Under the pieces are notes generated by a model. That model had not been told where the DNA came from. It made no database searches and was given only the letters and a program-made list of their open reading frames with translations. Positions 1-33,453 of a DNA stretch of 33,453 nucleotides are shown here, in pieces. The position numbers were made by a program, and so were the translations under genes. Within the stretch, counting starts at the first letter, position 1; each line of letters begins with the position of its first letter. Origin of the DNA: Pelagibacteraceae bacterium AG-422-B15 (lineage in GTDB: Bacteria; Pseudomonadota; Alphaproteobacteria; Pelagibacterales; AG-422-B15); contig QCMN01000014.1 of the NCBI GenBank assembly GCA_003213715.1, positions 1 through 33,453 on the forward strand. Reading direction: 5' to 3'.

Positions 1-281
1 TTCATTAACATTTCAGAGCACTCCGCAAATAGAAGTTCTTGTGATTTCTTATCATTATTTTTAATCATCTCTTGAACTTCATTAAAACTATGTCCACTAC
101 AAAAGATTTTTTCATTTGAACTTTCAAATATAACAAGTTTGTGATCTTTGGATTTACTAACGCGATCTATCTCCATTTTAATTGCTGACATCATTTCCAT
201 GGTCAGGCAATTTGCTGGTGCATCATTAAGAGTGAGCGTTACAACTTGTCCATCATCTTTACTTACTAAAATATCCGTCAT
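1..281 (-). CDS. Enoyl-CoA hydratase/isomerase (crotonase family), N-terminal part, cut by window edge
   Basis: Only the first 93 residues lie inside the window; the frame is still open at base 1. The start is MTDILVSKDD, followed by a beta-rich crotonase N-terminus (TLTLNDAPANCLT) and the segment FCSGHSFNEVQEM near residues 61-73. That segment matches the crotonase SGxDL/SGHDLKE oxyanion-hole motif. The family hydrates enoyl-CoA thioesters or isomerises their double bond in the cytoplasm. The ATG overlaps the TGA of the upstream alaX gene by 4 bp (ATGA), so the two are translationally coupled at the end of a four-gene minus-strand operon. A role in using crotonyl-CoA from the glutaryl-CoA dehydrogenase encoded about 21 kb away is possible, but it is inference. 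The subfamily cannot be assigned without the C-terminal catalytic region. Confidence 0.85.
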   Translation of the reverse strand, partial: MTDILVSKDDGQVVTLTLNDAPANCLTMEMMSAIKMEIDRVSKSKDHKLVIFESSNEKIFCSGHSFNEVQEMIKNNDKKSQELLFAECSEMLM

Positions 282-997
282 GAACTAAACCTTATATTAA
301 TTCGCCTATTTCTCTTACCTTTATTTTCAATCTTTCCAATCTCAAGTGGTCCAATTTCTTTCGTAGATTGGCAATGTGTTCCTCCACAACATTGAAGATC
401 AATAATGTTTTCTCCCTCACCAATTTGAACTGTTTGTACTTTGTTATCTATAACTGGAGGTGAAACGGCAGCTCCTTTCGCTAAGTGAGGATTTGATTTT
501 AGTTCATCTCCTGTAATTTGATTTATGATTATGGGATAGTCTTTACTAATAATATCCCTAATTTTCTCATTTAACTCTTCTTTATTTAGCATTGATGGAT
601 CAACATCAAAATCTATTCTTGATTTAGCACTTCCAACCGACGCACCTGTTATAAGGGCATCAACTAAGCTACACAAAATATGGCAACTCGAATGCATTTT
701 CATATGAGCATATCTAAGTTCCCAGTTGATCTTAAGTTCGGCGGATTGATTAATTAGGCTTTGATCGATGGGACCGTCAACAATATGCAAAATTTCATTC
801 GGCTTTGATCCTTTTTTAGTGTCTACAACTTTGAGAACTTGGTCCTTTAATACAATCTCACCTTGATCTCCAGGTTGTCCACCTGACTCTGCATAAAAAA
901 TTGTTCTATCCAATTGTATAATATTTTCTTCAACTCCAATAATACTGGCTTCTGTTTCTTTTAAGTAACTATCTTGATTGAAAAGAAGGTCAGTCAT
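278..997 (-). CDS. alaX: Free-standing AlaX-type alanyl-tRNA editing protein
   Basis: The product is a 239-residue homologue of the editing and C-Ala-like parts of alanyl-tRNA synthetase, which hydrolyses Ser- or Gly-tRNA(Ala). It shows the signature TIFYAESGGQPGDQG (residues 32-46), the zinc-binding HxxxH motif (H102, H106) and CxxxH (C204, H208 in CCGGTH). Length fits a stand-alone AlaX protein, not an AlaRS fragment. I chose the ATG at 997 (MTDLLFNQDS) rather than an upstream codon at 1063. The longer form would add 22 unconserved residues overlapping the glutamine-synthetase-like gene, whereas the shorter one leaves a 4-bp gap. The TGA overlaps the start of the enoyl-CoA hydratase gene. 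Function is well supported by family; why it sits in an amine-catabolism operon is unclear. Confidence 0.88.
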   Translation of the reverse strand: MTDLLFNQDSYLKETEASIIGVEENIIQLDRTIFYAESGGQPGDQGEIVLKDQVLKVVDTKKGSKPNEILHIVDGPIDQSLINQSAELKINWELRYAHMKMHSSCHILCSLVDALITGASVGSAKSRIDFDVDPSMLNKEELNEKIRDIISKDYPIIINQITGDELKSNPHLAKGAAVSPPVIDNKVQTVQIGEGENIIDLQCCGGTHCQSTKEIGPLEIGKIENKGKRNRRINIRFSS

Positions 998-1001
998 AAA
1001 T

Positions 1002-2372
1002 CTATAAATAAAATTCGTATTCTTCCGAAGGTATGAAACTGTTATCCATATATTCAAATTCACCTTCTTTGGCTGATACGTATAAATCGAGATACTCTTT
1101 TCCTAAATACTTAGATAAAATTTTTGATTCTTGAAAACGATTTAATGCAGACTCCATATTTTTTGGCATTTCAGGATCAGCAGTCTTATCAGCGCCTTCA
1201 GTGTTATCAAAACTTACTTGGTCTGTTGGTGAGAGTTTTTTTGTAAGTCCATGATGAAGTCCTGAAAGGATACAGGCTAAAACAAGATATGGATTTGCAT
1301 CAGCTGATGCTACCCGGTGTTCAATTCTTTTTGCGCTATCTGATCCAGCGGGTATTCTCAATGAAACATCTCTTCGATTCCAAGACCAACTTTTATTTAC
1401 AGGAACAAAATTTCGGGTTTGTAATCTTCGATAACCATTTCTATTTGGAATAAAAATTGGAAATGAGTCATAAAAAGTTTCTTGAAAACCAGCTAAAGCA
1501 TTCTTTAACTTATCATTTCCGTAACGATTCTTAGTTGCAAAAATATTTTTTCCATCATCATCGTACACTGAAATATGCAGGTGCATTCCATTTCCAGTCT
1601 CCTCAAGAAATGGCTTTGCCATAAATGTTGCTTCAAACCCATGCTTTGCAGTTGTTTCTTTTATTATTCTTCTTAACATTGCTGCATCATCCGCTGCTTT
1701 AAGCAGATCACCGGTATGCTTTAAATTAATTTCGTACTGGCCAGCAGCAAATTCACTTGAAGCTGTTGTTGCAGGGATATCTTGAATTTTACAGTTCTCG
1801 TTAATTTCATTAAATAAATCCCCAAACATATCAAGGTCAGGAATTCCATATACATGAGTTTTACTTGCACCTAATGCAGGGACTGGCTTGCCTTCCTCAT
1901 TTCTTTTCTTATCCAACAAATAAAACTCTAATTCAAAAGCCACTACTGGATTTAAGCCGGTGCCTTTGAATTTATTCATTACTTTTTCTAAAATATTTCT
2001 TGGATCAACTTCCGCAGGATTTTCTATTACACCCCATTTTTCCTGTTCTTTTCTCATAGAAATTAGTACTTGAAGAACCTTGCTATCCCAAGGGACGGGC
2101 TTTATGGAATTTTTAACGGGCATTAAAACCCCATCTGGATCTCCGTCAGTCCAACCAAGATTCATCGTGTTGGTTACGCCACCTAGGACATCTAAATAAA
2201 ATGCTGAAAAAGGTAACAATACACCATCTGAAAAAATTTTATCTGCCTCTAGTACTGGAAATCTTTTTCCCCTCACATATCCACAGAGGTCTGTAAATAT
2301 TGCGTCTACATATTGGATATTATGATGACGATTAAGCACTTCATCAAATTCTGATTGTGTTGCAAGTTCCAT
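1002..2372 (-). CDS. puuA: Glutamine synthetase family, PuuA-like gamma-glutamyl-amine ligase
   Basis: The 456-residue protein belongs to the glutamine-synthetase fold group that joins glutamate's gamma-carboxyl to an amine using ATP (gamma-glutamylputrescine synthetase type). The N-terminus (TDLCGYVRGKRFPV, residues 27-40) is typical of PuuA rather than housekeeping GlnA. Active-site motifs are present: FELEF with metal-ligand glutamates (147, 149), SSEFAAGQYEINL (E207, E214), the HLH ATP/metal motif at 264-266, NRRDVSLRIP near 332-341 and EHRVASADANPY near 351-362. There is no GlnA-type C-terminal adenylylation region. It lies 18 bp after the Rieske-less oxygenase gene and 4 bp before alaX. 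Together with PuuB-, PuuD- and SpuC-like genes elsewhere in the window it supports a gamma-glutamylated amine pathway. The amine could be a mono-, di- or polyamine (gamma-glutamylmethylamide synthetases look similar). Confidence 0.82.
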   Translation of the reverse strand: MELATQSEFDEVLNRHHNIQYVDAIFTDLCGYVRGKRFPVLEADKIFSDGVLLPFSAFYLDVLGGVTNTMNLGWTDGDPDGVLMPVKNSIKPVPWDSKVLQVLISMRKEQEKWGVIENPAEVDPRNILEKVMNKFKGTGLNPVVAFELEFYLLDKKRNEEGKPVPALGASKTHVYGIPDLDMFGDLFNEINENCKIQDIPATTASSEFAAGQYEINLKHTGDLLKAADDAAMLRRIIKETTAKHGFEATFMAKPFLEETGNGMHLHISVYDDDGKNIFATKNRYGNDKLKNALAGFQETFYDSFPIFIPNRNGYRRLQTRNFVPVNKSWSWNRRDVSLRIPAGSDSAKRIEHRVASADANPYLVLACILSGLHHGLTKKLSPTDQVSFDNTEGADKTADPEMPKNMESALNRFQESKILSKYLGKEYLDLYVSAKEGEFEYMDNSFIPSEEYEFYL

Positions 2373-2390
2373 ATAGGTATCGAATTAAGA

Positions 2391-3485
2391 TTAGACTAAG
2401 TCGTTCAGGTGTGTCTGTAAATGATTAAGGTAAAATTTCTGATATTGAACTAAGCTCGTCTCTAAATCCCCATATTTGCCAGGCTGATAGGACCTGCTTT
2501 CAATTCCCTTTTGATTCATTTCACATAACTGGGAATCTTCAGTAGAAGTTTGGTCCCACAAAAAAATCATTTTATCGACATCAACTTCTGCATCTTTATG
2601 AGTTACCCAATATTGGGTCACTACTGTTTTATTTTGATTAATTGGTGAGAATAAAAAAAGTATCACAAATTCGTTATTTGCAACAAAGCTGTTAAATGGG
2701 CTGAAACCAATTGCTGTATAACCATTGTCAGCACCAATCTCCCTAAAATCACCCATCAATGTTGAACAAGAATAACTGCCATCCATTGTTTCTGATGCGA
2801 TACCTTCAGGTAAAGGTGTGCGCTCTGCAATTCTAAAATATTTTGAGTCATGCTCACTGTACTCTCCAACAAATAAACCTCTTTTTAAAGTTTGTTCTGT
2901 CCACTCTTTAATACGTTTTGTAAGTTTAGGGGCCTCAATTCCTGAGCCAACACCTGCTCCATAAGAATTACAGTAATCTTCACCATGCACACTTAGATAA
3001 TCTTTGTGCGTAAATTCGCCTCCCCAGCAATGAGCGCATTCTTTAAAATTATGAATTGTAGCTAAATGTGAAGCATTAAAAATAAAATCTTTTTGAAAAG
3101 CAATCTTGCCATCATTAAGTCCATGAATTTTGATGTATGGTTCAAGTGGTTTAATGAATTCATCAAATGAATAGGGAGAGTTTGATAAATTGATGAATAC
3201 TAAACTCTCATACACTTTTAAATGACACTTAATATTTGGATCAGATGCGGAAATTGAAAGTTGATTATCATCTGTTTTTTTTATCTCTATAAATCCTTTA
3301 TTTAAGTTGTATGTAAAGATATTGGTTTGATTAAAGTACGAGAGATGGGTGAGAAAAACCCATTGTTTTTTGAAAATTGCATCATAACTTGCATGAAATA
3401 TCTCTGAATTTGTAAAGAAAAGTTGATCCATTCCTGCGTGTGGATCTTGGCTTTGTATTAAACTTTTGATTTTTTCACTTATCAT
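2391..3485 (-). CDS. Rieske-oxygenase-like catalytic subunit lacking the Rieske [2Fe-2S] motif
   Basis: The 364-residue protein is clearly paralogous to the full Rieske oxygenase at 10470-11708: shared blocks include F-K-QW near the N-terminus, VYESLVFINLS versus IYEGLIFINLS, FDEFI-PL, NFKECAHC versus NFQECYHC, GAGVG/GAGIG, RTP, STLMG/SSLMG, FSPF/FNPF and WD-T. Between residues about 73 and 85 the whole cluster-binding stretch (C-x-H ... C-x2-H) of the paralogue is missing. The length difference, 412 versus 364, is exactly 48 residues. The mononuclear-iron site appears kept: N146, E149, H152, H160 and D317. Spacing between the two histidines is seven residues instead of four. The reading frame is intact and first in a four-gene operon, so it is not an obvious pseudogene. 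By analogy with NdmC of caffeine demethylation, a Rieske-less subunit that takes electrons from a partner, it may work with another Rieske protein. The substrate is unknown. Confidence 0.85.
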   Translation of the reverse strand: MISEKIKSLIQSQDPHAGMDQLFFTNSEIFHASYDAIFKKQWVFLTHLSYFNQTNIFTYNLNKGFIEIKKTDDNQLSISASDPNIKCHLKVYESLVFINLSNSPYSFDEFIKPLEPYIKIHGLNDGKIAFQKDFIFNASHLATIHNFKECAHCWGGEFTHKDYLSVHGEDYCNSYGAGVGSGIEAPKLTKRIKEWTEQTLKRGLFVGEYSEHDSKYFRIAERTPLPEGIASETMDGSYSCSTLMGDFREIGADNGYTAIGFSPFNSFVANNEFVILFLFSPINQNKTVVTQYWVTHKDAEVDVDKMIFLWDQTSTEDSQLCEMNQKGIESRSYQPGKYGDLETSLVQYQKFYLNHLQTHLNDLV

Positions 3486-3537
3486 AAATAATTTTCAATA
3501 TATTTTAATAATTGTTAAATTTAAATAAAAAATCATC

Positions 3538-5031
3538 ATGAATGATACTGATATTGAAATTTGTTATTTATCCGCTTCAGAAACATTAAAGAAGTATAAA
3601 GAAAAAAAATTATCTCCAGTTGAAGTCCTGTCGGCTGTAATTAAAAGAATAGAAACAGTTAATCCCAAGATAAATGCATTTAATTATCTTGATTTTGATA
3701 AGTCTATAGAACTTGCAAAAGAGTCTGAGAAAAAATTTTTCAATAATAATAATGTTCTGCCTCTTGAAGGATTACCTTTAGCAATAAAAGACGAAGTGAA
3801 TATAAAAGGACAACCAAATCGTAATGGTTGCTTACTTCTCAAGAATAATATCGCACAGAAAACTGATATTGATGTTGAAACAATAGTCAATTCTGGCGCG
3901 ATACTTCACGGTCGCACAACCAATCCAGAATTTTCTCTCACTTCTTTTTGTCACTCAAAACTAAATGGCGTAACAAGAAACCCTTGGAACTTAGATATGA
4001 CACCTGGTGGATCAAGTGGAGGTAGTGCGGCTGCATTAGCTTCAGGTTGTGCAATGTTGACAACAGGAAGTGACATTGGGGGTTCAATAAGAATACCAGC
4101 AGGCGCATGCGGAGTAGTTGGATACAAGCCACCTCATGGAAGAAATGCTCAAAGTTATCCATTCAATCATGACCCTTACTGTGTAACAGGACCACTCGCA
4201 AGAACAGTGGTTGATACTGCAATGATGCAAAACATTATGTGTGGACCAAACCAAAAAGACATAACATCTTTACGTCCAAAAAAAACATTACCATTAAATT
4301 ACGAAAATATTAAAAATTGGAAAATTGCTTATTCAATGGACTTAGGATTTTTTGAGATTGATAAAGAAGTGGAGCAGAACACGCTGACGGCATTAAAAAA
4401 GTTTGAAAGTCTTGGATGTCAGGTCACAGAGGTGAAACTTAATTGGAAAAAAGATGAAGTAAATTCGGTTTGCTTTAGTCATTATGCAAATTCTTTTTAT
4501 AAAGAAATTTCTGAGCTTTCAGATTCTGAAAAAGAACAGCTGAGTGATTACACAAAAATGTTCAGTGGTGTTACTGAAATGCACATTGACTCCTTAAAAA
4601 ATAATAAAAAAATTTATCACGAACAAATTGGTGCTCACTTGGGTTATGGCGTTGAAGAAAGTGCAGTGGTGACTGGAAAAATGTATGAAGAAATTGGTCC
4701 AATATTAGAAAAATATGATTTATTTATTTGCCCTACCAATGCCTTACCGGCAATCAAAGCAGATATTGATATAGTAAACGAACGCGTCATTATTAATGGA
4801 AAAGAACAAGAATGTGCTGACTTTGCATGGTGCATGTCCCACCCATTCAATATGTTGGGTAAACTGCCAGTCCTTTCCGTACCCTCTGGCTTTAGTTCAA
4901 ATCAAGTGCCTACTGGCATTCAGATTATTTCACGCTCCTACAGTGATGAACTAGTATTTCAAGGAGGATACAACTACGAAATGGTCGATCCATGGCTAAA
5001 TAATGCGAAAAATCGGCCAGTTTTTGATTGA
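3538..5031 (+). CDS. Amidase (amidase-signature family)
   Basis: The 497-residue protein hydrolyses an amide bond through a Ser-cisSer-Lys triad, all of which is visible: K84 in AIKDEVN, cis-serine S159 in TPGGSSGGS, and nucleophile S183 in GSDIGGSIRIPAG. The spacings (75 and 24 residues) match those of fatty-acid amide hydrolase. No signal peptide is seen, so it should be cytoplasmic. It is divergent from the Rieske-less oxygenase (52-bp gap) and is followed by the solute-binding protein gene, which has its own promoter. It may release an amine or a carboxylate from an imported amide, or from a gamma-glutamyl or N-acyl intermediate, but the substrate of amidase-signature enzymes cannot be read from sequence. 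It lacks GatB/GatC neighbours, so it is unlikely to be the tRNA amidotransferase GatA. Confidence 0.88.
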   Translation: MNDTDIEICYLSASETLKKYKEKKLSPVEVLSAVIKRIETVNPKINAFNYLDFDKSIELAKESEKKFFNNNNVLPLEGLPLAIKDEVNIKGQPNRNGCLLLKNNIAQKTDIDVETIVNSGAILHGRTTNPEFSLTSFCHSKLNGVTRNPWNLDMTPGGSSGGSAAALASGCAMLTTGSDIGGSIRIPAGACGVVGYKPPHGRNAQSYPFNHDPYCVTGPLARTVVDTAMMQNIMCGPNQKDITSLRPKKTLPLNYENIKNWKIAYSMDLGFFEIDKEVEQNTLTALKKFESLGCQVTEVKLNWKKDEVNSVCFSHYANSFYKEISELSDSEKEQLSDYTKMFSGVTEMHIDSLKNNKKIYHEQIGAHLGYGVEESAVVTGKMYEEIGPILEKYDLFICPTNALPAIKADIDIVNERVIINGKEQECADFAWCMSHPFNMLGKLPVLSVPSGFSSNQVPTGIQIISRSYSDELVFQGGYNYEMVDPWLNNAKNRPVFD

Positions 5032-5038
5032 TATAGTA

Positions 5039-5066
5039 TTGACCAGTTTATCCAGAGGTGTACAAT
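5039..5066 (+). promoter_or_regulatory. Predicted sigma70-type promoter of the solute-binding protein gene
   Basis: A -35 element TTGACC (5039-5044, five of six consensus bases) and a -10 element TACAAT (5061-5066, five of six) are separated by 16 bp. They begin immediately after the amidase stop codon. The start codon at 5101 follows an AAGGA-like ribosome-binding site (about 5087-5091). This separates expression of the binding protein from the amidase. Confidence 0.6.
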
Positions 5067-5100
5067 TTTTTCAGATTAAACAAAAAAAGGATAATTAATT

Positions 5101-6225
5101 ATGCCAAAATACGATGTAACTAAAAAGTTCATTGATAACTTGCGAGAAGGCAAGGTAAGTCGTAGGTCTTTTGTAAAGGGTATGGGTGCAGCTGGTGTTC
5201 TAGGTTTAACATCCGGTCTTGTTCCTGCTACTAATGCATTTGCATCTACTGGACGTGCTTTTGTTTGGGGCGGTTATGATGACGATGGTCTATTTGGACC
5301 ATATGTTGAAGCTCACGGATCACCAGAATATTCAACTTTTGGAGATGCGGAAGAAGGTCTTCAAAAATTAAAAGCTGGTTTTGAAGTTGATGTTGCTTGG
5401 CCTTGCCAAGGTGAAATTGCACGATGGGTAAGAGCTGGTGTTATTCAGCCACTGGACACATCAAGATTAGAAAACTGGGGAGATATGTTCCCAGAAGTTA
5501 GAGACTTACCAAGTGGTATAGTTAACGGACAAAACTATTTTGCACCGGTTGACTGGGGAGACACAAGTATTGTGTACAACACTGATAAAGTCACTTGGAT
5601 GCAACCAGGTAATGAAAGTCTATATCTCTTAGAAGATCCAAGAATGAAAGGTAAAGTTGGAGTACTTGATAGTGCTGCAGATAGTTTATTCTTGATGATG
5701 CATTATCTAGGAACAGACATTAAGGACATTAACCAATTAAATAAGGCGGCTATTGATCAAGGTATCAATAAGTTCCGTGAACTCAGAGATAATGGAAACA
5801 TTAGAACATTCTTCGCTGACTCTGCTTCTATTGCTGAAGCAATTGGAAATGAAGAGGTCTGGGCTTCAATTTGTTGGAATGAAACATCATGGGAGACTGG
5901 TTACCCAATGATGCGTCCTGTTGAAGGTACAATGACATGGGCATGCGGACTTGCAATTGCGACAGGTGCAAATCTTGATGTTGCTTATGACATGATTAAC
6001 GCTGCAACTAGTGCCGAAACTTCAGCTTACCTATTAAGCGAATGGGGTTATGGACACTCTAACCAAAAAGGCTTTGGCTCACTTACTGCAGATGAGCTAG
6101 CTGAAAGAGGAGTTGCTCCAAACCCAGCTGAACACTTAGCAAATGGTGCGTTCTCAGTAATGCCACCAGATGATGTAACGGATTACATGGAAGCTCAATG
6201 GGCAGAAATGACTGCTGGCGGTTAA
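5101..6225 (+). CDS. Tat-exported extracellular solute-binding protein, spermidine/putrescine (PotD) type
   Basis: The 374-residue periplasmic binding protein is of the polyamine/opine-type ABC importer family. The N-terminus carries a twin-arginine signal, VSRRSFVKG (RR at 21-22), a hydrophobic stretch, and a likely cleavage after NAFA (residue 48), so it is probably exported folded by Tat. The mature domain has PotD-like landmarks, for example PVDWGDTSIVYNTDKV near 142-157 and GTMTWACGLAIATGAN before the C-terminal lobe. In classical polyamine binders an acidic residue follows the equivalent W; here that segment reads WACG, which may mean the ligand is not a free polyamine (inference). It is convergent with the transporter genes at 6275-9060, which lack their own binding protein, and a strong terminator lies between them. 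Confidence 0.87.
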   Translation: MPKYDVTKKFIDNLREGKVSRRSFVKGMGAAGVLGLTSGLVPATNAFASTGRAFVWGGYDDDGLFGPYVEAHGSPEYSTFGDAEEGLQKLKAGFEVDVAWPCQGEIARWVRAGVIQPLDTSRLENWGDMFPEVRDLPSGIVNGQNYFAPVDWGDTSIVYNTDKVTWMQPGNESLYLLEDPRMKGKVGVLDSAADSLFLMMHYLGTDIKDINQLNKAAIDQGINKFRELRDNGNIRTFFADSASIAEAIGNEEVWASICWNETSWETGYPMMRPVEGTMTWACGLAIATGANLDVAYDMINAATSAETSAYLLSEWGYGHSNQKGFGSLTADELAERGVAPNPAEHLANGAFSVMPPDDVTDYMEAQWAEMTAGG

Positions 6226-6246
6226 TCTTAAATTTGTGAAATCATT

Positions 6247-6285
6247 AATAGCCTGTTCTCTTATTGAGAGCAGGCTATTTTTTTT
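6247..6285 (+). terminator. Rho-independent terminator between convergent binding-protein and ATPase genes
   Basis: A 14-bp inverted repeat (AATAGCCTGTTCTC paired with GAGAGCAGGCTATT, one G-U pair) closes a TTATT loop and is followed by eight T residues on the plus strand. It ends the solute-binding protein transcript. The stop codon of the convergent ATPase gene (6275-6277) lies inside the right arm. The minus-strand side has a weaker U-tract. Confidence 0.9.
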
Positions 6286-7357
6286 GCAGTAAGCTAATAT
6301 CTTCTAAACTGATACTTATAAAACAAGTATTATTCTCAAATGACTGATTATCAAAGTGCTGGGATGATACAGTTATTACTTTATTTATTCCTGATACCTC
6401 AACATAAAATCTTGTCATTTCTCCTAAGTAGGAAGTCTGATTTATTTTTGCTTCTAAGCAAATATCCCAATCAGATTTATCTCTAGAAATCATCATTGAC
6501 TCTGGTCGAACACTACAAACAACATCAGACGAATTCTCTGGAATATTTAGGTTATTCTTTACTTTGAAATCACCAAGATCTTCAATCGCAACATTGATGT
6601 GATCGCCATCTTTTGACCTTGTAGATGCTTTTAAAAAGTTTGTTTCTCCAATGAAATCACTTACAAAAATATTTTCTGGGTTCTTATAAAGTTCATTTGG
6701 AGCAGAAAGTTGTTGTATCTTGCCTTCACTCATAACAGCAACTCTATCAGACATGCTTATTGCTTCTTGTTGATCATGAGTAACAAATACAAAGGTAATT
6801 CCAATTTCTTTCTGTAGCGTTCTCAATTCAAGTTGCATTTCGTCTCTTAATTTTTTATCTAATGCTCCAAGAGGCTCGTCCAATAAAAGAACTTTTGGTT
6901 GTCTAACTAAAGCTCTTGCTAACGCAACACGCTGTCTTTGCCCACCAGATAATTGGCCACTGAATCTTTCCTCATAACCCTCAAGCTTGACAAGGGCTAA
7001 AACATCATCAACTCTTTTTTTAATTTCGTCATCAGTCAAACCAAGTTTTCTTAATCCAAATTTTATATTTTGCTCAACATTAATGTGAGGAAATATGGCA
7101 TAGTTTTGAAATACCATATTTGTAGGTCTTTTATCAGGAGGCAATGCAGTGATATCACTGCCATCGATTAATAAATTACCATTTGTTGGATATTCAAATC
7201 CTGCTAACAATCGGAGTAAAGTTGTCTTTCCACATCCTGATGGACCTAACAAAGAAAAGAACTCTCCTTCTTTAATTGAAAAAGACACGTCATCAACTGC
7301 TTTGACATTTCCAAAATGTTTTGAAATTCCGTTTATCTGAATAAAATTTTCGTTCAT
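6275..7357 (-). CDS. potA: ABC transporter ATPase, spermidine/putrescine (PotA) type
   Basis: The 360-residue cytoplasmic ATPase energises import through the two adjacent permeases. It has Walker A GPSGCGKTT (38-46), a Q-loop in VFQNYAIFPH, the signature LSGGQRQRVA, Walker B VLLLDEPLGALD and the switch histidine in VTHDQQEA. A C-terminal TOBE-like region of about 120 residues follows, as in PotA and other CUT1/polyamine-type ATPases. It is the last gene of a minus-strand run, 5 bp after the potC-like permease. The family association with PotBC permeases and a PotD-type binding protein supports polyamine or related cation import. PotA-like ATPases also serve betaine, opine and iron systems, so the symbol indicates family rather than proven substrate. 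Confidence 0.9.
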   Translation of the reverse strand: MNENFIQINGISKHFGNVKAVDDVSFSIKEGEFFSLLGPSGCGKTTLLRLLAGFEYPTNGNLLIDGSDITALPPDKRPTNMVFQNYAIFPHINVEQNIKFGLRKLGLTDDEIKKRVDDVLALVKLEGYEERFSGQLSGGQRQRVALARALVRQPKVLLLDEPLGALDKKLRDEMQLELRTLQKEIGITFVFVTHDQQEAISMSDRVAVMSEGKIQQLSAPNELYKNPENIFVSDFIGETNFLKASTRSKDGDHINVAIEDLGDFKVKNNLNIPENSSDVVCSVRPESMMISRDKSDWDICLEAKINQTSYLGEMTRFYVEVSGINKVITVSSQHFDNQSFENNTCFISISLEDISLLQKK

Positions 7358-7362
7358 ATTTT

Positions 7363-8172
7363 TTATAATTTAATAGCTATGTCCTGTTTCTCTTTGCCTT
7401 GTCCAACATTTCTCAGCCAGAATGCTAACAAAACAATAAAAGTAGTAAACACAATTATCACCGCTCCCAAAGCAAGTACATGTGGGAGTTTTTTCACAAA
7501 TCGCATTTGATTCCACATATACATTGGTAAAGTTGCATCACTGCCAGATAGAAAGAATGCCAGAATAAATTCATCAAAGGATATAATAAAACTTAGTAAT
7601 AAAGCTGCTATTATACCTGGCAAATAAAGAGGTAGTGATACTCTGTAAAAAGTTCCCCATGCATTTTCCCCTAAATCACGTGAAGCTTCTTCTAAAGAAA
7701 AGTCAAAACCTTCTATTCGCGCAATCAATATCAACATTGCAAATGGAGTACAAAACAATATGTGTCCTATTGTTACTGGAACCAGACCCAATGGAAAACC
7801 AAGGTTGATCCATATAATTAATATTGATACTGCTAAAATAATTTCTGGTATTAAAAACGGCATCATTATGGCTCCGTAAGAAACATTCTGACCCCTAAAT
7901 TTGTATCTAACAAATGCCTTTGCAGCGAGAAGTGCAATTGCTGTACTTACAACGCTTGCAACAACGCCGACTTTAACGCTCGCCCATAAAGCTTTATGTA
8001 AGTTTCGCTTTGACCACATTTCCTCATAATGATCTGTGGTAAATCCTGCTAATGGAAATGACATATAATTTGCATCATTAAAACTGAAAATCGGTAAAAA
8101 AAGAACCGGTATATAGAGAAAACCAAAATATATTAATGTGTAAACTAGCAGTGAATTGTTTTTTTCATTCAT
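7363..8172 (-). CDS. potC: ABC transporter permease, PotC type
   Basis: The 269-residue inner-membrane permease has about six hydrophobic segments and the cytoplasmic EAA loop EASRDLGENAWGTFYRVSLP followed by LPGIIAALLLSFIISFDEF. The EEASRDLG form with FDEF is typical of PotC-type permeases. It forms the membrane channel with the PotB-like subunit encoded 3 bp upstream, and it couples to the ATPase encoded 5 bp downstream. The N-terminus is short, with a first membrane segment around residues 8-28. No unusual features were noted. Confidence 0.9.
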   Translation of the reverse strand: MNEKNNSLLVYTLIYFGFLYIPVLFLPIFSFNDANYMSFPLAGFTTDHYEEMWSKRNLHKALWASVKVGVVASVVSTAIALLAAKAFVRYKFRGQNVSYGAIMMPFLIPEIILAVSILIIWINLGFPLGLVPVTIGHILFCTPFAMLILIARIEGFDFSLEEASRDLGENAWGTFYRVSLPLYLPGIIAALLLSFIISFDEFILAFFLSGSDATLPMYMWNQMRFVKKLPHVLALGAVIIVFTTFIVLLAFWLRNVGQGKEKQDIAIKL

Positions 8173-8175
8173 AAT

Positions 8176-9060
8176 TTAAGAAAGCCTCTGTGTAAGTCTT
8201 TTTGTTGTGTATGAGACAATTGCTGTTATGAGAATAACGGTCGTCAGCATGATTGTAGCTGATGCCGCTCCAAGTGGTATATTGTTTATTTTTCCAAAAT
8301 AAGCTTGGATCATATTTGATAACATTCTTCCCTCAGTGCCCCCAATTAAGGCAGGCGTTACATAATCACCAACAGTTGGAATAAATATTATTAAAATCGC
8401 ACCAATGACACCTGGCAAGGAAAGAGGAAATGTCACTTTCCAAAATACTTCAAATTTTGATAAACCTAGATCTCTTGCAGCTTCAATATATGAAAAGTCT
8501 ATTTTCTCAAGAGACACGTAAAGTGGTAATAAAGCAAATGCTGCCCAAGCATGTGTTAGAGTAATAATAACAGCTTCCTCCGAGTACATAAGAAATGTAA
8601 GAGGCTCACTAATAATGCCTGCACCTAATAATGTTGAATTGAAAACTCCTTTGGTGCCCAGTATGATTTTCCAAGAAAATACTCTTAATAGGTATGAAGT
8701 CCAAAAAGGTAAGGTTAATAAAACTAACCATAACATTTTGTTTTTTTTCACATAAAAAGCGATGTAATAGCATACAGGGTAAGCTGTTAGAAGAGTGATC
8801 AGTGTTACAATGAATGATATTTTAACCGACTTAATGAGAAGCGAGACAAGCAAACTTTTTTCAAAAAAGTCAATGTATCGCTGAAATGTTGGAGTGAAAT
8901 CAATCTCCATCATACTTACTTGTGTAAAAGAGCTAAAACTTAGCATTAATGCCATAGGAATAAGCATTACGAGAATTATTAAAAATAATGCAGGAGACAG
9001 TAATGAATATGCTTTTGCATTATCACTCTTAGAGTATAAATTTCGCCAAGCTTGAAACAT
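8176..9060 (-). CDS. potB: ABC transporter permease, PotB type
   Basis: The 294-residue inner-membrane permease has about six membrane segments and the EAA loop EAARDLGLSKFEVFWKVTFP, followed by LPGVIGAILIIFIPTVGDYVTPALIGG. The last stretch is a PotB/PotH hallmark. It is the first transporter gene after the FAD oxidoreductase gene, with a 36-bp AT-rich gap that could hold a promoter, although none is convincing. Gene order potB-potC-potA on the minus strand is followed by the binding protein on the opposite strand rather than in the same operon. Confidence 0.9.
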   Translation of the reverse strand: MFQAWRNLYSKSDNAKAYSLLSPALFLIILVMLIPMALMLSFSSFTQVSMMEIDFTPTFQRYIDFFEKSLLVSLLIKSVKISFIVTLITLLTAYPVCYYIAFYVKKNKMLWLVLLTLPFWTSYLLRVFSWKIILGTKGVFNSTLLGAGIISEPLTFLMYSEEAVIITLTHAWAAFALLPLYVSLEKIDFSYIEAARDLGLSKFEVFWKVTFPLSLPGVIGAILIIFIPTVGDYVTPALIGGTEGRMLSNMIQAYFGKINNIPLGAASATIMLTTVILITAIVSYTTKRLTQRLS

Positions 9061-9096
9061 AAGAAAATTTTAATTTATATAAATAATAGATGCAAT

Positions 9097-10452
9097 TTAT
9101 ATTTCTTTTTTGCTTCTATCCGTGAGATTAGCATACCACAAATATAATCTTAAATACCAAAGTCTTAAAAATCCAAATGGGATTTTAGGTGATAGGCCCT
9201 GATAGACTTTTGAAATGTTTGTTTCCCCACTATTTGACTCGTAAATCATTTCAGCTAATTTTTTACCACAATACACAGTTGTATTATTACCGTTAGCTTG
9301 ATAGCCGTATGAAAAATATACAGACTTATCTTCTTCTAATGCACCAAATGCGGGAACAAAGTCACGAGTCATAACAACAGTGCCTCTCCAATAATGATCA
9401 ATATCGACCTTGTCCCAATTTGGAAATACCCCACGAAATTTTTTTGTCATGAATTCTTGCATTCTCTCTGCGCTCTTTTCATCACCGTAGGTGTCGCCTC
9501 TTGTTCCAAATAACATCCTGTTTGAAGGCATTCTTCTATAATAATACAAGATCTCTCTAGAGTTGCAGATTGGATTAAGAGTTTTATAGTTTTGTAGTTT
9601 AAATTCATCTTCTGACATTTCTCTAGTGACAATTATATTAGATAAAACAGGCATCATTCTATTTGCAAAACTTGGATGGAGAGACTCATCTGTGTATCCA
9701 TTTGTTGCAACAACAACCTTATTTGCAGTAATCGACCCACTATCTGTAATTAATTTATGTGAACCGTTTCTTTCCCATTTTTTCACTCTAGAAAAACTAT
9801 GAAGTTTCGCTCCCACATCTACAGTTGCTGATGCAAAACCATTCATAAAAGCCATTGGGTTCATTGCAAATCCTGCTTCAGTAAAAACAGCTCCAAATTG
9901 TTCTGTTGATTGATGTCCAACTTCATCAAACTCCTCTTTGGGTATCCACTTGGTGTTAATACCAAAATATTTTTTAAGATCATTGCCCCACTCCTTTAGT
10001 TCCTCACTGCTATCAGGGTGATGAGCAACATCTAGATTGCCTGTGCCAGTTTTTTCACATTCAATATTATTTTCCGAAATAAGTGAGGATAAAAGTTCAA
10101 CACCTTCAATTTGAGAAGAAAAAAATTTCTTTGTTTCATCCAGACCAAACTTTGCAATCAGTTGGTTGACCGATAGTTTTGTTGCAGGCAAACAACAAAA
10201 GCCAGCATTCCTTGCACTGCTTGCAAATCCAAAATGCCCTGCCTCTAGTAATCTTACGTCACCGCTGTAATTTTTTGCAATGTGATAAGCTGTACTTATT
10301 CCAGTAAAGCCGCCACCTATTACACAAACATCACAGCTTTCATCAGTTGTGAGCTTAGGATATTTGTCTTGTTCTATTTGACTGACTTTTTCCCAATAAC
10401 TTTTTACTGGCTTATTAACGTCGTAAATATCTTTGTTATAAAGTTGCTTCAT
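9097..10452 (-). CDS. FAD-dependent amine oxidoreductase, DAO family (PuuB/OrdL-like)
   Basis: The 451-residue enzyme has an N-terminal dinucleotide-binding motif CVIGGGFTG (about 43-51), the ASSARNAGFC flavin-contact segment, and a C-terminal block WRGTVVMTRDFVPAFG...YFSYGYQANGNNTT, all typical of gamma-glutamylputrescine oxidase and related D-amino-acid-oxidase-fold enzymes. These oxidise a C-N bond, releasing an aldehyde or demethylated amine. I chose the ATG at 10452 (MKQLYNKDIY): the upstream extension would overlap the Rieske gene's end, whereas this start has a GAGAGAG-like ribosome-binding site and a 17-bp gap. It lies downstream of, and probably in the same transcript as, the aminotransferase and Rieske genes. 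The substrate could be a gamma-glutamyl amine or a secondary methylamine such as sarcosine. Confidence 0.85.
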   Translation of the reverse strand: MKQLYNKDIYDVNKPVKSYWEKVSQIEQDKYPKLTTDESCDVCVIGGGFTGISTAYHIAKNYSGDVRLLEAGHFGFASSARNAGFCCLPATKLSVNQLIAKFGLDETKKFFSSQIEGVELLSSLISENNIECEKTGTGNLDVAHHPDSSEELKEWGNDLKKYFGINTKWIPKEEFDEVGHQSTEQFGAVFTEAGFAMNPMAFMNGFASATVDVGAKLHSFSRVKKWERNGSHKLITDSGSITANKVVVATNGYTDESLHPSFANRMMPVLSNIIVTREMSEDEFKLQNYKTLNPICNSREILYYYRRMPSNRMLFGTRGDTYGDEKSAERMQEFMTKKFRGVFPNWDKVDIDHYWRGTVVMTRDFVPAFGALEEDKSVYFSYGYQANGNNTTVYCGKKLAEMIYESNSGETNISKVYQGLSPKIPFGFLRLWYLRLYLWYANLTDRSKKEI

Positions 10453-10469
10453 ACTCTCTCGCTTAGAGA

Positions 10470-11708
10470 TTATGGTAACTGCATGTTGGTAAAATACCAA
10501 TTATAAAAGTAAGTTACCGCTGACTCATTTTCAGATAAAACTCCAGGTTTAAAAGACTGTGATAGAAGGCCTTCCTGGTTATTTTCAATTATTGTTGTAT
10601 CATGCGCCGTAGTAACATCCCAAATATAGCTTACTTCCTCGGGCTTAAAGTCTTTATTCTCCTCAGCTTCCTCGTTTACGAGCCATATGAGTTCTACTTC
10701 AGACTCTAGAAGTGAGATGGGTTTAAAAATAAACATGACGCCAAAATCATTTGTGAAATAACAACAGCCAAATGGATTAAAGCTTACTTGGGTTAATCCT
10801 CCATCAAAATCTTTAAACTGTCCCATTAGTGAAGAAGCTGGCTTTCCATCTTTGGTTTGTGATAAGTTTCCGTTTCCAATTGGAGTTCTGTCAACATATC
10901 TGTTTAAGCCTTTTTTTAATCCTTCTTCTGTTTCAAGATAAACCTCAGACGGAGTTCCATTTTTTTTACATTCCTCGACCCAAGGTTTAATTTTATTTAG
11001 ATATTCATCAGTCTCTTTTTGAGGTGCAGTACCTATTCCAGCACCCATTGCGACGACCCAGTCTTTATCCTGTACTGCACAAAGCTCTGGATGTGCTGTA
11101 GGACAGTGATAACACTCCTGAAAATTTTCAAGAACTAATTTAAAATTTGCATGAGTTGGATATTTTTTTCTTATCGCAATTTTTGACTTACTCGTCTGAT
11201 GAAATTCCATCATTTCTTTTAGAGGCTCAATGAATTCATCAAAATTCATTGGTTCTTCTAATGATAAGTTAATAAATATTAATCCTTCATAAATTTTAAA
11301 ATGGCACTCTCTAAGACCCCACTCTTCTTTTTTAAAATCCTCCGGCATAAAACGTGCAGCTTTAAGCTCACCTTCTGCTGAAAAACTCCAAGCATGATAG
11401 GGACACACTAAAAGTTTTTTTGATCCCTCTTCATCTAAACAAATTCTTGATCCTCGATGAGTGCAAACATTATAAAATGCTCTTACTTCATTGTCTCTTC
11501 CTCTAATAACTATGATGGACTCCTTTTCGGCATCAAAAACAAAATAATCACCTGGGTTAGGAATACGACTTATGTGATCTACCATTAACCACTGTTTGAA
11601 ATAAATTCGCTTCATCTCTTCGGAAAAAATATTCGAATCTGTATAAAAGTCTTGGGGTAATGTTTTACCCTCCTGATAGTTTTTTAGCAGATGGTTAAAC
11701 TCAAGCAT
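10470..11708 (-). CDS. Rieske non-heme iron oxygenase, catalytic alpha subunit (GbcA/CntA-like)
   Basis: The 412-residue oxygenase subunit carries an intact Rieske cluster site, C82-x-H84 and C102-x2-H105, then the mononuclear iron site in NFQECYHCPTAH (N195, E198, H201, H206) with D370 as likely third ligand. The bridging position is Glu rather than Asp. This is the form known for quaternary-amine oxygenases such as carnitine CntA, and with ECYHC it points to the GbcA/CntA group that oxidatively attacks N-methylated compounds. It lies 4 bp after the aminotransferase gene and 17 bp before the flavin oxidoreductase gene. No ferredoxin reductase partner is encoded in the window. Its paralogue at 2391-3485 lacks the Rieske domain. 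Confidence 0.9.
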   Translation of the reverse strand: MLEFNHLLKNYQEGKTLPQDFYTDSNIFSEEMKRIYFKQWLMVDHISRIPNPGDYFVFDAEKESIIVIRGRDNEVRAFYNVCTHRGSRICLDEEGSKKLLVCPYHAWSFSAEGELKAARFMPEDFKKEEWGLRECHFKIYEGLIFINLSLEEPMNFDEFIEPLKEMMEFHQTSKSKIAIRKKYPTHANFKLVLENFQECYHCPTAHPELCAVQDKDWVVAMGAGIGTAPQKETDEYLNKIKPWVEECKKNGTPSEVYLETEEGLKKGLNRYVDRTPIGNGNLSQTKDGKPASSLMGQFKDFDGGLTQVSFNPFGCCYFTNDFGVMFIFKPISLLESEVELIWLVNEEAEENKDFKPEEVSYIWDVTTAHDTTIIENNQEGLLSQSFKPGVLSENESAVTYFYNWYFTNMQLP

Positions 11709-11712
11709 TTAT

Positions 11713-13110
11713 TTAAGATGCAGACCAAAGGCCTTCTTTCTTGATGTCATCTGTAGCTAACTCAATTCCTTTTCTAAGTATACTTACGAGATCATCTATC
11801 TGTTCCTTAGTGATGATCAAAGAAGGAGACATGACACACGTATTAAATAGCGGTCTAACAATTAAACCAAGATTTTGACAATGAGAATTGATGCGAGAAG
11901 CGATCTCGTATTGTAAATTCAGAGGATCTTTTTTTTCTTTACTGATTACACATTCAACAGCAGCCATTAATCCCTCACCACGTACATCGCCAACAATCGG
12001 TAGATCAATTAATTCACTTAATTTAGATTGAAAATAAGGGCCGACTTCCTGTACATGTTCAAGGAGGTTATTTTTTTCAATATAATCAAGTGTTGCTGTA
12101 GCTGCTGCCATGCTCACTGGGTGACCCGAGTCAGTAAATCCATTTGAAAATATAACTTTTTCTTTATTATCAAGTTGAGACATAAGCTTTTCAGAAATAA
12201 CAACCGCACCACAAGGTACGTATCCTGAAGTAATCCCTTTTGCTAAAAGGATGATATCAGGTTCTAAATCAAAATAATTTTCTGAAGCGAATATATGACC
12301 TAACCTTCCAAATCCGGTTACTATCTCATCAGAAATATAAATAACATCGTACTTAGTACAAATTTCTCTTGTCTTTTTGTGATATCCTTTAGGAGGAACA
12401 ATTACTCCGCCTGATGCTAGGATTGGCTCTGCAATAAATGCCGCGACCTTATCTTGACCAAGTTCTAAAATTTTATTTTCTAACTCTTTAACTTTTAAAT
12501 CACAGAATTCTTCATCACTTAAATCGTCTGGTTTTTTAAACGGATTTGGCGCAGACAAATGATGAACTAAGTTATCTGCAAAATCAAAGTTGTTTTTATC
12601 TCTTTCTTTACCTGAACATGAAGCCCCTAAAAATGTACTACCGTGATATGCATCATGACGTGAGATAATTTGTTTCTTATCTCTTAACCCACGAACGTTA
12701 TTATAAAACATTACAAATCTTAATGCAGAGTCTACTGCTGAAGATCCTCCGGACGTGAAAAATACTCTTTTAAGATCACCGGGCGCATATTTAACAAGTC
12801 GTGAAGCATAGTTATATGCAATCTCAGTGGACTCCGTGAATGGGCTGGCGTAGGGCATTCTTGTAATCTGATTATAAACAGCATCAGCAATTTCTTTTAC
12901 GCCATGTCCTACGTTAACATTCCACATTCCTCCAGGACCATCAATAAGCTGTCTTCCTGTTTGATCGTAAAGATAAATTCCTTTTGACTTATCAATGAAT
13001 GTCCTGCTGTCTTCACCACGATACTCAAGATACTGCCATGGGTATAGAATTCTATCGTCGAGAGTATTAAGGAGATCTTTTTTTTCGGGAATCGAAGTTG
13101 ATTTGGGCAT
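11713..13110 (-). CDS. Class III pyridoxal-phosphate aminotransferase
   Basis: The 465-residue omega-aminotransferase family member has the PLP lysine K291 in LLAKGITSGYVPCG, the cofactor aspartate D261 in ISDEIVTGFGR, the SGGSSAVDSALR phosphate-binding segment near 120-131 and RHDAYHGST near 151-159. It transfers a terminal amino group, usually to pyruvate or 2-oxoglutarate. It is distinct from the second class III enzyme at 19884-21248, which resembles SpuC much more closely. The gene is first in the unit aminotransferase-Rieske-FAD oxidase. A predicted promoter and a perfect palindromic operator lie directly upstream, with the -10 element only 5 bp from the ATG, so the transcript may be leaderless. 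The exact amino donor is not known. Confidence 0.9.
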   Translation of the reverse strand: MPKSTSIPEKKDLLNTLDDRILYPWQYLEYRGEDSRTFIDKSKGIYLYDQTGRQLIDGPGGMWNVNVGHGVKEIADAVYNQITRMPYASPFTESTEIAYNYASRLVKYAPGDLKRVFFTSGGSSAVDSALRFVMFYNNVRGLRDKKQIISRHDAYHGSTFLGASCSGKERDKNNFDFADNLVHHLSAPNPFKKPDDLSDEEFCDLKVKELENKILELGQDKVAAFIAEPILASGGVIVPPKGYHKKTREICTKYDVIYISDEIVTGFGRLGHIFASENYFDLEPDIILLAKGITSGYVPCGAVVISEKLMSQLDNKEKVIFSNGFTDSGHPVSMAAATATLDYIEKNNLLEHVQEVGPYFQSKLSELIDLPIVGDVRGEGLMAAVECVISKEKKDPLNLQYEIASRINSHCQNLGLIVRPLFNTCVMSPSLIITKEQIDDLVSILRKGIELATDDIKKEGLWSAS

Positions 13111-13115
13111 ATTGA

Positions 13116-13144
13116 AGTATAGCCTATATTGAACAGCTGTTCAA
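13116..13144 (-). promoter_or_regulatory. Predicted promoter of the aminotransferase-Rieske unit, possibly leaderless
   Basis: On the minus strand a -35 TTGAAC (13139-13144) and a -10 TATACT (13116-13121, five of six consensus bases) are separated by 17 bp. Only five bases separate the -10 from the ATG at 13110, which puts the expected transcript start at or next to the start codon. The -35 and spacer lie within the palindromic operator. Confidence 0.6.
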
Positions 13145-13146
13145 TA
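13127..13146. promoter_or_regulatory. Perfect 20-bp palindrome, candidate BetI-type operator
   Basis: TATTGAACAGCTGTTCAATA is its own reverse complement. Its core, ATTGAAC-N4-GTTCAAT, has the same 7-4-7 geometry as the repeat at 17555-17572. Extra half-sites ATTGAAT (13147-13153) and ATTGAAG (13111-13117) flank it. TTGAAC/GTTCAA inverted repeats are typical of BetI-type operators. A bound repressor would cover the -35 region of the aminotransferase promoter. Confidence 0.75.
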
Positions 13147-13156
13147 ATTGAATTTT

Positions 13157-13182
13157 AAAAAAACAGCCTATTTTTGGCTATT
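13157..13182 (-). terminator. Rho-independent terminator of the oxidoreductase-GcvT-like operon
   Basis: Read on the minus strand, AATAGCC and GGCTGTT form a 7-bp stem (one G-U pair) around a 7-base loop, followed by a T-tract. The stem contains the stop codon of the GcvT-like gene (13178-13180). It separates that operon from the aminotransferase unit, which restarts from its own promoter 13 bp further on. Confidence 0.65.
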
Positions 13183-14377
13183 CATAAAGGTCTGCAGGTA
13201 CTTTGTTACGTCTTTCAGGGCTAAAAAATTGTCTTTTTACAACCTTACACTTTGCCCATATTTTTTTATATTCCAATTCTTCTGGGTGATAAATTTCTGC
13301 AAAAATATTTTCTTTAATCTTAATTCCATATGGACGCTTTAGAGACGCAAGCGCAACGTTTCTTTTCATGGTAGGTGACCACATTGCTGCGGTAACAATT
13401 CCTATATCTTCTTTTTTTTCATTATAAATCACAGAGCCTACTGCGGGCTTATCGCCATCTATGTCCAATCCAACTAAACATCTTTCAGAATTACCTGTCT
13501 CTTTTTCTTTCTTTAAAGCGCGTTTGCCTACAAAGTAACTTTCTTTATTGAGATGAACAAGCCAACCCATTCCAATTTCATACGGTGAACGCATTCTCAC
13601 TGGTCTTAAGGAATCTTCAGCTGCCATAAAATCAGTATTGGTTTGAATAAAGCCAGCTTCAATTCTTGTCATCTCAAGAGCATGCATGCCAAAAGGTCTT
13701 ATCTTTAATTCTTTTCCAGCTTCCATGATACTATCCCACATGTTTTCTGCATTAGCTGGATCAGTCCATAATTCATATCCTAAATCACCTGTGAAGCCTG
13801 TTCGTGAGATCAAAACATCATATCCGTTAATATTATATTGTTTCATTCCAAATGGTTTTAATAATTCAAGGTCATCTGCTCCGTAGTTTTTTAGTGTTGA
13901 ACAAGAAGTAGGTCCTTGGATTGCTAATGCAGCCGTTGTGTCTGTTGCATCCTCAAAAGAAACATCAAAACCTTCAGCAGAGTCATGTAGCCAATTATAG
14001 ATCTTTACTGCGCAGCAAAGCATAAATTTTGTATTCGAAAATTTAAATATGGTACCATCGTCCATTACTTTACCATCTTCATTACACCAAATTATGTATG
14101 CTACTGTATTATCTTCCATCTGTGATAAATCTCTTGTTACAAGATAATCAACAAATTTATTAGCATCGCTGCCATTGATCATATATTTGCACATAGGTGT
14201 GAGATCCATAACTGAGGTGCCATTTCTAGCAGCAGTATATTCCAACTCAGTTGTTGAGTATTCTGTGGGTACAGTAAAACCGTTCCAGTTATAATATTTA
14301 TTTGTTCTTGAAGCTAAGCTTGTTCTAGAGTGAAAAGGGGTTTTTTTTAGTGCTGTAAATCTTAAATCTCTATTCAT
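13178..14377 (-). CDS. GcvT-like folate-dependent aminomethyltransferase/demethylase
   Basis: The 399-residue protein has the tetrahydrofolate-binding GcvT fold. It shows a GcvT N-terminal domain, including EDGKVMDD with the probable catalytic Asp at 106/107, SRTGFTGDLGYELW, and ALEMTRIEAGF, then a C-terminal beta-barrel domain starting near KRALKKEKETG. Family members accept one-carbon groups onto tetrahydrofolate: glycine-cleavage T protein, DMSP demethylase DmdA, and the folate domains of sarcosine and dimethylglycine dehydrogenases. The ATG at 14377 (MNRDLRFTAL) leaves a 2-bp gap after the upstream oxidoreductase. An upstream start at 14464 would add 29 residues wholly inside that gene. 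No gcvH or gcvP is nearby, so a role in taking methyl or methylene groups from an N-methylated substrate is more likely than glycine cleavage (inference). Confidence 0.85.
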   Translation of the reverse strand: MNRDLRFTALKKTPFHSRTSLASRTNKYYNWNGFTVPTEYSTTELEYTAARNGTSVMDLTPMCKYMINGSDANKFVDYLVTRDLSQMEDNTVAYIIWCNEDGKVMDDGTIFKFSNTKFMLCCAVKIYNWLHDSAEGFDVSFEDATDTTAALAIQGPTSCSTLKNYGADDLELLKPFGMKQYNINGYDVLISRTGFTGDLGYELWTDPANAENMWDSIMEAGKELKIRPFGMHALEMTRIEAGFIQTNTDFMAAEDSLRPVRMRSPYEIGMGWLVHLNKESYFVGKRALKKEKETGNSERCLVGLDIDGDKPAVGSVIYNEKKEDIGIVTAAMWSPTMKRNVALASLKRPYGIKIKENIFAEIYHPEELEYKKIWAKCKVVKRQFFSPERRNKVPADLYE

Positions 14378-14379
14378 AT

Positions 14380-15891
14380 TTATGCGTCCTCCAAGATAGC
14401 TTGAGCCGCATTTTTTCCTGGAATTCCAGTTAAGCCTCCACCCGGATGAGTACCTGCACCACACATATATAGTCCGTCAAGATGGGTTCTATATTGTGAT
14501 GCCCCAGGAATTGGTCTGAGCATAAAAAGCTGATCGATTTGAATTTCTCCATGATGCCAATGTCCGCCTGAAACATAAAAATTTTTCTCTATGTCGTCGG
14601 GAGTAACAATTGTTTTAGTCTCTATACAGCTTTGAATATCAGGTGCATATTTCCCTATTAATTTTATAACGGCATCTACATAGTTATCTTTAATTTTATC
14701 CCAACCCTCCTGCGCACCGTAGGAAGCATATTGAACTTGAATATCTAATACAGGATTACTCTGGTCAGAATTTTTTAGTTTCATTTCTAAAATAGGTTCC
14801 ATAGAAAGTTTATCAAACTTACTTGGATTGAATGCCTCTTCTATATAATCAATTGAAGGAGCAATTACCATTCTACTCTCTAAATCATTTTTATCGCAGT
14901 TAATAAATTCAGGTTGTTTATTGAGACTTAATGATAATTTTGCAACTTTTCCTTTTGATCGATGATGTTTGATTCTTCTTTTCACATCAGTGTCTAAATT
15001 CTCAGTTCCTAAAAGACAGAAATAAGTCGATCTTGGATCTGCATTAGAAATAATTTTTTTTGCATAAATTTTTTCACCGCTGTGAAGTTCAACTCCTATT
15101 GCTTTATCATTTTCAGTAATGCATCTTTTAACCGATGAAGACGTTTTAATTTCAACTTTATTTTTATTACTGATATCTAGCAAAGTATCTACAAAAGCTT
15201 TACTGCCACCATCAATTTCATATATTCCCCCAAAGATTGAGTTGTCATGTGTGGCCATGCGATAAAGTAGATTAATTAATGAACCGGGTGATCTTGGGCC
15301 CAAGTTAGAACCAAGCACCGCGTCATGGGCGATTAGGCCTTGCAAAAGAGTATTTTCAAAATTGTCTTCCAATTCGTCCGCAATATTAAGCCCTATCATT
15401 CTTGCAAACTCATTAAATTTTTTCTTTCCAAGCATTCGAACATTCATGCCTAGTTTGAATAATTTAAAATAATCAGAGAAAGTATTGTTCATGATCCTTG
15501 GTGGTGAAGCCATCATGAAAGAACCTAAAGCCTTTGAAAAGGACGACATTTTATCATGAAATTCTACATATCTGTCTGCATCCTTCGAAGAGAAACCAGA
15601 AATAACTTTATGGTCAATATGTTGGTTTCCAACTAGGCGAATATGTTGACCGGACTCTGACAGTGCGATCGTAGACTTTGCTTTATACTTTACTGGCAGT
15701 CCACCAAGAGAGCTTGATACGCTCAGCGGTATCTGAGGAACGAAGTTAGTTATACTCTCTTCAACAAGTCCCCCGCAATTCTCACGTGCCTCACAAATCA
15801 GAACTTTACGGTTTTTTTTTGCGAGAATATTAGCGCAAACAAGACCATTATGGCCTGCGCCAATAACTATTACGTCATAATTTTCTGACAT
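14380..15891 (-). CDS. FAD-dependent oxidoreductase, phytoene-desaturase/PYROXD2-like (second of tandem pair)
   Basis: The 503-residue flavoprotein has an N-terminal Rossmann motif VIVIGAGHNG (GxGxxG at 11-16), an acidic end of beta-2 in CEARENCGG, and the C-terminal flavin motif THPGGGLTGIPGKNAAQA (from 481). Overall organisation matches the CrtI-related family called PYROXD2-like, not a classical carotenoid desaturase. Its start codon overlaps the TAA of the preceding paralogue by one base (TAATG), and its stop is 2 bp from the GcvT-like gene, so the three are probably co-translated. The tight coupling suggests that the two oxidoreductases form a complex or act on successive intermediates. 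The substrate is unknown; oxidation of a cyclic or N-methylated amine is inferred from neighbours. Confidence 0.83.
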   Translation of the reverse strand: MSENYDVIVIGAGHNGLVCANILAKKNRKVLICEARENCGGLVEESITNFVPQIPLSVSSSLGGLPVKYKAKSTIALSESGQHIRLVGNQHIDHKVISGFSSKDADRYVEFHDKMSSFSKALGSFMMASPPRIMNNTFSDYFKLFKLGMNVRMLGKKKFNEFARMIGLNIADELEDNFENTLLQGLIAHDAVLGSNLGPRSPGSLINLLYRMATHDNSIFGGIYEIDGGSKAFVDTLLDISNKNKVEIKTSSSVKRCITENDKAIGVELHSGEKIYAKKIISNADPRSTYFCLLGTENLDTDVKRRIKHHRSKGKVAKLSLSLNKQPEFINCDKNDLESRMVIAPSIDYIEEAFNPSKFDKLSMEPILEMKLKNSDQSNPVLDIQVQYASYGAQEGWDKIKDNYVDAVIKLIGKYAPDIQSCIETKTIVTPDDIEKNFYVSGGHWHHGEIQIDQLFMLRPIPGASQYRTHLDGLYMCGAGTHPGGGLTGIPGKNAAQAILEDA

Positions 15892-17519
15892 TAATAATAA
15901 TTACCTGTTTGAGGGATATTCATATCAATTAGAACCTCCCTTGCAGCATTCGCTCCTGGTGCACCCATAACTCCACCACCTGGATGAGTTGATGAACTGC
16001 ACATATACATATTTTTAAGTGGTGTTCTGTACTGTGCATATCCAGGCACAGGTCTATTAAACATGAGTTGATCCATTGTTAATTCGCCTTGAAAGATATT
16101 TCCTTCTGTCAATCCTACTTCATTGTCTAATTCTAATGGAGTACGAACTTCGTAGTGGTTAATTAAATCTTTAAAATTAGGAGAAAACTCAGCAATACAA
16201 TCAACAATATGTCTTCCAAATTCTTGCTTTCTTTCTTCATTCCATCCGCCGTTTGCAAGATTGAATGGAACATATTGAATAAAGACAGACATATAATGCT
16301 TTCCCGGAGCTGCCATTGTTGGATCGCTTTTAGAAGGAATACACATATCTACATAAGGATTTCTTGACCATTCACCTCGTTTCCAATCGTCATAAGCTCC
16401 TTCCATTTCTTCAATTGTTTCTGTGAAGTGCATATCACCTCCACCACCTGGATCACCTTCTGGAATACATGGGAATTCAGGAAGGCCGTCTAGGGCAATA
16501 TTAAGTTTTCCCGATGAGCCTCTAATTTTAAAGTTTTTAACTCTTTCAACAAATTCACCAGGTAAAGAGCTTTCTTCAGTAATTTTTAAGAATGTTCTTT
16601 TAACATCTAAGTTTGATACAATTTTTTTTGCGTAATATTCATCACCTTTTTTGGTAGCAACTCCAATCGCACGACCATTTTTAGTAATGACATTAACGAC
16701 TTCATTATCTGGTTTTACTTCACCGCCGTGAGCGTTTAGGCAGCCTGTCATTGCTTTTGTAATAGAGCCCATACCTCCTCTTGAATACCCCCACGCTCCA
16801 ACTGAACCATCTACTTCTCCCATATAATGGTGCAGTAATACGTAAGCAGAGCCAGGTGAGCAAGGACCAAGAGCAGTTCCAATAATTGCACTTCCAGCTA
16901 AGTGTGCTTTTGTAATATCGCTTTCAAAATATTCATCTAAATAGTCTCTGATGCTCATTGTATAAAATCGAATAGTGTCATAAATTTCTTTTTCACCAAG
17001 TCCACCTAACTCGTCTTTAGCTGCAAAATGTTTTGCAAACTCCAGGGCGCCAAATAAATCTTTTGGTTTAAAAGAAGTTAAATCAGGTGGTGTCATTTTT
17101 AATAGCGGTTTGATAATTTTGCATTGCCTCAAGACATCACGACTGTACCTTTCATAGGCCTCCGCATCTTTGTGAGAATGTCTTCTGATAGAATTGATCG
17201 TCATATCATGATCATGATAGTGGGCATAGTAGTCCCCATTTCTCATCATTGTTGCGCTACCTTCGTAAGGAATAATTTGTAAACCATATTTGTAGAGTTC
17301 AAGATCACGCATGATCTCAGGTCTTAGTAAGCTGCAAACATATGAACAGTTAGAATATTTCCATCCAGGATAGAGCTCGCGACTAACAGCAGCCCCTCCA
17401 ATCCATTCATTTTTTTCTAGAACAACAACATCTAGTCCTGCCTTCGCCATATAACTAGCAGCGGTCAAACCATTATGACCCGCACCAATTACGATTACAT
17501 CGTGTGTATTTTTTGCCAT
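15891..17519 (-). CDS. FAD-dependent oxidoreductase, phytoene-desaturase/PYROXD2-like (first of tandem pair)
   Basis: The 542-residue flavoprotein begins with DVIVIGAGHNGLTAASYMAKAG (GxGxxG at 12-17), followed by LEKNEWIGGAAVS. It ends with MYMCSSSTHPGGGVMGAPGANAAR (GGG motif from 514), matching its downstream partner but with clear divergence elsewhere. No signal peptide or membrane segment is apparent. It is the first gene of the minus-strand operon and is divergent from the BetI-like regulator. A candidate operator overlaps its predicted -35 element. No ribosome-binding site of normal form is seen before the ATG at 17519. With no other carotenoid genes present, carotenoid synthesis is unlikely; catabolic amine oxidation fits the context better, although this is inference. 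Confidence 0.84.
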   Translation of the reverse strand: MAKNTHDVIVIGAGHNGLTAASYMAKAGLDVVVLEKNEWIGGAAVSRELYPGWKYSNCSYVCSLLRPEIMRDLELYKYGLQIIPYEGSATMMRNGDYYAHYHDHDMTINSIRRHSHKDAEAYERYSRDVLRQCKIIKPLLKMTPPDLTSFKPKDLFGALEFAKHFAAKDELGGLGEKEIYDTIRFYTMSIRDYLDEYFESDITKAHLAGSAIIGTALGPCSPGSAYVLLHHYMGEVDGSVGAWGYSRGGMGSITKAMTGCLNAHGGEVKPDNEVVNVITKNGRAIGVATKKGDEYYAKKIVSNLDVKRTFLKITEESSLPGEFVERVKNFKIRGSSGKLNIALDGLPEFPCIPEGDPGGGGDMHFTETIEEMEGAYDDWKRGEWSRNPYVDMCIPSKSDPTMAAPGKHYMSVFIQYVPFNLANGGWNEERKQEFGRHIVDCIAEFSPNFKDLINHYEVRTPLELDNEVGLTEGNIFQGELTMDQLMFNRPVPGYAQYRTPLKNMYMCSSSTHPGGGVMGAPGANAAREVLIDMNIPQTGNYY

Positions 17520-17542
17520 AAAATAAAGAATATTTAGGAATC

Positions 17543-17571
17543 ATGATAATAAAAATTGAATGATTATTCAA
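17543..17571 (-). promoter_or_regulatory. Predicted promoter of the tandem oxidoreductase operon
   Basis: On the minus strand TTGAAT (17566-17571) and TATCAT (17543-17548, five of six consensus bases) are 17 bp apart, followed by a 23-base leader to the ATG at 17519. The -35 lies within the inverted repeat at 17555-17572, the same arrangement as at the aminotransferase promoter. Confidence 0.5.
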
Positions 17572-17572
17572 T
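17555..17572. promoter_or_regulatory. 18-bp inverted repeat, candidate BetI-type operator for divergent promoters
   Basis: ATTGAAT-GATT-ATTCAAT is an inverted repeat with 7-base arms and a 4-base spacer in the 98-bp region between the oxidoreductase operon and the TetR gene. It shares geometry and most arm bases with the palindrome at 13127-13146. A further half-site ATTCAAT lies at 17611-17617, just before the regulator's start. A plus-strand TTGAAT (17556-17561) and a weak TATCTT (17580-17585) could make a regulator promoter, so autoregulation is plausible. Confidence 0.7.
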
Positions 17573-17617
17573 ACAAAACTATCTTTAATAGTTATCTTTG
17601 TGTATTGTTTATTCAAT

Positions 17618-18265
17618 ATGATGAAGGCTTTAATTAATAAAAAATCTTCAGAACAGGCCAGTGAAACTGAGATTTCTGTTAATCATCAAAAGTTGATTGA
17701 CGCTACGATAGAAACAATTGCAAAGAGAGGCCTAGCGGATACTACGATTGCTCATGTAGCAAAAAGAGCTAAAGTTTCTCAAGGTTACGCAAACTTTAGA
17801 TTTAAGTCGAAAGATAATTTATTAATAAGTTCGCTGCAGTATTTATCTGATGAATACAAAAAGTCATGGCAAAAGATTTTTGAGGAAAAGAACATAGATC
17901 CAATTGATAGAATAATTCGTATAATTCAAAATGATTTCAGTTCAAAAATTGCCAACAGAAATAAAATTTCAGTATGGATTGCGTTTTATAGTGAGGTGAA
18001 ATTTAGACCTTCTTATTTAGCGATTTGTCAAAGACAAGATGAAATTTATTCTCAACAAATGGAAAAGTTAGTAAGTGAAATTAATAATATTGCCAATCAA
18101 AAGGAATTTACTCCAAAAGAAGTAAGTGAAACCTATCATTCCATGGTTGATGGTTTGTGGCAGCGAATATTGTTTGATCCAAAAATATACACAAATGAAT
18201 TTTGTAAAAATTTAGTGCTTAAATATTTTAAAAGCATCTATGTTAATGAAGATAGGTTTGCATGA
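17618..18265 (+). CDS. TetR-family transcriptional regulator, BetI-like
   Basis: The 215-residue regulator has a TetR helix-turn-helix at about residues 26-70 (KLIDATIETIAKRGLADTTIAHVAKRA, then KVSQGYANFRFKSKDNLL). Its ligand domain has BetI landmarks, WIAFYSEVKFRPSYLAICQRQDEIY and YHSMVDGLWQRILFD. BetI represses choline-to-betaine genes and responds to choline, so a quaternary amine effector is plausible here. I place the start at one of the adjacent ATGs at 17618/17621; a GTG at 17600 would add six residues overlapping the half-site region. Its stop overlaps the MFS gene start by 4 bp (ATGA). It is divergent from the oxidoreductase operon with a candidate operator between, and likely controls that operon, the aminotransferase unit and itself. 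Confidence 0.86.
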   Translation: MMKALINKKSSEQASETEISVNHQKLIDATIETIAKRGLADTTIAHVAKRAKVSQGYANFRFKSKDNLLISSLQYLSDEYKKSWQKIFEEKNIDPIDRIIRIIQNDFSSKIANRNKISVWIAFYSEVKFRPSYLAICQRQDEIYSQQMEKLVSEINNIANQKEFTPKEVSETYHSMVDGLWQRILFDPKIYTNEFCKNLVLKYFKSIYVNEDRFA

Positions 18266-19419
18266 ACACTACAGTTCAGAGTCTTTTAGGAACAAATTAC
18301 AAGACATATATTGTCCTATTTCTTTGCGCATTAATTATTGGTATTAAGCTTGGTACTTTAATTCCTCTACTTGCACTTATTTTAGAAGCACGAGGATATA
18401 GCAATACTGAAATTGGCCTCAATGTAGTAGCACAACCACTTGCTGTAATATTATTTGTAAGAATAACACCAATAATTATTCACAAGATAGGTTTAGCGAA
18501 ATCAATTATCATTGCTCAAATATTTACAATAATTCTTTATTTTACTTTTCCAATTTTTGATAGTTTGACAGCTTGGTTTGTTATCAGATTCATAATTGGT
18601 TTTGCTGGAGCGCTTGCTTGGAATGCATTTGACACATGGATGCTATCAATGGCTGATGATACAAATCGCGGCAAAATAGTAACGATTTATAACACAGTTT
18701 TTGTCATCGGTTTTGCAAGTGGCCCGATGGTATTGTCCCTAACCGGAATTGAAGGCTGGTTACCTTTTATTGTTATTTCTTCTCTTTCTTTTATCGCCAT
18801 TTTACCGCTTATTATGCTTGAGATTGAAGACCCGAAATTACCTGATAAAAAGTCTCTTCCAGTATTTGCGGCTATCATTGCAGCTCCAACTATTTTTGGC
18901 GCAGCTATTTTATGCGGTTTAGATGATGTAATGTTTGTATCTTTCTTTCCCATTTTCATGATTAAGAACCAATTTACTCAAGAGATTGCATTGCAATATG
19001 TAACTATTACTCTTGTAGGAGGTGTGATGTGCCAACCCTTGATTGGCGTATTGCTGGACAAATTTAATAAAAGACTGCTATTGAATATAGCAGTTTTAAT
19101 TACGTTCTTTTGTCCAATTCTATTCGCTATCTATCTAGATAATTTTTATGTAATGGCAGCGAGCTGTTTTATATGGGGTGGCGCTGCTAGTGGACTTTTT
19201 GCAATTTCACTCACTATGCTTGGTGAGAGATATAGCGCATCTCAAGTTGCAGGTGCTACAGCAATTCTTGTGATGGTCTTTGAGGTTGGCTCGCTTATTG
19301 GTCCTTTAATTGGAGGAAGAGTCATGGATGCAGTTGGACCAATGGGCTTTATCTATACAGTTACATCTTTTACTTTTATTTTCTTAGTGATATCAATATA
19401 TCGAACGATTTGGAGATAA
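18262..19419 (+). CDS. Major facilitator superfamily transporter
   Basis: The 385-residue integral membrane protein has about 12 hydrophobic segments in two halves and MFS-like loops, for example DTNRGKIVTIYNTVFVIGFASGP after the fourth or fifth segment and LLDKFNKRLLLN in the middle of the second half. It overlaps the regulator's stop codon by 4 bp, so expression should follow the BetI-like protein and the substrate signal. It could export a toxic intermediate or import a related amine or acid. The MFS subfamily cannot be decided by eye. The following GNAT gene starts 5 bp after the MFS stop codon. Confidence 0.85.
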   Translation: MNTTVQSLLGTNYKTYIVLFLCALIIGIKLGTLIPLLALILEARGYSNTEIGLNVVAQPLAVILFVRITPIIIHKIGLAKSIIIAQIFTIILYFTFPIFDSLTAWFVIRFIIGFAGALAWNAFDTWMLSMADDTNRGKIVTIYNTVFVIGFASGPMVLSLTGIEGWLPFIVISSLSFIAILPLIMLEIEDPKLPDKKSLPVFAAIIAAPTIFGAAILCGLDDVMFVSFFPIFMIKNQFTQEIALQYVTITLVGGVMCQPLIGVLLDKFNKRLLLNIAVLITFFCPILFAIYLDNFYVMAASCFIWGGAASGLFAISLTMLGERYSASQVAGATAILVMVFEVGSLIGPLIGGRVMDAVGPMGFIYTVTSFTFIFLVISIYRTIWR

Positions 19420-19424
19420 AGTAT

Positions 19425-19880
19425 ATGTCAGAAGATTTACAAATAAAAATTGCTCAACCAGATGATTTCGAAAAAATTGGTGAGATATTTGATTTATATC
19501 GGCAGTTTTATAAAAAGGAGTCCAATGTAGAAGCCTGTAAAAACTATATTAAGGAACGCCTTAGTAATAAAGAGGCACAAATATTTTATATTGAAAATGA
19601 AAAAGAATGTATGGGCATGACCCAGTTGTACACAACTTTTGACTCACTGGAGTTGAGTAAAAAAATAATACTCTACGACTTGTATGTGAGATCTGAATAT
19701 AGAAATAAAGGTATTGGACGCATGCTGATGAATGCTGCAAAAAGTTTTGCTGAAGAAAAAGGTGTAACGAGTGTTGAGTTGTCGACTGCTATAACAAATA
19801 AAAATGCTCAAAGTCTCTATGAGTCATTAAACTATCAACGAGATACCGAATACTACGATTACTATCTACAGATTAAGTAA
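19425..19880 (+). CDS. GNAT-family N-acetyltransferase
   Basis: The 151-residue protein has the acetyl-CoA binding signature LYVRSEYRNKGIGRMLMNAAKSFA (R/Q-x-x-G-x-G form at RNKGIG) and the C-terminal NKNAQSLYESLNYQRD block typical of the GCN5-related fold. It would move an acetyl group to an amine of a small molecule or a protein. The ATG at 19425 is preferred over a TTG at 19410: a GGAG ribosome-binding site (19412-19415) sits nine bases before it, and the longer form would overlap the MFS gene. As third gene behind the BetI-like regulator it may acetylate an amine substrate or intermediate. It ends 3 bp from the convergent aminotransferase, with no clear terminator between them. Confidence 0.85.
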   Translation: MSEDLQIKIAQPDDFEKIGEIFDLYRQFYKKESNVEACKNYIKERLSNKEAQIFYIENEKECMGMTQLYTTFDSLELSKKIILYDLYVRSEYRNKGIGRMLMNAAKSFAEEKGVTSVELSTAITNKNAQSLYESLNYQRDTEYYDYYLQIK

Positions 19881-19883
19881 GTT

Positions 19884-21248
19884 TTATTTTGAAATATGAT
19901 CTAGTGTTTGGTCCAGCGAGGTTTTTAGCTTTTCACAAAGTTCATCCACGTGGTTATTATTGAATATAAGAGGTGGACAGAAAATCATGCCATCTCTTAC
20001 AGCTCGCATCACTAAACCGTTTTCGATACAATAGTCCCTACAAATCGTTCCAACTGTGCCAGTGTCTTCAAACATTTCTCTAGTTTCTTTATCTTTCACC
20101 AATTCTACAGCTCCAATAAAGCTCTTCATTCTAACTTCACCAACTAAAGGGTGCTTTTCAATTTCGCGCATTTGCTGCTCCAGATAAACTGAGACATTTC
20201 GTGATTGTTCAATCAGATTTTCTTCTTTGATAATTTTAAGATTTTCAAGGCTCACCGCACAAGCTACTGGGTGGCCAGAATAAGTATAACCATGGTAGAA
20301 TTCACCACCTTCATTGATTAAAGTTTCACAAACTCTGTCACAAATCATGATTCCAGACAGTGGGATATATCCTGAGGTAATTCCCTTGGCCATAGTAATA
20401 ATGTCAGGTTTAATATTATAAGTATCTGATCCAAACCAGTTTCCAGTTCTACCGAATCCACAAATGACTTCATCAACAACAAGAAGAATGTCATATTTTT
20501 TACAAATTTCTTGAACTCTTGGCCAATAGGTATCAGGTGGAATGATAACTCCTCCAGCTCCTTGAATTGGTTCTCCTATAAACGCCGCAATATTATCTGG
20601 ACCAATTTCATTTATTTTTTCTTCAATTTTATTAGCTGCATGAATACCAAAGTCATCATGAGACATATCGCTTCCATACTTGTACCAATAAGGAGGCAAC
20701 ACATGTTCAAAACCAGGCATCATATCCCCTTGAGAATGCATCGCTGTCATACCGCCCAAACTCATCCCAGTCATCGTACTTCCGTGATAAGCATATTCTC
20801 TACTAATAAATGTTTTTTTATTTGGCTTCCCTTTTAAATCCCAATATCTCCTTACCATTCTTACAACGGTATCGTTGGCTTCAGAGCCACTTGAGGAAAA
20901 GAATGCATGATTTAAATCGTGTGGACTAATTTCAGCTAACTCTTTAGCAAGTTCAATTGACGGCGGTGTCGCTGTTTTAAAAAAAGAATTATAATAAGGT
21001 AACTCTTGCATTTGCTTATAAGCAACGTCTGCAAGATTCTTTCTTCCATAACCTACATTAACACACCACAAGCCAGACATTGCATCAAGCAACTGTTTAT
21101 CATCAGATGTAGTAAGGTGAACACCATCTGCTTTTGTAACGATGATACTGCCTTCTTTTGCAAGCGACTTGTAATCAGTAAAAGGATGCAGATGATGAGC
21201 TGTATCGATTTCCTGCCATTGCTTTGTTGTACGATTTAGATAAGCCAT
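19884..21248 (-). CDS. spuC: Polyamine (putrescine/cadaverine)-pyruvate aminotransferase, SpuC-like
   Basis: The 454-residue class III aminotransferase resembles Pseudomonas SpuC along its whole length: HHLHPFTDYK at the start, DAMSGLWCVNVGYGR (55-69), SSSGSEANDT (118-127), AYHGSTMTGMSLGGM, VVDEVICGFGRTGNWFGS with D259, the PLP lysine K288 in MAKGITSGYIPLSG, and FYHGYTYSGHPVACAV. SpuC moves a terminal amino group of putrescine, cadaverine or related diamines to pyruvate, giving an amino-aldehyde. The gene follows gcdH by 2 bp in one operon. That suggests a C5 diamine or 5-aminovalerate route to glutarate, although the aldehyde dehydrogenase and CoA-activating enzyme are not in the window. Confidence 0.9.
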   Translation of the reverse strand: MAYLNRTTKQWQEIDTAHHLHPFTDYKSLAKEGSIIVTKADGVHLTTSDDKQLLDAMSGLWCVNVGYGRKNLADVAYKQMQELPYYNSFFKTATPPSIELAKELAEISPHDLNHAFFSSSGSEANDTVVRMVRRYWDLKGKPNKKTFISREYAYHGSTMTGMSLGGMTAMHSQGDMMPGFEHVLPPYWYKYGSDMSHDDFGIHAANKIEEKINEIGPDNIAAFIGEPIQGAGGVIIPPDTYWPRVQEICKKYDILLVVDEVICGFGRTGNWFGSDTYNIKPDIITMAKGITSGYIPLSGIMICDRVCETLINEGGEFYHGYTYSGHPVACAVSLENLKIIKEENLIEQSRNVSVYLEQQMREIEKHPLVGEVRMKSFIGAVELVKDKETREMFEDTGTVGTICRDYCIENGLVMRAVRDGMIFCPPLIFNNNHVDELCEKLKTSLDQTLDHISK

Positions 21249-21250
21249 AG

Positions 21251-22456
21251 TTATTTAAAAGCCTGTATACCTGTTAAGTTTCTTCCCATAATTAAAGTAT
21301 GCACATCGTGTGTACCTTCATATGTCTTTACGGTTTCTAAATTTACCATATGTCTCATTACATGATACTCATCTGAGATACCATTGCCACCAAGAATATC
21401 TCTTGCACTCCTACAAATATCTAAACTTTTTCCAACATTATTTCTTTTTATGAGGCTTACCATATTGCTATCTGACTGATCTTCATCCATCAGACGTCCA
21501 ACTCTAAGTGCAGCCTGTAGACCTAAAGCAATTTCTGTTTGCATATCAACTAATTTAGACTGAACAAGCTGAGTACCAGCAATAGGTTTTCCAAACATCA
21601 TTCTATCTAATGCGTATTGTCTAGCTGTTGCAAAACAAAACTCTGCTGCTCCTAGAGCGCCCCATGAAATTCCGTATCTTGCACTATTCAAGCATTGAAA
21701 GGGTCCGCCCAAACCTGATGCTTTTGGTAAAACTTTATCTTCCGAACAAAAAACATTTTCCATAACAACTTGCCCCGTTGCTGAAGCGCGTAAAGATAAT
21801 TTACCTTCAATTTTGGGGGTTGATAGTCCTTTGGACTCTCTGTCCACAATAAATCCTCTGATTACATTATCTTCATCCTTGGCCCAAACAATAATTACAT
21901 CTGCATAGGGTGCATTACTGATCCATGTCTTGGTACCAGTCAATTCGTAACCCCCTTTGACTTTTATCGCTTTGGTTTTCATTGCGCCAGGATCACTACC
22001 AGCATCAGGCTCTGTCAGACCAAAGCTTCCAATGATTTCACCCTTTGCAAGTCTTGGTAAATATTCTTCCTTTTGTGCTTCAGTACCAAATTGATAAATA
22101 GGAAACATGACTAGGCTTGTTTGAACCGACATGATAGATCGGTATGCACTGTCAATGTTTTCAATTTCCCGAGCGATAAGCCCATAAGAGACATAATTCG
22201 TGCCCGCACATCCATATCCATGTAAATAAGAGCCTAGAATTCCAAGCTCACCCATTTCACTGAAAATCTCCTTACTAAAATTTTCATTTCTGTTGTCATC
22301 TATGATCCTAGGTAAAAGTTTTTCCTGGCAATAAGATCTTACTGATGACTTTAAAATTTTCTCTTCACTTGAAAGTTGATCGTCGATGACTAGGATGTCA
22401 TCCCACGCAGACATTGCCTTATGTTGTGATTGTTTATCCTGAATATTTATAACCAT
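21251..22456 (-). CDS. gcdH: Glutaryl-CoA dehydrogenase
   Basis: The 401-residue acyl-CoA dehydrogenase oxidatively decarboxylates glutaryl-CoA to crotonyl-CoA, using FAD and electron-transfer flavoprotein. It follows the GcdH sequence closely: [94 protein letters not shown] and [21 protein letters not shown] with catalytic base E380. The start at 22456 lacks an obvious ribosome-binding site; M15 (MSAWDDILV, 22414) is an alternative, and family alignment does not settle it. The gene is divergent from the puuD-like gene (48-bp gap) and coupled to spuC. Lysine or tryptophan breakdown is another possible source of glutaryl-CoA. Confidence 0.92.
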
Positions 22457-22504
22457 TAAAGTTGTTATATGATATTATCCTGATATTAGTAAACTAATTT
22501 TTTT

Positions 22505-23269
22505 ATGGATACTCAAAATAAGCCACTTATTGCTGTATTTGCCGACGTAATTGAAAAAGCAGAATTGCATCGGACATATCATGCGTCAGGAACGAACTAC
22601 ATAAAAGCTGTGGCTGAAGCTACAAGCTGTATACCTGTCATTTTGCCAGCCCTTGGTTCAACAATTGACTACAGAAACACTCTTAGAAAATTTGATGGGG
22701 TAATGCTAACGGGCAGTCTCTCAAACGTTTATCCTGAATTTTATAATAAAGACAAAATAGTTGAGCCATTAGACATAGATCGAGATAAGACTGTTCTTCC
22801 TATGATTGATTTCATATTTAAAAATGAAATTCCTATGTTAGCTATTTGTAGGGGCTTTCAAGAAGTTAACGTTGCAATGGGAGGCTCTCTTCATGCGGAT
22901 ATTCATGATGTACCAGGAAGAATGGATCACCGATGCCCAGAGTCTGATGACCCAGAAGTACAGTTTTCAAAGCAGCATGAAGTTTATTTAACTGAAAATG
23001 GAAAATTTGAAAAGTTGGCCGGCACGCCAACTATTGAGGTAAATTCACTTCATACTCAAGGAATAGATAAAATAGCAAATGATCTTGTTATTGAAGGTGT
23101 TGCTAAAGACGAAACAGTAGAAGCTATCAGTTTATCAAATTACAGCGGATACTTTTATGGTGTTCAATGGCATCCAGAATATTCAGCAACTACGGATGAT
23201 TTTTCAAAAAAATTATTTTCTAGCTTCAGCAAATCAGTTGAAGAAAACAGTCTGAGTAAAATTAGATAA
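22505..23269 (+). CDS. puuD: Gamma-glutamyl-GABA hydrolase-like class I amidotransferase (PuuD, peptidase C26)
   Basis: The 254-residue hydrolase has the catalytic triad of the glutamine-amidotransferase class I fold: C115 in AICRGFQEVN, and H223 with E225 in GVQWHPEYSAT. NSLHTQGIDKIA and GGSLHADIHD are typical of PuuD and related C26 peptidases that split gamma-glutamyl bonds. It would remove the glutamyl group added by the PuuA-like ligase, releasing glutamate and an amino acid such as GABA or an analogue. It is divergent from gcdH, and its 3' end overlaps the convergent lysE-type gene by 8 bp. No aldehyde dehydrogenase (PuuC) is present in the window, so the pathway would need one from elsewhere. 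Confidence 0.88.
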   Translation: MDTQNKPLIAVFADVIEKAELHRTYHASGTNYIKAVAEATSCIPVILPALGSTIDYRNTLRKFDGVMLTGSLSNVYPEFYNKDKIVEPLDIDRDKTVLPMIDFIFKNEIPMLAICRGFQEVNVAMGGSLHADIHDVPGRMDHRCPESDDPEVQFSKQHEVYLTENGKFEKLAGTPTIEVNSLHTQGIDKIANDLVIEGVAKDETVEAISLSNYSGYFYGVQWHPEYSATTDDFSKKLFSSFSKSVEENSLSKIR

Positions 23270-23885
23270 AAAAATTACTGTACACTACCGTCCCAATTGT
23301 AAGAGTCGCAAGAATAGTAACTATAATTTGTCTAATTAGATTTTTATTACTCAAAAAGTTAAATATTAAACTTCCAGACCAACACCATATAGAATGTGAA
23401 ATTGATTGAATGAAAAAAAAGGTTCCAGCTACAATAATAACTTCTAATGCCCAACTTGAAGAAGTGTATGTATTACCAAAGGAAGTGAATTGTGTATAAG
23501 CGGCGATTACCATTGCCCAGCCTTTAGGATTTAATGGATGAACCATTAAACCGTTTAAGAAATTAGGTGCGTTTTCATTTTGATTAATCTCCGTTGATTG
23601 CAAACTTAAAAAAAGTATTTTCCACGAAAGCCAGCATATATAGGCTGTACCAATTACTTTTATAATATTAACCAATATTGGATTTGAGTTCAAAATAGTT
23701 AAAAATCCAATTCCTAAACCAATTGTTAAAAATAATTTCCCACAAGTTACACCTATTACAAAGGGTACTGACTTATAAAATCCATGTTGCGCTCCAGAAC
23801 TCATAAGTAATAAGTTTGCGGGACCAGGTGTTATAACCATAATGGTCGCAAAAATGAATAATGCAGAATAAAGTGACAGTGTCAT
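23262..23885 (-). CDS. LysE/RhtB-family amino-acid exporter
   Basis: The 207-residue inner-membrane protein has five to six hydrophobic segments and the family's N-terminal pattern ITPGPANLLLMSSGAQHGFYKSVPFVIGVTCG (residues 18-49), with NPKGWAMVIAAYTQF in the middle. LysE/RhtB proteins export amino acids or derivatives. Its ATG overlaps the pdxA stop codon by 4 bp (ATGA), making it the last gene of the SLT-pdxA-lysE operon. The stop overlaps the convergent puuD-like gene. The exported compound is not predictable from sequence. Confidence 0.88.
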   Translation of the reverse strand: MTLSLYSALFIFATIMVITPGPANLLLMSSGAQHGFYKSVPFVIGVTCGKLFLTIGLGIGFLTILNSNPILVNIIKVIGTAYICWLSWKILFLSLQSTEINQNENAPNFLNGLMVHPLNPKGWAMVIAAYTQFTSFGNTYTSSSWALEVIIVAGTFFFIQSISHSIWCWSGSLIFNFLSNKNLIRQIIVTILATLTIGTVVYSNFFI

Positions 23886-24880
23886 TTTCTTCTAGCTTGA
23901 GCAATTTTTGAAGCTGATTTCAAAGCTGCTATTAAGCTATTAGGTGATGCAATAAATTTATTTGCAATATCAAGTCCGGTTCCATGGTCAGGGCTCGTTC
24001 TTACAAATGAAAGTCCAGCGGTATAATTGACCGTTTCATCAAAACTTATCATCTTGACGGGTATCAAAGCTTGATCATGAAACATGCAAATAAAAATATC
24101 ATATTTATTATGATTATTTTTTATAAATGCTGAGTCAGCAGGCAAAGGCCCTTCAACAGATATTTTCTTTTTTTTACAATAATTAATAGCAGGTAGAATT
24201 TTTACCATTTCATCATCACCAATAAGTCCACCGTCACCCGCATGTGGGTTAAGTGCTGTAACAGCTATACGAGGTTTTTTGATTTTAAAATCATTCCTCA
24301 AACTTATATTGGCATTAATGATAGCTTTGATTATATTTTTTTTATTTATTTTGCTAGAAACTTTGTTTACCGCAATATGAGTTGTCAGGGGAATAGTTTT
24401 CATATTTTTATTCATCATCACCATTAATTGGTCATTTGTTCTATCTTTTTTAGCAAGGTACTCAGTATGACCTCTGAAATTTTTAACTTTTTTTCCAATT
24501 ACATCTTTATTAATTGGGTTCGTTACAATTGCTGCAACCTCTCCATTTTTTGCTAGTTTAACTGCAAGATCAATTGATTTTAAAATAGACTTAGTATTAG
24601 ATAAATTTTTTTTTCCTAATTGTGTACTTTTACTAATTTTTATTGGCAAAACTGCTAAATAGTTTTTTGGTAATTTTTTTACTTCTGAAGGGCTATTTAT
24701 TTCTCTAACCTTTAATTTAGATTTCATTTTTTTTACAATTTTTTTTACAAAATCTGGATCATGTATAATAAAAAAATTTGGTTTTTTTATTTTTTTTATT
24801 TTTGCTCTGATTGCAATTTCAGTACCAACACCAGACGGATCACCCATCGTTACAGCTATAATATTTGAATTCTTACTCAT
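23882..24880 (-). CDS. pdxA: 4-hydroxythreonine-4-phosphate dehydrogenase
   Basis: The 332-residue metal- and NAD-dependent enzyme acts in pyridoxal-5'-phosphate synthesis, oxidising 4-phosphohydroxy-L-threonine. It shows the opening motif AVTMGDPSGVGTEIA (9-23), the substrate/metal histidine regions RGHTEYLAKKD and LTTHIAVNKV, and the HDQALIPVKM and FVRTSPDHGTGLDIA blocks near the C-terminus. Full length is normal. The protein is very rich in lysine (about 50 residues) and the gene has many A/T homopolymer runs. A one-base TAATG overlap links it to the upstream SLT-fold gene. PLP supply would serve the two aminotransferases, but pdxA is a housekeeping gene, so co-location may be coincidence. 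PdxA2-type enzymes with other substrates exist. Confidence 0.92.
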   Translation of the reverse strand: MSKNSNIIAVTMGDPSGVGTEIAIRAKIKKIKKPNFFIIHDPDFVKKIVKKMKSKLKVREINSPSEVKKLPKNYLAVLPIKISKSTQLGKKNLSNTKSILKSIDLAVKLAKNGEVAAIVTNPINKDVIGKKVKNFRGHTEYLAKKDRTNDQLMVMMNKNMKTIPLTTHIAVNKVSSKINKKNIIKAIINANISLRNDFKIKKPRIAVTALNPHAGDGGLIGDDEMVKILPAINYCKKKKISVEGPLPADSAFIKNNHNKYDIFICMFHDQALIPVKMISFDETVNYTAGLSFVRTSPDHGTGLDIANKFIASPNSLIAALKSASKIAQARRK

Positions 24881-25494
24881 TAAAATATTCCTAGAAATTT
24901 CTTTTGAAACTTGTGCTCACAATTATCTAACTGGTTTTTATATTTATCTGAACGAATTTTTACTTTTTTTGCAACATCAATTAGCCAACTTTGACTCTGG
25001 TATGATTTCTTTTTGAAACCACCATGGCCCTCGTGATAAGCCAAATACTGATTGTATGCATCACTTTTATTAATGCCATTGATTTGATGAGATTTATTTA
25101 TGTACCAACCCGTAAAATCAATTGCGTCAGCAAAATTTACTCTTGATGCAAGGGGTTTATTGTTTTCGTCGCGGTACCAATCCCAAGTTGCGTCTATTGC
25201 CTGTGTATAACCAAACGCACTTGATTTTCTTGTCCAAGGAATGACACCTAACAATTTAGTTCTTTCAGGTTTAACCCTATTTTGAAAAGCAGACTCTTGT
25301 CTTAAAATTGACATTTGAACATGAATTGGTGCGCCCCATTTTTCAGAGGAATTATTTGCTAGTCTATACCATGAAGATTTTTGTTCGAAAATAGAACAGA
25401 TATTTTCCTGCTGAGAAGGAGGTTTACTGGCACATCCATAAAAAACTAAAAAACTAAAAAACAAAAGAGTAAATAATCTCATTTTTTTATTCAT
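24880..25494 (-). CDS. Lipoprotein with lytic-transglycosylase-like (SLT) fold
   Basis: The 204-residue protein has a short basic N-terminus, a hydrophobic segment and a lipobox-like FYGC, with the lipidated Cys predicted at 21. The mature part has the lysozyme-like pattern SILRQESAF (candidate catalytic E67), SSAFGYTQAIDATWDWY, and YLAYHEGHGGFKKKSY, as in family-1-like transglycosylase SLT domains that cut peptidoglycan glycan strands. It would be anchored in the periplasmic face of a membrane. It is first in an operon with pdxA and the lysE-type gene, and divergent from the DMT transporter gene with a 41-bp gap. Enzymatic activity is not assured, because only the catalytic-Glu context is recognisable. 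Confidence 0.78.
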   Translation of the reverse strand: MNKKMRLFTLLFFSFLVFYGCASKPPSQQENICSIFEQKSSWYRLANNSSEKWGAPIHVQMSILRQESAFQNRVKPERTKLLGVIPWTRKSSAFGYTQAIDATWDWYRDENNKPLASRVNFADAIDFTGWYINKSHQINGINKSDAYNQYLAYHEGHGGFKKKSYQSQSWLIDVAKKVKIRSDKYKNQLDNCEHKFQKKFLGIF

Positions 25495-25535
25495 TTACTT
25501 TGAAAGTTTAAAATAATACCTTTCTCAAACACTAA

Positions 25536-26435
25536 ATGAAACAAATAAATCAACCAAGTATTATTAGTTGGCTACTACTCTTTTCACTTGCTATCATATG
25601 GGGTGTAAATTTTTTATTTATAAAAATTGCTGTTATAGACGTTGGTCCCATAACTAATGTGTTTTGTCGTCTTTTTATGGCGTCCATTATTTTATACTTT
25701 TGTATGAAGTATACTGGAAATAAAATCATTCTTACTCGTACATATCTGACATTTTATATTGCTATAGGAGCATTGGGTTCAGCAATTCCATTTTATTTAA
25801 TATCAGACGCGGAGAGAATTATTGATGCTGGTATTGCTGGAGTTTTGATGAGCCCTATGCCTCTTATAACTCTTGCTTTGTCAGCCATAATTTTAAAGGA
25901 TCAAAACATAAATATAATTAAAGTACTTAGTTTTATCTTAGCGGCATTGGGATTAGTTGTGCTTTTTGGTTTTGAGAATCTATCTAAATTAGGTGGAAAT
26001 AATAGAGTTGAATTTTTTAGTCAGATTTTTGTATTGCTAGCTGCGATTTGCTATGGTGTAAATTCTATTGTTTCAAAATTAGTACCAAAAATAAATTTTA
26101 TTTCTTTAGCAACAGGAACAACTATGGCAAGCACAATAATTATCAGTCCATTTGCTTTTTTTTATGAGCCATTCTGGCTAGAGAGTTTCACCAGCTCTTC
26201 AACTATAGCAATTGTTATTCAGGGTTTATTTGCAACAGCAATTGCTAATTTATTATTTTTTAAAATTATTGAGCTTCAAGGACCAGTATTTTTATCTTTA
26301 ATTAATTTTATGATACCTCTCATCGCCTATTTTTCAGGAGTTTTATTTCTAAACGAAATAATCAGAGTGAATGTACTAGTTTCTCTCGCTATGATACTAT
26401 TTGCACTTTACCTCAATCATGTATCTTCAAAGTAA
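25536..26435 (+). CDS. EamA/DMT-superfamily transporter
   Basis: The 299-residue membrane protein has about ten hydrophobic helices forming two repeated EamA halves. The first half starts LLLFSLAIIWGVNFLFIKIAV (residues 14-34) and ends near VLSFILAALGLVVLFG; the second starts around FFSQIFVLLAAICYGVNSIVSKL. Proteins of this drug/metabolite transporter group move amino acids, purines or other small metabolites, often as exporters. It is followed 41 bp later by livG. It lacks a clear promoter and might share a transcript with the Liv genes. Substrate unknown. Confidence 0.88.
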   Translation: MKQINQPSIISWLLLFSLAIIWGVNFLFIKIAVIDVGPITNVFCRLFMASIILYFCMKYTGNKIILTRTYLTFYIAIGALGSAIPFYLISDAERIIDAGIAGVLMSPMPLITLALSAIILKDQNINIIKVLSFILAALGLVVLFGFENLSKLGGNNRVEFFSQIFVLLAAICYGVNSIVSKLVPKINFISLATGTTMASTIIISPFAFFYEPFWLESFTSSSTIAIVIQGLFATAIANLLFFKIIELQGPVFLSLINFMIPLIAYFSGVLFLNEIIRVNVLVSLAMILFALYLNHVSSK

Positions 26436-26476
26436 GTGCAAGAGGTTTAAAAAGAGGAAATTTATTAATTATTTAA

Positions 26477-27241
26477 ATGTTAAGCATTAATCAATTATCG
26501 GTAAATTTTGGTGGTATTAAAGCGGTCGATAATGCAACTATGGATGTTGAAAAAGGCAAAATTACTGGCTTAATTGGCCCAAATGGAGCAGGCAAAACCA
26601 CACTTTTCAATATCATTGCAGGTAATATTGCTCCAACAAATGGTACTGTATTTCTTGATGAAAAGAACATCACAGGACTTCAATCGCATGAGCTATTTGA
26701 TCAAGGAGTGCTGAGAACTTTTCAATTAGCACATGAGTTTTCAAATATGACCGTACTTGAAAATTTAATGGTGGTTCCTGGATCTCAATCAGGAGAGAAA
26801 ATTCTTAATACATGGTTTAAAAGAAAAGTTATTGAAGAAGAAGAGTCTATTATCAAAGAGAAAGCAATTGAAGTCGTAAATTTCCTTAAGCTAGAACATT
26901 TAATGTTTGAGTTAGCTGGTAATTTGTCTGGTGGACAAAAAAAATTACTTGAACTAGGCCGAACGATGATGGTTGATGCCAAAATAGTATTGCTGGATGA
27001 AGTTGGTGCGGGTGTAAACAGAACCTTGTTAAATGATATATCGGATACGATTAAAAAATTGAATACTGAAAAAAATTATACTTTTTTTATGATTGAACAT
27101 GACATGAATTTTTTAAGTCAACTCTGCGACAAAGTAATTGTTATGACCGAAGGGTCTGTTCTCGTAGAGGGTAATATTGATGAAATCAAAAAAAATGAAA
27201 AAGTAATAGAAGCCTACTTGGGAAGAGACGATATCAAATGA
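26477..27241 (+). CDS. livG: Branched-chain-amino-acid-type ABC transporter ATPase LivG
   Basis: The 254-residue ATPase has Walker A GPNGAGKTTLFN, an LivG-type long region between Walker A and the signature, the signature LSGGQKKLLELGR, and the switch His in MIEHDMNFL. Walker B reads VLLDEVGAGVN rather than the usual LLDEPxAGLN; the catalytic Glu is kept but the Pro is Val. It pairs with LivF in the cytoplasm to power the LivHM channel. Its TGA overlaps the livF ATG by 4 bp. It starts 41 bp after the DMT transporter gene. The family handles branched-chain amino acids, urea, or short amides and aromatic acids; substrate not fixed. Confidence 0.9.
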   Translation: MLSINQLSVNFGGIKAVDNATMDVEKGKITGLIGPNGAGKTTLFNIIAGNIAPTNGTVFLDEKNITGLQSHELFDQGVLRTFQLAHEFSNMTVLENLMVVPGSQSGEKILNTWFKRKVIEEEESIIKEKAIEVVNFLKLEHLMFELAGNLSGGQKKLLELGRTMMVDAKIVLLDEVGAGVNRTLLNDISDTIKKLNTEKNYTFFMIEHDMNFLSQLCDKVIVMTEGSVLVEGNIDEIKKNEKVIEAYLGRDDIK

Positions 27242-27945
27242 GTAAATTTTTAAGTTGCACTAATATGACAGGGGGTTATGGCGGTGAAGATATTATTCAT
27301 GCATGCGATATTGAAGTAGATAAAAATCAAATTGTTGTAATTGTGGGTCCAAATGGCGCTGGTAAATCAACGGCAATGAAAGCAATGCTTGGTATGATTT
27401 CTCTTAAGGAAGGTATTTTGATGTTAGATGGTTCAGATATTTCAAAATTAACGCCTCAAGATCGGGTGGCAGCTGGGATTGCGTTTGTACCACAAACAAT
27501 GAACATATTCAGTGAGCTTACAGTAGAAGAAAATTTAGAAATGGGAGCCTTTCTTAGGGAAGATAATGTTCAAGAAACAATTGAGGAGCTTTATAATTTA
27601 TTTCCAGCAATGAAAGACAAAAGAAATCAGCTTGCAGGTGAATTATCAGGTGGACAAAGACAACAAGTTGCAGTTAGTCGCGCATTAATGACAAGACCTA
27701 AGGTTCTCATGCTCGATGAGCCAACAGCTGGCGTTTCACCAATAGTTATGAAAGAAATTTTTGAGAGAATTATAACTATTAAGAACTCAGGAGTTGCAAT
27801 TGTGATTGTCGAGCAAAATGCCAAACAAGCATTAAATATTGCAGATTTTGGTTATGTTTTGGTCGGGGGGGAGAACAAATTTAGTGGAGAAGGACAAGAG
27901 CTATTAAATAATCAAGAAGTAAGAAAAAGTTTCTTGGGAGGATAA
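27238..27945 (+). CDS. livF: Branched-chain-amino-acid-type ABC transporter ATPase LivF
   Basis: The 235-residue ATPase carries Walker A GPNGAGKSTAMKA, the signature LSGGQRQQVAVSRA, Walker B VLMLDEPTAGVSP and IVEQNAKQAL, all of LivF type. It forms the ATPase heterodimer with LivG. The start overlaps livG by 4 bp and the stop is one base from the TTG start of livH, so the operon is tightly coupled. Length and motifs are normal. Confidence 0.92.
   Translation: MSKFLSCTNMTGGYGGEDIIHACDIEVDKNQIVVIVGPNGAGKSTAMKAMLGMISLKEGILMLDGSDISKLTPQDRVAAGIAFVPQTMNIFSELTVEENLEMGAFLREDNVQETIEELYNLFPAMKDKRNQLAGELSGGQRQQVAVSRALMTRPKVLMLDEPTAGVSPIVMKEIFERIITIKNSGVAIVIVEQNAKQALNIADFGYVLVGGENKFSGEGQELLNNQEVRKSFLGG
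27936..27941 (+). promoter_or_regulatory. Strong ribosome-binding site that fixes the TTG start of livH
   Basis: GGGAGG lies five bases before the TTG at 27947 and inside the end of livF. No ATG in the livH frame occurs until about residue 50, well inside the conserved membrane region, so TTG is the real start. Confidence 0.8.
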
Positions 27946-27946
27946 G

Positions 27947-28966
27947 TTGGAAAATTTTGAATTTATTAATGCAATAGTCCTGTTGGCAAATTTTGTAATT
28001 GTCCCAGCTTTGTCATATGGAAGTCAACTTGCGTTAGCTACATTAAGTTTAACAATTATTTATGGCGTATTAAGATTTTCAAACTTTGCTCAAGCTGATT
28101 GGATGTCATTTGGAACGATGGCTACTATTTTATTTACTTGGTTATTTCAAAGTATAGGAATCACTGCTGGAGTTCTTCCTACTGCATTACTTGCTCTACC
28201 TTTTGCTATAATAGTAACAGCTTTGTTTTGTCTTTTAATTGACCGATCAGTTTACAGTTTTTATCGTAAACAAAAAAGCCAACCTATAGTACTCATGATC
28301 GTTTCTGTAGGAGTTATGTTTATTCTGCAAGCAGTAGTCAGATTTATTATAGGACCAAATGATAGAAAGTTTTTTGATGGTGAAAAGTATATAGTACACG
28401 CCTTGGATTTTAAAAATTACTTTGGATTAGAGGAAGGATTAACAATCAAATCAACTCAATTAATCACAGTCATTGTGGCTTTAATTGCAATGATAAGTTT
28501 ATTTTATTTCTTACAGAAGACTAAACTGGGCAAGTCAATGAGAGCATACTCAAATAATGAAGACCTGGCACTATTATCAGGAATTAATCCTGAAAAGATA
28601 GTGATTGTTACCTGGGTTATATCTTCAATCTTAATTACTACTGCTGGGGTTCTCTATGGGCTAGATAAGAGTTTTAAACCATTTACATATTTTAATTTGC
28701 TGTTACCAATGTTTGCGGCTGCAATTGTAGGTGGAATAGGGTCACCAATTGGTGCAGTAATTGGAGGCTATGTCATTGCATTCTCTGAAATTACATTAAC
28801 CTATGCTTATAAGAAATTCTTTGTGTATCTTCTTCCAGAAAATTTAGAGCCTTCAGGATTAATGCAAGTTCTCTCAACAGATTATAAGTTTGCTATTTCT
28901 TTCATTATTTTGGTGATTGTACTGATTGTCAGACCAACAGGAATTGTGAGGGGTAAAATAATATGA
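27947..28966 (+). CDS. livH: Branched-chain-amino-acid-type ABC transporter permease LivH
   Basis: The 339-residue inner-membrane permease has about eight hydrophobic helices and the LivH pattern LTIIYGVLRFSNFAQADWMSFG near residues 36-57, with a C-terminal FAAAIVGGIGSPIGAVIGGYVI block. It starts with TTG, supported by a GGGAGG site five bases upstream. It follows livF by one base and overlaps livM by 4 bp (ATGA). It would form the channel with LivM. It is somewhat longer than E. coli LivH, with an extended loop around residues 140-160. Confidence 0.9.
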   Translation: MENFEFINAIVLLANFVIVPALSYGSQLALATLSLTIIYGVLRFSNFAQADWMSFGTMATILFTWLFQSIGITAGVLPTALLALPFAIIVTALFCLLIDRSVYSFYRKQKSQPIVLMIVSVGVMFILQAVVRFIIGPNDRKFFDGEKYIVHALDFKNYFGLEEGLTIKSTQLITVIVALIAMISLFYFLQKTKLGKSMRAYSNNEDLALLSGINPEKIVIVTWVISSILITTAGVLYGLDKSFKPFTYFNLLLPMFAAAIVGGIGSPIGAVIGGYVIAFSEITLTYAYKKFFVYLLPENLEPSGLMQVLSTDYKFAISFIILVIVLIVRPTGIVRGKII

Positions 28967-30333
28967 ACGAAGACTTAAGAGCACCAGTTGCATTCACTGT
29001 AATGGCAGTTTTGCTCGCAATTGTGGGCTTTACTCAGTCCTGGTCTGTGTCTCTCAGTGTTATTAATCTCTGCATTATTTCATCAATAATGGCGATTGGT
29101 GTCAATTTGCAATGGGGGTATGGAGGTTTGTTTAATGCAGGAGTAATGGGTTTTACTGCGCTTGGAGGCTTAACGGCAGTATTGGTTTCACACGATCCAA
29201 TTTACGAAGCATGGGATAAAGCGGGCATCGGAATTGTAATCAGTGCAATAATTTTTGTTTTATCAATTACTGCTCTCTTATTTGTATTTAGAAATATTGA
29301 AAATAAACAAATAAGAAACACTCTTATAATCTTAATAATTGTTTTTGGTTTAATTGGAATTAATAATTTTTATGGGCCTTCAATAGATATTATCGAGTCG
29401 ATTAATCCTGCTAAAACAGGTTTTCTTGGAGGTTTGGGGTTACCAATTATTTTCTCTTGGCTGATTGCTGCAGTAGTTGCTGGACTTGTTGCATGGGTAA
29501 TAGGAAAAATTACTCTCCGATTAAGGTCAGACTATTTAGCTATCGCAACTCTTGGGATTTCTGAAATTGTAATCGCAGTAGTAAAACATGAAGATTGGTT
29601 ATCTCGAGGAGTTAAAAACGTTTCAGGTTTGGATAGACCTGTTCCATATGAAATTGAACTTCAACAATCTGAATGGTTCCTTAATCTAGTCGAGAGAATA
29701 AACTTTTCAAAACTAGAAGCTATGCAATCTCTTTCATCAAGACAAGATTTGCTGAACGATCTTGTTATTGATAGTTCAGGAATATTTGTAAAACTCTGTT
29801 ATGCAGGATTATTTTTTTCTGTTCTTTTGTTAATCTTCTATCTAAGTCAACTTGCTTTAAACTCACCATGGGGAAGAATGTTAAGAGCCATAAGAGATAA
29901 CGAAGAAGCAGCTAGTGCAATGGGTAAAAATATCTTTGCACAACATTTACAAATTTTTATTATTGGCTCAGCTATAATTGGAATTGCGGGAGCGATGCTC
30001 ACTACCTTAGATGGCCAATTTACACCCGGGTCATATCGTCCATTAAGATTTACATTTATTATATGGCTAATGGTTATCATTGGTGGATCGGGTAATAACT
30101 TAGGATCAATTTTTGGAGGATTCTTTATTTGGTTTATTTGGATTGAAGCGGAACCATTGTCCATTGGTTTTATGAACATGTTGGCTGGTGGGCTCGAATA
30201 CGACAATCCTCTCAGGATGCATCTATTGGGAAGCGCAGCACATCTTAGATTATTTATAATGGGGTTATTACTTTTATTGGCGCTGAGGTTTATGCCAAGA
30301 GGGGTAATACCTGAGAAAATCCAAAAAAAATAG
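28963..30333 (+). CDS. livM: Branched-chain-amino-acid-type ABC transporter permease LivM
   Basis: The 456-residue inner-membrane permease has LivM hallmarks: LQWGYGGLFNAGVMGFTALGG (49-69), LRSDYLAIATLGISEIV, SPWGRMLRAIRDNEEAASAMGKN in the cytoplasmic loop, and LMVIIGGSGNNLGSIFGGFF. It is longer than most LivM proteins because of an added helical region near residues 75-155 and a polar insert of about 50 residues (roughly 220-270) before the last helices. It is the last gene of the livGFHM operon, ending inside a terminator hairpin shared with the convergent livK. Confidence 0.9.
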   Translation: MNEDLRAPVAFTVMAVLLAIVGFTQSWSVSLSVINLCIISSIMAIGVNLQWGYGGLFNAGVMGFTALGGLTAVLVSHDPIYEAWDKAGIGIVISAIIFVLSITALLFVFRNIENKQIRNTLIILIIVFGLIGINNFYGPSIDIIESINPAKTGFLGGLGLPIIFSWLIAAVVAGLVAWVIGKITLRLRSDYLAIATLGISEIVIAVVKHEDWLSRGVKNVSGLDRPVPYEIELQQSEWFLNLVERINFSKLEAMQSLSSRQDLLNDLVIDSSGIFVKLCYAGLFFSVLLLIFYLSQLALNSPWGRMLRAIRDNEEAASAMGKNIFAQHLQIFIIGSAIIGIAGAMLTTLDGQFTPGSYRPLRFTFIIWLMVIIGGSGNNLGSIFGGFFIWFIWIEAEPLSIGFMNMLAGGLEYDNPLRMHLLGSAAHLRLFIMGLLLLLALRFMPRGVIPEKIQKK

Positions 30334-30354
30334 GGGCCAAAATCGGCCCCTATT
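30323..30354. terminator. Bidirectional terminator between convergent livM and livK
   Basis: AATAGGGGCC and GGCCCCTATT form a 10-bp GC-rich stem around a 6-base loop. On the minus strand a run of eight T residues follows, making a strong terminator for livK. On the plus strand the downstream sequence is only AT-rich. The livM stop codon (30331-30333) is in the left arm. Confidence 0.88.
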
Positions 30355-30372
30355 AATTAAAATGTTAAGATC

Positions 30373-31587
30373 TTAACGAACTGTAACTGTATTAAATTTA
30401 CCGTTACCTATTTCAAGCTCTTTATAAGAACCAGAAGCTTCACCAACATCAGAGAACTCAACATTTGTTGCACCTTGATAGTTAACTTGGCCTCCATCTT
30501 TTAAAATTTGTAATGCTTTGCCTAATTCACCTGGAAAAATTTCTGTTCCAGGAGCGTTTGCAACTCCCATTACATTTTGAGCGATTGAAGATCTGTCTGC
30601 AGAATTACCTGCTTGTATTGCAAGCAATATTAAAGCAGCTGCATCGTAGGACTCTGGTTCGAATGGTCCATCACCTGGGATGCCGTTTGAAGATGCAATT
30701 GATTTAAACATGTTTGCTCCTTCTGACTCAGATCCTGGTAAAGTTCCAAAAGTTCCTGTCAAATCACCATCTACATTCTCAATCAGACTGTCGCCAATCA
30801 TTCCATCGGCAAGAATAAATCTTGAAAATGCTCCAGTCTCCATCGAGTTCTGAATGATTCCTCGACCACCTTGGTCTACGTAACCAAGAACAGCAACTTC
30901 TGAGGCACCTGAAGCTGATAGTGTTGATACTTCTGCTGAGTAATCACCTTTGCCATCTTCATGAGGTACTTCAGTAGTAACAGATCCGCCCATCGCTTTA
31001 AATGCATTTACAAAACTATCGGACAGTCCTTTACCGTAGTCATTATTAGTATAAGTAACAGCAACTTCGTTGATACCTCTATCCATAACTACTTGAGCCA
31101 ATACTTGCCCTTGTCTTGCATCTGATGGTGCGGTTCTAAAGAAGTAACCTTTATCATCAATGTCCGTTAATGCCGGCGAAGTAGCTGATGGGGAAATCAT
31201 TGTTACCCCATTAGGCACTGCTACATTATTTGCAATTGCAGTTGTAACTCCTGAGCAATCCGCTCCCATTATTGCTGCAACATTATCTGATGTTACGAGT
31301 CTTTCGGCCGCTGAAGTTGCCGCACCAGCATCAACACATGTTGAGTCAGCACGAACAGAACTTACTGTTGCTCCGCCTAAAAGCAATCCAGAGTCACTTG
31401 CCTCTTTCATCGCAAGTTCAGCTGAACTGGCCATTGTTGGTGTGAGTGACTCAATTGGACCTGTAAATCCAAGAATTACTCCGATTTTTATTTCGTCAGT
31501 AGATGCTTGATCTGACTGTCTGTCACAACCATAGAACAGTCCTAAGACCAACACCCCTGCGATTAAACTGAATATCGTTTTTTTCAT
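30373..31587 (-). CDS. livK: Branched-chain-amino-acid-type ABC transporter binding lipoprotein LivK
   Basis: The 404-residue type I periplasmic binding protein has a lipoprotein-like signal, GVLVLGLFYGC with Cys 21, then IKIGVILGFTGPIESLTP at the start of the Leu/Ile/Val-binding fold, MGADCSGVTTAIA, TYTNNDYGKGLSDSF and FEPESYDAAALILLA. It captures the substrate outside the inner membrane for LivHMGF. The gene has its own promoter and a good ribosome-binding site (GGGAG, seven bases before the ATG) and faces the transporter operon, instead of leading it as in the usual livK-first order. The ligand is a short-chain amino acid, amide or similar compound; sequence alone does not decide. Confidence 0.9.
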   Translation of the reverse strand: MKKTIFSLIAGVLVLGLFYGCDRQSDQASTDEIKIGVILGFTGPIESLTPTMASSAELAMKEASDSGLLLGGATVSSVRADSTCVDAGAATSAAERLVTSDNVAAIMGADCSGVTTAIANNVAVPNGVTMISPSATSPALTDIDDKGYFFRTAPSDARQGQVLAQVVMDRGINEVAVTYTNNDYGKGLSDSFVNAFKAMGGSVTTEVPHEDGKGDYSAEVSTLSASGASEVAVLGYVDQGGRGIIQNSMETGAFSRFILADGMIGDSLIENVDGDLTGTFGTLPGSESEGANMFKSIASSNGIPGDGPFEPESYDAAALILLAIQAGNSADRSSIAQNVMGVANAPGTEIFPGELGKALQILKDGGQVNYQGATNVEFSDVGEASGSYKELEIGNGKFNTVTVR

Positions 31588-31615
31588 TAATAATCTCCCA
31601 TTCTAATTGGCCTAT

Positions 31616-31644
31616 ATGCTAGCAAATCAGCTAATTCGGATCAA
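31616..31644 (-). promoter_or_regulatory. Possible promoter of livK
   Basis: On the minus strand TTGATC (31639-31644) and TAGCAT (31616-31621) are 17 bp apart. The -10 matches only four of six consensus bases, so this is tentative. The downstream leader contains the GGGAG ribosome-binding site (31595-31599 on the plus strand as CTCCC). Confidence 0.4.
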
Positions 31645-31682
31645 CTTTGATTTTATTAATTAAGTTATTATAGTTGATAAAA

Positions 31683-32624
31683 ATGACCATTTTCCAAAGT
31701 ATATTTACAAGCACATTTTTTATACTTCTACTTATTATAGTTGTACTCACAGTTATTTATGCATTTAACAGCTTTGAAAAAGGGAACTTAAAATCCTATC
31801 AGGAAAAATCTGACTATAATTTTGTCAACCTTTCTAAAGGAAAAACAGCCTATAAGGATTATGGAAATAAAAATGATCCTGCAATAATTATTATTCATGG
31901 CGCAACTTTACCTTCAGAAGGATATGTTGGTTTCTGTGAGGGATTAAGTCTAAAAGGCTATAGGGTAATCTGTTATGATCAATACGGAAGAGGTTACTCT
32001 GACAGACCTGTTTCTGATTACAACATGGAATTTTATCTAGATCAACTTAACGAATTATTAGATTATTTAGAAATAAAGAAATCTATTCTACATGGTTCAT
32101 CAATGGGAGCTCCTATTGCAATCAATTACGCTAACAAATATCCAAATCAAGTATCTGCTATTGGTTTACAAGTTCCTCTAGTAAATAGTAACAGTAAAAT
32201 ACTCAGTATTCTAAAAACTCCAATCCTAGGAAATTTTGTTTTAAGAACTTTTGGGATTCCTTTTTCAAAAAATAGAGCTGAACAATGGGTAACCAATAAT
32301 CCTGAACAGAGAGATTTGGTTGACAGATACATTGCTCAACTTACACTGCCTGGAACAGAGCAATCACTGCTTTCTTCAATACGTAATATTGCAAATACAA
32401 ACTTTATTCCTGATTATAAAAAATTCTCACAATCCGATATTCCTATTCATATAGCCTATGCAAGTGATGATGATGAAATTGATCCAAAAACTGTTCAACG
32501 GGTTTTAGACTTAATTCCAAGGGCTGAAAGTTTTGTTTTTACAGGTGGTCACGGTGGTGGTGGATTTATTGTTGATGAGCTCAATAATATATTTACTGAC
32601 TTCCTTAATAAAAATTTAAACTAA
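31683..32624 (+). CDS. Membrane-anchored alpha/beta-hydrolase
   Basis: The 313-residue protein has one N-terminal membrane segment (about residues 11-28) followed by an alpha/beta-hydrolase domain: the oxyanion HG motif IIHGAT near 71-75, CYDQYGRGYSDRP (98-109), nucleophile elbow GSSMG with S140, an acidic residue in SDDDEIDP (about 261-268) and catalytic His 290 in TGGHGGGG. It probably hydrolyses an ester or similar bond at the membrane surface. I use the ATG at 31683; a TTG at 31674 would add three residues. Its last nine bases overlap the convergent umuC gene. Specific substrate unknown. Confidence 0.87.
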   Translation: MTIFQSIFTSTFFILLLIIVVLTVIYAFNSFEKGNLKSYQEKSDYNFVNLSKGKTAYKDYGNKNDPAIIIIHGATLPSEGYVGFCEGLSLKGYRVICYDQYGRGYSDRPVSDYNMEFYLDQLNELLDYLEIKKSILHGSSMGAPIAINYANKYPNQVSAIGLQVPLVNSNSKILSILKTPILGNFVLRTFGIPFSKNRAEQWVTNNPEQRDLVDRYIAQLTLPGTEQSLLSSIRNIANTNFIPDYKKFSQSDIPIHIAYASDDDEIDPKTVQRVLDLIPRAESFVFTGGHGGGGFIVDELNNIFTDFLNKNLN

Positions 32625-33453
32625 GAGCAATCTATCAATCTGCGTTGTATAGTTTCTTGTACAGTTTTCTCTTTTTTGTCTCCAATTGCCAACTTTACAT
32701 TCTGATGCCATCTGAAGTGTATCCCGACCATAACGGTAGTTAATGGCATCGACTGCTGACATAAGATCAGAATTTTGATTATAATTTTTTTCAAATAGTG
32801 TCTCTTGAATTTCTGACTCATCACACAAACCACTAAGAAGTACACCTGCTTTTTTATACTGATAGTTATTTTTAAAAATTCTCTTTGTAAGCAATAAAGA
32901 TGTTTCAATAATTGTTATGCTATCGTGGGTTGGATGAGAAAGCGTTCTTGATGCCCCGTTTGAATAATAAGCACTTTTTTTATCAAAAGGATTAGTTCTT
33001 ACAAAGACCGAAACACAAGACGCCGCAAGGCTTTCAGAGCGTATACGTTCAGCAGCTCTTCGCGCAAAAGTTGTAACAGCTTGCTCTATGTCGTCTAAAT
33101 TTGTCAGAAGTTTTCCAAATGATCTTGTGGTACAACAGCTTTTTCTTGTCATTGAGTATTCTTCAAGAGGAATACAAGAAATCCCTCTTAACTCTGTAAT
33201 TGTTTTCAAGCCATTCACACTCATCATTTTTCTTATCCATGAGTCACTGCAATTCTTTAGTAGTTTTGCATTATGTATACCATGGTTAATTAATTTTTTT
33301 GATAAACGTCTTCCTACTCCCCATACATCACCCACTTCAGTTAGTTCAAGTATCTGGTCAATATTATTATAATTCACAAGTGAACATACACCATTCAAAG
33401 AATCATCTTTTTTAGCCTTATGGTTTGCAACCTTTGCAAGAGTTTTTGTTGAG
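32616..33453 (-). CDS. umuC: DNA polymerase V catalytic subunit UmuC (Y-family), C-terminal part, cut by window edge
   Basis: About 278 residues are visible and the frame is open to the last base. The first visible residues, STKTLAKVANHKAKK, are the conserved end of the Y-family palm domain. They are followed by the thumb/HhH region VGDVWGVGRRLSKKLINHGI, the little-finger segment FARRAAERIRSESLAASCVSVFVRTNPF, and the UmuC C-terminus ending DALNYRYGRDT-like (AINYRYGRDTLQMAS). UmuC is the low-fidelity translesion polymerase, acting with UmuD' in the SOS response. A methionine-like start at 33398 (TTG) is internal, not the true start. umuD, if present, should lie beyond the window. The 3' end overlaps the hydrolase gene by 9 bp. 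Confidence 0.92.
   Translation of the reverse strand, partial: STKTLAKVANHKAKKDDSLNGVCSLVNYNNIDQILELTEVGDVWGVGRRLSKKLINHGIHNAKLLKNCSDSWIRKMMSVNGLKTITELRGISCIPLEEYSMTRKSCCTTRSFGKLLTNLDDIEQAVTTFARRAAERIRSESLAASCVSVFVRTNPFDKKSAYYSNGASRTLSHPTHDSITIIETSLLLTKRIFKNNYQYKKAGVLLSGLCDESEIQETLFEKNYNQNSDLMSAVDAINYRYGRDTLQMASECKVGNWRQKRENCTRNYTTQIDRLLLV

Follow-up and report, generated by a model that had tools for sequence, protein, structure and literature searches.

The stretch of DNA analysed here (the window; 33,453 nucleotides, contig QCMN01000014.1 of Pelagibacteraceae bacterium AG-422-B15) carries two related oxygenase genes on its minus strand. One (2391-3485) encodes P0001, a protein of 364 residues, and the other (10470-11708) encodes P0002, the full-length paralogue of 412 residues that we propose as Rieske donor. 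P0002 matches both the Rieske (E 7e-17) and the Ring_hydroxyl_A (E 9.7e-24) domains of Pfam; P0001 matches Ring_hydroxyl_A (E 1.7e-12) and has no Rieske domain in the same database. The two proteins are homologous over their full length (28% identity, E 2e-51 by BLASTP), the main gap falling at the Rieske lobe. The first-pass annotation, made from the letters of the window, had described P0001 as a Rieske-less paralogue at just these coordinates, and this is confirmed, with the strand being minus.

A glutamine-synthetase-like ligase (1002-2372, minus; Gln-synt_C, 3.3e-89) lies 18 bp downstream of P0001, and an amidase (3538-5031, plus; Amidase, 4.4e-85) diverges from it across 52 bp. An ABC uptake system occupies 5101-9060, with its solute-binding protein (SBP_bac_8, 2.4e-16) on the plus strand and its ATPase (ABC_tran, 1.1e-37) and two permeases (BPD_transp_1, 6.4e-14 and 8.7e-11) on the minus strand. 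An FAD amine oxidoreductase follows (9097-10500, minus; DAO, 1.9e-52), which also resembles pipecolate oxidase (8.3e-47, below the cut-off). Upstream of P0002 are a class III aminotransferase (11713-13110, minus; NF005447, above the cut-off) and a folate-binding GcvT-like protein (13178-14464, minus; GCV_T, 3.1e-59), a possible acceptor of formaldehyde, which aligns with positions 376-722 of the 763 in a TMAO-demethylase profile (5.5e-79, below the cut-off). The locus encodes more than one class III aminotransferase and, besides, a TetR regulator that resembles BetI but scores below the cut-offs for it, and a member of Peptidase_C26, the family to which PuuD belongs. The oxygenase gene string also includes two FAD proteins resembling CrtO and phytoene desaturase (14380-15891 and 15891-17519, minus); they score far below the carotenoid cut-offs and are probably amine or acid oxidoreductases.

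Gene order around the short form was counted over 43 loci (the window, L032-L072 and L105). In all 43 the first labelled gene downstream on the strand of the short form is the ligase, at a distance of 14-52 bp. Upstream, the divergent neighbour is the amidase in 38 loci; in four the locus ends before it, and in L105 the solute-binding protein takes its place. In every locus that reaches far enough (32/32), the long form is found 5.5-7.2 kb upstream on the same strand, and the other 11 have at most 5.2 kb of upstream sequence, with no long form in it. The presence of both forms in one locus, which had been singled out as unusual, is thus borne out wherever there is enough sequence to see it. 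Two local variations may be mentioned. At L115, in genome G439, the solute-binding and transporter genes are 69-86% identical to those of the window and the flanking oxygenases 97-99%, so that the transporter block looks swapped. In a fourth genus of the family, represented by two genomes that are 54-61% complete, G475 (L113) differs in the downstream neighbour of the long-form gene and G480 (L112) has the usual one.

What P0001 lacks is best seen by local-pair alignment with P0002. Residues 75-115 and 125-132 of P0002, 49 in all, are absent, and they include the four ligands of the [2Fe-2S] cluster (C82-x-H84 and C102-x2-H105 in P0002 numbering). The stretch of P0002 that holds this cluster-binding lobe (codons 75-132; 11313-11486, minus) is replaced in P0001 by a short link (codons 76-84; 3234-3260, minus). 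The earlier equation of the 48-residue length difference with the missing block comes near, but 48 is a net figure: 49 residues are lost at the lobe, and small insertions and deletions elsewhere nearly cancel. The loss had also been described as that of exactly the Rieske domain. The lobe with its CxH and Cx2H motifs is indeed gone, but the base of the domain stays, for in the AlphaFold model of P0001 six strands flank the cut (residues 43-47, 56-60, 65-70, 76-80, 88-92 and 95-99), which we read as that base. Since strands are present on both sides of the cut, the lobe was excised from within the chain and not lost as a terminal domain. Among 40 distinct short proteins the pattern CxH...CxxH is absent from P0001 and matches only once, within the iron-ligand stretch of P0003, a divergent short form described below. 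As the Rieske motif is missing, P0001 is by definition not a complete Rieske oxygenase, although it may still act as one once joined by P0002.

The rest of the chain has the catalytic fold. The P0001 model (pLDDT 92.8, pTM 0.91) superimposes on 3n0q with Z 41.0 and rmsd 2.6 over 347 residues, and on the stachydrine demethylase Stc2 (3vca) with Z 40.8 and rmsd 2.3 over 342. P0001 is an alpha subunit of a Rieske oxygenase, of the GbcA/Stc2 type, in which the cluster-binding lobe is missing and the catalytic domain is retained. It resembles these group V enzymes in its fold over the remaining chain, in its ligand residues, in the bridging glutamate and in a CxxC pair; it differs from them in the missing lobe and in three extra residues between the histidine ligands. 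P0002 is in architecture a normal member. All three proteins score far below the 670-bit cut-off of the profile for GbcA itself (NF058607), at 137.6 bits for P0001, 297.5 for P0002 and 188.7 for P0003.

The iron site was compared in an alignment of 67 proteins, made up of 26 of 40 short forms, 14 of 30 full-length SAR11 forms and 27 of 43 distant relatives. Left out were 14 short and 16 full-length sequences, eight other SAR11 oxygenases and eight distant frames (335, 371 and 462-665 residues), as were the full-type fragments at L112 and L069. Seventeen columns are invariant, and these include N146, E149, C150, H152, C153, H160 and D317 of P0001, which are identical in all the short (26/26), full-length SAR11 (14/14) and outgroup (27/27) rows. 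All but D317 lie within codons 146-160 (3006-3050, minus), and D317 is encoded at 2535-2537 (minus). The motif of the site is kept in all 39 distinct sequences of the P0001 type. By homology, H152, H160 and D317 are the putative ligands of a 2-His-1-Asp site as in other Rieske oxygenases. The first-pass annotation had listed five ligands; all five residues are invariant, but N146 is by alignment the conserved asparagine and E149 the counterpart of the bridging glutamate E205 of CntA, neither being a ligand. By the same comparison C150 and C153 correspond to the cysteine pair C206/C209 of CntA, and the bridging glutamate followed by CxxC is present in all 26 short rows. In the accessible parts of the CntA literature, electrons arrive from the Rieske cluster of the neighbouring subunit, which lies 12.2 Å from the iron, E205 is required for that intersubunit transfer, mutants of C206 and C209 have much reduced activity, and a cysteine pair after the bridging glutamate is described as unique to some group V members.

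The site is unusual in one respect. The two histidines are seven residues apart, as had been noticed at first, and this applies to 25 of the 26 short rows; the exception is P0003, where the spacing is four as in all the other 41 rows. The model is least confident at this very stretch (mean pLDDT 61 over residues 151-160). Three extra residues between histidine ligands are unusual, and given the uncertainty of the model in this stretch H160 may fail to bind iron; the insertion casts some doubt on the iron site of P0001. Loss of a ligand in an alignment had been named as a ground for giving up the idea; it was looked for among the 26 short rows, and the residues were found invariant.

The short form is not an artefact. 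The window comes from an incomplete genome (36 contigs, 1.09 Mb), in which an error of reading or assembly could in principle remove a segment, and this had been foreseen as an objection. A scan of GTDB r220 contigs found the same form in 41 loci of other SAR11 records (one of them, L064, titled as a metagenome bin), at 66-99% identity where the gene is whole; four of these are truncated by contig ends (L045, L067, L068 and L071). The near-identical copies are in records of Pelagibacteraceae or Pelagibacterales (SAR11). In the family of the window, 43 of 53 genomes have the short form (three as fragments), 39 have the long form, 35 have both and six have neither, these six being 54-77% complete. 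Of the 12 family genomes that are at least 90% complete, ten carry both forms; in the other two the locus breaks off with the contig, G024 having only a short gene, which runs to the contig end, and G442 only a long gene, on a contig of 6.5 kb. An error as the source of P0001 is thus ruled out for practical purposes, its probability being negligible. Uncut copies in the P0001 clade have a constant length of 363-364 residues, and the median pairwise dN/dS of the short form is low (0.068; 39 sequences, 325 pairs with dS of 0.05-1.5), as is that of the long form (0.045; 29 sequences, 134 pairs). The short form is under purifying selection, and the constant length together with the low dN/dS rules out a pseudogene.

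The form appears to be confined to one family. Among 397 genomes of the order, with the best five candidates per genome scored, the 47 that matched at E 1e-10 all belong to the family of the window. Relatives of the GbcA-like type were sought more widely, with one genome per species and again the best five candidates scored in each. Searches of 385 genomes of the class with P0001 (E 1e-20) and then with P0003 (E 1e-30) identified no Rieske-less relative outside the family, as judged mostly by frame length; the matches listed from outside the family are frames of 372-704 residues, save one of 299 residues at a contig end (G330:C12), and the 372-residue frame, from G257 and also at a contig end, has the Rieske motif. 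In 349 genomes of the phylum, searched with P0003 at E 1e-30, no Rieske-less relative was identified either, the listed frames from outside the family being at least 409 residues long. For most of these outside matches frame length was the only guide to whether a Rieske domain is present; the 43 distant sequences that were inspected, eight of which are other oxygenases of SAR11 itself, all have the motif. Nor was an orthologue of P0001 found that retains the Rieske domain, another outcome that would have counted against the reading. No report of a Rieske-less oxygenase in SAR11 was met in the literature searched, which covered few subscription journals.

A maximum-likelihood tree was made from 50 of the 67 aligned rows, with the lobe columns and the ligand insertion excluded. 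The short forms group together (support 100/96), as do the long SAR11 forms (100/99); the two groups are sisters (100/100) and nest together among alphaproteobacterial relatives that have the Rieske motif. An earlier tree that retained some lobe columns gave the same groups, and the support of the branch joining the SAR11 pair to its nearest outgroup went from 98/95 to 94/90 once all lobe columns were dropped. This topology is most simply read as a single duplication that preceded the spread of the family, with the lobe lost once. The deepest short branch is P0003 (genome G440, L105:8987-10066, minus), about 40% identical to P0001. Like P0001 it has no Rieske match in Pfam, and its cut falls where that of P0001 does, give or take one or two residues (P0004 residues 76-117 and 127-134). 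Its model (pLDDT 94.0) matches 3n0q with Z 43.3 and rmsd 2.0 over 348 residues. As P0003 shares the cut but has normal ligand spacing, the loss of the lobe probably preceded the three-residue insertion, which was probably gained on the stem of the P0001 clade. This stem is long (1.31 changes per site).

If P0001 is to work as an oxygenase, it needs a source of electrons. Rieske proteins and reductases were sought in 12 genomes with the profiles PF00355, PF00175 and PF00111. The Rieske matches comprise the long form, a second oxygenase (in 12/12, as frames of 387-395 residues) and a frame of 169-183 residues (in 11/12), with one additional oxygenase in G440. The other oxygenase has, in G000, both the Rieske and the Ring_hydroxyl_A domains. 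In G439, listed as 100% complete, there are three Rieske matches in total, namely P0002, one other oxygenase and the small frame, which is the iron-sulfur subunit of the bc1 complex (TIGR01416, 225 bits against a cut-off of 97.4). By this inventory P0002 is the sole Rieske protein found in the locus of P0001. The first-pass annotation had also entertained an external Rieske donor of the kind used by NdmC. This finds no support: no fusion of a Rieske domain with a reductase, as in NdmD, was recognised among the PF00355 frames (169-183 and 387-428 residues) of the 12 genomes, and no reductase of the FNR type (NAD_binding_1, PF00175) was found in 11 of them, G439 included. The sole match is in G443, in a protein that also has FAD_binding_6. 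What is present in G000 is a [2Fe-2S] ferredoxin (L193:1957-2334), 1.2 kb from a thioredoxin-reductase-like flavoprotein of the Pyr_redox_2 family; both are below the NCBIfam cut-offs, and we take the flavoprotein, by its likeness, as a putative ferredoxin reductase of the thioredoxin-reductase type.

Oxygenases without a full set of centres are known from other systems. Rieske oxygenases pass electrons between subunits; a chain that bears a cluster could thus in principle serve one that does not. In Micromonas, as Kunugi and colleagues reportedly found in 2013, each of the chains of chlorophyllide a oxygenase (MpCAO) has lost one centre, and the chains complement each other. That enzyme has two chains according to the part of PMC9615114 available to us; it is algal and belongs to another subfamily. 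The SAR11 pair differs in that P0002 keeps both centres and only P0001 has lost the cluster: the partner without a mononuclear iron site, typical of Micromonas, is not found here, the P0002 clade having its ligand residues in 14/14 rows. NdmC is a non-heme iron monooxygenase without a Rieske cluster; it uses the cluster on the reductase NdmD and, with the GST-like NdmE, carries out N7-demethylation of caffeine (accessible part of PMC4408171). P0001 is likewise an oxygenase that lacks its own cluster, but here an intact paralogue lies in the locus and no Rieske-bearing reductase was found in the 12 genomes, which sets the two cases apart by description. CntA has the bridging glutamate and the CxxC at positions matching those of P0001 but, in the available part of its description, is a homotrimer whose chains each have their own Rieske lobe, and CntB is its reductase. 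The SAR11 pair is thus unlike both NdmC and MpCAO in combining a full enzyme and a cluster-less copy in one locus.

We prefer the view that P0001 is a functional iron-bearing catalytic subunit which, within a mixed trimer or larger ring, draws electrons in trans from the Rieske cluster of P0002, and put the probability of this view at about 0.5; the binding of iron, the assembly, the donor, the reductase and the substrate we infer. The gene of the neighbouring oxygenase would have been duplicated, and the copy now encoding P0001 would then have lost its [2Fe-2S] lobe. In the mixed ring P0001 would act as an acceptor only: electrons from the cluster of a neighbouring P0002 would pass through E149 to the iron held by H152, H160 and D317, and P0002 itself would be reduced by the soluble [2Fe-2S] ferredoxin and the thioredoxin-reductase-like flavoprotein. 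The conserved loss of the lobe, the retention of the ligands and the bridging glutamate, and the same-strand linkage in 32/32 loci make the mixed oligomer the best option. Several observations speak against it. The insertion between the histidine ligands, at which the model is weakest, puts iron binding by H160 in some doubt; the long stem of the clade would be expected of a new role no less than of a new substrate; the two genes do not adjoin, some 7 kb with opposite-strand genes lying between them; the ferredoxin and the flavoprotein proposed as reductants score below the cut-offs; and a second Rieske-bearing oxygenase exists in all 12 genomes searched.

The last point bears on a different possibility, that P0001 forms homotrimers reduced by some other partner: by the soluble ferredoxin directly, or by the other oxygenase, encoded elsewhere, through its Rieske cluster. 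Candidates for both are at hand, the ferredoxin with its flavoprotein and the other oxygenase in 12/12 genomes. Yet in the CntA fold, as far as it is described in the accessible sources, electrons come from the cluster of the neighbouring subunit; P0002 accompanies P0001 wherever the contig allows; and neither the ferredoxin nor the other oxygenase shares a contig with P0001 in G000 or G439. We regard such a donor as unlikely, although it deserves to be kept in mind. The insertion in the ligand stretch, the long stem and the low confidence of the model at the site would also suit a P0001 that has ceased to be an enzyme and has a structural or regulatory part in the P0002 oligomer, comparable to that of a beta subunit or of an inactive alpha-prime subunit. 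This is harder to reconcile with ligands, bridging glutamate and cysteine pair that are invariant in the orthologues of P0001 and even in the divergent P0003, which keeps the normal spacing as well, and we consider it improbable. A shade less probable again is an iron site that works with no Rieske input, on electrons from the substrate or in chemistry other than oxygenation. Loss of the lobe would come naturally if no outside electrons were needed, and CntA can, by the same partial account, run a peroxide shunt; but the bridging glutamate, whose role in CntA is described as one of electron transfer, is kept in 26/26 rows.

A more specific version of the mixed ring is that of a bacterial hetero-oligomer in which the cluster-less paralogue is an obligate acceptor fed solely by its intact sister, two successive N-demethylations are carried out in one ring, and the arrangement has been selected across a SAR11 family. 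We offer this more tentatively, at rather less than even odds. Two such steps would suit a pair of oxygenases of common origin, and the content of the locus is consistent with the degradation of an N-methylated amine or betaine in which folate catches the formaldehyde. In the preferred view as well, the pair would most likely strip two methyl groups in turn from such a compound imported by the ABC transporter, the formaldehyde released passing to the GcvT-like folate-binding protein. In a scan of ten neighbouring proteins, none scored above the cut-off of an NCBIfam profile from which the substrate could be named, and we claim none. In the accessible part of PMC12478193, SAR11 is proposed to demethylate glycine betaine through Bhmt, and gbcAB homologues are given as low in abundance at sea; as far as that source goes, this speaks against glycine betaine as the substrate here.

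The locus makes it possible to ask by experiment whether a Rieske cluster can serve a paralogous active site in trans. Evolution seems to have run that experiment already and to have retained its outcome in bacteria whose genomes are very small. If true, the arrangement would offer a design from nature for rings of oxygenases with a shared donor, and would show how streamlined SAR11 cells use N-methylated compounds.

The search for donors led to two minor observations. SAR11 genomes with two or three Rieske oxygenases (G000, G439, G020, G033 and others) have no PF00175 match in 11 of the 12 searched, and the ferredoxin with the thioredoxin-reductase-like flavoprotein may replace a reductase of the FNR type there. 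The Fer2 matches include NuoG and a frame of 261-271 residues (below the cut-off) besides the small ferredoxin. The NuoG frame (one copy at L189:2156-4666, minus) is 839-841 residues long in nine of the ten genomes of the window's genus, G026 giving no match, and 693-694 residues in G440 and G443, which suggests an extension or insertion of some 150 residues in that genus.
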